DNA of 53,676 bases from Candidatus Omnitrophota bacterium. Lineage in GTDB: Bacteria; Omnitrophota; Gorgyraeia; Duberdicusellales; 4484-171. The notes beneath the pieces were generated by a model that made no database searches, had not been told where the DNA came from, and worked only from the letters and a program-made list of their open reading frames with translations. Shown piece by piece: positions 1 to 53,676 of this stretch. Where the stretch lies: NCBI GenBank assembly GCA_020352775.1, contig CP070684.1:788901-842576 (forward strand). Direction: 5' to 3'. Every line of letters starts with the position of its first letter. Position 1 is the stretch's first letter. Made by a program: the position numbers and the translations under genes.

Positions 1-483
1 GTTCTTTTTTATGCTGTAAATACGACATTGGCTGTGTTTCTTTCATGGGCAGCGGCATTAATGTTTGTTGCTTGTATTAGATGTATCGGTAGAGAGAAAG
101 AAAAAAGAAAAGAGTTTTATTTTTATATTTCTCAGATTTTATTATTTTTTTATGTAGGACTTGATGATCGTTTCCTTTTCCATGAAAGGATTGGGCGGCT
201 ATTTAAGATGAATGATGCCTATTTTGTTTTTATTCTTGGAATTGTAGAGATAGTGCTATTCATAAGTTTGGGAAATTTTAAGAGTTTGAGCCGATATCTT
301 AGATGGCACGTTTATTGGGCAGCGTTATTTTTTTGCATCATGTTTGTTGTTGATGTGTTTGTTCCTCGCGAGGCAATATTTAGATTATCTATAGAAGACC
401 TTTCAAAGACCTGGGGATTGCTGTGTGTATTTTTATTTGCATGGGGCATTTTTTCCGAGAAAATCGCAGCTCTCAAAAGTTAA
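1..483 (+). CDS. Polytopic membrane protein, 5' end outside window
   Basis: The frame is open from base 1, so the true start is probably upstream. A TTG at 28 is the first start-like codon inside the window but has no convincing ribosome binding site. The visible part is about 160 residues with four or five hydrophobic segments. Acidic or polar residues sit at membrane boundaries: GLDDRFLFHERIG in the middle, and FVVDVF followed by SIEDL near the C-terminus. The next gene (571-1518) shows the same pattern (FLDEISF, then LAVDVFIF and FIEELFE), so the two look like tandem relatives of one family. I do not recognise the family. The retained Asp/Glu/His residues in a membrane setting would fit an intramembrane enzyme or ion-coupled protein, but that is inference. 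It precedes a polysaccharide locus. Confidence 0.6.
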   Translation, partial: VLFYAVNTTLAVFLSWAAALMFVACIRCIGREKEKRKEFYFYISQILLFFYVGLDDRFLFHERIGRLFKMNDAYFVFILGIVEIVLFISLGNFKSLSRYLRWHVYWAALFFCIMFVVDVFVPREAIFRLSIEDLSKTWGLLCVFLFAWGIFSEKIAALKS

Positions 484-570
484 GCTATTGATAAATACTA
501 AAAATAGGATCGAAGTTAGAGGAGCGCGAGCGTTTTTCTATAAACATATTGGTGATATAGTTTTTTATCG

Positions 571-1518
571 ATGAAACTAGTACGCTTATACACTCTTGTA
601 GCAGCCGTTAATGTGTTCATCTTTTCAATGTTGTATATTTTTGTCCCACAGTCTGAACGGCTATTCAGAGGCGAAGATGTAGTAATGGAAAATATTTCAG
701 CGGTTTTATTTTTTATCGGGTTTTTGCTGAGTTTATTTTTCGTTCTGAAAACTAAAGAAAGAAAATATCGGAAGGCTTACTTTGCAATCCCAATAATTTG
801 CCTTATAGGGTTTTTAGATGAGATAAGCTTTGGTGCACGAATTATTAATTTTACAACACCGACATTTTATGGTGCTGAAATTGAACGCACGCATGATAGT
901 GTAGACATAATGTTTAGGGTATTAAAAGATTTTTTCATACATAATTTTTGGCTGAGTTTTTGTGTTTTTGTGATGGTTTGTGTTGTTATTTTGGGCAGGT
1001 TAAAAATAAAGGAGTTAGGCATAGATAAGGCTTGGTTTCGAAAAAACATAATTCGAATTGCATTTTTAGTTATTTTAATTACAGGGTGGGGATTATATGC
1101 TGCGTTTGGGCATCAACTCATCAAAGACATGTACGAAGGCAGGTCGATAGGTATTTTTAATAAAATCATAGAGCATCAAGATATACACCCTCTTAATTTT
1201 TATCTTGAAAAAGCAGATGGGGTAATGTTTATGGGTGCGGTTTTATGTATTATGTTATATATCTTGTATGACTTTTTTATTACATATCCCGGATGGCGAA
1301 GGAAGATTTCTGAAGTGTTAAGAGCTTATCCGGCCTTTAGGTTTGTATTGATTTCTATGGGGTTAATAGTTTTGTCGCTCGCAGTGGATGTATTCATTTT
1401 TGCCGAAAATATTTTTATATTTATAGAAGAACTGTTTGAGATTAATGCTGCTTTAGCATTAGTATTTGCTTCTTTCTCGATAATATATAAGCATCCAAAA
1501 GCTTCCTTGCCTTATTAA
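571..1518 (+). CDS. Polytopic membrane protein, paralogue of the preceding gene
   Basis: A 315-residue protein with about eight predicted membrane helices. The ATG follows a stretch with no clear Shine-Dalgarno sequence, so the start is moderately sure. Its distinctive features are an acidic FLDEISFGARI motif after the third helix, an ERTHDS segment in the following loop, and a C-terminal LAVDVFIF...FIEELFE region that lines up with the end of the partial upstream protein. No named domain is recognised. The relation to the neighbour rests on shared motif order, not on an alignment. It may belong to the polysaccharide locus that follows, but a 193-base gap with a promoter separates it from the PilZ gene. 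It could equally be a stand-alone membrane enzyme. Confidence 0.65.
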   Translation: MKLVRLYTLVAAVNVFIFSMLYIFVPQSERLFRGEDVVMENISAVLFFIGFLLSLFFVLKTKERKYRKAYFAIPIICLIGFLDEISFGARIINFTTPTFYGAEIERTHDSVDIMFRVLKDFFIHNFWLSFCVFVMVCVVILGRLKIKELGIDKAWFRKNIIRIAFLVILITGWGLYAAFGHQLIKDMYEGRSIGIFNKIIEHQDIHPLNFYLEKADGVMFMGAVLCIMLYILYDFFITYPGWRRKISEVLRAYPAFRFVLISMGLIVLSLAVDVFIFAENIFIFIEELFEINAALALVFASFSIIYKHPKASLPY

Positions 1519-1607
1519 AAAATACCCGCTTCTACAATATTCTTTAGGTTTACTATAGCGAGCTTGAGTTTTTGCCGCTATAATATTATCATGAGTTTCT
1601 AATCCGA

Positions 1608-1635
1608 TTGTAGTTCAAGGCCTTTATGGTATAAT
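1608..1635 (+). promoter_or_regulatory. Probable sigma70-type promoter of the PilZ gene
   Basis: TTGTAG (1608-1613), a 16-base spacer and a perfect TATAAT (1630-1635) preceded by TGG, an extended -10 feature. It lies about 75 bases before the PilZ start and after the stop of the membrane protein gene, so a transcription unit may begin here. Confidence 0.5.
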
Positions 1636-1711
1636 TGATACACTAAATATTTTTTCGCCAAAGGATACAATACATAATTATATTATTTTAATGTTAAGCT
1701 AAGGAGGAGAA

Positions 1712-2176
1712 ATGGCAAAGAAGATTAGAGAAACCGAACGTCGACATTTTATCCGTCATCCTATGTGTTTTCCCCTTAAATATAAAATTATCAAAAAGGG
1801 ACCAGCCAAAAAAATTAAGGAGGGCCGTTCTACTACAATAAATATTGGTCGTGGAGGGTTGCTGTTTTCGGCCAAGCACTCTGCTGAGTCAAACTCTGTA
1901 ATTATTGTACAGATTCCATTTGAAGATAAGATGTTTAATGTAAAGGCAAAAGTTGTTCACTGCACTAAACTTCCTGATTCAAAACTATATAATATAGGTG
2001 TTTGTTTTTTGAGGTTTAATGAAGCATTTAAAGTGAAGCTTATAGAGCAGATGTATCTCATTAGCGAATATCGTGATTTGAGGAGCTTGCAGTTAGGCAG
2101 AGAGATTTCTCTTCAGGAAGCTTCCAAGGAATGGATAAAGCGCTATTCTAAAAGATTCCAGAGACTTTACTGGTAG
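1712..2176 (+). CDS. PilZ domain protein (c-di-GMP binding)
   Basis: A 154-residue soluble protein with one PilZ domain. Near the N-terminus RRHFIRHP carries the RxxxR element that contacts cyclic di-GMP. About 35 residues later TINIGRGGLLF occupies the place of the second motif, usually (D/N)xSxxG; the serine is glycine here. That could lower affinity, although the Asn and final Gly remain. The start is well supported by AAGGAGGA at 1701-1708. PilZ proteins act as c-di-GMP effectors, often on polysaccharide synthesis or motility. Its place at the head of a polysaccharide locus suggests that second messenger controls the locus after transcription. The C-terminal 50 residues are basic and not recognised. 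Confidence 0.85.
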   Translation: MAKKIRETERRHFIRHPMCFPLKYKIIKKGPAKKIKEGRSTTINIGRGGLLFSAKHSAESNSVIIVQIPFEDKMFNVKAKVVHCTKLPDSKLYNIGVCFLRFNEAFKVKLIEQMYLISEYRDLRSLQLGREISLQEASKEWIKRYSKRFQRLYW

Positions 2177-2201
2177 CTCATTAATTTCCTCTACTTTTAT
2201 A

Positions 2202-3374
2202 ATGCGGATAGCGTATGTAACTAGCTACAACGTTTTGAATCCACGGAATTGGCATCAACTCCGATTAGGGCCTTATGGTAGGGGATATTATATCGCAAGA
2301 GCTTTAAAGGACCAGTCATTTGCCCTCGATTATATCTGTCCCCTTAAAAAAATACCTTCATTACCAGTTGCCTTTAAGCTAGTTTTTTATTCCTTCGTAA
2401 AGAAAAAAAGGTATTTTCACTGGGTTGATCCATACATATTGAAAAATTATGCACGTCAAATTTCTCAAAAATTACACTATTTAAATTCAGATATAATATT
2501 TTCTCCTGAAAATGTAGGGACACTTTCTTATTTGGAATGTAAGCAGCCGATTGTTATGTGGACCGATGCACCCAAAGCTGCAATGATTGATTATTACCCT
2601 AGTTATTATAATCTTTGCGATGAGACCACAAGGGATATTTTTGAAATGGAGAAGCTTGCATTTAATAGATGCAAGCTTTTAATATTTTCTTCTAATTGGG
2701 GAGCAAAGAAGGCAGCTGACATTTATAAGATTGACTCATCTAAAATAAAAGTAATTCCTGCCGGAGCAAATATTGATTATCAGCGAGGTGAGGAAGAAGT
2801 CAGCGCGATAATAAACTCTAGAAGTACCGATGTTTGTCGCTTGCTCTTTCTCGGTGCTGATTGGTTGAGGAAGGGTGGGGATATAGCGGTTGCCGTAGCC
2901 GAAGAATTGAATAAGAAAGGGTTGCCCGTAGAATTAACCATAGTAGGATCTAAGCCTATTACGTCTGAGCCCTTGCCTTCCTTTGTGAAATCAGTAGGTT
3001 TTCTCAATAAAACTACCAAAGAAGGGAGGGAAAAATTAGAGAGTTTATTGAAAGAGTCTCATTTTTTGATTTTACCTTCACGGGCAGAGGCTTACGGTAT
3101 TGTTTTGCCAGAAGCAAATTCTTATGGGGTTCCTTGCCTAACCACAAATGCCGGTGGAATACCTACTATTGTCAAGGATGGGTTGAACGGTAAGATTTTT
3201 TCAACAGATGCTAATACGGGCGAATATTGTTCGTATGTTTCTGATTTATTTTCTGACTTTTCTCGGTATAAGCAACTAGCCTTATCTTCGTTTAATGAAT
3301 TCAAGACACGGTTTGATTGGTCAGCTGTAGGAGAGACTCTAAAGAATTTGCTTAATGAGTCTTGTATTAATTGA
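2202..3374 (+). CDS. GT4-type glycosyltransferase
   Basis: A 390-residue GT-B fold enzyme that would transfer a sugar from a nucleotide donor to a growing lipid-linked glycan on the cytoplasmic face. The C-terminal Rossmann half shows the GT4 pattern: LFLGADWLRKGGDIAV, then the acidic pair in PSRAEAYGIVLPEA (E-x7-E), then GGIPTIVKDGLNG. The N-terminal half is less conserved, as expected for the acceptor domain. Length is normal for the family. The ATG at 2202 lacks a strong Shine-Dalgarno sequence, and the gene follows the PilZ gene by 25 bases, so co-transcription is likely. Donor and acceptor cannot be read from sequence. Confidence 0.88.
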   Translation: MRIAYVTSYNVLNPRNWHQLRLGPYGRGYYIARALKDQSFALDYICPLKKIPSLPVAFKLVFYSFVKKKRYFHWVDPYILKNYARQISQKLHYLNSDIIFSPENVGTLSYLECKQPIVMWTDAPKAAMIDYYPSYYNLCDETTRDIFEMEKLAFNRCKLLIFSSNWGAKKAADIYKIDSSKIKVIPAGANIDYQRGEEEVSAIINSRSTDVCRLLFLGADWLRKGGDIAVAVAEELNKKGLPVELTIVGSKPITSEPLPSFVKSVGFLNKTTKEGREKLESLLKESHFLILPSRAEAYGIVLPEANSYGVPCLTTNAGGIPTIVKDGLNGKIFSTDANTGEYCSYVSDLFSDFSRYKQLALSSFNEFKTRFDWSAVGETLKNLLNESCIN

Positions 3375-3402
3375 GATCGAGATAAAAAAGATATAGAGTT
3401 TT

Positions 3403-4941
3403 ATGATTTATCAGGGAAACAATGAAATCATGTTTGGCGAACCCGAACCTCTAACCGATAGAATAGTCAAGGGATCAGCCTGGGTCTATTTAACGAGCAT
3501 CTTGAGACGCATTATTATGTTAATAAAGGTAGCTGTTTTGGCACGGCTCTTATCGCCCAGAGATTTTGGTTTATTTGGCATTGTTACGTTAACCGTTATG
3601 ACATTAAGAGAATTTTCTGAGACTGGTATGCATCTATCACTCATTCATAAAAAAGAAAATACAGAACAATACCTTGACACGGCTTGGACATTGGGAATTG
3701 TCCGGGGATTAGCGATGGGAATAGTATTATTTTTCTTGGCTCCTACAATTAGCTGGTTTTTCCAGGAGCCGAGAGTAACGCCACTTTTGCAGGTGATGAG
3801 TGGTTACTTTATGCTTTTGGGGTTTACAAACATTGGAATCGTATATTTTAAAAAGGAATTAAGATTCCATAAGCACTTTATTTTTGAAATAATAAATGCA
3901 ACTAGTTCATTATTAGTGGGCATATTTTTAGCATATAAACTTCGTTCTGTCTGGGCTTTGGTTTTTGCGGAACTAACCTGGATTGCCATGCGTTTTTTAT
4001 TGTCTTATGTGATGCATCCATATCGGCCTTCTTGGGATTTAGATTTTAGTAAGGCGAAAGAATTATTGCACTATGGGAAATGGATATTGGCAACTACCGT
4101 TACTGTTTGGCTGATAACCCATTTTGATCATTTAATGGTCGGAAAGTTTTTAGGGGCTAGCGCATTAGGATTTTATGCCGTCGCTTATAAGTTTTCATTA
4201 GTTTCTATGCAGGAAATTAAGTTCACTTTAATACGTGTTGTTTTTCCTGGGTATGCCAAAATACAAGCCGATAAAGACAGGCTTAAGCGTGGATTTGATA
4301 GGATTTTTCAGTTAGTAACCTTTTTGTCTATTCCTATATGTGTTGGTGTGATTTTGGTAGCACCTTATTTTGTTAGGAATGTTTTGGGAGGCAAGTGGGA
4401 AGGGTCTATTTTGCCGTTACAAATTTTAATGCTTGCCCAGCTCATAAAAATAATTACATCAACTGGAACCCCGATATTTTTAGGGGTAGGCAAACCCAAA
4501 TATGATTTTTACATGCAATTAGCGGGTGGTATTACTTTATTGGTAGTGATTTATCCTTTTATTAAGTGGTTTAAGCTTGCTGGCGTATCTTGGGCAGTTG
4601 TGGCAAGCGCTGCCATGATGCTTTTACCTTTTCTTCTTGGTGCCAGAAAAGTTTCTCAACTCAAAATCAGAGAGTTTGGTGCAAGACTGCTTCTTCCAAT
4701 TTTGAGTGTATTTTTGATGACGCCTTTTGTGATTTATATATTATCCTATATTGAAAATAAACCCACCAATGTAACCATTAGCATGATTCAGTTAGTGGGA
4801 TTAGTAATCGCAGGTGCATTGATTTATTTTTCTTGTGCATATGCTCTTAGTAAAAAGTTGCGCTTTGTCACGATCGCGAAAGACCTTAAAGAAGTTTTTA
4901 GGGTTATCAGCAGTCAGTTTAGGGTTAAAGAAGGAGATTAA
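3403..4941 (+). CDS. Wzx-type polysaccharide flippase (MOP superfamily)
   Basis: A 512-residue protein with roughly 12-14 hydrophobic helices and the typical N-terminal pattern of the polysaccharide-transport branch of the MOP/MATE superfamily (DRIVKGSAWVYLTS, then ARLLSPRDFGLFGIV). Such proteins move undecaprenyl-linked repeat units across the inner membrane. ATG 3403 gives the long form. A second in-frame ATG at 3430 (MFGEPEPLTDRIVKG) gives a protein starting closer to the family consensus, and neither has a strong ribosome binding site. Being between glycosyltransferases and Wzy-like proteins fits a Wzx/Wzy-dependent pathway. The substrate is unknown. Confidence 0.9.
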   Translation: MIYQGNNEIMFGEPEPLTDRIVKGSAWVYLTSILRRIIMLIKVAVLARLLSPRDFGLFGIVTLTVMTLREFSETGMHLSLIHKKENTEQYLDTAWTLGIVRGLAMGIVLFFLAPTISWFFQEPRVTPLLQVMSGYFMLLGFTNIGIVYFKKELRFHKHFIFEIINATSSLLVGIFLAYKLRSVWALVFAELTWIAMRFLLSYVMHPYRPSWDLDFSKAKELLHYGKWILATTVTVWLITHFDHLMVGKFLGASALGFYAVAYKFSLVSMQEIKFTLIRVVFPGYAKIQADKDRLKRGFDRIFQLVTFLSIPICVGVILVAPYFVRNVLGGKWEGSILPLQILMLAQLIKIITSTGTPIFLGVGKPKYDFYMQLAGGITLLVVIYPFIKWFKLAGVSWAVVASAAMMLLPFLLGARKVSQLKIREFGARLLLPILSVFLMTPFVIYILSYIENKPTNVTISMIQLVGLVIAGALIYFSCAYALSKKLRFVTIAKDLKEVFRVISSQFRVKEGD

Positions 4942-5003
4942 ATAAATTTTGATAGAATAAAATATACTCTCGGTTACATTTTTAGCTCAATTTAGACATT
5001 AAA

Positions 5004-6374
5004 ATGAAGGTTAAATCCATTAAAAATAATACATTATCATTATCGGGCAAAAGAGTCATTACCGAGATACCTTTTTTGGCAGTTTTTCTTGCCTTGGTAG
5101 TTTCTTTTTCTATTTTATTTATGGATACGGCAGTTGGTAAAGTAGTCATACCTTTGGCTGTTATCACAGCAGCATTGATACTTCAATATCCCAAAGTATA
5201 TTTTATCTTATTTTTGATTTTGAGGCCTTCTCTTGATTTAGGGTCTGATCAAGCGGTTATCGGAAATATAAATCCGGCTTCAATCGCCACTTTATTTTTG
5301 GTTCTTGTTGGGGTTGGTATCTTGTTTAAGAAAGAAAATCTTATGAAAATCAAAGAGAACAAAACTTTGATAAATCTAAACAAACTATTTTTATTTTTTG
5401 TGTTCATCAGTCTATTTTCTTTGTTTAATGTAAAAAACGTTCTAATCTTTATAATGGATTTGTTACGATTTGTTACGATAATAATTATTTTTGACTACGC
5501 ATACATTTATTTTTCGGATCGAAAGGATTTTGATAAGTTATTCTTGATAATTTTGGCTTCAGCCTTTTTGCCGCTTTGCCTTGGACTGGTACAGTATTTA
5601 TTTAAGGTAGGTTATCACGGTGGGGAGTTTAATAGAGTCACTGGAACTTTTGTTCATCCTAATGTATTTGCTCAATATTTAGCCATAATTATATTGATGA
5701 TATTGTATTTTCTTGAAACGCGCAAGATAGGGCTGGTTTTAAAAATTGCTTTATTTCTGTTGCTTGGCTTGATTGCGTTTGAAATAATTCAGACATATTC
5801 TCGCGCTACCTGGATTGCATTGGTTTCAGTGCTGATGCTATTCAGTTTATATTATCGGGTATCAAAAAAATTATTATTTTATTTTTTATTAGGCGTCATG
5901 TTGATTTTATTTTTGCCTCAAATCAGAGAACGTTTTATGGACATAATATCGCCCAAAATATATCACCGCAGCTCCTGGGAATGGCGCAAAATGGTTTGGG
6001 AAGATACTAGCAGTGAAATAAAGAAACATCCTATTGTTGGGCATGGGCTCGGAGCGTATGAACAAACTTTTTTATTTATGGCGCATAATGATTATTTGAG
6101 ATTGGCTTTTGAGGTTGGTTTACTTGGGCTATTAAGTTATCTAGCTTTTTTGCTTTATCTTTTAAGCAAATCATTTAAGAATTTTATGAAAACAATGGAT
6201 ATTTCTGCAAAAGACCGGTATCTTACATTAATATGTTTGATCATGATGTTATTGATTATGAGCGTAGTTGCCAATATGGCACGAGCTATTGTAGTTTTAA
6301 TATATTTATTTTGTTTAGCGGGGGCATTCCTAGGCATTGAGGCCGCGAAAGAAAATAATTTGGATTCTGTTTAA
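5004..6374 (+). CDS. O-antigen polymerase/ligase family protein (Wzy_C)
   Basis: A 456-residue inner-membrane protein with about 12 helices. The family signature is in the second half: QTYSRATWIALVSV in a helix, then a large periplasmic loop with RMVWEDTSSEIKKHPIVGHG and GLGAYEQ, ending in HNDYLRLAFEVGLLGLLSY. This arrangement is the Wzy_C (PF04932) core of O-antigen polymerases and WaaL-type ligases, which use undecaprenyl-linked glycans in the periplasm. Polymerase and ligase cannot be told apart by sequence alone. A second member of the family lies at 10165-11421. The 62-base gap upstream is very AT-rich, with no clear Shine-Dalgarno sequence. Confidence 0.88.
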   Translation: MKVKSIKNNTLSLSGKRVITEIPFLAVFLALVVSFSILFMDTAVGKVVIPLAVITAALILQYPKVYFILFLILRPSLDLGSDQAVIGNINPASIATLFLVLVGVGILFKKENLMKIKENKTLINLNKLFLFFVFISLFSLFNVKNVLIFIMDLLRFVTIIIIFDYAYIYFSDRKDFDKLFLIILASAFLPLCLGLVQYLFKVGYHGGEFNRVTGTFVHPNVFAQYLAIIILMILYFLETRKIGLVLKIALFLLLGLIAFEIIQTYSRATWIALVSVLMLFSLYYRVSKKLLFYFLLGVMLILFLPQIRERFMDIISPKIYHRSSWEWRKMVWEDTSSEIKKHPIVGHGLGAYEQTFLFMAHNDYLRLAFEVGLLGLLSYLAFLLYLLSKSFKNFMKTMDISAKDRYLTLICLIMMLLIMSVVANMARAIVVLIYLFCLAGAFLGIEAAKENNLDSV

Positions 6375-6509
6375 TTAGCATATATTTTGTGGAGATAAAA
6401 GAGCTGGATGTTGATGAGCATTTTAATTGTGTCATAGCAGAAAAAAGCTAAGACTGGAATTTGGGAGAAGATAAGCTTTGCGTGTTTGCAAGAATACTTC
6501 GACAAAAAC

Positions 6510-7751
6510 ATGAGGATTCTTCTAATTAATAAATTTCTATATCCTAAAGGAGGAGCTGAAAAAAGTACGCTTGAAATAGGAAAATTGTTGTCATTCAAGG
6601 GACATGAAGTTATGTTTTGGGGCATGCAGCATCCCTTGAATCCAGAATATCCATATAAGGATTATTTTGTTTCACGCGTTGACTTTGATGATCCCGGCAA
6701 TATTAAGGACCAAATAATATCAGCCTCAAATGTCCTTTATTCTTTGGAGGCAAAACGAAACATAGAAAGGTTAATTAAAATAAAAAAACCTGATATCGTA
6801 CACCTCAATAATTTTGCTCACCAAATTTCACCTTCGATATTGGATGTTTTTAAAAAATATAACATACCTATGGTGATGAGTATACGCGATTATAAATTAG
6901 TATGTGCTTCCTATTTGATGATTGCCAAGGGTAAAATCTGCGAAGCTTGCAAAAGGAATAAATACTATCAGTGTTTTTCAAAGGGATGCGTTAAAGATTC
7001 AAAACTAAAAAGTCTTTTGAGCACCATAGAAATGTATTTACATCATAAAATATTACATATTTATGATTGCATTGATGTTTTTATTTCACCAAGCAAATTT
7101 TTAAAGTCCAAGGTCGAAGAGATGGGATTTAAAGGTAGGATCATTTATCTGCCAAATTTTGCAAATACCGAGATGTTTAATCCAGAATTTAGTTGGCAGG
7201 AGGATTCTGTTGTCTATTTTGGCCGGCTGTCAAGAGAAAAAGGTTTATTTACTTTACTGAAGGCAGTCAAGGGGTTAGAGGGGGTCTCGCTTAAAATTAT
7301 TGGCGAGGGCCCAATTCAAAAGGAATTAGGGGAGAAAGTCAAAAAAGAGAATATTAGAAATGTGTATTTTTTGGGATATCGAAAAGGGGAAGATTTAAAA
7401 AATGAGATCAGAAAATCAAAGTTTGTAGTTTTGCCTTCTGAATGGTATGAAAATAACCCGCGCTCAATCATCGAGGGTTTTGCTTTCGGCAAATCTGCCA
7501 TTGGCGCTCGCATTGGAGGAATTCCTGAGTTGGTAAAAGATGGAGAAACGGGGTTAACTTTCGAAGCAGCAAGCATAGAAGATTTGCGTTCAAAAATTAA
7601 ATGTTTATTCAATAATCCTGATAAAATTGTTAAAATGGGCAAGAATGCGAGATTATTTGTTGAGAGGGAACTAAATCCTGAAAGACATTATCAGGGGTTA
7701 ATGCAGGTATATGAGCAGGCGGCCCGGCGAAGACCAAAAGTTGGCGGATAA
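6510..7751 (+). CDS. GT4-type glycosyltransferase
   Basis: A 413-residue GT-B enzyme. I place the start at ATG 6510 (MRILLINKFLYPKGGAEKS) because this is the standard first strand and glycine-rich loop of GT4 enzymes; the open frame extends eight codons further to a TTG. The C-terminal half has VVYFGRLSREKGLFTLL, the catalytic region PSEWYENNPRSIIEGFAFGK and GGIPELVKDGETG. A Cys cluster near residues 140-165 (ICEACKRNKYYQCFSKGC) could bind zinc or form disulfides and is known from some family members. A 135-base gap before the gene holds nothing I recognise. It presumably adds one sugar of the repeat unit. Confidence 0.88.
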   Translation: MRILLINKFLYPKGGAEKSTLEIGKLLSFKGHEVMFWGMQHPLNPEYPYKDYFVSRVDFDDPGNIKDQIISASNVLYSLEAKRNIERLIKIKKPDIVHLNNFAHQISPSILDVFKKYNIPMVMSIRDYKLVCASYLMIAKGKICEACKRNKYYQCFSKGCVKDSKLKSLLSTIEMYLHHKILHIYDCIDVFISPSKFLKSKVEEMGFKGRIIYLPNFANTEMFNPEFSWQEDSVVYFGRLSREKGLFTLLKAVKGLEGVSLKIIGEGPIQKELGEKVKKENIRNVYFLGYRKGEDLKNEIRKSKFVVLPSEWYENNPRSIIEGFAFGKSAIGARIGGIPELVKDGETGLTFEAASIEDLRSKIKCLFNNPDKIVKMGKNARLFVERELNPERHYQGLMQVYEQAARRRPKVGG

Positions 7752-7836
7752 ATTGTGGGTAAATTGATGAAAAAATAATTTTCATTGTCGCTGCAGAAAT
7801 AGAAAAACATGATAAAATAATTGTTGTGAAAGCAAG

Positions 7837-8949
7837 ATGAAGATAGCAGTTTTAGGCACAAGAGGTTTTCCTGGTATACAAGGTGGGGTGGAGATGCATT
7901 GTGAGCAGCTGTATACCAGACTGGCAAAAATGGGGTGTGAGGTAACTGTGTTTACAAGAAAACACCTTGTAAATCCAGAGATTAAAAGTTATAAAAATGT
8001 TAAATTTATTCCCCTAGATGTTCCTCCTAAAAAATCAGTCGAGGCAATATATCATACTTTCAAAGGTGTTTTTGCTGCCAAAAAAATAAATCCTGATATC
8101 GTACACATTCATGCTGTTGGGCCATCTTTGTTGATTCTCTTGGCCCGATTGTTAGGGTTAAAAACAGTTATGACCAATCACGGCCCAGACTACAAAAGGA
8201 TGAAATGGGGGTGGGTTGGTAAAATCGCATTAAGAGCAGGGGAGTTGGTAGGCAGTTATTTTGCTAATGAGATAATTTGTATTTCTGAACCCATTGCGCG
8301 CAAGATTAAAAGAAAATTCAAAAGAAAACCCCATGTAATACCCAATGGGGTCGAAATGGCTGGAATTTTAGAATCCGACAGCGCACTCAAAAAATATTCT
8401 TTGACAAAAGGTAAATATATATTAGCGGTAGGCAGATTTGTTCCTGAGAAAGGGTTTTGTGAATTGGCAGATGCTTTTCTCAAGGCGAAATTAAGAGAGT
8501 GGAAGTTAGTTATTGTTGGTGAGGCCGGCCATGAAAAAAAATATAGCTTTGCCTTAGAGAAGAAAGCTAAACGAAGAGATAATATTGTTTTAACTGGATT
8601 TTTAACTGGAAAGCCCTTAGGAGAATTATACAGCCACGCTGGTTTATTTGTTATGCCCTCTTATTATGAGGGTTTATCAATAGTTTTTCTGGAAGCTTTA
8701 AGCCATGGTTTATTGTGTTTGGTTAGTGATATTCCTGCCAATCGCTTTATATCTTTACCAGAGCAAAATTATTTTCCAGCCGGAAACATTAGACGATTGT
8801 CCGAAAAATTACAAGAATTTATCAAAGTTTCTTTTTCTCCAGAACAAAAGCATCAACAAATGGAAATTATACGCCAAAATTATAATTGGGATGATATCGC
8901 GAGGAAAACCCTAGATGTATATCGAAAGGTAAGTAGTAATCCCGCCTAA
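7837..8949 (+). CDS. GT4-type glycosyltransferase
   Basis: A 370-residue GT-B enzyme beginning with the very typical KIAVLGTRGFPGIQGGVEMH, a donor/acceptor loop signature seen in exopolysaccharide GT4 enzymes. Further motifs are TNHGPDYKR, ISEPIARKIKRKF with VIPNGVE, ILAVGRFVPEKGF, and the E-x7-E region PSYYEGLSIVFLEALSHG. The length is normal. The gene follows the previous glycosyltransferase by 85 bases with no terminator. Specificity cannot be assigned; rhamnosyl- and glucosyltransferases share this N-terminal pattern. Confidence 0.9.
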   Translation: MKIAVLGTRGFPGIQGGVEMHCEQLYTRLAKMGCEVTVFTRKHLVNPEIKSYKNVKFIPLDVPPKKSVEAIYHTFKGVFAAKKINPDIVHIHAVGPSLLILLARLLGLKTVMTNHGPDYKRMKWGWVGKIALRAGELVGSYFANEIICISEPIARKIKRKFKRKPHVIPNGVEMAGILESDSALKKYSLTKGKYILAVGRFVPEKGFCELADAFLKAKLREWKLVIVGEAGHEKKYSFALEKKAKRRDNIVLTGFLTGKPLGELYSHAGLFVMPSYYEGLSIVFLEALSHGLLCLVSDIPANRFISLPEQNYFPAGNIRRLSEKLQEFIKVSFSPEQKHQQMEIIRQNYNWDDIARKTLDVYRKVSSNPA

Positions 8950-8957
8950 CAGTAAAT

Positions 8958-10172
8958 ATGATTAGCAAAATAAAAAGAACCAGTATAAATATTGTTTTAA
9001 TAACAATTTTTATTGCATTGATGGTTACGATATGCTCGCTTTTCGGCGCGGAAATAAACTTTATAATGGCAAAGCAGTTTGAGGCCAAACATCAATGGAG
9101 CAAGGCGCAAGTTTCATATAAAAAAGCAATGTTTTTTAGTCCTTTTAGTGCAAAATATATTACAGGTTTGGCGGGTCTCTTTTTGCGTCAAAGCGCTTAT
9201 AGAACAGATAAACTCAGTTTATTTAAAAAGGCTGAAAGTTTGTGTGTGCGCGCATTAGAGCTTAATCCTTATTCTGTGCAGTGTATGCTAGCTTTGGGGC
9301 GAACACAAATCAGGTTATTTTTAAAAAATAAAGAAATATATGGAGAAAAGTTAGGTGTGGGGCTAGAGAGTCTTAATAAGGCGCTTAGCAATGATCCTAA
9401 TGGATTTCGTACTGCTTACTTTGTGGGCCATACCGGGATGTTAGTATGGGACTTTTTGAATGAAAATGAGAAGAAGATGGTTGTTGATAGATTAAAACAC
9501 GCCCTTAAATATCGATGGCCTCAATATTTTAAAAATGATTATAATTTTATTTGGCAGGCCACACAGGATTTTACACTCCTAAAACAAATAACACCTCAAA
9601 ATTTGAGAAGTTATAAAGTATTATATAATTTCATGAAGAATAAAAACCTTTGGCAGTTCCGTAAAGGTTTAATTGAAGCAATGAGTCTCTATATGCTTAA
9701 CGAAGACCCGCAAGGATTTGAGCAGGAGCAAAAAGATAAAATGATTCGAATCGGGATGGTAAAGAAAAAAAATAAGCTTACCGGAAGAAGAATCACGAAT
9801 GTTATATCACGCCAATTATGGGAGGGAAGAGGTAGGTATAAGGGGCAGGCGTATAGAAATGGGAATATGTATTGGGAAGGGACGATGGATGCTGTTTTAA
9901 CGCTGCCTAAAGGCGAATCGGTGATTGAAATTGAAGCAAGAGGCCTACCAGCAGAGGGTATTTACCCTTATATGGTTGTAGAACTGGATGGTATTGAAAT
10001 TGGAGAAGGGTTTGTCGATAATTCCGAATGGAGAGAGTATTCTTTTAATGTTAGCACTTCTTCTGGTATAAAGGTTTTGAGCATTACTTATGAAAACGAT
10101 CGTGTGTATGGAGGGAAGGGGGGAGATCGTAATTTATATATAGGAAATGCCAGGGTGATTAAGAATGAATAG
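8958..10172 (+). CDS. Membrane-anchored TPR protein with C-terminal CBM-like domain
   Basis: A 404-residue protein. Residues about 8-30 form one membrane helix, so the rest probably faces the periplasm. Residues about 35-140 have the helical spacing and residues of tetratricopeptide repeats (KHQWSKAQVSYKKAMFFSP, CVRALELNPYSVQCMLALGR). The last 125 residues look like a beta-sandwich similar to the calcium-dependent xylan-binding CBM36/60 group: IEARGLPAEGIYPYMVVELD and a terminal GGDRNLYIGNARV. The gene lies 8 bases after a glycosyltransferase and overlaps the following polymerase by 8 bases. The pairing with a Wzy-like protein suggests a polymer-binding partner of the polymerase. That role is inferred. 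Confidence 0.7.
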   Translation: MISKIKRTSINIVLITIFIALMVTICSLFGAEINFIMAKQFEAKHQWSKAQVSYKKAMFFSPFSAKYITGLAGLFLRQSAYRTDKLSLFKKAESLCVRALELNPYSVQCMLALGRTQIRLFLKNKEIYGEKLGVGLESLNKALSNDPNGFRTAYFVGHTGMLVWDFLNENEKKMVVDRLKHALKYRWPQYFKNDYNFIWQATQDFTLLKQITPQNLRSYKVLYNFMKNKNLWQFRKGLIEAMSLYMLNEDPQGFEQEQKDKMIRIGMVKKKNKLTGRRITNVISRQLWEGRGRYKGQAYRNGNMYWEGTMDAVLTLPKGESVIEIEARGLPAEGIYPYMVVELDGIEIGEGFVDNSEWREYSFNVSTSSGIKVLSITYENDRVYGGKGGDRNLYIGNARVIKNE

Positions 10173-11421
10173 TGGTTTATATAAAAATTTTTTATGGTTT
10201 GGGATCGCTTTGTTTTTGATTTTTACACCACTCCCACGAGGTGCGGTGCAGGTGTGGTCTTTTGTGCCGGTTATGGGGATTATATTTTTTTTAGTATTTG
10301 TGTGGTTGTGGAGGTTGAATAATTACAAAGATCATAAATTGCAGCCAACCCCTTTGGATCTTCCGATTATATTATTTTTTCTTTTGGCGATAGTGTCTTC
10401 TATTTTTTCCATGCACAAACATGATAGCGCCTATGCTCTTCTTAAGCTTTTTTCTTATATCGGTCTTTTTTATCTCATTGTAAACAATTTTGATTATTGC
10501 ATGATAAGGCGCATGATTGTTCTGACGATTTGCATTGGTACAGCCCTGTCCCTTTATGGGTTGTTGCAGTATTTTGGTATTTTTCCCCATGATTGGTGGA
10601 GAAAAAACCATCTTTTAGCTTCCACTTATGCGAATCATAACCACTTTTCCGGCTACCTAGAGCTTGTGATGCCTGTAACATTGGGTGTTTTGCTCAAAAG
10701 TGGCAAAGATAATCTTTTCGCACGAGTATTCTTGATGGGGGCATTGATGGTGATGATGGTGGCTTTGATTTTTGCTCAATCAAGAGGTGCCTGGATTTGT
10801 TTAGCAGTCGCTTTTTGTGTTATGAGCATTATTTTAGTGAAGAGGAGCAATATTGCAAAGACCACCGCTTTAATTTCATTGCTACTTCTTGTATTTATTT
10901 TTTCTTATATTTATCTTAGTAATCCTAAGATTTCCGAACGTTTAGATACAATTGTTGAGGTACAAGTAGAAGAAGATTCTTTCCAGGCGCGCTTAAGTGT
11001 CTGGCAAAGCAGCGTAAAAATGATTAAACAACACCCTTTGGTTGGAACAGGAATTGGTGCATTTAGGTGGGGATTTTCACGTTTTAGGCCAGAAAAGCTT
11101 GCTACAGTAGGGGTTCGCTTTGCGCATAATGATTATCTGCATATGGCGGTGGAGATGGGAGTATTAGCTCCTTTAATCATGTTTTTGATATTTATAATGG
11201 TCATACGAACGGGGTTAACAATCGCAAATTACCATTTAGATATTCTGGGTTGTTGCGTGGGGGTATTAAGTCTGGCTTTGCACGGGCTGGTGGATTTTAA
11301 CTTTCATATTCCAGCAAATATGTTATTGGTTGTTGCGTATGCAGCATTTATTATGAATAAATCTTATTTAGGACAGGGAAAAAGTGTGCATGGTGAAAGT
11401 GATATCAAAAAGAGTATTTGA
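10165..11421 (+). CDS. O-antigen polymerase/ligase family protein (Wzy_C), second copy
   Basis: A 418-residue inner-membrane protein with about 12 helices. It shares with the protein at 5004-6374 the helix QSRGAWICLAVAF, the periplasmic segment QARLSVWQSSVKMIKQHPLVG with GIGAFRW, and HNDYLHMAVEMGVLAPLI. The ATG overlaps the stop of the TPR gene in an ATGAATAG arrangement, which points to translational coupling. Two members in one locus may divide polymerisation and ligation between them, or act on two polymers. Overall similarity between the two copies looks limited to the Wzy_C core. Confidence 0.87.
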   Translation: MNSGLYKNFLWFGIALFLIFTPLPRGAVQVWSFVPVMGIIFFLVFVWLWRLNNYKDHKLQPTPLDLPIILFFLLAIVSSIFSMHKHDSAYALLKLFSYIGLFYLIVNNFDYCMIRRMIVLTICIGTALSLYGLLQYFGIFPHDWWRKNHLLASTYANHNHFSGYLELVMPVTLGVLLKSGKDNLFARVFLMGALMVMMVALIFAQSRGAWICLAVAFCVMSIILVKRSNIAKTTALISLLLLVFIFSYIYLSNPKISERLDTIVEVQVEEDSFQARLSVWQSSVKMIKQHPLVGTGIGAFRWGFSRFRPEKLATVGVRFAHNDYLHMAVEMGVLAPLIMFLIFIMVIRTGLTIANYHLDILGCCVGVLSLALHGLVDFNFHIPANMLLVVAYAAFIMNKSYLGQGKSVHGESDIKKSI

Positions 11422-11436
11422 TTAGGAGGTGAAGAT

Positions 11437-12312
11437 ATGCTGTTTTTTAGCCGCGTCCATCAAGTGTGTTTGATTATAATTAGTATTATTTTGCCTGTGT
11501 TTTTGTGTGGTTGTCAAGCTGAATCCAGTAAAGTTAAGTCAGAAGATGAGCGGGTAGTAGCCAGAGTTGACGATTATAAAATAATCGTTTCAGATTTTGC
11601 GGTTGCCGTCAGTCGTATCGCCGGATATGGAGAGGTTCGTTTTGGCATTCCTGAAGCAAAAGAAAAAACCCTTGATGATTTAATAACCAGAGCAGTTTTG
11701 ATTCAGGAAGCACAAAAACAGAATCTCGACAAACAGAAAGTGTTTATTAAGGAGATAGAGAAATATTGGACTCAGGCTCTGGTAAAGTTTGTTCTAAACA
11801 AAAAATCCGAGGAGCTTTCCCGTGTTATTTACGTAGAGGAGTCTGAGGTTGAAAATGAGTATCGCCTGCGCCAGCGTAAATTTTTAGCAGAGTTTGCAGT
11901 ATTAAACGATGAAGGTGCAGCCAAAAGATTGTCGCAGGAATTTGACAAGTTTAATGAAATCAAAAAGGATTTGAAGGATAAGGTCGTGTCAGCAGAACCT
12001 GTGCAATGGTGGGAAGTTGGAGATTTACCTATTTATTTGGAGGATTACCTTTTTTCGTTAAGACCAGCGGAAATAAGTAAGCCCATTAAATATGGAGATA
12101 ATTGGGTTGTTATACGGGTGTTAGAGGTGGGTGTTGCAGAAATTGCACCATTTGAGGAAATAGCCCTGCAATTAAAAAGAGAAATTGTTAGAAGAAAAAG
12201 GGAGAAGGCGCTTGAGCGATGGATTGAAAATCTAAAGAAAAAAGCCGATGTCGAAATCAACTATGAGGTGTTAGAGGGAATAGATTTAGAAAAGCTATGC
12301 GGCATAAATTGA
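11437..12312 (+). CDS. PrsA/SurA/EpsD-like peptidyl-prolyl isomerase lipoprotein
   Basis: A 291-residue exported lipoprotein: hydrophobic signal followed by the lipobox LCGC (Cys about residue 26). An N-terminal SurA-like helical region (VARVDDYKIIVSDF...TLDDLITRAVLIQEA) leads to a parvulin-like C-terminal part ending with SKPIKYGDNWVVIRVLEV. The isomerase domain is short and lacks several residues I would expect for strong activity, so it may act mainly as a chaperone. The start has a good site (GGAGGTG). EpsD-type proteins are common in Gram-negative exopolysaccharide loci, which fits the neighbours. The signal sequence argues for outer-membrane or periplasmic action, perhaps on the barrel encoded downstream. 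Confidence 0.78.
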   Translation: MLFFSRVHQVCLIIISIILPVFLCGCQAESSKVKSEDERVVARVDDYKIIVSDFAVAVSRIAGYGEVRFGIPEAKEKTLDDLITRAVLIQEAQKQNLDKQKVFIKEIEKYWTQALVKFVLNKKSEELSRVIYVEESEVENEYRLRQRKFLAEFAVLNDEGAAKRLSQEFDKFNEIKKDLKDKVVSAEPVQWWEVGDLPIYLEDYLFSLRPAEISKPIKYGDNWVVIRVLEVGVAEIAPFEEIALQLKREIVRRKREKALERWIENLKKKADVEINYEVLEGIDLEKLCGIN

Positions 12313-12345
12313 TTTTTAAGGTGAGATTGATAAAAGGAGGTAGCA

Positions 12346-12939
12346 ATGGGCAGGTTTAAAGGTGGAAGAGGCAAACTTTATCGCCTCAGGCGATTGCATT
12401 TTCTAAGCAATCAGTTTCAACGGAGCTTTGTTATTAAATTTTGTCTCATCATTGTAGCAGGCGCGCTGATATCCGGAGCTGTCATATATTTAAAGTCGCA
12501 AACTACAGTAACCACTGTTTTTGAAGACTCGCGGCTTAAGATAAAAAGTACTGCTGATTTTATATTGCCGGCAGTTTTGCTCAGCAGTGCGGTGGTTATT
12601 GCCGTGGTAGGAATCTCAGCGATTATCGTTACGCTTTGGTCATACCGTAGGATAGAACGGCTTCTTTTCCAGATGGAAGAAGAGATTGAAGAAGCCGATG
12701 CAGGCAATCTCAATGTGCAGCTTCGGCCAGGGAAAAATGTTGAGTTTAAGGTGTTGGCATTAAGCCTCAATAAACTGATTCGTGATTTTCGAAAGCTCAT
12801 TGTCACTGCAAAAAACGATGTTTTCCAGCTGGAATCGGATTTTGAAAAAATTGAGAAAAAAGAAGGCCAGGCAATACCGGAAAAAATCAAAGCAGATTTA
12901 GAGGTTTTGAAGGAAGAGCTTTCCAGGTTCAGTACATAG
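12346..12939 (+). CDS. HAMP-domain membrane protein without an output domain
   Basis: A 197-residue protein with a basic N-terminus, one membrane helix at about residues 28-48, a short periplasmic loop of about 25 residues, and a second helix at about 75-97. A HAMP-like segment follows (RRIERLLFQMEEEIEEADAG through LSLNKLIRDF) and then a coiled-coil tail of about 45 residues. No kinase, cyclase or chemotaxis output domain is present. The start has a strong site (AAAGGAGG). Stand-alone HAMP proteins of this shape could pass a signal to a partner. Its place between the EpsD-like lipoprotein and a small peptidase suggests local regulation or a structural role, but nothing in the sequence proves it. 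Confidence 0.72.
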   Translation: MGRFKGGRGKLYRLRRLHFLSNQFQRSFVIKFCLIIVAGALISGAVIYLKSQTTVTTVFEDSRLKIKSTADFILPAVLLSSAVVIAVVGISAIIVTLWSYRRIERLLFQMEEEIEEADAGNLNVQLRPGKNVEFKVLALSLNKLIRDFRKLIVTAKNDVFQLESDFEKIEKKEGQAIPEKIKADLEVLKEELSRFST

Positions 12940-12973
12940 CGCTAGTTAAATAAAAAGTTTTAGGGCCTAACTT

Positions 12974-13591
12974 ATGGAAAAACCAAAGATAAAGTACGCG
13001 ATTATTTTAGCTGTTACGCTTTTTTTATTTTTTCCTCTTTTTGCACAGGTTAAAAGGGAAAAGGATATTGGCAGCATCCCTTCGTTAACCGCAGCAAAAG
13101 GAGTTTACCAAGAGCGTAATTTCGTTTCGATTGAAACTAATAATTTTACCATTTATTATGAGCCTGATGTCAATTTGAAAAGAGTGTATCGCAAGTTACG
13201 GGCGAGGAGATTTTATTTAGATGCGGGCTCAAAGCCGTCGGCCCTAAGTGGTTTTGATGAAAAAATAGCTTACAGAATGAATCTGATATTTGAAAAAGTA
13301 AAGCAAGTTCTTGGTATGTATCCTATTGGTGTAGAGTTTAATATAAAAATCTTTAAAGACCCCAAGATGGTTTATGATAAATATTTCAAAATATCCAAAA
13401 AAAATGAAAAAGTAAGGTCTTTTTATGTGCATGCGCACCGCACTGTTTATATTTCAGAGGCTACTATATCGGATTCAGTGATGGCTCATGAAATGGCGCA
13501 CGCTATCGTTAATTTTTATTTTATCATCAAGCCCCCTGAGACGGTAAGTGAGATGATGGCTATTTATGTGGATAGCCATCTTGAGGATTAG
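12974..13591 (+). CDS. Small exported zinc peptidase-like protein (HExxH)
   Basis: A 205-residue protein with an N-terminal signal sequence (hydrophobic stretch ending near LFPLFAQ). The C-terminal part carries SDSVMAHEMAHAIVNFYF, an HExxH zinc motif, followed about 25 residues later by PPETVSEMMAIYVDSHL, where a glutamate could be the third ligand of a gluzincin. The preceding part (YRMNLIFEKVKQVLGMYP, then VEFNIKIFKDPKMVYDKYF) resembles the helical prelude of small M48/M61-like peptidases. The start ATG follows the HAMP gene by 34 bases. It may process a protein of the export machinery, but substrate and exact family are unknown. Confidence 0.65.
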   Translation: MEKPKIKYAIILAVTLFLFFPLFAQVKREKDIGSIPSLTAAKGVYQERNFVSIETNNFTIYYEPDVNLKRVYRKLRARRFYLDAGSKPSALSGFDEKIAYRMNLIFEKVKQVLGMYPIGVEFNIKIFKDPKMVYDKYFKISKKNEKVRSFYVHAHRTVYISEATISDSVMAHEMAHAIVNFYFIIKPPETVSEMMAIYVDSHLED

Positions 13592-13624
13592 CGCTGATTT
13601 TATTAAAAAAAATGGCGAAATACG

Positions 13625-13653
13625 TTGACATCTGCTAGCAAATATATTATATT
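13625..13653 (+). promoter_or_regulatory. Strong sigma70-type promoter
   Basis: TTGACA (13625-13630), 17-base spacer, TATATT (13648-13653). This is the best promoter match I see in the window. It lies 40 bases before the next gene, inside what otherwise looks like one long polysaccharide operon. Confidence 0.7.
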
Positions 13654-13654
13654 C

Positions 13655-13670
13655 TAACTAGAAATAGTTA
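13655..13670. promoter_or_regulatory. Perfect inverted repeat at the predicted transcription start
   Basis: TAACTA-GAAA-TAGTTA spans the expected +1 position of the promoter at 13625-13653. It is bracketed by a second pair, TAGCAAA (13636-13642) and TTTGCTA (13674-13680). It may be an operator, or a 5'-end hairpin with a GAAA loop that protects the message. Confidence 0.4.
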
Positions 13671-13693
13671 TTTTTTGCTAAAAGGAGGTGAAT

Positions 13694-14230
13694 ATGCGTA
13701 GTAAGATTATCGTGGCTATTATCATAGGTTTGTTTATAGCAGTTTCAGGGGCAATGCTTCTTTCGGTCGCACAAGGAAAACCCTCATTAAGACGAATTGA
13801 TGTTGCACGAGCTGTCGCAGACACCATATGCTTAGAGATTGTTCCCGGTTTAGCTACTTTTGCGCCGGATGAACAGTATGAAGTATTAGCAAATGCTTTA
13901 GCTTTCAGGGGAATCACAAATTTTATTGGAACCGATCCCGAGGATGTAATTACGGTTGGTGAAATGCAGGAAATTTATGATATAATTGCAGCAGGGGAAG
14001 TGCTTGAGTTTGCCGGCGACAGAGTCAGGTGTCCTACAGAGCTGGTGGAGGTATTTTCTGCACCTTGGGATACCGAATTGGTTCGGGCTGACCTTCAGAC
14101 GATTCTTCGCTGTTTTCCGGATTGCGATCCGACAGCCGAAGCTTATACTCCGCCTGAAGAGGGGTTTGAGCCTGGGCCGCCACAACCTCTTGGCGAAGAG
14201 TTTCCACCTGATGAAGGGCCGTTGAGTTGA
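13694..14230 (+). CDS. Small secreted protein with acidic Pro-rich tail, unknown function
   Basis: A 178-residue protein. ATG 13694 is chosen because AAAGGAGG (13681-13688) sits at ideal distance; a GTG two codons earlier overlaps that site. The N-terminus is a signal sequence (RSKIIVAIIIGLFIAVSGAM). The mature part has four cysteines (DTICLEI, RVRCPTE, LRCFPDC) that could form disulfides. The last 35 residues are rich in Pro, Glu and Gly (AYTPPEEGFEPGPPQP) and probably unstructured. No known domain is recognised. The gene has its own promoter and terminator although it sits among exopolysaccharide genes, so it may be made at a different and higher level, for instance as a matrix or surface protein. 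Confidence 0.7.
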   Translation: MRSKIIVAIIIGLFIAVSGAMLLSVAQGKPSLRRIDVARAVADTICLEIVPGLATFAPDEQYEVLANALAFRGITNFIGTDPEDVITVGEMQEIYDIIAAGEVLEFAGDRVRCPTELVEVFSAPWDTELVRADLQTILRCFPDCDPTAEAYTPPEEGFEPGPPQPLGEEFPPDEGPLS

Positions 14231-14282
14231 CATACTCTAATTGGTGTATCGTGGCTTTAAGAGTTAGTACTTGGTATAAGCG

Positions 14283-14330
14283 AATACCCTATTCTGAATG
14301 TTGAAATCAGGAAAGGGTATTTGTCTTTTT
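14283..14330 (+). terminator. Rho-independent terminator
   Basis: AATACCCT (14283-14290) pairs with AGGGTATT (14314-14321), and an inner TTCTGA/TCAGGAA part extends the stem with one bulge. TGTCTTTTT follows at 14322-14330. It ends the single-gene unit of 13694-14230. Confidence 0.7.
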
Positions 14331-14373
14331 AGGGGTCTTTTGTTAGCTATAATTTTAAAAAGGGGAGGTGTGT

Positions 14374-15633
14374 ATGAAAAAAGGGTTTAAGGCTTCAGGG
14401 GTAGTTTACGTATTGGTAATGGCGGTATTGTTATGGCTGGCAGCTGGGCTTGATAAGGCGGATGCTCAGATTCTCAGCTTGGATTTGCCTAACCGCGAGG
14501 GAGTTGAGGTTGGCAATATCATTGTTCATTCTGCTTTTCAGACTGGAGTAGATTTTGAATCAAATATTTTCTTATCGGAACAGAGCGAGGATGCTGACAT
14601 AATTACATATTACAGACCGTCTTTTGGGGTAGAAATTCCCATGGAAGATAATAGGTTGAGCCTGGAATATGATGCCAATGTAGCGGAATTTAGTGATCAT
14701 ATCGAACAAAGCCATATAGACCATCGCATGAGAGGGCTTGCTGAGATATTTTGGACAGATTATGAAATTAAGATCAGCGATGTATATCAGCGTTACACTA
14801 CCAGGGCCGGTTCAGATGAAACTGGTTTGCCCGGTAGCCGCCAGAGAAAATGGCATAACACTATCCTGGCTTCAATTGAGACAGAACTTGACCAGTTGGA
14901 ATGCAAGCTGACTTATATCAATGAAATGGATAAATATTTACAGAAAAATAAGCCCCTTTTTGGGCCGATGAATTATGACGATAAGAATTATACGCTTAAT
15001 GCCTTAGACATAGAAGCTGGCTACAGGTTTCAGCCAAAAACAACCTTTCTTTTTAATTTGGTAGGGGGGTTGATAAATTACTACAGTAGCCCTTTAGTCC
15101 CTGATTCATATTATATTGAAAGTCTTTTCGGAATAAAGGGAGAGTGGTTTGGAAAGTTTACTTTCAATATGAGAGGCGGTGTTAAGTATCAGGAATATGA
15201 TCGCTCAACATTCATGGAAGACGACAATTATGTAGATTTTGTGGCCCGCGGCGGAATTGATTATGCTGCGAGCGAAGATGATACTTTGCGTTTGACTGTC
15301 ATTAGAACCAACCGTGATTCTATCCACCATACCATGAATTATTACGCTATGAATTTTGTGGCATTGGATTATATTCATAACTTCACCGACAAAATAACAT
15401 CAGATGTTTACTTTTCGTGGCAGCGAAATCAATACCCGGATGAGACGCTCGTAGATGGCGATTTAGCAGAGAGACGCGATGACATATGCGCGGTCGGTGC
15501 CATGCTCAGATATGATGTGCGTGACTGGCTTTCACTGCAGGTTGGACATGAATTCAGAAAGAAAGATTCAAAATTTAGAAGATATAATTATGATGACCAT
15601 GTAACATCGCTACGGGCAACAGTGGGATTTTAG
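14374..15633 (+). CDS. Outer-membrane beta-barrel protein of the polysaccharide locus
   Basis: A 419-residue exported protein. ATG 14374 follows AGGGGAGGTG at good spacing; the GTG two codons earlier lies within that site. A signal sequence ends near DKADA. The mature protein alternates polar and aromatic residues in many short strands (VGNIIVHSAFQTGVDFESNIF, then YEIKISDVYQRYTTR, LQVGHEFRKKDSKFRRYN) and ends in ATVGF with a terminal Phe, typical of outer-membrane barrels. It resembles the putative beta-barrel porin/EpsL-like proteins found next to wza and wzc in exopolysaccharide loci. It may form or support the outer-membrane exit, but the family assignment is by pattern only. Confidence 0.78.
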   Translation: MKKGFKASGVVYVLVMAVLLWLAAGLDKADAQILSLDLPNREGVEVGNIIVHSAFQTGVDFESNIFLSEQSEDADIITYYRPSFGVEIPMEDNRLSLEYDANVAEFSDHIEQSHIDHRMRGLAEIFWTDYEIKISDVYQRYTTRAGSDETGLPGSRQRKWHNTILASIETELDQLECKLTYINEMDKYLQKNKPLFGPMNYDDKNYTLNALDIEAGYRFQPKTTFLFNLVGGLINYYSSPLVPDSYYIESLFGIKGEWFGKFTFNMRGGVKYQEYDRSTFMEDDNYVDFVARGGIDYAASEDDTLRLTVIRTNRDSIHHTMNYYAMNFVALDYIHNFTDKITSDVYFSWQRNQYPDETLVDGDLAERRDDICAVGAMLRYDVRDWLSLQVGHEFRKKDSKFRRYNYDDHVTSLRATVGF

Positions 15634-15666
15634 ATAGTTGCTGATTTGCACAATTGAGGTATTAGC

Positions 15667-16260
15667 ATGAAAGCAAAGCGCTTTTTCACAATAGCTCTTT
15701 TTCTGGCACTCTTTTTATTTTTCTTAAGTGCCATATCTGGTTGGACGCAGGCCTCCAAGTATAAATTACAGCCAAGCGATATTTTAACGATAACTGTTCA
15801 TAACCACCCGGATTTAACCACCAAAACAAGAGTAAGCACTGATGGTTATATAACCTTTCCTTTGTTAGGAAAAGTTATAGTAAAAGATTTTACTGTTCAG
15901 GAGCTAGAAGGAGAATTAAAGAGATTGCTTGAAAGGGATTATCTGGTGAGTGCACAGGTAGTGGTTTTTATCGAAGAATACCACCCTCGCCAGGTATCGG
16001 TGTTAGGAGAAGTGAAGTTACCGGGTAAATTCGATATGCCGCAAGAAAAAGATATGACTCTTCTTGATGCCATAGCCATGGCCGAAGGATTTACAAAAGA
16101 CGCTTTAGAAAAACGAGTAAAAGTTATACGCACCAAAGAAGACGGAACCAAAAACACCATTGTGATAAACGTAATAGATATTACCCATAGAGATAAGGAA
16201 GAGAAAAACATTATTCTTGAACCGGGCGATATTATTGTGGTTCCGGAAAGCTTTTTTTAA
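15667..16260 (+). CDS. Polysaccharide export protein, Wza/GumB/EpsA type
   Basis: A 197-residue exported protein with a signal sequence. It has a Poly_export domain (KYKLQPSDILTITVHNHPDL, then VSTDGYITFPLLGKV) and one SLBB domain (RQVSVLGEVKLPGKFDMP, then DAIAMAEGFTKDA), ending in LEPGDIIVVPESFF. No lipobox cysteine is visible, so unlike Wza it may not be lipid-anchored. It is shorter than Wza (about 380 residues) and matches the short GumB/EpsA class, which would need a separate outer-membrane channel such as the barrel encoded 34 bases upstream. It lies 12 bases before the Wzc-like gene. Confidence 0.92.
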   Translation: MKAKRFFTIALFLALFLFFLSAISGWTQASKYKLQPSDILTITVHNHPDLTTKTRVSTDGYITFPLLGKVIVKDFTVQELEGELKRLLERDYLVSAQVVVFIEEYHPRQVSVLGEVKLPGKFDMPQEKDMTLLDAIAMAEGFTKDALEKRVKVIRTKEDGTKNTIVINVIDITHRDKEEKNIILEPGDIIVVPESFF

Positions 16261-16272
16261 CAGAAAGGAATT

Positions 16273-17907
16273 ATGCCAGAACAGGAAATATTTAATTTGG
16301 GCGATTACGTGGATATTTTGATGCGTCGCAGGCGTACGCTTGCAATATTTTTTATAGTGACAGTTGTTATTGTTACATTAGGAAGCCTTATAATGCCGCA
16401 TGTTTATCGTGCAACTGTGGTGCTCTTAATAGACGTAGAAAGCCCTCATGTTTTATCTACCACCAGAGATGTTGAAGTGGGCGCGGGGTCTTTTTCTTCC
16501 TTCCATTTTTATAGAGAATATTATGAGAGCCAACAAGCGATTATCACCTCATATTCAATTGCAAAACAGGTTTTTGACGACCTTAATCTTTCAAGATTAA
16601 AAGAATATCAAGACGTAAAAGAACCGATAAAAAAGTTTTTAAAAGGTGTAAGCGTGGAGCCGCTAAAAGATGCGAGACTTCTTAAATTGCATGTAGATAA
16701 TAGAGACCCTGCATTGGCTGCAAAAATAGCTAATCGCATCGCTCATGTATACATCCAGAGCAATCTGGATTATATTAGTAAAAGCGAATTATTGAATCTT
16801 CTTAAGAATGAGTACTTACGGTTAGAGGCGAAATTATCCGAATATAACAAAATATATAAAGATGGTCACCCTGAGATGATAAGGGTAAAAGAGGAGATGT
16901 TAGAATTAGCGCAAGATATTGCGAAAGCCAAGGAGTCGAGTTTCGCCAGCGTTAATACGGAAGGGATACAAAGTCAGCACCAGCGCGCTCTTGCCGGCCT
17001 TAAGGCTAATAATATCAGCATAATAGATTTTGCCCGCGAGCCAGTCATTCCTTTAAGGCCCAACAAAAGACTCAATGTTCTTGTCGCGATGTTTATTGGT
17101 CTTTTTGGGGGAGTGGGGCTGACATTTTTAATCGAGTATCAAGATGCGACAATAAAGGATGCCGAAGACATAGAAAAGATTACTACCTGGCCATTTTTGG
17201 GTGCAGTACCTAAGATTGGGGGAGAAGGAAAAAATGAGTTTCATGTGCAACTTAAGCCCGACGATCACGCAACCGAGGCATATCGCTCTATTAGGACTCA
17301 AGTTTTCTTTTCCGACACCAAGGAGCATCCTTTAAAAACTATTGTTATATCAAGTTTAGGGCCCCAAGAAGGTAAAACCACCACTTTGTGCAATTTGGGA
17401 ATCGCGATAGCCCAGAATCACAAGCGTGTTCTTTTGGTAGATGCGGATATGCGCAAGCCTCGATTACATCAAATATTCAAAAGAAAAGATAGTAAGGGGT
17501 TGTGTTCTTTTCTTGGTGGGCATGCCGGATATGAAGAGATGATTCAAAAGACCGACATAGAAAATCTTTTCCTTGTGAGCGATAAGCGCTCCTGCGTTAA
17601 TTCATCAGATTTAATTGCCGGTGATAAAATGAGAGAATTTATTAGTCTCGCCAAGAAAAATTTTGATTATATCTTATTTGACAGCCCTCCTGTCGGGGCA
17701 ATTACGGATGCTGCCATACTTTCTCCTATGACCGATGGTGTTATTTTAGTAATGGAAAGCGGAAAGACCCCTAAGAGAGTAGTACGTCATAATTATAAAG
17801 TGTTAAAGAACTCTTCAATTAGATGTGCAGGGGTGATTGTTAATAGAGTAGAGATTGGGCGTAAAGAAGGCTATTATTATTATCGTTCCCATTCTGAGTC
17901 AGCTTAA
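16273..17907 (+). CDS. Wzc-like BY-kinase / chain-length regulator
   Basis: A 544-residue protein fusing a Wzz chain-length domain to a cytoplasmic tyrosine autokinase. The first membrane helix is at about residues 22-42, the second at about 270-290 after PLRPNKRLN. The kinase has Walker A GPQEGKTTT, Walker A' VLLVDADMRKP and Walker B YILFDSPP. The C-terminal Tyr cluster GYYYYRSH is the usual autophosphorylation site. The periplasmic part is shorter than in E. coli Wzc (about 720 residues), with a reduced coiled coil. It would form a complex with the export protein encoded just upstream and control polymer length and export by cycles of phosphorylation. Confidence 0.93.
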   Translation: MPEQEIFNLGDYVDILMRRRRTLAIFFIVTVVIVTLGSLIMPHVYRATVVLLIDVESPHVLSTTRDVEVGAGSFSSFHFYREYYESQQAIITSYSIAKQVFDDLNLSRLKEYQDVKEPIKKFLKGVSVEPLKDARLLKLHVDNRDPALAAKIANRIAHVYIQSNLDYISKSELLNLLKNEYLRLEAKLSEYNKIYKDGHPEMIRVKEEMLELAQDIAKAKESSFASVNTEGIQSQHQRALAGLKANNISIIDFAREPVIPLRPNKRLNVLVAMFIGLFGGVGLTFLIEYQDATIKDAEDIEKITTWPFLGAVPKIGGEGKNEFHVQLKPDDHATEAYRSIRTQVFFSDTKEHPLKTIVISSLGPQEGKTTTLCNLGIAIAQNHKRVLLVDADMRKPRLHQIFKRKDSKGLCSFLGGHAGYEEMIQKTDIENLFLVSDKRSCVNSSDLIAGDKMREFISLAKKNFDYILFDSPPVGAITDAAILSPMTDGVILVMESGKTPKRVVRHNYKVLKNSSIRCAGVIVNRVEIGRKEGYYYYRSHSESA

Positions 17908-17960
17908 ACCCCTGCATCCACACTCATATCAATAACTAATACCCACCCTTTAATTCTTAT

Positions 17961-17988
17961 TTGTATCTTAAATTAAGTCTGTTAAAAT
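17961..17988 (+). promoter_or_regulatory. Probable promoter of the M28 peptidase gene
   Basis: TTGTAT (17961-17966), 16-base spacer, TAAAAT (17983-17988), 26 bases before the GTG start at 18014. Confidence 0.45.
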
Positions 17989-18013
17989 AAGCTAAAGAGT
18001 TATTGGGTTAGAC

Positions 18014-18997
18014 GTGAAAAGGGTGTTGAGTTTAATTTTTTATGTCATTTTATCCTTTATCATTATAAAAGCCTCAACCTTTGGCTGGCGCCCCCTTGCT
18101 AAAACCATGATGCCTCTAAAAAAGCCTGAACAATTAGCTAAAGCACTAGAAGCCCATGTCTATCATCTCTCAGAAGAAATAGGCGATCGTAGCCTATTTA
18201 ATTATCGGGCATTACAAAAGGCAGAAGAATATATCACGGAACAATTTCGTTCTTTTGGGTATGATATAGAGTTCCAAGAGTATACGATTTCAGATAAACC
18301 CACCAAAAATATAATAGCCCTAAAAGAAGGCGCCAAAAACCCCGAGGAAATAATCATTATAGGAGCACATTACGATACTTGTTTTAACCCTGGTGCCGAC
18401 GATAATGCCAGTGCCGTGGCTGCTCTTTTGGAATTAGCTCGGCTTCTACACGATAAAGAGACTAACCGTAGCATAAAATTTATTGCTTTCGTCAATGAGG
18501 AACCGCCATTTTTCCACACGGAAAATATGGGCAGTCGTATTTATGTAAAAGGGGCCAAAGAAAGAGGGGAAGATATAAAGGGTGCTCTTATTTTGGAGAT
18601 GATCGGATATTACTCTAATGAGGCGCATTCACAGCGTTATCCACCGCTTTTTGGTCTTTTTTATCCTAACAAAGGTAATTTTATTGGGGTAGTAGGTAAT
18701 TTTGCTTCGCAATGGCTCGTTAAAAGAGTAGCTTCTTTTTTTAAGGCCAACAGCCAATTTCCTGTTGAATCAATCGTTGCTCCAAGCATTGTTTCGGGCG
18801 TAGATTTTTCAGATAACTGGTCGTTTTGGAAAGAAGGATACCCCGCAGTAATGATCACCGATACAGCATTTTATCGATACCCTCATTATCATAGCGATTC
18901 CGACACCTATGAAAAATTAGACTATGTAAGCATGCAAGAGGTAGTAAAGGGTCTTAGCGGGGTTTTATTTGACCTTGCTAATCAGGATTTACGTTAA
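18014..18997 (+). CDS. M28-family zinc aminopeptidase, membrane-anchored or exported
   Basis: A 327-residue protein with an N-terminal signal/anchor helix (LSLIFYVILSFIIIKAS). The M28 metal centre is readable: IIGAHYDT (His about 118), GADDNASA (bridging Asp about 130), VNEEPP (catalytic Glu and zinc Glu about 161), and HYHSDSDT (last His) near the C-terminus. The family removes N-terminal residues from peptides using two zinc ions. A glutaminyl cyclase-like role is possible for some M28 members, but the classic aminopeptidase ligands are all present. The GTG start is the only reasonable one upstream of the signal. It is monocistronic by spacing, with a 480-base gap after it. Confidence 0.85.
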   Translation: MKRVLSLIFYVILSFIIIKASTFGWRPLAKTMMPLKKPEQLAKALEAHVYHLSEEIGDRSLFNYRALQKAEEYITEQFRSFGYDIEFQEYTISDKPTKNIIALKEGAKNPEEIIIIGAHYDTCFNPGADDNASAVAALLELARLLHDKETNRSIKFIAFVNEEPPFFHTENMGSRIYVKGAKERGEDIKGALILEMIGYYSNEAHSQRYPPLFGLFYPNKGNFIGVVGNFASQWLVKRVASFFKANSQFPVESIVAPSIVSGVDFSDNWSFWKEGYPAVMITDTAFYRYPHYHSDSDTYEKLDYVSMQEVVKGLSGVLFDLANQDLR

Positions 18998-19115
18998 TCC
19001 GCTTACTTTTGTAGAAAACCCTATTTTTTGATAAAAAGATTTAAGTTTATCATAAATCAATACAGGAGGTGATAAAAAGCCTAACAAATTGGGCCCCAAA
19101 AAGTTATCAAATTTA

Positions 19116-19133
19116 TTTGAAAACGGTTTCAAA
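19116..19133. promoter_or_regulatory. LacI-family-like operator
   Basis: TTTGAAAACGGTTTCAAA has 7-base arms around ACGG. Its core TGAAAACGGTTTCA satisfies the cre-type consensus TGWNANCGNTNWCA. It overlaps the -35 element of the adjoining promoter, so a bound repressor would block it. Confidence 0.45.
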
Positions 19134-19145
19134 ATATGTTATATA
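19117..19145 (+). promoter_or_regulatory. Probable promoter overlapped by the operator-like palindrome
   Basis: TTGAAA (19117-19122), 17-base spacer, TATATA (19140-19145). The start of transcription would be near 19152, only a few bases before a terminator-like hairpin. Confidence 0.5.
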
Positions 19146-19158
19146 CTATTAAGGTAAG

Positions 19159-19205
19159 AACCTGAGGTTGTTGCGGGAGGTGACAGGCTCAGGTTTTTTA
19201 TTTTT
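19159..19205 (+). terminator. Terminator-like hairpin at the predicted RNA 5' end
   Basis: AACCTGAG (19159-19166) pairs perfectly with CTCAGGTT (19188-19195), followed by TTTTATTTTT. The 21-base loop contains GGGAGGTG. It sits just after the promoter at 19117-19145, so it would either make a very short RNA or act as an attenuator for what follows. Confidence 0.5.
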
Positions 19206-19220
19206 AAAGGAAAGAAAGCT

Positions 19221-19349
19221 ATGTGTGAAAAAGGGCTGCGTTGTAGTCATAACAATTTGTGCCAGAAGCAGTTGTGTGGCAAAAATGATAAGGGGCAAAG
19301 ACGTGTTCATGAGCGCATTTATTATCCCTTCAATATACACTATTTTTGA
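19221..19349 (+). CDS. Possible 42-codon Cys-rich small protein
   Basis: ATG 19221 after AAAGGAAAG opens a 42-codon frame beginning MCEKGLRCSHNNLC and continuing QKQLCGK, with four Cys in the first 20 residues, then a basic stretch. It stops at 19347-19349. The overlapping second frame runs on to 19428 and ends in EDIRLLVLEYKHRRGL, which also looks protein-like, so a frameshift could have split one gene. No homologue is recognised. It may not be a gene. Confidence 0.25.
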   Translation: MCEKGLRCSHNNLCQKQLCGKNDKGQRRVHERIYYPFNIHYF

Positions 19350-19430
19350 GGATATCAGGCTATTGGTGTTGGAATATAAGCACAGGCGTGGCTTGCCGCT
19401 CCCAGAGCATTCTTTATCGCAAAAGTAATC

Positions 19431-19458
19431 TTGCATTCTACAAAATATAATTTATATT
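19431..19458 (+). promoter_or_regulatory. Possible promoter of kptA cluster
   Basis: TTGCAT (19431-19436), 16-base spacer, TATATT (19453-19458), with a TATAAT also at 19458-19463. The kptA ATG at 19477 is very close, so the leader would be about 12 bases and contain the weak site TAGGGGG. Confidence 0.4.
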
Positions 19459-19476
19459 ATAATAGTAGGGGGTCAT

Positions 19477-20022
19477 ATGGATGAGCAAAAAACAAGGATA
19501 AGCAAATTTTTAAGTTTTATTTTAAGGCATAAACCGGAGGAATTTAACCTGTCTTTGGACAGCCACGGGTTTGCAGACTTTAAAAAAGTAGTAGCTGTGC
19601 TTAAAGAAAAATTTCCTGGCATAGATGAAAATCAGCTTAAAGTTATTATTGAAGAAGATCTTCAGGAGAGATTTCATTTAAAAGACGATAAAATCAGGGC
19701 CCGTTACGGGCACAGCGTTAGCGTGGAACCCCTTGAGGTTTGTGCCGAAGTTCCACCCACTTTATTTCACGCAACCTCGCCGGAAAATGCCCAATTGATT
19801 TTAAAAGAGGGCTTAGGCCCGGCCCGAAGAAAGTTTGTCCATCTTTCAATGACGACACAAGATGCTTTAAGGGTAGGCAAAAGGAAATCAACCGAGCCTG
19901 TGCTTTTAGCAATTGACGCCAAGAGAGCGCAAGCTGAAGGGGTGACGTTTTGGCGGGAAGGGAAGGTGTTTCTCGCAGAGGCAGTGCCAGTGCAGTACAT
20001 ACACCTTTATAAATACAAATAA
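19477..20022 (+). CDS. kptA: RNA 2'-phosphotransferase (Tpt1/KptA family)
   Basis: A 181-residue protein of normal family length. KptA moves an internal 2'-phosphate from RNA to NAD+, giving ADP-ribose 1'',2''-cyclic phosphate and nicotinamide. Visible signatures: SKFLSFILRHKPEEFNLSLD at the N-terminus with the catalytic Arg-His, DSHGFADFKKVV, the IRARYGHSVSV segment, LFHATSPENAQLILKEGL, and FWREGKVFLAEAVPVQYI at the end. In bacteria without tRNA splicing its substrate is uncertain; damage repair and ADP-ribosylation of RNA ends have been proposed. It is followed after 10 bases by a SixA-like phosphatase and then rlmB, a possible RNA-related operon. Confidence 0.93.
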   Translation: MDEQKTRISKFLSFILRHKPEEFNLSLDSHGFADFKKVVAVLKEKFPGIDENQLKVIIEEDLQERFHLKDDKIRARYGHSVSVEPLEVCAEVPPTLFHATSPENAQLILKEGLGPARRKFVHLSMTTQDALRVGKRKSTEPVLLAIDAKRAQAEGVTFWREGKVFLAEAVPVQYIHLYKYK

Positions 20023-20032
20023 AGGTGATAAG

Positions 20033-20485
20033 ATGTATTTATATTTAGTCCAACACGGCGTAGCGCTTCCCGAAGATAAAGACTCTCAGAAACACTTAAG
20101 TCCCGAAGGAAAAAAGGCAACCAGAAAAGTTGCTAAGTTTCTAAGGTCAAAAAATGCCGAGGTTGATTCTATCTGGCACAGCAAAAAGATGCGTTCAATT
20201 CAGACCGCCAAAATACTTTCAGAATGTGTCTCTTACCAAAGGATACTTGCCCGCGATGACTTAAACCCTAACGATCCGGTAGAGGTAATTGCCGATGAAA
20301 TCCAGGATTTAAATAAAGATATAATAATTGTGGGGCATCTTCCTTTTTTACAGAAATTAGCTTCTTTGTTTCTTTCCGGTTCACAAGATAAGCAATTAAT
20401 ATCATTTACCTATTCAGGAGTGGTATGTTTTGAATATAAAGATTTCTGGCGTCTTTTATGGATGGTTACACCGGAGTTATTATGA
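20033..20485 (+). CDS. sixA: SixA-like phosphohistidine phosphatase
   Basis: A 150-residue histidine phosphatase. The catalytic His is in LYLVQHGVA, where Gln replaces the Arg of the usual RHG; this change is common in SixA homologues. SIWHSKKMRSIQTAKILSE supplies the substrate-binding Arg, and IIIVGHLPFLQKLASLF has the second catalytic His. SixA removes phosphate from histidine in phosphorelay or PTS proteins. Its stop overlaps the next start as ATGA, so it is translationally coupled to rlmB. Here, next to kptA and rlmB, a small-molecule or RNA-linked substrate is also possible but unproven. Confidence 0.88.
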   Translation: MYLYLVQHGVALPEDKDSQKHLSPEGKKATRKVAKFLRSKNAEVDSIWHSKKMRSIQTAKILSECVSYQRILARDDLNPNDPVEVIADEIQDLNKDIIIVGHLPFLQKLASLFLSGSQDKQLISFTYSGVVCFEYKDFWRLLWMVTPELL

Positions 20486-21225
20486 AAAGGATTAAGAATA
20501 AAACGAAAAATAAAATAATGTTGTACGGTAGAAACTCAGTACTGGAGAGGATAAAAGCTAACCCTAAAAGCATTAGGAGAATACTGGTACAGGATAATTT
20601 TGATGTGCCTAATATAATTAAGCAAATACGCGCGGCAGGGATTCCATTAGAGCGTGCAAGCAAAAAAAAGTTGATGGGCTCAAAGCGTGCCGAGGATTTA
20701 CAGGGCATTGTGGCAGAGGTAAATCCATTTGAATATGCGCCTTTTGAAGAGTTGGTAGCTATTAAGCAGAAAGTTCGGCCTACCCTTCTTTTTCTTGATC
20801 GCATTTACGATCCCCACAATTTAGGCTCTATTATGCGAATCGCTGCATGTTTTGGACTGTTTGCGGTAGTTATCCCACAACATAAAGCTTGTAAAGTTAC
20901 CGAAGCAGTAATACATGTTGCTTCAGGGGGAGAAAATTATGTAGTAGTAGCGCTGGTTTCAAATCTTACCAATGCTTTGCTTGAGGCAAAAAAACAAGGT
21001 TATTGGATTGTAGGGGCTACGGTGGAAGAAGGAGAAGATCTTAGCTCTACTGAACTTCTTTTTCCTTTGGGTCTTGTGTTGGGTTCAGAGGGAGAGGGTA
21101 TTCGTTATGGCGTTGAAAAACATCTCGATAAAAAAGTACGTATTCCCATGAAGGGGGCACCACTTTCTCTTAATGTTGCGATGGCCTGTGCGATTTCTTG
21201 CCATGAAATAGCAAAGCAGCGATAA
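20482..21225 (+). CDS. rlmB: SpoU-family 23S rRNA 2'-O-ribose methyltransferase (RlmB/TrmH)
   Basis: A 247-residue protein. ATG 20482 forms an ATGA overlap with the SixA stop; the open frame extends eight codons upstream but this is the natural coupled start. The N-terminal SpoU_sub_bind domain (MLYGRNSVLERIKANPKSIRR) is followed by a knotted SPOUT methyltransferase: LLFLDRIYDPHNLGSIMRIA, IVGATVEEG, LVLGSEGEGI and IPMKGAPLSLNVAMACAISC, which are motifs 1-3 of the family. It would methylate a guanosine ribose in 23S rRNA (G2251 in E. coli) with S-adenosylmethionine. Confidence 0.93.
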   Translation: MKRIKNKTKNKIMLYGRNSVLERIKANPKSIRRILVQDNFDVPNIIKQIRAAGIPLERASKKKLMGSKRAEDLQGIVAEVNPFEYAPFEELVAIKQKVRPTLLFLDRIYDPHNLGSIMRIAACFGLFAVVIPQHKACKVTEAVIHVASGGENYVVVALVSNLTNALLEAKKQGYWIVGATVEEGEDLSSTELLFPLGLVLGSEGEGIRYGVEKHLDKKVRIPMKGAPLSLNVAMACAISCHEIAKQR

Positions 21226-21300
21226 AATGAAGATTGTGTAAGTTAATGAACAATTTATATCCGATTTATTTTATTCCTTGAATCTTTTAATAAAGGATAA

Positions 21301-22044
21301 ATGCTTTTAAAGGATAAAGTCGCAATAATTACTGGCGGTTCACGTGGTATCGGCAAGGCTATTGTATTAGAATTTATAAAGGAAGGAGCAAATGTCGCTT
21401 TCAATTTTTTGAAAAGTAAAGAAAAAGCACTTGAATTGAAGAAACAAATTGAAGGGAAAGGTGCAAGAGTACTAATTTTTAAGCAAGATGTAAGAGGCTA
21501 CCGTGGGATGAAGATTATGGTGAAGAAAGTTAAACATCATTTTGGGCGGTTAGATATAATCGTGAATAACGCTGGTATAGCGCGAACCAAGAAGCTGGTG
21601 CTTATGAAAAAGCGGAATTGGGAAGACGTTTTATCCACGAGTTTATCAGGTACATTTAATCTCACGCAAGCGGCACTTGCGACGTTTATGAAACAAAAAA
21701 ACGGAAATGTCATAAATATAAGTTCTATCGCAGGCACAAAAGGTTTGCCTAGACAGGTTGATCATTCAACAGCTAAAGCAGGCATTATAGGATTTACAAA
21801 AGCACTTGCAAGAGAAATCGGGTCTTACAATGTAAGAGTTAATGCCATCGCGCCTGGCTACATCTCTACAGACATGATAAAGAATATGGCCGAGGAACAC
21901 CAGGCGAATCTGTTTAAAGAGATACCCTTAGGCAGGTTTGGTAGGCCCCAAGAGGTTGCAAAGCTTGCGGTTTTTCTTGCTTCCGATGAGGCAAAATATA
22001 TTACAGGACAAGTAATAACTATCGATGGGGGATTATCAATATAA
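21301..22044 (+). CDS. FabG-like SDR with catalytic Tyr replaced by His
   Basis: A 247-residue classical short-chain dehydrogenase closely resembling 3-oxoacyl-ACP reductase: TGGSRGIGKA cofactor loop, NNAGIAR, the Ser in NISSIAG, KALAREIGSYNVRVNAIAPG and ITGQVITIDGGLSI. The active-site YxxxK is HSTAK instead: residue 155 is His (codon CAT, 21763-21765) while Lys159 is kept. Tyr is the proton donor in this family, so normal reductase activity is doubtful unless His substitutes. It lies ahead of a GT2 gene in a sugar cassette rather than among fatty-acid genes, so a sugar-linked or non-catalytic role is possible. AAAGGA precedes the ATG. Confidence 0.88.
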   Translation: MLLKDKVAIITGGSRGIGKAIVLEFIKEGANVAFNFLKSKEKALELKKQIEGKGARVLIFKQDVRGYRGMKIMVKKVKHHFGRLDIIVNNAGIARTKKLVLMKKRNWEDVLSTSLSGTFNLTQAALATFMKQKNGNVINISSIAGTKGLPRQVDHSTAKAGIIGFTKALAREIGSYNVRVNAIAPGYISTDMIKNMAEEHQANLFKEIPLGRFGRPQEVAKLAVFLASDEAKYITGQVITIDGGLSI

Positions 22045-22074
22045 TTTAGTTATCAGTAGTTACCTTAAAAAACA

Positions 22075-23004
22075 ATGAACAGCAATAAACCACGCCTAAG
22101 CATGGGGATGCCAGTTTATAACGGCGAGAATTATATCCGTCAAGCTTTGGATTCTTTACTTTCTCAGACATTTTCAGATTTTGAATTGATTATTTCTGAC
22201 AATGGTTCCACTGATCGGACCGAGGAGATCTGCAGAGCTTATGCGGCGCGTGACTCTCGCATACACTATTATAGAAATGAAGAGAATAGAGGCGCGGCAT
22301 GGAACTTTAATCGCGTTTTCGAATTAGCTAAGGGTGAGTATTTTAAATGGGTAGCTCATGATGATTTGCATGCCCCTGAGTTTTTCGCTAAGTGCGTTGA
22401 AGTTTTGGATCGCGATCCTTCGATAGTCCTGGCGTATGCAAAGACGGCCAAAATTGATGGGGAGGGCAAGTTATTAGATTCTATTCCCACCACTATTTAT
22501 GATTTGCATGCTGATTCATTCAGCGCATGTGAGCGTTTTCGTTATTTGATATGTGTGCGGCATTCCTGCGAGCCTATTTTTGGTGTTATTCGCAGCGACG
22601 CCCTGAAAAAAACTCCACTTATACGTAGCTTTATAGGAGTGGATCGTGCACTATTGGCACAATTAGCTCTTTTGGGGAGATTTTATGAGGTGCAGGAATT
22701 TTTATTTTTTTGGAGAAGACATTCATTGAGTTCGACTGTTATGTATACCCTTCATACAGTGGGGGGATGGTGGGATCCAGCCATAAAAGGTAAACCTGTG
22801 TTTCCGAATTCGCGACTTTTTATTGAATATATCATTTTAATAAACTGTGCTTCTTTAAAATGGAATCAGAAGTTAGTTTGTTATTTACATATAATTCGGT
22901 GGTTAAAGGGTAATTGGAGACGGCTACGGCATGATGTCGGGGTATTTGGCAGACATTTAATGTATCCTGATCGGTGGTCATATATTCAAAAAAAAGAGAA
23001 TTAA
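22075..23004 (+). CDS. GT2-type glycosyltransferase
   Basis: A 309-residue GT-A enzyme. The N-terminal family signature is SMGMPVYNGENYIRQALDSL and SDFELIISDNGSTDRTEEI, with the metal-binding acidic motif in KWVAHDDLHAPEFFAKCVEV (DD). A later region has DRALLAQLALLGRF and WRRHS. The C-terminal 60 residues are basic and hydrophobic and may lie on the membrane. It shares a nearly identical 187-base block with the second GT2 at 23852, which suggests recent duplication or gene conversion. It probably adds a sugar to the second glycan of this region; donor unknown. Confidence 0.9.
   Translation: MNSNKPRLSMGMPVYNGENYIRQALDSLLSQTFSDFELIISDNGSTDRTEEICRAYAARDSRIHYYRNEENRGAAWNFNRVFELAKGEYFKWVAHDDLHAPEFFAKCVEVLDRDPSIVLAYAKTAKIDGEGKLLDSIPTTIYDLHADSFSACERFRYLICVRHSCEPIFGVIRSDALKKTPLIRSFIGVDRALLAQLALLGRFYEVQEFLFFWRRHSLSSTVMYTLHTVGGWWDPAIKGKPVFPNSRLFIEYIILINCASLKWNQKLVCYLHIIRWLKGNWRRLRHDVGVFGRHLMYPDRWSYIQKKEN
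22165..22351 (+). repeat. 187-base near-identical block, copy 1
   Basis: Matches 23939-24125 with eight differences by my count, six of them clustered in a 12-base stretch. It encodes the nucleotide-binding core of the GT2 enzyme. Flanking regions of the two genes are much less alike. Confidence 0.9.
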
Positions 23005-23047
23005 AATGAAAGTTTAGTATCAGGAAGCCAAAATACAATTGTTCACA

Positions 23048-23797
23048 ATGTATCGAAACAAGTTTAAGAAGAAAAAAGTTTTTATTATTACAGGGGCATC
23101 CCGGGGTATAGGCAGAGCGTTATCCGCAGAGCTTGCCCGTAGTGATTCGACATTGTTTTTAATTGCGAGAAATAAAATAATGTTAGAAAAGGTAATCGAA
23201 GAAATTGGCCAAAATACTTGCGCAAAAAGCATTTTATTTGATTTAAGAAAAACAAAGCAGCTTGAAAAAATAGTGGAAGATATCTTTATGCAAGTAGATT
23301 TTAAGGAAATAGAGTCGATTACACTAATAAATAATGCAGGAATAATTTCCCCCATTACGCTTGCAGGTGGTTTTAAGCTCGAAGACGCAGTTGATAATTT
23401 GAAGGTAAACTGCATAGTTCCAATTATTCTGTCTGACATTTTTATTAGAAAAACAAAAGATTTTAAAGGAAAAAAAATTATTTTAAATATTTCTTCAGAT
23501 GCCGCAAAAACGCCAAAAGAGGGATTAAGTTTGTATTGTAGTAGTAAATCGGCAGTTGAGATGTTTAGTCAGTGTGTATCCAGAGAGCAGAGCAGGTATA
23601 AATATGGTGTCACGATATATACCTTTAGCCCCGGAGCTGTAGATACACATATGTTTTCAGAGCTTACAAAAAAAGCAAAAGAAGATTTGCCTAACGTAGA
23701 TAGTTATGTTTTGTTATCTAATTCCGGCTCCCTTAAACATCCCAGAAAAGTGGCTAAGGAAATAAATAGGTTTATTAGGGAAAAATTGGATACATGA
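23048..23797 (+). CDS. SDR-family oxidoreductase
   Basis: A 249-residue short-chain dehydrogenase. ATG 23048 is preferred to a TTG three codons upstream, since the fold begins soon after (KKVFIITGASRGIGRA). The motifs are intact: LINNAG, Ser in ILNISSDAAK, and YCSSK with Tyr and Lys. VTIYTFSPGAVDTHMFSEL resembles the sepiapterin reductase/benzil reductase-like branch more than FabG. The N-terminus is very basic (YRNKFKKKK). It lies between two GT2 genes and so may modify a sugar or small precursor. It is not close in sequence to the SDR at 21301, despite the similar arrangement of SDR then GT2. Confidence 0.85.
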   Translation: MYRNKFKKKKVFIITGASRGIGRALSAELARSDSTLFLIARNKIMLEKVIEEIGQNTCAKSILFDLRKTKQLEKIVEDIFMQVDFKEIESITLINNAGIISPITLAGGFKLEDAVDNLKVNCIVPIILSDIFIRKTKDFKGKKIILNISSDAAKTPKEGLSLYCSSKSAVEMFSQCVSREQSRYKYGVTIYTFSPGAVDTHMFSELTKKAKEDLPNVDSYVLLSNSGSLKHPRKVAKEINRFIREKLDT

Positions 23798-23851
23798 TTA
23801 ATTTAGTATTTTGCGAATATTCATGGTAAAATATGCGTTATTAACGGAATT

Positions 23852-24736
23852 ATGAGCAATAAGCCAGGCATAAGTATCGGAATGCCAGTTTATAATGGAG
23901 AGAAATATCTTTGCGAAGTGATAGATTCCATCCTTAATCAGACATTTTCAGATTTTGAATTGATTATTTCTGATAATGGTTCCACTGATCGGACCGAGGA
24001 GATCTGCAGAGCTTATGCGGCGCGTGACTCTCGCGTGTGCTACTACAGAAATGAAGAGAATAGAGGCGCGGCATGGAACTTTAATCGCGTTTTTGAATTA
24101 GCTAAGGGTGAGTATTTTAAATGGGCTGCAGTGGATGATTTGTGTGAGCCTAGTTTTTTGCAGCGTTGTGTTGAAGTTTTAGATGGTGATTCTTCTGTGG
24201 CGGTTGCTTTTACAAAATCAAAGTTTATTGATAATCTGGGTAATTTAATAGAGGAAAGGGACCCAGTATGGGATTTACAAATGGAATCTACATACCAACG
24301 TTTTCGCCAAGCAATACTTTCTAGTTGGCGCAAGTGTAATGTTATTTTTGGGTTAATACGTTCAAATTTGCTCGCAAAAACTAAGCTTATGGGTGATTAT
24401 GCTGGCCAAGATTACCATCTGGTCGCAGAGCTTAGTTTGCTGGGAAAGTTTTTTAAAATTCACGAATATTTATTCATGCGAAGGCTTCATTCGGAAGCTT
24501 CGAAATGGCAAGGTTTAAAATTCTATAAGCCGCAAGGGGGCAATAGAATAGTCAAATCAATATTTCAAATTAGCGGTGTTTTTCGTTTAAGCGGAGCTTA
24601 TCTTAAAACCATATATCAAGCCCAATTTAGTATGTTCGAAAAACTTTTTTTAACCGGAACCATCCTTTACTTATTGTGTCGTTGTTTGTGTTGGCAGCTA
24701 AAGCAAAGCTTAATTAAAAAATACAAAAAAATTTAA
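23852..24736 (+). CDS. GT2-type glycosyltransferase, paralogue of 22075-23004
   Basis: A 294-residue GT-A enzyme. It has GISIGMPVYNGEKYL, the same SDFELIISDNGSTDRTEEI core, and KWAAVDDLCEPSFLQRCVEV with the DD metal motif. The C-terminal half diverges from the first copy, which suggests a different acceptor while the donor-binding core is shared. A hydrophobic stretch near the end (LFLTGTILYLLCRCLCW) may tie it to the membrane. The start follows a TAAAATATGCG stretch and has a weak ribosome binding site. Confidence 0.9.
   Translation: MSNKPGISIGMPVYNGEKYLCEVIDSILNQTFSDFELIISDNGSTDRTEEICRAYAARDSRVCYYRNEENRGAAWNFNRVFELAKGEYFKWAAVDDLCEPSFLQRCVEVLDGDSSVAVAFTKSKFIDNLGNLIEERDPVWDLQMESTYQRFRQAILSSWRKCNVIFGLIRSNLLAKTKLMGDYAGQDYHLVAELSLLGKFFKIHEYLFMRRLHSEASKWQGLKFYKPQGGNRIVKSIFQISGVFRLSGAYLKTIYQAQFSMFEKLFLTGTILYLLCRCLCWQLKQSLIKKYKKI
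23939..24125 (+). repeat. 187-base near-identical block, copy 2
   Basis: Direct repeat of 22165-22351, same strand and same reading frame within the paralogous gene, about 1.8 kb apart. Recombination between the copies would delete one SDR and fuse the two glycosyltransferases in frame. Confidence 0.9.
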
Positions 24737-24766
24737 AGTGCATAATTGAGAAAAAGGAGGCTTAAG

Positions 24767-25540
24767 ATGAAGATTGCAATCCTTGCAGGAGGCGTTGGCA
24801 GCCGCATGGCAGGCGAAACAGAGGTTAAGCCTAAACCAATGGTAGAAATCGGAGGTAAGCCAATTTTGTGGCATATCATGATGCACTATGGTTATTATGG
24901 TTTTAAAGACTTTGTAATTGCATTGGGCTATAAAGGGGAAGTGATAAAAAAATACATGGTAGATTATTGCTCATTAAATACCAACTTGACAGTTAATTTA
25001 AAGTCGGGCGAAGTAGCAATGCATGAGTGTAGTCAGCAGGATTGGACAGTTCAGCTTATAGATACCGGGATGGATTCGCTTACCGGCACCCGCATCAAAA
25101 AGCTTACGCCTTATTTGGGAAATGAGACTTTTATGTTGACCTGGGGTGATGGAGTCTCCAATATAAATCTTCGCGATTTATTGGAATTTCACAAATCTCA
25201 CGGAAAACTTGCCACATTAACAGCGGTGCGTCCACCGGCGCGTTTCGGACATATTAGAATGGAAGATGATAAGATAATCGAGTTCTCTGAGAAACCGCAG
25301 ACTGTAGAGGGTTGGATCAACGGTGCATTTTTTGTATTAGAACCAGGGGTAATGGATTATGTTGATGATGATAAGAACGTTCAATGGGAGAAAGAGCCTT
25401 TAGAGAGACTGGCGCGAGATGGGCAACTTATGGCCTACAAACACGATTCTTTCTGGCAATGTATGGATATGCCACGCGATAAGGTATTTTTGAATGAGCT
25501 CTGGGGTATGGGTAAAGCACCCTGGAGAATTTGGGAGTAG
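24767..25540 (+). CDS. rfbF: Glucose-1-phosphate cytidylyltransferase
   Basis: A 257-residue nucleotidyltransferase that would join CTP and alpha-glucose 1-phosphate to give CDP-glucose, the entry to CDP-linked deoxysugars. Motifs: MKIAILAGGVGSRMAGETE with the sugar-nucleotide loop, KPKPMVEIGGKPILWHIM, FMLTWGDGVSNINLRDLL with the metal Asp, and GWINGAFFVLEPGVMDYV. ATG 24767 is set by AAAAAGGAGG (24751-24760); the open frame extends seven codons further. It is four bases from the following epimerase gene, so the two and the methyltransferase after them appear to be one operon. Confidence 0.93.
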   Translation: MKIAILAGGVGSRMAGETEVKPKPMVEIGGKPILWHIMMHYGYYGFKDFVIALGYKGEVIKKYMVDYCSLNTNLTVNLKSGEVAMHECSQQDWTVQLIDTGMDSLTGTRIKKLTPYLGNETFMLTWGDGVSNINLRDLLEFHKSHGKLATLTAVRPPARFGHIRMEDDKIIEFSEKPQTVEGWINGAFFVLEPGVMDYVDDDKNVQWEKEPLERLARDGQLMAYKHDSFWQCMDMPRDKVFLNELWGMGKAPWRIWE

Positions 25541-25544
25541 AATT

Positions 25545-26579
25545 ATGCGCGTATTAGTTACTGGGCATCTGGGCTATATTGGTACGGTTATGGTGCCAAT
25601 GCTTTTAACTGAAGGCCATGACGTAGTAGGATTGGATAGCAATCTATATGGGCGTTGTACGTTCTGTGACGGCATAACAGATGTTCCCTTTATAAATAAA
25701 GATATCCGTGCCATAGAAGCTCGAGATTTAGAAGGGTTTGATGCTGTAGTCCATCTCGCCGGCCTCTCAAATGATCCTTTAGGTGACCTTAATCCTGATT
25801 TAACTTTTGAGATAAACTATAAGGCAAGTGTGCGGTTAGCACAATTATCAAAAAAAACAGGAGTTAGGCGTTTTGTTTTTTCATCTTCTTGTAGCAATTA
25901 CGGAGCCGCTGGCGAAAATTTGATTGATGAAAGCGGCGAGCTAAAGCCCGTGACACCTTACGGTGAATCTAAAGTACTTGTGGAGGAAGATGTATCTAAG
26001 CTGGCTGATTCGGATTTTAGCCCTACGTTTTTGCGTAGCGCCACTGTTTATGGGGTATCACCGCGATTGCGTTTTGATTTAGTATTAAATAACCTTACCG
26101 CATGGGCATTTACCACTGGAGAGGTGCATTTAAAAAGTGATGGCACCCCCTGGCGTCCGATTGTGCACGTTGAGGATGTCGCCCGTGCATTCATTGCTGT
26201 TTTGGGTGCCCCCCTGGAGAAAGTCCATAATGGTGTTTTTAATGTGGGAATTACTGAAGAAAATTATCGCATCCGCCAACTTGCTGAAATTGTAGAACAA
26301 GCAGTTCCAAATTGTAAGATTGGTTTTGCCGAGAGTGCTGGTCCTGACAGACGGTGCTATCGGGTTGATTTTAGTAAAATAGCAAAAACATTTCCTGAAT
26401 TCAAGCCGCAATGGAATGCGCGACGTGGAGCAGAACAGCTATATCAGGCTTACAAGAAAATTGGATTGGCTCTAGAGGATTTTGAAGGGCCTAGATTCAA
26501 GCGGATTGCACATATTAAGGCATTGCTTAGTTGCGGAGAACTAAATTCAAGTCTTTGTTGGAAAAGTGAAAATGCATGA
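25545..26579 (+). CDS. NAD-dependent nucleotide-sugar epimerase/dehydratase (extended SDR)
   Basis: A 344-residue extended SDR. ATG 25545 gives [20 protein letters not shown] with the GxxGxxG NAD loop; the open frame runs 17 codons further into rfbF. Catalytic residues are SSSCSNYGA and the YGESK (YxxxK) motif. [17 protein letters not shown] is the usual sugar-binding region. It does not look like CDP-glucose 4,6-dehydratase (RfbG), which starts differently, so it more likely epimerises or reduces a later CDP-sugar intermediate. It overlaps the next gene by 8 bases. Its place between rfbF and C-methyltransferases suggests a branched deoxysugar. Confidence 0.87.
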
Positions 26580-27798
26580 AAAATTGAGTTGTAGGGCGTG
26601 TGGGCAGAGAAATCTGCAAAATATCATTTCTTTTGGTCGGACCGCTATTTCTGATCGTTTGCTGACTAAAGAGCAGTTAAGCAAACCAGAGTTAAGGGTT
26701 CCATTGGAATTAGTGTTTTGTCCGGATTGCACCTTGGTGCAAATAACCGAGAGTGTAGACCCCAAAATCCTATTTTGTGAGGATTATCCTTATTTTTCTT
26801 CCGTCTCAAAGGCTTTACTACAACATTCCCGCCAAAATGCTCTGGAGTTAATTAAAACCAGAGGTCTTAATGGTAACAGTTTGGTTATGGAGCTCGCCAG
26901 TAACGATGGTTATATGTTGAAAAACTTCCTGGAGCATAATATCCCTGTATTGGGAATAGACCCTGCCCAGCCACCCGCTAAAGTTGCAATTGAGGCCGGC
27001 ATCCCCACCATGATAACTTTTTTCTCAGAAGAGCTGGCCCACAAGCTAGAGTCAGAAGGTAAGCAGGCTGACGTAGTGATTGCCAATAATGTGTTGGCAC
27101 ATGTTCCGGATTTAAATGGATTTGTTGCGGGAATCAAAACAGTTTTAAAGGATAATGGAACAACTTCTATTGAGGCACCCTACCTTATAAACTTAATCAA
27201 TAATTGCGAATTCGACACCATCTATCATCAACACCTGTGTTATTTTTCCGTTACAGCACTAGATAAGTTATTTAGGCGCCACGGGCTTTATCTAAATGAT
27301 ATTAAACAATTACCGATACACGGAGGTTCATTGCGTCTTTATGCCGGGCGTAAAGAAAATGTTAAAAATTCAGTAAAAGATTTGCTTGAGAACGAGGCTC
27401 GCCTCGGAATCGATAAAATCAGCTATTATAAGGATTTTGTTGAGAGAGTAAAAAGCATAAAAGATTCTTTACTGGCTTTGCTGCAGGATTTAAAGAAAAA
27501 GGGAAATAGAATCGCAGCGTACGGAGCCGCTGCAAAAGCCAATACTTTAATGCACTATTGCCAGATTGATAAGCAATTAGTAGATTATATAGTGGATTTG
27601 AATTCTTTTAAGCAGGGCAAATACATGAGCGGGAATCATTTACCCATATATCCTGTAAATAAACTCTTAGATGATATGCCGGATTATGTTTTTTTGTTGG
27701 TTTGGAATTTTGCCGATGAAATTTTGCGACAACAGAATGAATACCGTCAAAGGGGAGGAAAGTTTATTATTCCCATTCCCGCGGTCAAGATAGTATAA
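26572..27798 (+). CDS. Sugar C-methyltransferase, NovU/TylC3 type
   Basis: A 408-residue SAM-dependent enzyme in three parts: an N-terminal zinc-binding domain ([18 protein letters not shown]), a Rossmann methyltransferase core ([20 protein letters not shown] with the SAM loop, then GIDPAQP), and the C-terminal domain that carries catalytic His/Tyr ([41 protein letters not shown]). This is the Methyltransf_13/C-methyltransferase family that methylates 4-keto-deoxysugars at carbon 3. ATG 26572 lies in the end of the epimerase gene; a GTG at 26566 is an alternative. It could form a branched sugar together with rfbF and the epimerase. Confidence 0.9.
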
Positions 27799-27818
27799 AT
27801 CTTTGATGCTAAAGCAAA

Positions 27819-30095
27819 GTGAAAAGTTATAAGTTAATATCCGGCATTATTTTAACTCTGGTGGCATTAATTGTTATTGCGCTTCCGCTTCTATCCGTTG
27901 CCCCTCCCGTTAAGGAAAAAAAAATAACTATAAGAGAAAAATGGCAGCATTTTTCAAGTAAAGAAGGGCGCATTTCTGTGCCTAACGAAGGAAAAGAACA
28001 GGTTGCGAGCTTAATCCTGGATATTGATAAGGACGGCATCGATGATTTTGTTATCGCAGAACGAACCAGAATACCATCGGTTGTGTGGTACAAGTATAAA
28101 AATGGCAGCTGGAAAAAGTACGTAATTGATAATACCCCACTTAGCATCGAGGCTGGTGGCGCATTCACCGATATTGATGGCGATAGGGATTTGGATATTG
28201 TTTTTGGAGCTGACTGGAAAGACAATAAGGTTTGGTGGTGGGAAAATCCCTACCCTAATTACCAGCCAAATATTTCCTGGGTAAGGCGCACCATAAAAGC
28301 AGGCGGGGCCAAGAAGCATCATGACGAGATTTTTGGTGATTTTGACGGGGATAGGAAAGAGGAACTTGTCTTTTGGAATCAAGATGCAAAAAAGCTATTT
28401 ATTGCAGATATTCCTTCTAATCCCAGAAATATAAAAGAATGGGAGTATGCAGATATATATTCATATCGCGACAGGGAACACGAAGGGTTGGCAAAATTCG
28501 ATATCGATAAAGATGGCAAGATTGATATTGTAGGGGGCGGGCATTGGTTTAAGCATATCAAGGGTAAAAAATATAAAGCTAATCTCATTGATGGAGAACA
28601 AGTTTTCTCAAGAGCAGCTGCCGGGCAATTAAAAAGGGGCGGTTGGGCGGAAGTTGTTTTTGTGATAGGAGACGGGAAAGGGCCTTTGAAATGGTATGAA
28701 TACAAGCGCAATAGATGGATTGGGCACACTCTGCTTAATGGTGTCGATCATGGTCATTCCCTTCAGTTAGTGGATTTTAATGATGATGGACATTTGGACA
28801 TATTTTGCGCAGAGATGCGTTTAAATAGCAAAAATGAAGACGCTAAAATGTGGGTTCTTTTAGGGGATGGCAAAGGTAATTTTGAAAAAATAGTAATAGC
28901 AACAGGTTATGGCAATCATGAGTCAAGAATTGGCGACTTAAGCGGTGACGGGAAACTTGATATTTTAAGTAAACCTTATAATTGGGAAACGCCTCGCATT
29001 GATATTTGGCTTAGTGAAAAACAGGAGCAGGTGAGATTAGATGTGTGGGGAAGGCAGGTAATTGATAAAACAAAGCCATGGAGATCGGTTTTTGTTTTTT
29101 TTGCTGATATTGACGCAGATAACAAAAAAGACATCATAACTGGCGGCTGGTGGTATAAAAATCCCGGTAGTTGCGGCGGTGACTGGATAAGGCATGACAT
29201 AGGTTCACCACTTAATAATGCAGCTATTGTTTATGATTTTGATGATGACGGCGATAAAGATATTTTGGGCACAGACGGAAAAGTATACGGGAATAGATTT
29301 GTCTGGGCCCGTAATGATGGTAAGGGGTCATTTTCAATATTAAAAAATATCGAGCGGGGAAGTGGGGATTTTTTGCAAGGCACTGTTATTGGTAGTTTTG
29401 ATAATGGCAAGAGGCCACAAATAGTTCTTTCCTGGCATAAGGCCGGGAAGGGGTTACAGCTACTAGAGGTCCCCTTAAATCCATCGAATGAGCTTTGGAG
29501 AATCCGTAAAATAACTTCTGTATCGCAAGATGAGGGCTTAAGTGCAGGCGATATAGACAATGATGGTGACAAAGACCTTTTGCTTGGAACAAAATGGTTA
29601 AGGAACGATAAGAATGCATGGAGGACATTTACTATCTATCATGGAAGCGAGCCGCCTGACAGAAATAGATTAGCCGATATCAATAATGACGGGAAACTGG
29701 ATGCGATAGTCGGATTTGAAGCAATTAATAGAGCTGGTAAAATAGCCTGGTATGAGCAGAGAGATGCAATAAGCGATTGGCAAGAGCACATTATTGATAG
29801 GATAATAGGGCCGATGAGCCTGGATGTTGCTGATATGGATGCGGATGGTGATTTGGATGTTATTGTTGGGGAGCACAACTTACGAAACCCAAAGAGGGCA
29901 AAACTTTATATTTATGAGAATGATGGCAGGGGAGAGAATTGGAAAAAGCACATTGTATATATAGGAGATGAACATCATGATGGTGCTCAGTCTATTGACA
30001 TTGATGGTGATGGAGATTTGGATATAGTTTCGATAGGATGGGGTCATGATCGAGTTATTATTTATGAAAATAGGGCAATTAATGTGAAAGAATGA
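27819..30095 (+). CDS. Exported FG-GAP/VCBS repeat protein
   Basis: A 758-residue protein with an N-terminal signal/anchor helix (LISGIILTLVALIVIALPLL). The rest has about twelve calcium-binding loops of the DxDxDGxxD type, for example DIDKDGIDDFVI, DIDGDRDLDIVFG, DFNDDGHLDIFC, DIDNDGDKDLLLG, DMDADGDLDVIVG and DIDGDGDLDIVS, spread from about residue 65 to 745. These are FG-GAP/VCBS blades that form one or two beta-propellers on the cell surface and bind sugars or proteins. GTG 27819 is the only start before the signal. Its stop overlaps the next methyltransferase start as ATGA. That tight link to a sugar methyltransferase is unusual and suggests the protein acts with the polymer made here. 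Confidence 0.88.
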   Translation: MKSYKLISGIILTLVALIVIALPLLSVAPPVKEKKITIREKWQHFSSKEGRISVPNEGKEQVASLILDIDKDGIDDFVIAERTRIPSVVWYKYKNGSWKKYVIDNTPLSIEAGGAFTDIDGDRDLDIVFGADWKDNKVWWWENPYPNYQPNISWVRRTIKAGGAKKHHDEIFGDFDGDRKEELVFWNQDAKKLFIADIPSNPRNIKEWEYADIYSYRDREHEGLAKFDIDKDGKIDIVGGGHWFKHIKGKKYKANLIDGEQVFSRAAAGQLKRGGWAEVVFVIGDGKGPLKWYEYKRNRWIGHTLLNGVDHGHSLQLVDFNDDGHLDIFCAEMRLNSKNEDAKMWVLLGDGKGNFEKIVIATGYGNHESRIGDLSGDGKLDILSKPYNWETPRIDIWLSEKQEQVRLDVWGRQVIDKTKPWRSVFVFFADIDADNKKDIITGGWWYKNPGSCGGDWIRHDIGSPLNNAAIVYDFDDDGDKDILGTDGKVYGNRFVWARNDGKGSFSILKNIERGSGDFLQGTVIGSFDNGKRPQIVLSWHKAGKGLQLLEVPLNPSNELWRIRKITSVSQDEGLSAGDIDNDGDKDLLLGTKWLRNDKNAWRTFTIYHGSEPPDRNRLADINNDGKLDAIVGFEAINRAGKIAWYEQRDAISDWQEHIIDRIIGPMSLDVADMDADGDLDVIVGEHNLRNPKRAKLYIYENDGRGENWKKHIVYIGDEHHDGAQSIDIDGDGDLDIVSIGWGHDRVIIYENRAINVKE

Positions 30096-31270
30096 CAGAA
30101 AAGAGACTTTGTCCCAGCTGCGGCAAGCCCAACATAAATGTTTTTTATAAAGTAGGGAATGTGCCGGTTCACAGTGTTTTAAATCTGGATACCAGAGAAA
30201 AAGCAATCCAGTATCCTAAGGGGAGCGTAGAGTTGGGGTTTTGCCAGTATTGCGGTTTTATTTTTAATACCGTTTTTGATCCATCCTTACCAGAATATAC
30301 TTCGGGATATGAAGCAACTCAAACCTTTTCGCCGACATTCAATGCTTTTCATCAAAAACTGGCTACAGAGTTAATTAAGCGCTATGGTTTACGAAATAAA
30401 ACCGTTATCGAGATAGGCTGTGGCAACGGAGAGTTTTTAACATTGCTGTGTAAGCTGGGGGATAATAAGGGTGTAGGATTTGACCCTTCATTTAATGCGC
30501 AGAGGTTACCACCGGAAGGGAAAAATCGCGTTAGCTTTATAAAAGATTTTTACTCTGAAAAATATAGTAATCTTGACGCAGATTTTATTTACAGCAAAAT
30601 GACCCTTGAGCATATTCATGATCCGGCAGATTTTATAAGTATGATCCGGCGCTCAATAAAAAAAGATGATACAACGGTATTTTTCCAACTTCCTGAAGTA
30701 AGGCGAATCCTGCGCGATCTTGCTTTTTGGGATATATATTATGAACATAGCTCATATTTTAGCAGGGGGTCTTTGGCAAGATTATTTAGAGGGTGTGGTT
30801 TTGACGTGTTAGATTTATGGACAGAGTATGATAATCAATACCTCATGGTAACAGCAAGGATTAATCGCGCAAAAAAGTCAACGATTCTTTCTCAGGAAGA
30901 TGATATCGATGCGTTAAGTAAAGAAATGGATTATTTTGCTAAAAATACTCCAAAAAGAATAGCACAGTGGCGGCAAAAAATATACGGCATTAGAGACAGG
31001 GGAAAGCGGGTTGTGATATGGAGTGCAAGCTCCAAAGGAGTTGCTTTTTTAACAACACTGGGCATTCAAGATGAAATTGAATACGTAGTAGACATAAATC
31101 CTTACCGGCAAGGATATTATATGGCTGGTAGCGGACAAAGAATAGTGGGGCCCGACTTTTTAAAGGATTATCGTCCTGATGCAGTCATAGCTATGAATCC
31201 TATTTACAAAGAAGAAATAAAAAATATACTTGGCGAAAGAGAACTGTATCCAGAGGTCTTTGCAGTTTGA
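30092..31270 (+). CDS. Class I methyltransferase, C-methyltransferase family
   Basis: A 392-residue relative of the enzyme at 26572. It has an N-terminal zinc-type cluster (LCPSCGKPN, FCQYCGFIFN), a SAM core (TVIEIGCGNGEFLTLLCKLG, then GFDPS) and a C-terminal Rossmann-like domain (RVVIWSASSKGVAFLTTLGI, VVDINPYRQGYYMAGSGQ). The second domain is present, but the His-rich catalytic stretch of NovU-type enzymes is replaced by IYYEHSSYFSRGSLARLF. So it may methylate a different position or substrate. ATG 30092 overlaps the VCBS gene stop. Confidence 0.87.
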   Translation: MTEKRLCPSCGKPNINVFYKVGNVPVHSVLNLDTREKAIQYPKGSVELGFCQYCGFIFNTVFDPSLPEYTSGYEATQTFSPTFNAFHQKLATELIKRYGLRNKTVIEIGCGNGEFLTLLCKLGDNKGVGFDPSFNAQRLPPEGKNRVSFIKDFYSEKYSNLDADFIYSKMTLEHIHDPADFISMIRRSIKKDDTTVFFQLPEVRRILRDLAFWDIYYEHSSYFSRGSLARLFRGCGFDVLDLWTEYDNQYLMVTARINRAKKSTILSQEDDIDALSKEMDYFAKNTPKRIAQWRQKIYGIRDRGKRVVIWSASSKGVAFLTTLGIQDEIEYVVDINPYRQGYYMAGSGQRIVGPDFLKDYRPDAVIAMNPIYKEEIKNILGERELYPEVFAV

Positions 31271-31286
31271 TTTGTTGGAGTCTAAG

Positions 31287-32459
31287 ATGGAAAGAATAGA
31301 CGATAAATGCCTGGTATGTGGGTCAACAGCTGTTAAGCAGTTTTTTGAGGTTAGAGGGGCGCCAATTATGGGAAATACTCCCTTTCCTACTAGAGAGTCG
31401 GCACGAAATGTGGGGCGGGCTGAGATGAGACTGGAATTTTGTCAAAAATGCGGACATATATTTAATGGTGCGTTTGACTCTAAGCGTACAGAATATAACG
31501 AGGGCTATGAGAATCCCCTACATTATTCATCTCGCTTCAAAGCGTATAATGCAGAGCTTATTGCACGTTTAATAAATACTTACGATTTGCACAATAAGAA
31601 GATAATGGATGTCGGAGGCGGCAAGGGACATTTTTTGAATTTGTTATGCAAAGAGGGGAACAATCAGGGGATTTGTTTTGATCCGGCGTGCGAAGTGGAG
31701 CAAGCCCAAAAAAGTACCGGCCCCATAACATTCATAAAGGATTTTTATTCTGAAAAATATAGAGATTATAAAGCTGATTTAATTTGCTGCAGACATGTTC
31801 TAGAGCATATTTATTCCCTGCGTCAATTTTTGGATTTAATACGCCATGCTATTTCGGACAAAGCCAATGCATTTGTGTTTTTTGAGGTTCCTAATGCAGA
31901 TTACGTGTTTAAAGATTTAAGTGTCTGGGATTTACTTTATGAACATTGTTCCTATTTTACCAAAAATTCACTTCATTATTTATTTGCCGTATCAGGATTT
32001 AGGGTTTGCAATTTATTTGAGACCTACAAAGATCAATATCTTTGCATCGAAGCAAAACCAGCTACAAAAAGTGCAGAAATAAAAAATTATGACATGGAAA
32101 AAGTTATTCATAGTGTGGAGAGGTTTGGTGAAAAATATCAAAAGAAAATAGAAACTTGGCGTCAGAAATTTGAAAGCTTAAAACAAGCCAACAAAAAAGC
32201 AGTAGTTTGGGGGGCGGGAACTAAGGGGGTAATGTTTTTAAATATGCTTAAAATAGAGGATCAAATTGAATATGTAGTTGACATCAATCCCAATAAGCAA
32301 GGACGATATATTGCTGGCGCAGGCCAAAAAATAATCACCCCTGATTTTTTAAAAGAATATAAGCCAGATACGATTGTTATTATGAACCAAATATATGAAA
32401 ATGAAATTAAACAGATTTTAAATAATTTAGAGATAAGTGCTGAATTTCTATATGCATAG
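31287..32459 (+). CDS. Class I methyltransferase, paralogue of 30092-31270
   Basis: A 390-residue protein. ATG 31287 is taken as start (MERIDDKCLVCGS); the open frame overlaps the previous gene for 19 codons, but the homologous N-terminus begins here, 16 bases after the upstream stop. Parallel motifs: CLVCGS/FCQKCGHIFN, KIMDVGGGKGHFLNLLCKEG, LLYEHCSYFTKNSLHYLF, and KAVVWGAGTKGVMFLNMLKI with VVDINPNKQGRYIAGAGQ. It is clearly a tandem duplicate of the gene before it, diverged over the whole length. The pair probably acts on one sugar in two steps or on two sugars. Confidence 0.87.
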   Translation: MERIDDKCLVCGSTAVKQFFEVRGAPIMGNTPFPTRESARNVGRAEMRLEFCQKCGHIFNGAFDSKRTEYNEGYENPLHYSSRFKAYNAELIARLINTYDLHNKKIMDVGGGKGHFLNLLCKEGNNQGICFDPACEVEQAQKSTGPITFIKDFYSEKYRDYKADLICCRHVLEHIYSLRQFLDLIRHAISDKANAFVFFEVPNADYVFKDLSVWDLLYEHCSYFTKNSLHYLFAVSGFRVCNLFETYKDQYLCIEAKPATKSAEIKNYDMEKVIHSVERFGEKYQKKIETWRQKFESLKQANKKAVVWGAGTKGVMFLNMLKIEDQIEYVVDINPNKQGRYIAGAGQKIITPDFLKEYKPDTIVIMNQIYENEIKQILNNLEISAEFLYA

Positions 32460-32470
32460 AAGGAGAGGGG

Positions 32471-33070
32471 ATGGTTAAACATAAGAAAAGCAAACAAGAG
32501 GATAAGAAGATATTAAACTTTTTTGCTGAAGCTGGGGCCTTGAAGCAAATAAAGCGTTCCGGATGGTGGCTTATTGGTGCTAAAGATGCAGAGTCAGTGG
32601 CAGAGCATAGTTTTCGCTGTTCCATAGTCGGTTATGTTCTTGCAAAGATGGAAAAAGTCGCTCCTTATAGAGTAGTGATGATGACGCTTTTAAATGATTT
32701 TCATGAAGCGCGCTTAACTGATTTACATAAGCTGGCACAGCGCTACATTAATCTTGGCCAAGCAGAAATCAAGGCTTTTAATGAACAGATGAAGCCATTG
32801 CCGCCCTTCTTAAGACAGGAGTTAGCGGGGTTACATTCAGAACTTAGAGGTCAAAAAACAAAAGCAGCAATTTTAGCGCGGGATGCTGACATATTAGAAT
32901 GTTTGGTTCAGGCGAAAGAGTACCATGAACAGGGATTTGTCCAGGCGGCTAAATTAATGGAAAAAGCCCCCAAGCATCTTAAGTCCAGGAGCGCCCGCAA
33001 GCTATGGGAAATCGCAAAAAACACTGAACTTAATAAGTGGTGGTTTGTTTTGAGCGAGTTTAATCGTTAA
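32471..33070 (+). CDS. HD-domain protein, YfbR/HDDC2-like, with altered HD motif
   Basis: A 199-residue protein of the HD_3 family, which includes 5'-deoxynucleotidases. First metal His is in VAEHSFRCS (about residue 45), and the last Asp is in ARDADILECLVQAKEY. The central HD pair is LLNDFHEARLTD: residue 75 is Asn (AAT, 32693-32695) where family members have His, and GD is changed to TD. One of four metal ligands is therefore different. The enzyme may still work with weaker metal binding or a water ligand, or be a binding protein. AGGAGAGG precedes the ATG. It precedes the EF-G fusion by about 150 bases. Confidence 0.8.
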   Translation: MVKHKKSKQEDKKILNFFAEAGALKQIKRSGWWLIGAKDAESVAEHSFRCSIVGYVLAKMEKVAPYRVVMMTLLNDFHEARLTDLHKLAQRYINLGQAEIKAFNEQMKPLPPFLRQELAGLHSELRGQKTKAAILARDADILECLVQAKEYHEQGFVQAAKLMEKAPKHLKSRSARKLWEIAKNTELNKWWFVLSEFNR

Positions 33071-33106
33071 CCCTCATATTTAGCCTTCCTATATTTATAT
33101 TAAAAA

Positions 33107-33120
33107 TGTAAACGTTTCCA
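33107..33120. promoter_or_regulatory. LacI-family-like operator upstream of the EF-G fusion
   Basis: TGTAAACGTTTCCA is a near match to cre-type sites (TGWNANCGNTNWCA, one mismatch) and similar to the site at 19116-19133. The surrounding AT-rich bases (TATATT near 33090) could hold a -10, but no convincing promoter is visible. Confidence 0.3.
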
Positions 33121-33136
33121 AAGAGGGATTAAAAGT

Positions 33137-33214
33137 ATGTCTCTTTATGGGATTGGATTATTTTTATATGGTATATATATATTGATAAATAGTGGGAAGA
33201 TTAAGGGGAAATAA
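33137..33214 (+). CDS. 25-residue hydrophobic small protein upstream of the EF-G fusion
   Basis: ATG 33137 follows AAAGAGGG by about 10 bases and opens a frame that ends in TAA at 33212-33214, three bases before the EF-G fusion ATG. The peptide is one hydrophobic helix (YGIGLFLYGIYILI) followed by a basic end (SGKIKGK), as in single-pass small membrane proteins with the C-terminus inside. It is in the same reading frame as the next gene, separated by only TAA and one codon, and its last codons contain the AAGGGGA site that drives the fusion gene. It may be a small membrane partner, a coupling leader peptide or chance. Confidence 0.4.
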   Translation: MSLYGIGLFLYGIYILINSGKIKGK

Positions 33215-33217
33215 TCC

Positions 33218-36200
33218 ATGGTTATTTTGTTAGGTATTTTAGTATTTGTGGCATTGATTGTTGTTGTTCCAGTCCTATTTTCAGGCGGATCCCTTCCATT
33301 CAAAAAACACCGAGAAGAAGATCCACTTCTAGTCAGAGAAAGAAAAATCGAAAGGCTAGAGAACAAAATTAAAGACCTTGAAAGCGAATTAGAAAAAACT
33401 AAATCAGATAGAGAGAAAGTATCAACAAAACTCGAGACTAGTGAGAAACACGCGATTGATTTAGAAAATGAGCTGGAAAAACAAAAAAAGTGGGTCGAGA
33501 ATGTTCAGGGTATGCTAGATAGAGCAAAAGAAGAGCTTGCCCCCGTGGAAGAGAAGTTATCCAAGAAAGATAAAGAGCTACAGAAGGTCTTTGAGAAAAG
33601 TGTTAAGCTGGAGAAAGACCTTCGTCAAGCCCAGGAGCGTGTGCGCGAAATAGAGGCGGAGAAGAAAGAGCTGGTTTTTGAAGCCATTCCTTTGCAGAAA
33701 AAGCTAGAGGAGTATGAAGAAGAAGTAAAAAAACACATTGAAATTATCGAAGAACATAAGAGAAAAGAAAGAGAAAGCTCATTTGTGTCGAAAGATGAGC
33801 ATGAACGTATTCTTGGTGAATACGACAAATTAGAGAAAGAACTCGATGCTACTGCCAAGGAATTAGAGCATAAAGATATTAAGCTCCAGAAAGCAATTAG
33901 CCAGCTTGTCGACTTAGAAAACAAATTAAAAGGTGAAGTCGATTCCATGGAGGCTGAAGTGGCGAAAAAAGAAGAAGCTAAGCCTGCCGCTGAGGAAGAA
34001 GAGAAAACAGCCGAGGCTAAGCCAGAAGAGGAAGTAAAAGCAGAAGAGGAAAAAGAAGAAGCAGTTGCTCCACCTAAAGAAGAAGCCGTTCCCAAAGAGG
34101 AAAAGCCTGTTGCGGAAGAAGCCAAGCCAGCCAAAGAAGCTCCCACCCCAGCTCAAGAAGAAAAGCCTGAAGAAAAGGAGGAAGAAGCTGTCCCCGAGAA
34201 AGAAAAGGTTGTAGCAGAAGCTAAAATAGAAGCTCCCGAAGTTAATTTAGAGGCATTAAGAAATATCGGCATTATGGCACATATTGATGCTGGTAAGACC
34301 ACTCTTACTGAGAGGATTTTATTTTATACAGGACGTACTCATAAAATCGGAGAGGTGCACGAAGGGGCTGCACAGATGGATTGGATGAAACAGGAGCAGG
34401 AGCGAGGAATTACGATAACAAGTGCTGCTACCACTTGCGAATGGGATGGACATTCCATAAATATTATCGATACTCCCGGACACGTTGATTTTACGGTTGA
34501 AGTTGAACGCAGCTTACGTATATTAGATGGTGCGGTGGCAGTGTTTTGTGCGGTGGGAGGGGTAGAGCCACAGACTGAGACAGTATGGCGCCAATCTGAT
34601 AAGTATAAAGTGCCTAAGCTTGCCTTTATCAATAAAATGGATAGGGTAGGGGCGGATTTCTATGCCGTGTTTAAGGGGATTGAGGATAGGTTGCAGGCAA
34701 CCCCCGTGCCACTACAAATTCCTATTGGCAGCGAAGAAAAGTTTAAAGGCGTGGTCGATCTTATCGAACGTAAAGCGTATATCTATGATGAGACTTCTTT
34801 AGGCGAAAAATTCAATGCAGAAGACGTCCCGGCCGAACTTACTGAACTTGTTACTGAATACCGCCATATTATGGTTGAGCGAGCAGCTTCTTGTGACGAT
34901 GTTTTAATGAAGAAATATCTTGAATCAGAGGAGTCTGTCACTGAAGAAGAGTTAATATCTGCCATTCGCAAAGGGACTATTGCACATAAAATCGTTCCAG
35001 TATTGTGTGGCACAGCATTGAAGAATAAAGGGGTACAGAAGCTACTTGATGCAATAAATTTATATTTACCCTCACCGTTAGATTTACCTCCCATAGAAGG
35101 CCATGACGCCCAGGACCCAGAAAAAGCTATTGCCCGAAAGCCCGATACTAAAGAGCCTTTTTCAGCCCTTGCTTTTAAGATACAGGCCGACCCCCATATT
35201 GGAAAACTTGTATTTTTAAGAGTATATTCCGGCTATCTTCCTGCGGGCTCCTATGTCCTTAATGCTAGTAAGGATAAGAAGGAACGTGTAGGCAGGATTG
35301 TGCAGATGCATGCCAATCAGCGTGAAAACCGTAAAGACATGCGCGCCGGAGACATTGTAGGTGTAGTAGGCTTAAGCCATACCATTACCGGAGACACTTT
35401 GTGTGATGCAGATAATCCGGTAGTGCTTGAAGCGATGGAGTTTCCCGCCCCAGTTATAGCCATAAGTATTAAGCCTGAAAGCCGTAGCGATCAAGATAAG
35501 CTCGCTAAGGGATTGACGAAACTATCAGAGGAAGACCCTACCTTTACTGTTGAGACTGATGAGGAGACCAATGAGATAATTCTTTCTGGAATGGGAGAAT
35601 TGCATCTTGAAATCTTGGTGGATAGGCTAAAGGAGGAATTTAAAGTTAAGGCAGAAGTAGGCCAGCCCAAAGTAGCTTATAAAGAAACTATCCTGGGTAC
35701 AGTAAAAGAGGAGTATAAACACATTAAGCAGACCGGAGGGAGGGGCCAATATGGTCATGTAATCATGGAAATATCTCCCGCCAACAGAGAGCAAGGCTTT
35801 GAGTTTACTGACAGTATTGTAGGAGGTAGGATTCCAAAGTCTTTTATCCCATCAGTAGAGAAGGGGGTCGTGGCGGCGATGCAAAAGGGAATACTTGCTG
35901 GTTGTCCCGTAGTGGATGTTAAGGTTAATCTTGTTGATGGATCGTACCATGAAGTTGATTCATCTGATATCGCATTTAGGATGGCTGCTAGGGGTTGTTT
36001 CCATCAGGCTTTTATGAAGTGTAATCCTGTTTTACTTGAGCCCTATATGCGGCTTGAGATTATGACTCCTGAGGAGTCTGTCAGTAATATCGTAGGTAAT
36101 ATCTGTTCCCGTAGAGGAAAGATTTTAGGTATGGACGCCAAAGGAAACCAGAAAGTCGTTACTGCCCTTGCGCCTTTAGCAGAACTATTTGGCTATGCCA

Positions 36201-36331
36201 CTACCGTACGTTCGTTAAGCAGTGGCCGGGCCAGCTGTTCGATGCATTTTGAGAAGTATGAAGAAGTGCCGGCTGAAGTCGCAAACAAGATAATCGAGGA
36301 AAGAAAGAAACAGAAACAAGAAGGAAAGTAA
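33218..36331 (+). CDS. fusA: Elongation factor G fused to a membrane helix, coiled coil and acidic linker
   Basis: A 1037-residue protein, about 340 longer than normal EF-G. Residues 2-22 are a membrane helix; about 40-245 a heptad-rich coiled coil ([15 protein letters not shown]); about 246-340 a linker of Glu, Lys, Ala and Pro. EF-G then begins with [10 protein letters not shown] and is complete: P-loop AHIDAGKTT (354-362), switch [18 protein letters not shown] (418-422), NKMD (472-475), domain II, domain IV with GGRGQYGH and [14 protein letters not shown], and domain V ending [16 protein letters not shown]. All key GTPase residues are kept. EF-G drives translocation and, with RRF, ribosome recycling. 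AAGGGGA precedes ATG 33218. The frame is unbroken across the junction. An internal ATG (33947, Met244) could give a form without the coiled coil. Confidence 0.92.
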
Positions 36332-36337
36332 TCTCGT

Positions 36338-37450
36338 CTATACTAAATCCCGTAACACCATTAGTTTATTTCTTAGTCCCCAGGAGCGGTATATAGACAT
36401 AATGAAATGAAGTAGGGTGGGGAGTCTTCCTTTTATGTTTATTCCTAATACTTTTCCACATGAGTAGTTATTAGCCAGGGGAATTATATATCCCAAATCA
36501 AGAGGGCGATATTTTCGCAGCTTCTTACCAGCTATGCTTCTTATGATATTTTGCGCGGCAAAACTACCCTGGTGTATGGAAAACTGAACGGCCATGCGCA
36601 GGGACTGATTTTTGCAAGAGAAGTTAGCGCAATCCCCGATCGCAAAACAACTCTCGTTTATGCGCAGGTATCGATCAACCTTTAGCCTTCCTTTGTTGTC
36701 TTTTTCAGTATTTAGTTTTTGTACATAATCAGGAGTTTTAACTCCCGCGACCCATATGAGCATAGCATTTTGATAAGTTTTTTCTCCAGAAATAAAAACA
36801 TTATCACCTTCTACTTTTTCTACGGTATGATTATTTAATATCTTAATATTTAAGCGTCTGAGGTTATTAAGAACAGATTGTTTCATCCATTCTGGAAGAG
36901 GACCCAGAATAGAAGGGGAAGCTTCTACGATAATGATATTTTTTTCTTTGGAGTGTTTATTTAGATATCGCTGTAGACTAGTTGCGACATCTATGCCAGT
37001 ATATCCACCTCCGCAGACTATATAGGTATTGGATCTATTTTGTTGCAGTTGAGTACGTAATTTTTTGGCATCTTCAACGCAATCCAAGGTATAGGCGCAG
37101 GTTTTTAACTCATGTTTTCCATAGAAGGTAGTCTGGGAGCCGCTGGCAATAATCAGATAATCGTATTCATATTGATTTTTATCTGTAGAAACTCTTTTGT
37201 TTTCTAAATCTAGGGAGGCTACCGCTTCATTAACAAAGTTGATACCGAGTGTTTGGCAAAAGCCTTGAATAGGAAAGCTAAGGGCCTCTGGTCTTATATC
37301 GCGGCCAATGATGTCAGGAAGCATGGGTAAGAAGTCAGAGGTAGGCTTTTTGTCTATGAGGGTAATCGCGAGTTTATTTCTGATGCGACAAAGCTTTTTA
37401 GCCGCACTTAGCCCGGCAAATCCGCCACCAATAATGATTATTTTCTTCAT
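36338..37450 (-). CDS. ndh: Type II NADH dehydrogenase-like FAD oxidoreductase
   Basis: A 370-residue flavoprotein on the minus strand, convergent with the EF-G gene and only 6 bases from its stop. Start is taken at 37450 (MKKIIIIGGGFAGLSAAKKL, the FAD GxGxxG loop); the frame extends 14 codons further, with an alternative Met at 37468-37470. The second dinucleotide fold IVCGGGYTGIDVATSLQ binds NADH, and SCFAIGDCANF contacts FAD. It lacks the C-terminal membrane helix pair of some NDH-2 proteins. It would transfer electrons from NADH to quinone at the inner membrane without pumping protons. A sulfide:quinone reductase role is less likely because no catalytic Cys pair is seen. Confidence 0.85.
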   Translation of the reverse strand: MKKIIIIGGGFAGLSAAKKLCRIRNKLAITLIDKKPTSDFLPMLPDIIGRDIRPEALSFPIQGFCQTLGINFVNEAVASLDLENKRVSTDKNQYEYDYLIIASGSQTTFYGKHELKTCAYTLDCVEDAKKLRTQLQQNRSNTYIVCGGGYTGIDVATSLQRYLNKHSKEKNIIIVEASPSILGPLPEWMKQSVLNNLRRLNIKILNNHTVEKVEGDNVFISGEKTYQNAMLIWVAGVKTPDYVQKLNTEKDNKGRLKVDRYLRINESCFAIGDCANFSCKNQSLRMAVQFSIHQGSFAAQNIIRSIAGKKLRKYRPLDLGYIIPLANNYSCGKVLGINIKGRLPTLLHFIMSIYRSWGLRNKLMVLRDLV

Positions 37451-37500
37451 AGAAAGACATTCTATCATAGCTAAATTTATCTTCAAATGCATTTGCCCAA

Positions 37501-37529
37501 TTTACTCCGAGGTGATTTAGTTGTATAAT
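37501..37529 (+). promoter_or_regulatory. Promoter of the methionine synthase operon
   Basis: TTTACT (37501-37506), 17-base spacer, perfect TATAAT (37524-37529), 26 bases before the TTG start at 37556 and pointing away from the divergent ndh gene. There is no room for a cobalamin riboswitch in between. Confidence 0.6.
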
Positions 37530-37555
37530 AAATAAATATAAAAGTGGAGGTGATT

Positions 37556-38200
37556 TTGTCAGTACCCTTAAATGATGTTATTTTTTTCGATTCAATACCC
37601 ATCCCTTTGCCGAAGGCCAGGATATATAAAAGGTTAGGGTATAAAGAGGGAATTACTCAATTGCCTCCAGATCAGCAAGGAGAAGTGGAGCAGTATATCG
37701 AGGAAGGCGCTGCTTTAATTTCGTTAACAGGGGTAGCATTGCGTCTTTCTGTACAGAAGCGCGAGGTGGCACGTATTGTTTTTTCAAACAATGTTGAATT
37801 TAATAGCAAGCATTTGTGCGCCTGGCTAGAAAGATGCAAAGAAGCGGTATTTATGGGGGCGACTGCGGGCCAGAAAGTCATTGATGCTATCAAAAAAGAT
37901 ACAGCAGAGGGAAGCTTAACTCAAGGGGTAATATATGATGCTGTTGCAAGTGAGGTGACTGATGCTGCTCTTGATTGGATTATGGAATACTTTAATCGCG
38001 AATTGCGGCGTGAGAATAAGCAGCTTGACACAAAGAGATATTCTGCCGGATACGGTGATTTTTCTCTTGAGAATCAAAAAGCAATCTATGAGATGCTTAA
38101 ACTGGGAAAGCTGGGGGTAAATATTACTGATAAATACATACTTGTTCCGGAAAAATCTGTAACTGCAGTTAGCGGGGTGCAGGAAATAGTAAGTAAATAA
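37556..38200 (+). CDS. Stand-alone methionine synthase activation-domain protein
   Basis: A 214-residue protein resembling the C-terminal activation domain of MetH, which binds SAM and reductively methylates inactive cob(II)alamin. The diagnostic RYSAGYGDFSLENQKAIYEM region is the SAM-binding RxxxGYG element, and GITDKYILVPEKS follows the family pattern. TTG 37556 is chosen because GGAGGTGA (37546-37553) lies just before it; the GTG at 37544 overlaps that site. It is followed after 10 bases by a MetH that lacks this domain, so the two form a split enzyme. Its full length with an N-terminal helical part is normal for such stand-alone proteins. Confidence 0.85.
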   Translation: MSVPLNDVIFFDSIPIPLPKARIYKRLGYKEGITQLPPDQQGEVEQYIEEGAALISLTGVALRLSVQKREVARIVFSNNVEFNSKHLCAWLERCKEAVFMGATAGQKVIDAIKKDTAEGSLTQGVIYDAVASEVTDAALDWIMEYFNRELRRENKQLDTKRYSAGYGDFSLENQKAIYEMLKLGKLGVNITDKYILVPEKSVTAVSGVQEIVSK

Positions 38201-38210
38201 TAGTGGAGAG

Positions 38211-40622
38211 ATGACTAAGAAGAATAAAATCCATAAAATTCTAAAAAGAAGGGTGCTTGTTCTTGATGGTGCTACCGGTACAGAGCTTTACCGGCGCGGC
38301 ATGCCTGCGGGGGTATGTCCTGAGAAGTGGTGCTTAGAAAATCCTGGGGTCATACAAGGGATTCATTTTGATTATGCTTGCGCTGGCTCAGATGTTGTAT
38401 ATACCTGCACCTTTGGAGCAAATGAATATAAACTAAAACAATACGGTCAAACCGATGTTTATGGTATCAATAAAAAATTAGCGCAGCTGGCCAGGAAGGC
38501 AGCGGGGCCAAAAGTATTGGTTGCCGGCGATATCGGTCCAACCGGTCATTTTGTGCACCCATTTGGTAGCCTTTCCTTTGAGGATGCAGTTAAAGCGTTT
38601 AAAAAGCAGGTGAAAGGCCTTGTGGCCGGTGGAGTCGATTTATTTGTTATTGAGACAATGATGGATATCCAGGAAGCGCGCGCTGCTCTTATTGCAGTTA
38701 AGGAAGAGGTGCCAGCTGCATTTGTTATGGTTACCATGACCTTTGAATCTGACGGACGCACCTTAGGCGGCACTGATCCGGTTAGTGCCCTTATTATCTT
38801 GCAGAGCTTAGGTGCGGATATGGTAGGCTGTAATTGTTCTCGTGGTCCCAAAGGAATGCTTGAGATTGTTAAGATTATGAAGCCTTACGCAACCGTACCT
38901 CTTGTGGCTAAACCCAATGCTGGTATGCCTAAGCTAATTAAAGGTAAGACTTTTTTTGATATGGATTCTAATCGCTTTGCCGAGCTCATAAAATCATTTA
39001 CAACCTATGGTGTGGCAGCCTTAGGAGGCTGCTGTGGTACCACCCCAGAGCATATCCATAAGCTTAAGAAGGCAATTGCCAGGAAAGAGACTGTACTACC
39101 AAAAAGAAAAGCAATCAGTGCAATTTCTTCGGCACGAAAGTCTGTGGTGTTTGGTGAGAGTTTTCCTCTGATAATTGTAGGAGAAAGCATAAATCCGAGC
39201 GGCAAGAAAGCTTTGGCAGAGGATTTGCGTTCAAAAAGATTTTCACTTTTACGTTCTTTAGCTAAGGAGCAGGAAAGCAATGGGGCTCAGGCATTAGATG
39301 TCAATGTGGCAGCTTCTGGCGTTAATGAAGCCCAGGCTATGGAACGCGCAATTGAAATATTATCTCAATCTTTCAGTCTCCCTTTGTCTATTGATTCTGC
39401 TGATACTAGTGTTATCGAGAAGGCGCTCAGGCTGTATCCTGGCAGAGCCCTCATCAATTCTATATCAGCAGAAAAACAGAAAATTGATAAATTGCTTCCC
39501 GTGGCAGCCAAATACGGGGCAATGTTTATTCTTTTGCCGGTTACAGATAAAGGGGTTCCCCAAACTGCCCAGGAGCGAAAAAAGATTATTAACAGCATGT
39601 TTAAAGAGGCTCAAAAAAGAGGGTTTAGTAAAGATGATATTTTAGTTGATGGTTTGGTTATGACAATTTCATCTAACCCTCTAGCAGCTATTGAAACTCT
39701 TAAGACCATTAAATGGTGCAAGCGACAATTTAGGACAAAGACTATTGTGGGGCTTTCAAATGTTTCTTTTGGCCTGCCGCAGCGCAAATTGATTAACAGC
39801 ACGTTTTTAGGGTTAACCCAAAACGCAGGATTAACTGCTGCAATTGCTAACCCGCTTCATGTTAGCGTTAAAAAGAATAAATTGGCAGAAAATCTTCTTT
39901 TAGGAAAAGATAAGGATGCGACCAAGTTCGTTACTTATTTTAGCAAGCGCAAAGAGAGAAAAGTAAAACTTCCATTTAGGGCAAAACTTTCTCCAAAACA
40001 AAAAGTGCATGAAGCAATCTTAGAAGGGAACCGGGAGACTATTATTAATTATATTGATGAGGCACTAGCTGTTGGAATAGCTCCACGTTCTTTAGTGCAG
40101 GAGACAATGATAGCTGCCATTACTCAGGTAGGGGATTTGTTCGATAAAAAGCAATACTTTTTACCTCAACTTGTTGCAAGCGCTGAGACAATGAAAAAAG
40201 GCTTTGATCATCTTGCCCCGCGCCTTAAGGAATACAGAAAAGAGCTAGGGAAAAAGACATTGATTCTTTTGGCAACTGTAGAAGGAGATATTCATGATAT
40301 TGGGAAAAATATTGTAGCGTTGATGTTAAGAAATCATGGATTTAAAGTAATTGACCTGGGAAAAGACGTTTCGGCTAAAAAAATAATTCAGAGTATAAAG
40401 CAATACAAACCAGCCCTGGTGGGGCTCTCTGCTTTAATGACTACCACCATGGTAAATATGCCAGAGGTTATTAAATTGGCTAAAAAAGAAGGCCTTAGAT
40501 GTAAGTTTATTGTAGGTGGAGCAGTGTTAAACCAACATTATGCTCGTTCCATAGGCGCCGACTATGCCAAAGACGGTGTAGAAGCGGTGCGCGTTGCCAA
40601 AAAACTAATCATAAATAAGTAA
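38211..40622 (+). CDS. metH: Cobalamin-dependent methionine synthase without activation domain
   Basis: An 803-residue enzyme that moves a methyl group from methyltetrahydrofolate through cobalamin to homocysteine. Domains in order: homocysteine/zinc barrel about 1-295 with GATGTELYRRG and zinc ligands GCNCSRGP (about 205) and GGCCGTTPEH (about 272); pterin-binding barrel about 310-570 with IIVGESINPSGKKAL and DVNVAASGVNE; cobalamin cap and Rossmann domain about 600-803 with EGDIHDIGKNIV (DxHxxG, about 692-697) binding the lower cobalt ligand His, then GLSALMTTTM and FIVGGAVL. The activation domain is missing and supplied by the preceding gene. It is 7 bases from the next gene. Confidence 0.94.
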   Translation: MTKKNKIHKILKRRVLVLDGATGTELYRRGMPAGVCPEKWCLENPGVIQGIHFDYACAGSDVVYTCTFGANEYKLKQYGQTDVYGINKKLAQLARKAAGPKVLVAGDIGPTGHFVHPFGSLSFEDAVKAFKKQVKGLVAGGVDLFVIETMMDIQEARAALIAVKEEVPAAFVMVTMTFESDGRTLGGTDPVSALIILQSLGADMVGCNCSRGPKGMLEIVKIMKPYATVPLVAKPNAGMPKLIKGKTFFDMDSNRFAELIKSFTTYGVAALGGCCGTTPEHIHKLKKAIARKETVLPKRKAISAISSARKSVVFGESFPLIIVGESINPSGKKALAEDLRSKRFSLLRSLAKEQESNGAQALDVNVAASGVNEAQAMERAIEILSQSFSLPLSIDSADTSVIEKALRLYPGRALINSISAEKQKIDKLLPVAAKYGAMFILLPVTDKGVPQTAQERKKIINSMFKEAQKRGFSKDDILVDGLVMTISSNPLAAIETLKTIKWCKRQFRTKTIVGLSNVSFGLPQRKLINSTFLGLTQNAGLTAAIANPLHVSVKKNKLAENLLLGKDKDATKFVTYFSKRKERKVKLPFRAKLSPKQKVHEAILEGNRETIINYIDEALAVGIAPRSLVQETMIAAITQVGDLFDKKQYFLPQLVASAETMKKGFDHLAPRLKEYRKELGKKTLILLATVEGDIHDIGKNIVALMLRNHGFKVIDLGKDVSAKKIIQSIKQYKPALVGLSALMTTTMVNMPEVIKLAKKEGLRCKFIVGGAVLNQHYARSIGADYAKDGVEAVRVAKKLIINK

Positions 40623-40629
40623 TCAAAAT

Positions 40630-41466
40630 ATGTTTTATTTAGTCTTCACTGTGGATGGAGATTGGAAAGAATACTTTAACATTAACCTGCCTGAAGAAGA
40701 ACGCCTTCCCGAAAAAGAATTTATGCAAAAATTAATAGAGCAGGAAATCGAGGTGGCTGACCGTCTATTAGATGGTAAGCTACTTCATTTTATCCATGCC
40801 TCACCCCGTGTGCGAGACTTTTTTCTGAAAGAGCCTTTTCTGGGGCTGTGGAAGCGTATTGTGGAAGGCAGAGGAGATATCGGCGTACATTGCCATGAGG
40901 ATGACCCGTACAAAGAATACTATTTTAGGGATACTGAAAGAATGAAGGAGGTCATCTCGCAGCAGGTGAAAGTTCTAAATCAGAATGGATTAAACCCTAG
41001 GAGCTATCGCGGCGGCTGGCTTATCTTTTCTAATGAGCTTACCCCAGTTTTAGAAGAAAATGGCCTAGAGTTTGATTTTTCTTGTGAGCCGGATAGATAT
41101 CTTGTTCAGGAAGATAAAGTGTTATCAGACTGGCGCGGTGCACCCAAATCACTTTATCGGCTGAGCTATGAAGATTATAAAAAGCCGGGCGGTTCAAGAG
41201 TATTTGAGGTTCCGGTTGGAGTGGCGAAAGGAAAATACCTTTATTTTGAAAAGTCAGGAGTCAAAGAATTAGAGGAAATTGCTTTGGTTCTTAAGGAAGA
41301 ATCAGAGAAAGAATCGAAAGATGTGATTGTTTCGGTTTTAACGCATAGCTATGAATATAAAACTACGGGTGAAATTGAAAATATTAGTGATAAAATATCT
41401 GTATTGAAGGAATTTGGCCGATTTATAAACATAAAAGAACTATCTGAAATTATTAATAAGCAATAG
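40630..41466 (+). CDS. NodB-like polysaccharide deacetylase-family protein
   Basis: A 278-residue soluble protein with a carbohydrate esterase 4-like barrel. Readable motifs are VFTVDGDW (first Asp pair), GDIGVHCHEDDPY (histidine pair), the YRGGWLIFSNEL element (RGGW), LEFDFSCEPD, and SVLTHSYEYK near the end. These match the deacetylase metal and catalytic positions in order, although the substitutions make the true activity uncertain. There is no signal sequence, so it acts in the cytoplasm. It is 7 bases after metH and 2 bases before kamA. That tight location suggests a substrate linked to the aminomutase rather than cell-wall glycan. Confidence 0.7.
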   Translation: MFYLVFTVDGDWKEYFNINLPEEERLPEKEFMQKLIEQEIEVADRLLDGKLLHFIHASPRVRDFFLKEPFLGLWKRIVEGRGDIGVHCHEDDPYKEYYFRDTERMKEVISQQVKVLNQNGLNPRSYRGGWLIFSNELTPVLEENGLEFDFSCEPDRYLVQEDKVLSDWRGAPKSLYRLSYEDYKKPGGSRVFEVPVGVAKGKYLYFEKSGVKELEEIALVLKEESEKESKDVIVSVLTHSYEYKTTGEIENISDKISVLKEFGRFINIKELSEIINKQ

Positions 41467-41468
41467 AT

Positions 41469-42512
41469 ATGCAAAACTGGAAAAAAATCCTTAAAAATAG
41501 CATTACTGATAGTGCCACTCTTGCTAAATATTTAAAAATCGATAAAAAAGAAATCAATAAGGTAATCAGTAAATACCCTTTGCGCATAAACTCCTATTAC
41601 CTGAGTCTTATTAAGAGAAAAAAAGATCCTATATGGAAACAATGTGTTCCTAGTATTCAGGAAGTTAGATTAGGCCTGGGCAAGCGTGACCCGCTCCTAG
41701 AGGAAAAGTATTCACCGATTGAAGGATTAATTCATAGATACAAAGACAGAGTTTTGCTGTATGTATCTAATATGTGTGCAGGCTACTGCAGGTTTTGTAC
41801 CAGGAAACGGCAGGTCGGGACAGAAGAGAAAGTTCTAAAAGCAAAAGATGTTCAGAAAGCATTTCGCTATATTGCAAGCAACAAAAAGATAAGAGATGTT
41901 ATTATTTCTGGAGGAGACCCGTTTGTTTTGGGGGATAAGGAAATAGAGTATTATCTTAAGAATCTTCGCAAAATAAAGCACGTTGAAATTATTAGAGTCG
42001 ACAGCCGCATTCCAGCAACCTTGCCGCAGCGAATCACGCCTGAGTTGTGCAAGATGCTTAAAAAATATTCACCTCTTTATTTCAATACTCATTTTAATCA
42101 TTTCCAGGAATTGACCAAGGAGAGCCGAAGGGCTTGTGATATGCTGGCTGATAGCGGTATTATTATGGGCAATCAATCAGTTTTATTGGCTGGCATAAAT
42201 GATGACCCCAAAGCCTTAAAAAAGCTTTTTGAGGGGCTTCTCACGATGCGGGTGAGACCTTATTACATGTATATTCCAGATGCTGTGAAAGGAACGTATC
42301 ATTTCCGTGTCAGTATCGCTAAAGCCCTTAAAATCATGAGAGAGTTGATTGGCCATACTTCGGGTCTAGCCATACCTCATCTTATAATCGATCTTAAACA
42401 CGGTGGAGGAAAGACTCCTTTACTCCCAAAATATATCATGAAGCGAAAAGGGAGAAGATATGTATTTAAGAATTTTGAGAATAAATTATTTTATTATGCC
42501 GATGTAAAATGA
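41469..42512 (+). CDS. kamA: KamA-family radical SAM lysine 2,3-aminomutase
   Basis: A 347-residue radical SAM and PLP enzyme. The cluster motif is MCAGYCRFCTRKRQ (C-x3-C-x2-C at about 102-109), SAM site IISGGDPFVLGDKE, and PLP Lys in LKHGGGKTPLLPKY (about residue 315). The length fits the shorter EpmB/KamA group; classic clostridial enzymes have about 416 residues. It would shift the amino group of lysine, glutamate or a related amino acid from C2 to C3. No AblB acetyltransferase or EF-P genes lie nearby, so neither osmolyte synthesis nor EF-P modification is indicated by context. Flanked by the deacetylase-like and AlaDH-like genes. Confidence 0.87.
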   Translation: MQNWKKILKNSITDSATLAKYLKIDKKEINKVISKYPLRINSYYLSLIKRKKDPIWKQCVPSIQEVRLGLGKRDPLLEEKYSPIEGLIHRYKDRVLLYVSNMCAGYCRFCTRKRQVGTEEKVLKAKDVQKAFRYIASNKKIRDVIISGGDPFVLGDKEIEYYLKNLRKIKHVEIIRVDSRIPATLPQRITPELCKMLKKYSPLYFNTHFNHFQELTKESRRACDMLADSGIIMGNQSVLLAGINDDPKALKKLFEGLLTMRVRPYYMYIPDAVKGTYHFRVSIAKALKIMRELIGHTSGLAIPHLIIDLKHGGGKTPLLPKYIMKRKGRRYVFKNFENKLFYYADVK

Positions 42513-42525
42513 AAGGTATTAGGCT

Positions 42526-43458
42526 GTGAATATCGCAATAGCACGTGAAAACAGGCCCATGGAAAAACGAGTGATTTTACGGCCCGATGAGTTGAAGGAA
42601 ATCGCTCGCAGCCATAATGTATATGTTGAAAGAGGTGCTGGCAGCGGTATTGGAATACCAGATAGCGCTTACGAGGAGATTGGGGCAAAGATTGGTGATA
42701 CAAAAGAAGTGTATGCACAGGATTTCGTAATACGCCTTAAAGAGCCCAAGGAAGAAGAGCTGGCTTTGATGAAACCGGGCTCATTCATAATGTCTATGAT
42801 GCATTTACCGGGTAACCCTGCCCTTAGAGGTTTGTTAAAAAAATATGAATTAATTGCTATTGCAATGGAGGGGATAAAAGATCCCTTTGGCAAGAGAAAG
42901 ATAGAGGCATTGCATCAAGCAGGCTATTTGGGTATGGAGAAGGGGTTTGAGCTCTGGGGTGGCGATCCTTCGAGGTGCCTTGTAAAAATCATGGGCTACG
43001 GTAATGTTGCTTGTGGTGCAATCCAGTGTGCAGCACGTAAATTTGCTCGGGTAATCATCTTACATAAAAAAGATTTTCCCAATATGCGAGAGCATATTCC
43101 GGAAACAGACATTCTAGTCAATGCTATTAATTGGCCGATGCAGATGCGTGGTAAAGTATTTTTTATTACCCGTGATATGATAAAGCTATTTAAAAAGGGA
43201 GCAGTGCTACTTGATTTGGTTTCTAATCCTGCTGGTCAATCTCCAATCGAAACCATGCATCCGACTAGTTTAGATGATATTTCATATGTGGTTGATGGTG
43301 TGATACATACTTCTTGTTGGGCCTGGCCCGGGCTTGACCCCGTAAATATTTCCAAAAGATACAGTATTCAGGTTGCACCCATCCTTAAGGAAATCGCCGA
43401 TAACGGCATTGATAACCTTCCTCAATATATCAAAGAGGCAACCCATAAAGCGCTTTAA
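42526..43458 (+). CDS. Alanine dehydrogenase/transhydrogenase-like NAD enzyme
   Basis: A 310-residue protein with the AlaDH/PNT layout. N-terminal MNIAIARENRPMEKRVILRP and VYVERGAGSGIGIPD match the substrate-binding part; FVIRLKEPKEEEL and MMHLPGN align with the catalytic Lys and His of alanine dehydrogenase. The Rossmann loop is KIMGYGNVACGAIQ, and YVVDGVIHTSCWAWPGLDP matches the C-terminal signature. It is about 60 residues shorter than alanine dehydrogenase, so substrate may differ. GTG 42526 is the start used. Following kamA by 13 bases, it may reduce or deaminate a beta-amino or keto product of that enzyme; a lysine or saccharopine-type dehydrogenase is another option. Confidence 0.75.
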   Translation: MNIAIARENRPMEKRVILRPDELKEIARSHNVYVERGAGSGIGIPDSAYEEIGAKIGDTKEVYAQDFVIRLKEPKEEELALMKPGSFIMSMMHLPGNPALRGLLKKYELIAIAMEGIKDPFGKRKIEALHQAGYLGMEKGFELWGGDPSRCLVKIMGYGNVACGAIQCAARKFARVIILHKKDFPNMREHIPETDILVNAINWPMQMRGKVFFITRDMIKLFKKGAVLLDLVSNPAGQSPIETMHPTSLDDISYVVDGVIHTSCWAWPGLDPVNISKRYSIQVAPILKEIADNGIDNLPQYIKEATHKAL

Positions 43459-43529
43459 TAATTTAAAAGCTGTGATACCACAGTGGAAAAGGGTATAATT
43501 TATGGTAATATATAGGTAGGAGAAGGGTT

Positions 43530-43850
43530 ATGAACGAAAAAAATAAAACCCCTCAGGAAAAGAAAAAGCCAGTAGTTGATGAAAACCGCGATATTCAGGA
43601 ACTGGAGCCACTGCCTGTTAGCGGCCAGCTTGAAGTCCTGCGTTACCGCACCTTAAAAAAGAATAATGTTTTAGGGTGGTGGTCAGCAGTAGTTCTTTTG
43701 ATCGACCACGGCAAAAAACAGATTTGTTATTATCGCTGGAGAAAGAAAGGCGATGAGTGGAAGCGTGATAAAAAACTACCTATCCGTTCCCATAAAGATT
43801 GGTTGATGCTAAAGGATGCAGTTGAGTCTTTCTTAAAAGAAATAGATTAA
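43530..43850 (+). CDS. Small basic protein, unknown function
   Basis: A 106-residue protein preceded by AGGAGAAGGG. The first 30 residues are charged and probably disordered (NEKNKTPQEKKKPVVDEN). The rest has a compact look with a Trp-rich strand pattern: VLRYRTLKKNNVLGWWSAVVLL, then YYRWRKKGDEWKRD and LPIRSHKDWLML, ending in an amphipathic helix. The basic, aromatic strands could bind nucleic acid, similar in feel to PC4/YdbC folds, but I cannot assign a family. A TATAAT at 43494-43499 lies 31 bases before it, so it may have its own promoter. Confidence 0.65.
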   Translation: MNEKNKTPQEKKKPVVDENRDIQELEPLPVSGQLEVLRYRTLKKNNVLGWWSAVVLLIDHGKKQICYYRWRKKGDEWKRDKKLPIRSHKDWLMLKDAVESFLKEID

Positions 43851-43857
43851 CCCTCGC

Positions 43858-43885
43858 TTGACGCCTACTTAAAAATTAGTAAGAT
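43858..43885 (+). promoter_or_regulatory. Promoter giving a near-leaderless mRNA
   Basis: TTGACG (43858-43863), 16-base spacer, TAAGAT (43880-43885). Transcription would start at about 43892, and the ATG is at 43895. There is no Shine-Dalgarno sequence. Confidence 0.55.
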
Positions 43886-43894
43886 AGTGCAAAT

Positions 43895-44329
43895 ATGAAG
43901 AAGATAAAAGTACTGTTTATTTGCACCCATAATTCTGTGCGTTCGCAGATGGCAGAAGGATTGCTTAAAAGCCTGGGAAAAGGTAAGTTTGAAACATACA
44001 GTGCTGGTACTCATCCTGCAGGAGTTAACCCTGATGCAATAAAAGTAATGGCAGAAATAGGAATAGATATTTCAAATCAATATTCCAAATCCATTGAGCA
44101 ATTGCCAGGCATAGATTTTGATTGGGTAGTGACAGTGTGTGACCATGCAAAAGAGGTTTGTCCGTTTTTCCCGGGGGAAAATGTGATACATAAGAGTTTC
44201 TATGACCCGGGCACTTTTATCGGAACCGAAGAAGAGAGGTTGACAGAATTTAGAAGAGTGAGAGACGAGATTAAAGATTGGCTTAAGAATGTATTTATTC
44301 CAACTTATGAAAGAAGGAGAGATGAGTAG
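43895..44329 (+). CDS. arsC: Thioredoxin-type arsenate reductase / LMW protein tyrosine phosphatase
   Basis: A 144-residue protein with the CX5R phosphate loop VLFICTHNSVRSQMAEG. The redox cysteines of thioredoxin-coupled arsenate reductase are both present in VTVCDHAKEVCPFFPG (C-x6-C). The end matches the ArsC pattern (HKSFYDPGTF, EFRRVRDEI). So arsenate reduction is more likely than protein phosphatase activity. No arsR, arsB or acr3 gene is adjacent. The gene begins right after a promoter with no ribosome binding site. Its stop overlaps the next start by 8 bases. Confidence 0.87.
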   Translation: MKKIKVLFICTHNSVRSQMAEGLLKSLGKGKFETYSAGTHPAGVNPDAIKVMAEIGIDISNQYSKSIEQLPGIDFDWVVTVCDHAKEVCPFFPGENVIHKSFYDPGTFIGTEEERLTEFRRVRDEIKDWLKNVFIPTYERRRDE

Positions 44330-44996
44330 TTTAGGCGAAAAGGCATTGATTATTTCGTTTTCGTTTTTTTTGGCCGTATTTTTCTACCAAAATGCTTTTG
44401 CCTTTGACGATGGTGATTTTCAGTATTGGAATAATGAAAGTATAGCTTTCAAAATAACTGAAGATTGGAAGGCCAGTTTTGAGGAAGAGTTTAGACTAGG
44501 AGATAATGGTGGCAATCTCTACTATCAGCATTCAGATTGGGGGGTTACATATTCCGGGATAGCAGAATGGCTTGATTTGGGTGTGTTTTATCGGAATATA
44601 TCTGAGAAGAAAAATAGTAAGTGGAGACGTGAGGATCGTCCACACCTGGATGCAGCAGTAAAATGGGAATTATTCGATTGTGCGATGAGCAACAGGGGGC
44701 GGTTTGAGTATCGTGACCGGGAAGATGCAGAAGATCTCTGGCAATATCGAAATAAATTCACCGTGAAATTGCCCTTTAAGTTGACTAAAGTTCAGATTCA
44801 ACCTTATATTGCTGATGAGATTTTTATTGATTTTGACCAGGAGCGCCTTAATCGCAATAGGCTATACACTGGTTTTTCTATGAAATTTACAAAGAGTTTA
44901 AAAGGAGAAATTTTCTATCTTTGGCAAAGCAGTAAAAAAAGCGGCAAGTGGTCTGATTTAAATGTTTTAGGCACAAAATTAAAACTGTCTTTTTGA
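44322..44996 (+). CDS. DUF2490-like outer-membrane beta-barrel
   Basis: A 224-residue exported protein. ATG 44322, after AAGGAGAG, lies in the last codons of arsC (ATGAGTAG), so translation is probably coupled; the longer frame to 44289 has no reason to be used. A signal sequence ends near YQNAFA. The mature part alternates as in small barrels: FEEEFRLGDNGGNLYYQHSD, WLDLGVFYRNIS, NRGRFEYRDR, and a last strand LNVLGTKLKLSF ending in Phe. This fits the DUF2490 family, whose function is unknown. The link with an arsenate reductase is only positional. Confidence 0.75.
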   Translation: MSSLGEKALIISFSFFLAVFFYQNAFAFDDGDFQYWNNESIAFKITEDWKASFEEEFRLGDNGGNLYYQHSDWGVTYSGIAEWLDLGVFYRNISEKKNSKWRREDRPHLDAAVKWELFDCAMSNRGRFEYRDREDAEDLWQYRNKFTVKLPFKLTKVQIQPYIADEIFIDFDQERLNRNRLYTGFSMKFTKSLKGEIFYLWQSSKKSGKWSDLNVLGTKLKLSF

Positions 44997-45067
44997 GAGT
45001 AAAACCATTTTTCGAGTATCTTTAAATAGCTCACCTATCTATCCTTCTAAATAGCCCGAAAAGTGCA

Positions 45068-45095
45068 TAGACATATAGGGAAAAAGTTGTATAAT
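45068..45095 (+). promoter_or_regulatory. Promoter of nadA-mnmA-larE
   Basis: TAGACA (45068-45073), 16-base spacer, perfect TATAAT (45090-45095), 32 bases before the nadA ATG at 45128. Confidence 0.6.
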
Positions 45096-45127
45096 ACTTT
45101 ACTATTTTTCATTTTTGGGTGAAGAAG

Positions 45128-46045
45128 ATGGCAATAAGCAAAGAAAAATTAAAAGAAGACATAGGGAAGTTAAAAGCCGCCAAAAATGCGGTTATTTTAG
45201 CCCATAATTACCAGATTCCTGATATCCAAGATATTGCGGATGAATTAGGGGATTCTTTAGGATTATCTAAGATTTCACGGGATAGGCCTGAGGACTTTAT
45301 TGTTTTTTGCGGGGTGCGGTTTATGGCCGAAACCGCAAAGATTCTTTCACCCCAGAAGAGAGTACTTTTACCCGCCTTAAATGCAGGATGTCCCCTTGCA
45401 GATGCCATTGAACCACAAGAACTTAGAGAATTAAAGGAAAAGCATCCTGATGCTTGGGTAGTAAGTTATGTGAACACTTCTGCAGAGGTTAAGGCACTGA
45501 GTGATGTTTGTTGCACTTCTGCTAACGCTATCAAGGTGGTTAAAAATGTGCCGGTTAAAAAGATAATTTTTACCCCTGATAAAAACTTAGGATGGTGGGT
45601 GCAAAAAAATGTTCCCCAGAAAGAATTGATTATTTGGCCAGGGGGTTGTTACGTGCATGAGAAATTTATGTTAGATGATTTAAAAGGAGCGCGTAAGAAC
45701 TATCCTGATGCCGAGATTTTGGTGCATCCGGAGTGTCATAAAGATATTTTAAAAGAGGCGGATTATGTGCTTTCTACCTCCGGCATGGTTAAAAGGGCAA
45801 AAGAGTCAGCTGCCAAGCAGCTTATTATTGGAACAGAAGCAGGCCTTATTTACCGGCTTAAGAAGGAAAATCCTGATAAGGAATTTTATTCTCTGGGGGC
45901 GGCCCGCATTTGCAGTAATATGAAAAAAATCACCCTCAATGAGCTCTATGAATCTTTGAGGGATGAGGTTTACGAAATAAAGCTTGATAGCGATATTATT
46001 AAGAAAGCTCAGCTTGCCTTAGAGAGAATGGTTCAGTATGTATGA
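45128..46045 (+). CDS. nadA: Quinolinate synthase
   Basis: A 305-residue [4Fe-4S] enzyme that condenses iminoaspartate with dihydroxyacetone phosphate to make quinolinate for NAD. It shows AVILAHNYQIPDIQDIAD at the start, cysteines in VFCGVRFMAETAKIL, VCCTSANAIKVV, WPGGCYVHEKF and ARICSNMKKITL, and substrate-binding HPECHKDI and STSGMV. Three of the cysteines hold the cluster. ATG 45128 is preferred to GTG 45119, but neither has a strong site. nadB and nadC are not in the window. It is 57 bases before mnmA, and both enzymes draw on sulfur/iron-sulfur metabolism. Confidence 0.95.
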   Translation: MAISKEKLKEDIGKLKAAKNAVILAHNYQIPDIQDIADELGDSLGLSKISRDRPEDFIVFCGVRFMAETAKILSPQKRVLLPALNAGCPLADAIEPQELRELKEKHPDAWVVSYVNTSAEVKALSDVCCTSANAIKVVKNVPVKKIIFTPDKNLGWWVQKNVPQKELIIWPGGCYVHEKFMLDDLKGARKNYPDAEILVHPECHKDILKEADYVLSTSGMVKRAKESAAKQLIIGTEAGLIYRLKKENPDKEFYSLGAARICSNMKKITLNELYESLRDEVYEIKLDSDIIKKAQLALERMVQYV

Positions 46046-46102
46046 GGATAAACCGCGCAGAAATATCTCATCATGTTTTTCAATAATTAACTCAATGCAG
46101 TC

Positions 46103-47143
46103 ATGAAGAAAAAGATTGTTGTGGGTTTAAGCGGAGGAGTTGATTCTAGTACTACGGCTTATATCTTAAAGCAGCAGGGCTGGGAAGTGATCGGGGTGAC
46201 ATTGAAGCTCTCTTCTACCCTTGATTCCGAGAGTCTTTCTCAGGCTAGGCAATTATGTGGTAAGTTAGAAATCCCGCATCACTTAATTGATTTAGGAGAT
46301 GCATTCAAGAAAGAGATCGTCGATTATTTCGTGCAAAGCTATCTTGAGGGCACAACACCTAATCCTTGTGCTTGGTGTAATCGTAGGATTAAATTTGGAG
46401 TCCTGCTTGAGAGAGCTAAAAAGCTAGGCGCTGATTATCTAGCCACAGGTCATTATGCCCGTATCGAAAAAACGGGTGATACGTATTTTATAAAAAGAGC
46501 AAAAGATGAAAGAAAATCCCAGGAATATTTTCTTTCTTTAATTCCTTCATCAGTTTTGCCACACCTTGTATTCCCGCTGGCTGATTACACAAAAGAAGAA
46601 GTGAGAAGAGTGGCAAAAGAAAAAGAATTAATGTTTAAAGAAAGAAAGGAAAGTCAGGATATTTGTTTTATCAAAGGGATGTCTTATGCGAAATTTATCG
46701 AAAAGTATTTAGATATTCCTAGTGAAGGTTGTGGCCAGATTCAGCATGTTGACGGCAGAATACTCGGCACCCACAAAGGAATTCATCACTATACTTATGG
46801 TCAGCGCGAAGGATTAGGCGTTGCCTGGAAAGAACCCCTTTATGTTGCTGATATTGATAGTGCCACTAAAACCGTGGTGGTGACTGAGAGAGAGCATCTT
46901 GGGAAGGATAGATTTTTGGTTGGGAATTTAAATTGGTTTATCTGCCCAGAAAATTTTAGTTTTTTGAAGGTAAAGATTCGTTATAATTCTTTATTCTATA
47001 ATTGTAAGCTCGAATATTGTGGTAATAAAATATTGGTTTTGCTTGAGAAAAAAATAGATGCTATCACTCCCGGTCAGCTCGCTACCTTTTATCGCGATGA
47101 TATGGTTGTGGGCGGAGGGATCATAGAGAAAATTAAAAGCTAA
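46103..47143 (+). CDS. mnmA: tRNA-specific 2-thiouridylase
   Basis: A 346-residue PP-loop enzyme that adds sulfur to U34 of tRNAs for Lys, Glu and Gln. ATP site VGLSGGVDSST is at residues 5-15. The first catalytic Cys lies in TPNPCAWCNRRIKFG (about 88-91), the second in ESQDICFIKG (about 187). The second half has GTHKGIHHYTYGQREGLG, the central domain, and GQLATFYRDDMVVGGGII, the C-terminal barrel. An extra Cys before the catalytic one (CAWC) is typical of the branch that works without TusE. ATG 46103 has no clear site. larE follows after 2 bases. Confidence 0.95.
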   Translation: MKKKIVVGLSGGVDSSTTAYILKQQGWEVIGVTLKLSSTLDSESLSQARQLCGKLEIPHHLIDLGDAFKKEIVDYFVQSYLEGTTPNPCAWCNRRIKFGVLLERAKKLGADYLATGHYARIEKTGDTYFIKRAKDERKSQEYFLSLIPSSVLPHLVFPLADYTKEEVRRVAKEKELMFKERKESQDICFIKGMSYAKFIEKYLDIPSEGCGQIQHVDGRILGTHKGIHHYTYGQREGLGVAWKEPLYVADIDSATKTVVVTEREHLGKDRFLVGNLNWFICPENFSFLKVKIRYNSLFYNCKLEYCGNKILVLLEKKIDAITPGQLATFYRDDMVVGGGIIEKIKS

Positions 47144-47145
47144 AA

Positions 47146-47958
47146 ATGAAAAATGGAAAAAGCCTTGAAAATAAATATCAAAAGCTTAAGAAATTGCTTC
47201 TAGATATAGGCTCAGGAGTAATTGCTTTCTCTGGTGGTAAAGACAGTGGGCTCCTGGCAAAGGTAGCTTATGAGGTTTTGGGTAAAAATATATTTGCTGT
47301 AACTGCGTACTCACCTACTTATCCTTCCTGGGAAAATAAAGATTCATCAAAAATCGCAAGAGAGATTGGCATCTCTCATTTAATTATCCACACTGAAGAA
47401 TTCAAGGATAATAAATTTATACGTAATCATACCGACCGCTGTTACTGGTGTAAACGGGAATTATTCTCAAAAATTAGAAAAATCGCAGACAAAAAAGGCA
47501 ATAAATATATTCTGGATGGTACAAATTTTGATGATAAGGATGATATTCGGCCTGGCCTTAAGGCGAATAAGGAATTCAGTGTACGCAGCCCCCTTTATGA
47601 ATGTAAATTCAGGAGTCAGGATATCCAAGATTTAGCGAGACGCTTGGGGCTTTCATTTTGGGATAAACCTTCTGGCACATGTCTATCTAGCCGTATTCCG
47701 TTTGGGCAAGAGATATCTTTAGGACGAATTAAGAAGGTAGGAGAAGCGGAGATGTTTTTACGTGGTTTTTTTGGCCCTAAGGTGCTTTTTCGGGCACGTG
47801 ACCATGGAGATTTATTGCGTATAGAGGTAGCTAACTGGGAATGGACTAAGATGAGAAAATCTGATATAACTAAGATAGTCAGAAAGCTAAAAGAAATCGG
47901 ATACAAATATGTAACCCTTGATTTAGAAGGATATATACCGGCAGGCAAAAGACAGTAA
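47146..47958 (+). CDS. larE: Sulfur transferase LarE family
   Basis: A 270-residue PP-loop protein. VIAFSGGKDSGLLAKVAY is the ATP loop. DRCYWCKRELFSKI carries a CxxC seen in family members that may hold a 4Fe-4S cluster and recycle sulfur. KPSGTCLSSRIPFGQ contains the cysteine equivalent to Cys176 of Lactiplantibacillus LarE, which gives up its own sulfur to the nickel-pincer nucleotide cofactor. LarB, LarC and LarA genes are not in the window. Being in an operon with mnmA suggests a shared sulfur source or a different thiolation target. Confidence 0.88.
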   Translation: MKNGKSLENKYQKLKKLLLDIGSGVIAFSGGKDSGLLAKVAYEVLGKNIFAVTAYSPTYPSWENKDSSKIAREIGISHLIIHTEEFKDNKFIRNHTDRCYWCKRELFSKIRKIADKKGNKYILDGTNFDDKDDIRPGLKANKEFSVRSPLYECKFRSQDIQDLARRLGLSFWDKPSGTCLSSRIPFGQEISLGRIKKVGEAEMFLRGFFGPKVLFRARDHGDLLRIEVANWEWTKMRKSDITKIVRKLKEIGYKYVTLDLEGYIPAGKRQ

Positions 47959-48006
47959 AGGGCTAAGTTGTAAGGGTTATTAATATTTAATGATAAAGGA
48001 GGAAGA

Positions 48007-48615
48007 GTGGGTATTAAAAATTTTCTTCTGATGGGTTTGTTTTTGGTTTTTATGGGTTGTCAGCCTATGGTTGAGGATTTGGTTATTGATAGCTTCGAAG
48101 ACACATTGAATTCTAAAACAGTTGACTTTGGTGCGGGAGAAGGGTCTTCGGTGAGGGTTTCAGCATCAAAAGAATTTAAGCAATGCGGTGAGCAGTCTCT
48201 AAAGGTCGAATATAACCTGCGGCCTTCAAGTTATATGTGGATTGCACGTGGTTACGGTCTCGATGTAAAGGGAGCTGCACACTGGGAAGTTGAACCCCAA
48301 GAGATTGCATGGAAAAGATATAATGCAATAAGTGTTTCGATGTATGGCAGAAATTCTGGAGCAGTAGTAGCCTTTGATATAAAGGATGCCAAGGGAGAGT
48401 TATGGCGGTTTCTTCTGGATGATGATTTTGCAGGCTGGAAAGAAATTAGTTGTCTCTTTAAGAATTTCTTTGTGCGTAGCGACTGGCAGCCTGAAACTGC
48501 CGAGCGAAACGAAATTTTAGATTTTCCCATCATGAGCTTTCAGTTTGAGCCGCGCCTTCCTGGTAGAGGCGTATATTATTTTGATTGTATAAAGCTTAGG
48601 CGGGTAAAGAAATAA
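48007..48615 (+). CDS. Lipoprotein with CIA30/CBM-like jelly-roll domain
   Basis: A 202-residue lipoprotein; GTG 48007 follows AAAGGAGGAAGA. The signal ends at lipobox FMGC (Cys about 18). The rest resembles galactose-binding-like beta-sandwiches such as CIA30/CBM11: DSFEDTLNSKTVDF at the start, SLKVEYNLRPSSYMWIARGY, ISVSMYGRNSGAVVAFDIKD, and a last YYFDCIKLRRV strand, the usual end of these domains. It may bind carbohydrate outside the cell. It is 3 bases from the next gene, so all three genes to 50662 look like one unit. Confidence 0.72.
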   Translation: MGIKNFLLMGLFLVFMGCQPMVEDLVIDSFEDTLNSKTVDFGAGEGSSVRVSASKEFKQCGEQSLKVEYNLRPSSYMWIARGYGLDVKGAAHWEVEPQEIAWKRYNAISVSMYGRNSGAVVAFDIKDAKGELWRFLLDDDFAGWKEISCLFKNFFVRSDWQPETAERNEILDFPIMSFQFEPRLPGRGVYYFDCIKLRRVKK

Positions 48616-48618
48616 ATA

Positions 48619-49644
48619 ATGGCTACGAAAAGCATAAATTTATCACGAATCTCAGAAGAAAAACTCCTGGATTTACGTGTTTGCGATTTGCCTTTAAAAA
48701 TTGACGGCACTTGGCTTGCTGATTGTGTTGGAGAGCTTTACAAAGAGCTCGATGCCAAGGGTGTTAAATTTAAGCCTTCTTGTTATCTGGCGGATGAATG
48801 GCTTACCCCTGATCAGGAACCGGTTGTAGGCATTCCCTTCTTTCTTGCTCATCCCAAGCTCATAAAATTAGAAAGAAAGTTTATGCTCGATGTCGAGGGA
48901 TCAACAAAAGAACGCTGCATGAAACTTTTGCGACATGAAACAGGCCACACCTTAAATTACGCCTATAAATTATACAAAAGAAAGAAATGGCAGAATATTT
49001 TTGGTCGATTTTCTTCAGAGTATGAGGAGACTTACCGTTTCCGGCCTTACAGTAAAAATTTTGTAAGGCATATGGAGGATTATTACGCACAGTACCATCC
49101 TGACGAAGATTTTGCCGAAACATTTGCAGTATGGCTTACTCCGCATATTGATTGGCAAGAGCAATATAAGGGCTGGAAGGCCTTGAAGAAGCTGCGCTAT
49201 GTGGATGAGGTTATGCAGGAAATAAAAGACAAAGAACCTTTGGTTAGAAAAGGAGATAAGTATTGGCAGGCTTCTAAGATGCGTATTACCCTTAAGAACT
49301 TCTATAAAAAGAAAAGAATTCATTACGCGGAAGATTTTCCTGATTTCCACGATTCTAATTTACGTAGGATTTTTGTCGTGAAAGGTAAGAAGTACCGTAA
49401 GGCCCCTCATGCCGCGGATATTTTAATGGCTTACCGCAAAGATGTTCTTAATAGTGTTTCGCGCTGGACAGGTGAGAAAAAGTATATAATCGATGATCTC
49501 TTAAAAACTCTTATTAAACGGTGTAGAGAATTAAAACTGGTTGCACCCGAACCAGAATCGCTAACAGTTTTAAAGATATCGACTTATATAACGACCTTGA
49601 TTGCTAATTACGTCCACACCGGCTGGTTTGGGGGAGATAAGTGA
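48619..49644 (+). CDS. Putative zinc-binding metallopeptidase
   Basis: A 341-residue protein with no signal sequence. LLRHETGHTLNYAYKLY holds HExxH (about residues 112-116). Fifty to sixty residues later YAQYHPDEDFAETFAVWLTP supplies a glutamate that could be the third ligand, with the DFAETFA pattern of the putative zinc-binding metallopeptidase family. GIPFFLAHPKLIKLERKFML precedes the motif, and the C-terminal third is helical and basic. It lies one base before an ATP-grasp ligase gene. The two could make and trim the same peptide, but this is inference. Confidence 0.75.
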   Translation: MATKSINLSRISEEKLLDLRVCDLPLKIDGTWLADCVGELYKELDAKGVKFKPSCYLADEWLTPDQEPVVGIPFFLAHPKLIKLERKFMLDVEGSTKERCMKLLRHETGHTLNYAYKLYKRKKWQNIFGRFSSEYEETYRFRPYSKNFVRHMEDYYAQYHPDEDFAETFAVWLTPHIDWQEQYKGWKALKKLRYVDEVMQEIKDKEPLVRKGDKYWQASKMRITLKNFYKKKRIHYAEDFPDFHDSNLRRIFVVKGKKYRKAPHAADILMAYRKDVLNSVSRWTGEKKYIIDDLLKTLIKRCRELKLVAPEPESLTVLKISTYITTLIANYVHTGWFGGDK

Positions 49645-49645
49645 T

Positions 49646-50662
49646 ATGAGACGGAAATTAAAAGTGTTATTGGTGTTTGATTGTCCTTATGCTGTGCCGC
49701 GGGGATATGAGTTTAAGGAGGAATTTAAAGATTTTAACTGGGATGCCGAACGATACACTCGCAATGCTCTTAAAGAGTTAGGCCATGAAGTAACTATGCT
49801 GGGGATACATGATGATATAAATATTCTTCTTGAAGAAATAAAGGAAAATAGACCCGACCTTATCTTTAACCTTATTGAGGTTTTTAATAACCAGTCACGT
49901 CTTGAAAAGAATATGGCTGCGTTGATAGAGATGTTAGACATTCCTTATACCGGCGCATTGCCCGCTACGTTGTTTATCTGTAATAACAAGGCCTTGAGCA
50001 AAGAAAGATTGACCTTTCATAAGATAAAAGTGCCGCATTTTTATACTTATTACAAGGGGCATAAAGTATGGCTGCCTAAGAAGCTTAACCTTCCTTTGAT
50101 TGTAAAACCCCTTACCGAGGAAGCCTCGCGCGGCATATCGCAAGCATCAATTGTGGACAGTGAGGAGGCACTTATTGAACGAGTAAGATTTATTCATGAG
50201 AATATGAATATGGATGCTATAGCGGAAGAATATATCGACGGCAGAGAGTTTTATGTGAGTGTGATTGGCAGCAAAAGAATTCAGGTTCTTCCTGTGAGGG
50301 AGGTAAAATTTGGTCAACTTCCTGAAGATGAGCCACGTATTGCCACCTACAAGGCAAAATGGGATTATGATTATCGTGAGCGTTGGGGCATAAAATACGT
50401 ATTTGTGGGGCGGCTGCCTGAGGGGTGGGAGAAAAAAATAGTTGAGACCTGTAAGCGGGCTTACCGGGCGTTGAATATGAGGTCGTATGCTCGTTTTGAT
50501 ATCCGGGTTACACCCCAGGCGCAGGTTTATATTATCGAAGCAAATGCGAACCCAAATTTAGATAAGGATGATGAAGTTGGACAGTCAGCAGAAAAGGCAG
50601 GTATTTCGTATACGGAATTAATCAAAAAGATTGTCTCGTTAGCTTTTCAGCGGCGAGAATAA
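49646..50662 (+). CDS. ATP-grasp ligase, D-Ala-D-Ala ligase-like
   Basis: A 338-residue protein. ATG 49646 lies one base after the previous stop and follows GGGGGAGATAAG; the longer frame extends 15 codons into the peptidase gene. The N-terminal domain has FNLIEVFNNQSRLEKNM and LDIPYTGALPATLFICNNKAL, the ATP domain LPLIVKPLTEEASRGISQAS and EEYIDGREFYVSVIG, and the metal site ARFDIRVTPQAQVYIIEANANPN. This is the D-Ala-D-Ala ligase branch, but context (peptidase, lipoprotein) argues against ordinary cell-wall synthesis. It probably joins a carboxylate to an amine of unknown identity. Confidence 0.82.
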   Translation: MRRKLKVLLVFDCPYAVPRGYEFKEEFKDFNWDAERYTRNALKELGHEVTMLGIHDDINILLEEIKENRPDLIFNLIEVFNNQSRLEKNMAALIEMLDIPYTGALPATLFICNNKALSKERLTFHKIKVPHFYTYYKGHKVWLPKKLNLPLIVKPLTEEASRGISQASIVDSEEALIERVRFIHENMNMDAIAEEYIDGREFYVSVIGSKRIQVLPVREVKFGQLPEDEPRIATYKAKWDYDYRERWGIKYVFVGRLPEGWEKKIVETCKRAYRALNMRSYARFDIRVTPQAQVYIIEANANPNLDKDDEVGQSAEKAGISYTELIKKIVSLAFQRRE

Positions 50663-50682
50663 TGGTTTAAACAAAGGCGGGT

Positions 50683-51564
50683 ATGCAAGTAGTGAATAAT
50701 AAAGGATCCGATAAGGTAACCATTGTTTTCACAGCAGATAATAGATTTTCTATGCCACTTGCTGTTGCACTTTGTTCAATGATTAAAAATTATCAAGATA
50801 ATAGGAAAATAGTCGCTTTTATTATAGATGGCGGCATTACAAGAAATAATAAAAATAAAATCATAAGATCATGCCAGTCAGATTATCTTGAGATAAATTG
50901 GGTTAAGCCTGCTAAAAATTTATTCCCGAAAGGTTATATCTATAAAGCCCATTTTTCTGAGGCAATAAATTATAGAATCCAAATCTCAGGGCTTTTACCT
51001 CCTGATTTAGCGAAGGTAATTTATTTAGATAGCGATGTAGTTGTATTGGGTAATATCGCTGAGTTATGGGATATCGATATAGGTGAAGATTATTTATTGG
51101 CCCAGGGAAGAGGAATTTTAAATAGCGGTGTTTTATTAATCAATTTAGAAAAATGGAGAGAAAAAAATCTGTCGGTGGCATTACTTGATGCTTTAAGAGA
51201 AACTATATATGATCTAAAAGTGCCTGATCAGTCTTTATTGAACGCTGTGCTTTTTGGAAAATGGGGGAAGCTCAATTACGCGTGGAACACCTGGCCCAAG
51301 AATGTTAATGAAAAAACAAAGATTGTTCATTTTTTAACTGCAAAAAAGCCGTGGGGCATAGATGGTGATAAGGTTCCAAATAGTTATTTATTTTTTAAAT
51401 ATCTGGATATGACAGCATGGTCTGGTTGGAGGCTTAATTTTCCACGTCGCCTATGGCAACGTGCCCAATTTTTTAGCAGACAAACCAATAAAGCGATTAA
51501 AAGTGTTATATCAAGTAAACAAAAAAGGAGGCCACATGCAAGTAAAAGATATCATGACCAGTGA
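50683..51564 (+). CDS. GT8-family glycosyltransferase
   Basis: A 293-residue GT-A enzyme. TIVFTADNRFSMPLAVALCSM starts the donor site, KVIYLDSDVVVLGNIAELW has the DxD metal motif (about 116-118), and ILNSGVLLINLEKWRE, VPDQSLLNAVLFGKW and IVHFLTAKKPW are the remaining GT8 signatures, giving a complete enzyme. LgtC-type galactosyl- or glucosyltransferases of LPS belong here. The last 45 residues are strongly basic, useful for membrane attachment. Its end overlaps the start of the CBS gene by 29 bases. Confidence 0.9.
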   Translation: MQVVNNKGSDKVTIVFTADNRFSMPLAVALCSMIKNYQDNRKIVAFIIDGGITRNNKNKIIRSCQSDYLEINWVKPAKNLFPKGYIYKAHFSEAINYRIQISGLLPPDLAKVIYLDSDVVVLGNIAELWDIDIGEDYLLAQGRGILNSGVLLINLEKWREKNLSVALLDALRETIYDLKVPDQSLLNAVLFGKWGKLNYAWNTWPKNVNEKTKIVHFLTAKKPWGIDGDKVPNSYLFFKYLDMTAWSGWRLNFPRRLWQRAQFFSRQTNKAIKSVISSKQKRRPHASKRYHDQ

Positions 51565-51988
51565 TGTGATTTCAGTTTCACCTGATATGGAAGTTCATAA
51601 ACTGGCAGAATTGTTTATCAAGAAAAATATCAGCGGCGCTCCAGTGGTTGATAAAGACGGTAAACTTTTAGGTGTAGCGCTTGAAGAGGGTCTTATTTTT
51701 CAGGATAAAAAAGTACACCTGCCGACATTTATTTACTTCGCAATGGGTTTTCTTACTTTAGGGACGCATAGGCTAGAAGAAGAAATGAAGAAAATCGCCG
51801 CTGGCACAGTCTCTGATATTATGGAGACGGAAATACCGGCCCTTTCTCCCGAGACTGCAGTGGAGGAGGTTGCCACCATGATTGTTGAAAAAGGACTGCA
51901 TTATTTTCCCGTACTTAAAAATAATGACTTGGTAGGGGTAGTTACCAAAAAAGATATTATCCGCGCAATCGCAAAGGGAAAACTCTAA
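51536..51988 (+). CDS. CBS-pair protein
   Basis: A 150-residue protein made of two CBS motifs: VKDIMTSDVISVSPDMEVHK with ISGAPVVDKDGKLLGVALEE, and VSDIMETEIPALSPETAVEE with LHYFPVLKNNDLVGVVTKKD. CBS pairs bind adenosine nucleotides such as AMP, ATP or SAM and report energy status. ATG 51536 follows AAAAAGGAGG and lies inside the end of the GT8 gene; the longer frame to 51461 is not needed. Between the two motifs is an insertion of about 25 residues (VHLPTFIYFAMGFL) that is hydrophobic and typical of a subset of these proteins. Partner unknown. Confidence 0.9.
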   Translation: MQVKDIMTSDVISVSPDMEVHKLAELFIKKNISGAPVVDKDGKLLGVALEEGLIFQDKKVHLPTFIYFAMGFLTLGTHRLEEEMKKIAAGTVSDIMETEIPALSPETAVEEVATMIVEKGLHYFPVLKNNDLVGVVTKKDIIRAIAKGKL

Positions 51989-52011
51989 ATACCTGCCTCC
52001 TAAATTTAGAT

Positions 52012-53211
52012 ATGAAGCGAAAGGCACGCTTTATTGTCCATGTTGATATGGACGCCTTCTTTGCTGCTATCGAGCAGCGCGATAACCCATCATACCAAAA
52101 TAAACCAGTAATTGTTGGCGCTGACCCTAAGGCAGGCAAAGGTCGTGGCGTAGTTTCAACTTGTTCTTATGAGGCGCGTAAATTTGGAATACATTCGGCA
52201 ATGCCGATTTCTATTGCCTATCGAAAATGTCCTCAGGCGATATTTTTGCCGCCAGATTTTGAGAAGTATAGCAAAGCTTCAGAGAAAGTTTATGAAATTC
52301 TTTATGAGTTTAGTCCGGTGATTGAACCGGTAGGTATTGATGAAGCGTTTTTAGACATAACCTCTAGTTACCATCTTTTTGGTACCCCTCGAAAGACTTG
52401 TTTAAAATTAAAGGAACGTATAAAAGCAGAAACCGGCTTAACTGCCTCTGTAGGGCTTGCTCCGACAAAAATGGCGGCAAAAATTGCTTCGGACTTAAAA
52501 AAACCTGATGGATTCATAGAGATTAGCCCGGAGGGATTACTTGAATTTCTTTGGCCTTTGGATGTAGGTAAGCTTTGGGGGGTGGGTAAAAAGACCGAAT
52601 TAGCGTTACGAGCCATGGGAATTAATACTATTGGTGATATTGCGCGCAAAGACGTAAAAAAGCTAATTTATGTTTTTGGAAAGAGCGGAGAACACCTTTG
52701 GGAATTAGCAAATGGAATTGATGAGCGAGAAGTCCAGATAGAGCCAGAGGAAGCAAAATCTATTAGCAATGAACACACTTTTGAACGCGATACTGATGAT
52801 GAAAGGAAAATAAAAAGCACCCTTATGATACTGTGTGAAAAAGTATCACGTCGGTTACGCGAGGAAGACCTTAAAGGCAGAACCATCACTTTAAAAATAC
52901 GCCTGGAGGGCTTTGAGACTCATACCCGTGCTAAGACTATTCAGCAACCTACCAATTTTGTTGATTTTATTTTTAAAGTGATCAAGAAATTATATGAGGA
53001 TTTTAATCGTAAAGGAAAAAAAGTGCGGCTTTTAGGGGTAAAGGTATCAAATTTCTCTATCCAAGAGGTTCAAAATACTCTTTTTAAAGAGAAAGAGGAT
53101 GTAAGGCTAGAAAAGCTGCATAATGCAGTTGAAAAAATAAATGAGAAGTTTGGGGAAGGAACTGTTCATCGCGCAAGAAGTGCAAAAAGTAAATCTAAAA
53201 ATAAATCTTAA
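52012..53211 (+). CDS. dinB: DNA polymerase IV (Y family)
   Basis: A 399-residue translesion polymerase. Catalytic residues: VHVDMDAFFAAIEQRDNP (first Asp), GRGVVSTCSYEARKFGIHSAMP with the nucleotide-binding finger, IEPVGIDEAFLDIT (Asp-Glu at about 109-110), and TGLTASVGLAPTKMAAKIAS. The HhH region GVGKKTELALRAMGINTIGD and the little-finger domain follow. The C-terminus is basic (ARSAKSKSKNKS) and has no clear clamp-binding peptide at the very end. No LexA box is obvious upstream. It lies 23 bases after the CBS gene and 20 bases before nth. Confidence 0.95.
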   Translation: MKRKARFIVHVDMDAFFAAIEQRDNPSYQNKPVIVGADPKAGKGRGVVSTCSYEARKFGIHSAMPISIAYRKCPQAIFLPPDFEKYSKASEKVYEILYEFSPVIEPVGIDEAFLDITSSYHLFGTPRKTCLKLKERIKAETGLTASVGLAPTKMAAKIASDLKKPDGFIEISPEGLLEFLWPLDVGKLWGVGKKTELALRAMGINTIGDIARKDVKKLIYVFGKSGEHLWELANGIDEREVQIEPEEAKSISNEHTFERDTDDERKIKSTLMILCEKVSRRLREEDLKGRTITLKIRLEGFETHTRAKTIQQPTNFVDFIFKVIKKLYEDFNRKGKKVRLLGVKVSNFSIQEVQNTLFKEKEDVRLEKLHNAVEKINEKFGEGTVHRARSAKSKSKNKS

Positions 53212-53231
53212 ATTTTAAAGGAGGGGAATGT

Positions 53232-53676
53232 ATGTCAGCAAAAAATATAGATAAGATTTTAGCGTTACTTAAAAAGACATACCCCAAGGCAAAAATCGCA
53301 CTTCTCTTTAGTAATCCTATGGAACTTTTGGTGGCAACAGTGCTTTCTGCACAATGCACTGATAAAAGAGTAAATATGGTGACGGAATCTCTTTTTAAAA
53401 AATACAAAAAAGTTCAAGATTATGCCAAGGCTAACCTGAAGAGCTTTGAGCAGGAAATTCGTTCCACTGGATTTTACCGCAATAAAGCAAAAAATATCAT
53501 CGCTGCCGCTCAAAAAATAGTGAAAGATTTTGGCGCTAGGATGCCGGATTCGATGGAAGGCCTACTAAAGTTACCGGGTGTGGCAAGAAAAACTGCTAAT
53601 ATTGTTCTATTTAATGCTTTTGATAAGACCGAAGGAATCGCAGTAGACACCCATGTACGTCGCCTAGCACAGCGCT
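53232..53676 (+). CDS. nth: Endonuclease III, 3' end outside window
   Basis: The gene begins at ATG 53232 after AAAGGAGGGG (about 53217-53226) and is open to the window end, giving 148 residues of roughly 210. It starts MSAKNIDKILALLKKTYP and has LLVATVLSAQCTDKRVNMVT, IRSTGFYRNKAKNIIAAA, the helix-hairpin-helix LPGVARKTANIVLFNA with the catalytic Lys, and AVDTHVRRLA with the catalytic Asp. Nth removes oxidised pyrimidines and nicks the DNA at the resulting site. The Cys residues of the C-terminal 4Fe-4S cluster would lie beyond the window. Confidence 0.93.
   Translation, partial: MSAKNIDKILALLKKTYPKAKIALLFSNPMELLVATVLSAQCTDKRVNMVTESLFKKYKKVQDYAKANLKSFEQEIRSTGFYRNKAKNIIAAAQKIVKDFGARMPDSMEGLLKLPGVARKTANIVLFNAFDKTEGIAVDTHVRRLAQR

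Follow-up and report, generated by a model that had tools for sequence, protein, structure and literature searches.

Two GT2 glycosyltransferase genes of a Candidatus Omnitrophota genome, A and B, which share one orientation and are spaced 1.8 kb apart, have very probably undergone ectopic gene conversion over a tract of ~187 bases, copied probably from A into B. The case is clear but ordinary and represents a known kind of event. The process, its direction and its lack of effect on enzyme specificity are what we infer from sequence comparison. In brief, A and B would be old members of a single GT2 family that have diverged strongly, and a recent, non-reciprocal homologous recombination would have copied the tract from one to the other, probably from A over B. 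The two proteins would have retained separate starts and separate C-terminal parts, and enzyme specificity would be unaffected by the exchange. Positions refer to the window, i.e. the whole stretch of 53,676 nucleotides that was analyzed.

Two diverged GT2 genes share a nearly identical core

Gene A, the probable donor, occupies 22075-23004 (+ strand) and encodes 309 aa, and gene B, the probable recipient, occupies 23852-24736 (+ strand) and encodes 294 aa, with 1777 bases separating their start codons. Both are predicted to be GT2 glycosyltransferases because they score far above the gathering cut-off (23.3) of PF00535 (Glycos_transf_2), with 117.5 bits (E 7.7e-34) for A and 117.6 bits (E 7.2e-34) for B. 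No NCBIfam equivalog reaches its cut-off for either protein. The homogenized tract corresponds to 22165-22351 in A and 23939-24125 in B (both + strand). The two blocks give a gap-free alignment with exactly 8 mismatches in 187 bases (positions 22200, 22261, 22263, 22264, 22265, 22269, 22272, and 22320 in the A copy), the block being composed of exact runs of 36, 60, 47, and 31 bases. Over all aligned codons, 305 of 813 bases differ between the two genes. The preliminary description, which had reported a nearly identical 187-base core in otherwise diverged GT2 genes, was thus accurate.

The base-by-base alignment that it had proposed as a check shows that identity drops sharply on both sides of the block. 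Across most of the core, a 30-base window has 29-30 matching bases, a count that falls to 19-25 on the upstream side and to 11-24 on the downstream side. A repeat finder returned a single 300-nt family with a spacing of 1774 and 86% identity overall. A similar identity along the whole genes is excluded. When the A-B differences were shuffled, a 60-base identical run was never obtained (0/20000). A weaker statistic, the longest unchanged run of identical-residue codons (20), was matched in 4586 of 100000 shuffles. A genome-wide DNA search, covering the single contig of 1,275,236 bases, found the block in these two copies only.

Shape and direction of the tract

Six of the eight differences fall within 12 bases, at 22261-22272 in A and, offset by 1774, at 24035-24046 in B (both + strand), a clustering equaled in only 10 of 200000 random placements. 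The lone differences at 22200 and 22320 are both silent. Because the 50% difference of this island resembles that of the flanks, it is most simply viewed as sequence that would have stayed unconverted, from either patchy repair or two conversion events.

Gene A is probably the donor, although the pointers are weak. The GC content of the core is 0.42 in A and 0.43 in B, closer to that of the rest of A (0.40) than to that of the rest of B (0.36). A regression of core likeness across relatives favored A in 0.98 of 2000 bootstraps, a result that points only weakly to A because the query used to collect those relatives was itself led by A.

Relatedness differs inside and outside the core

We ranked protein similarity by setting A and B against 84 other family members (ranks are therefore out of 85). 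In the core, A and B are 97% identical, the next relative reaches 82%, and the partner ranks first. Outside the core, B ranks only 35th (residues 1-30), 22nd (93-220), and 32nd (93-end) among the relatives of A; the corresponding ranks of A among those of B are 16th, 11th, and 13th. In these outer parts, A has its nearest relative in a Schekmanbacteria protein (L016), and those of B by identity are L054 and L032, from KSB1 and Jettenia genomes. Among the matches listed, no family member from outside this genome exceeds 73% DNA identity to the core of either gene over at least 150 bases. A and B are thus each other's closest relatives inside the core, but have many closer relatives outside it, which supports the gene conversion that the preliminary description had proposed, as does the confinement of silent-site identity to the tract.

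We also considered whether A and B are non-sisters outside the core. Trees built from non-core columns separate them, but did not reject the sister placement in AU tests (p = 0.58, 0.375, and 0.384), and in the first test the tree with A and B as sisters was 3.4 log units higher. For one tree set, 22 of 86 rows were dropped as long, gappy, duplicate, or distant. These analyses therefore establish great divergence rather than separate origins, and A and B may have arisen by an ancient tandem duplication or been acquired separately. Whichever origin they have, the core is, by these comparisons, much younger than its flanks. Within the same family, L018 (from a Gracilibacteria bin) and L019 (from a Hydrococcus bin) are near-identical GT2 proteins, with end branches of 0.016 and 0.066, a likeness that suggests mis-binning or recent transfer.

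Close relatives of the locus are scarce. None of the 36 other genomes of the same taxonomic family has a match at E 1e-40, and thus no orthologous locus was found in them at that threshold. In a 384-genome sample of the phylum, four genomes besides that of the window have distant members at E 1e-30, and viral contigs yielded only five weak relatives.

Exchange, constraint, and other explanations

A block could stay alike without exchange under strong constraint on protein or DNA. Indeed, conservation in this GT2 family is higher in the core than elsewhere (relatives have a mean identity with gene A of 0.67 over the core and 0.36 beyond it), so that protein likeness alone proves little. Silent sites contradict this explanation. 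Taking codons 31-92 of gene A as the core in all codon counts, 4 of 60 identical-residue codons changed between A and B in the core versus 35 of 86 in the rest (Fisher 2.7e-6; pairwise alignment), and a separate multiple alignment gave 39 of 82 for the rest. Fourfold-degenerate sites changed at 0 of 21 positions in the core versus 15 of 29 elsewhere (Fisher 3.6e-5), and therefore protein constraint alone is no explanation. In addition, among 39 within-genome paralogue pairs from 15 other genomes, the fraction of identical-residue codons that changed in the same core is 0.21-0.65, a range outside which the A-B pair (0.07) falls. The comparison pairs were matches at E 1e-25, with 15 of 30 genomes having two or more. 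Constraint in place of exchange is therefore hardly credible. Silent-site identity is limited to a bounded tract with diverged homologous sequence at both ends: residues 1-30 differ at 23 of 87 bases and 3 of 7 fourfold sites, and the sequence from residue 93 onward is diverged, yet aligned at one spacing with residues 1-30.

With diverged sequence on either side, aligned at one and the same spacing, the tract is internal, which argues against a one-sided fusion. This bears on a further scenario, in which a whole-gene tandem duplication was followed by flank replacement, or in which a copied 5' part was fused to another 3' part to yield a hybrid. The alternation of short-chain dehydrogenase (SDR) and GT2 genes in the order SDR-A-SDR-B would fit it, and so would a Sulfuricurvum pair (see below), in which the genes are alike from almost their first codons and can hardly be aligned beyond the shared part. 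In A and B, however, the block is internal, and the best NCBIfam family is not the same for the two SDR genes, making such a duplication or fusion improbable. Even less credit can be given to an assembly chimera. The genome is likely of metagenomic origin, but it is a single 1.275 Mb contig in which the two copies are unlike at 8 sites and both frames are intact. The same differences and the two open frames also make collapse of one copy unlikely. Gene conversion between A and B is thus the explanation that we retain.

The geometry of the blocks had also been read as a ready route to glycan phase variation, in which recombination between direct repeats deletes 1774 bases and creates a hybrid transferase. 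The geometric part of this proposal stands: the repeats are in direct orientation with exact runs of up to 60 bases, and deletion between them predicts an uninterrupted in-frame hybrid of 295 residues. However, the genome holds only two copies of the block, the window contains no inverted repeats of at least 40 bases, no recombinase was found among the ten genes scanned, and the deletion would be irreversible and would remove the intervening SDR gene. As for hypermutable repeats, the longest homopolymer within 22075-24736 is 8 bases, and no simple repeat with units of 2-5 was detected there at the set thresholds. The repeat geometry is thus all that speaks for phase variation, and we consider a working device very improbable.

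The tract in the context of the GT2 fold

The tract corresponds to residues 31-92. It begins past the first GT2 motif (residues 8-18) and takes in the D42-bearing strand and loop. It ends just short of the D96-D97 pair, which in alignment falls on the DxD region of GT2 enzymes with solved structures. We take the D42 and D96-D97 regions to hold nucleotide and metal, as in GT2 structures. Gene A resembles two such enzymes, K4 chondroitin synthase (2z87; residues 6-157 of A align, E 1.9e-21) and SpsA (1h7l; residues 6-123 align, E 3.3e-16). The first GT2 motif (here residues 11-18) and the DD pair are identical in the two proteins even though they lie outside the tract. The name donor-binding core, used in the preliminary description, is therefore apt only in part, as the tract includes the D42 strand and loop but not the first motif or D96-D97. 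A modular exchange may have preserved acceptor specificity.

The Neisseria pilE/pilS system (PMC5445459) likewise copies a segment between related genes of one genome, by programmed, repeated conversion with silent donors. In contrast, the A/B case involves one tract, two intact genes, and zero silent copies. Among the publications listed, judged by title and abstract opening, none dealt with gene conversion in a GT2 core.

Genomic neighborhood

Gene A is preceded by a FabG-like short-chain dehydrogenase gene (21301-22044, + strand; PF13561, E 1.4e-65; NF009466 above cut-off). A second short-chain dehydrogenase gene lies between A and B (23039-23797, + strand; PF00106, E 1.4e-33), its best NCBIfam match, NF005381, being below cut-off. 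Gene B is followed by a glucose-1-phosphate cytidylyltransferase gene (24746-25540, + strand; TIGR02623, 343.5 bits, cut-off 300.25). Other neighboring genes encode polysaccharide export, chain-length, epimerase-like, and C-methyltransferase-like proteins. Given these neighbors, the locus likely builds a surface polysaccharide containing a CDP-linked sugar.

Two other features of the window deserve mention. Adjoining methyltransferase-like genes at 30092-32459 have a common 84-base segment with 74% identity, possibly an older tandem duplication. At 33218-36331, an ORF of 1037 aa combines a long charge-rich, coiled-coil-like N-terminal part with a part that, as judged by eye, resembles elongation factor G, and whether it is a fusion or has a wrong start is worth checking.

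A second adjacent pair in Sulfuricurvum

We searched for adjacent GT2 pairs in 79 genomes reached through loci, 298 genomes of one phylum (E 1e-25), and 386 of another (E 1e-40; five candidates scored per genome). This identified one pair beyond the window, in a Sulfuricurvum genome (L186; G426:C16:500-2400), whose core is identical at 87% of bases. Approximately 90 N-terminal residues, from near residue 10 to ~99, are shared at close to 86% of bases, and the two genes become practically unalignable immediately past the DD motif. Of the identical-residue codons, 11 of 53 changed in the core and 26 of 55 in the remainder (p = 0.0046, without correction for the 39 pairs compared). As in A and B, the N-terminal parts are alike and the C-terminal parts diverged, a parallel suggesting that the N-terminal part may be reused recurrently. 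Unlike in A and B, the shared part starts near the N terminus and the remainder is practically unalignable, which suggests that duplication with C-terminal replacement fits this pair as well. The first gene of the pair has no match at E 1e-30 in 189 relatives of that genome, and each of the 25 plasmid records with a match has it in one place.

Only two adjacent GT2 pairs (<2 kb apart) were thus seen, in two phyla, and although both share the N-terminal part, the number is small. It is a rather doubtful generalization that, in polysaccharide clusters, adjacent GT2 genes repeatedly have the N-terminal nucleotide-binding part in common or overwrite it in one another, with the C-terminal parts remaining separate and the junction near the DD motif. 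If true, such recurrent module reuse would be a process that diversifies glycans. A and B themselves offer a clean example, from an uncultured lineage, of part exchange among bacterial sugar-transferase genes. Were the pattern general for adjacent GT2 genes, it would provide a simple rule for the diversification of glycan-building enzymes, and trees and annotations derived from the N-terminal GT2 part could mislead.
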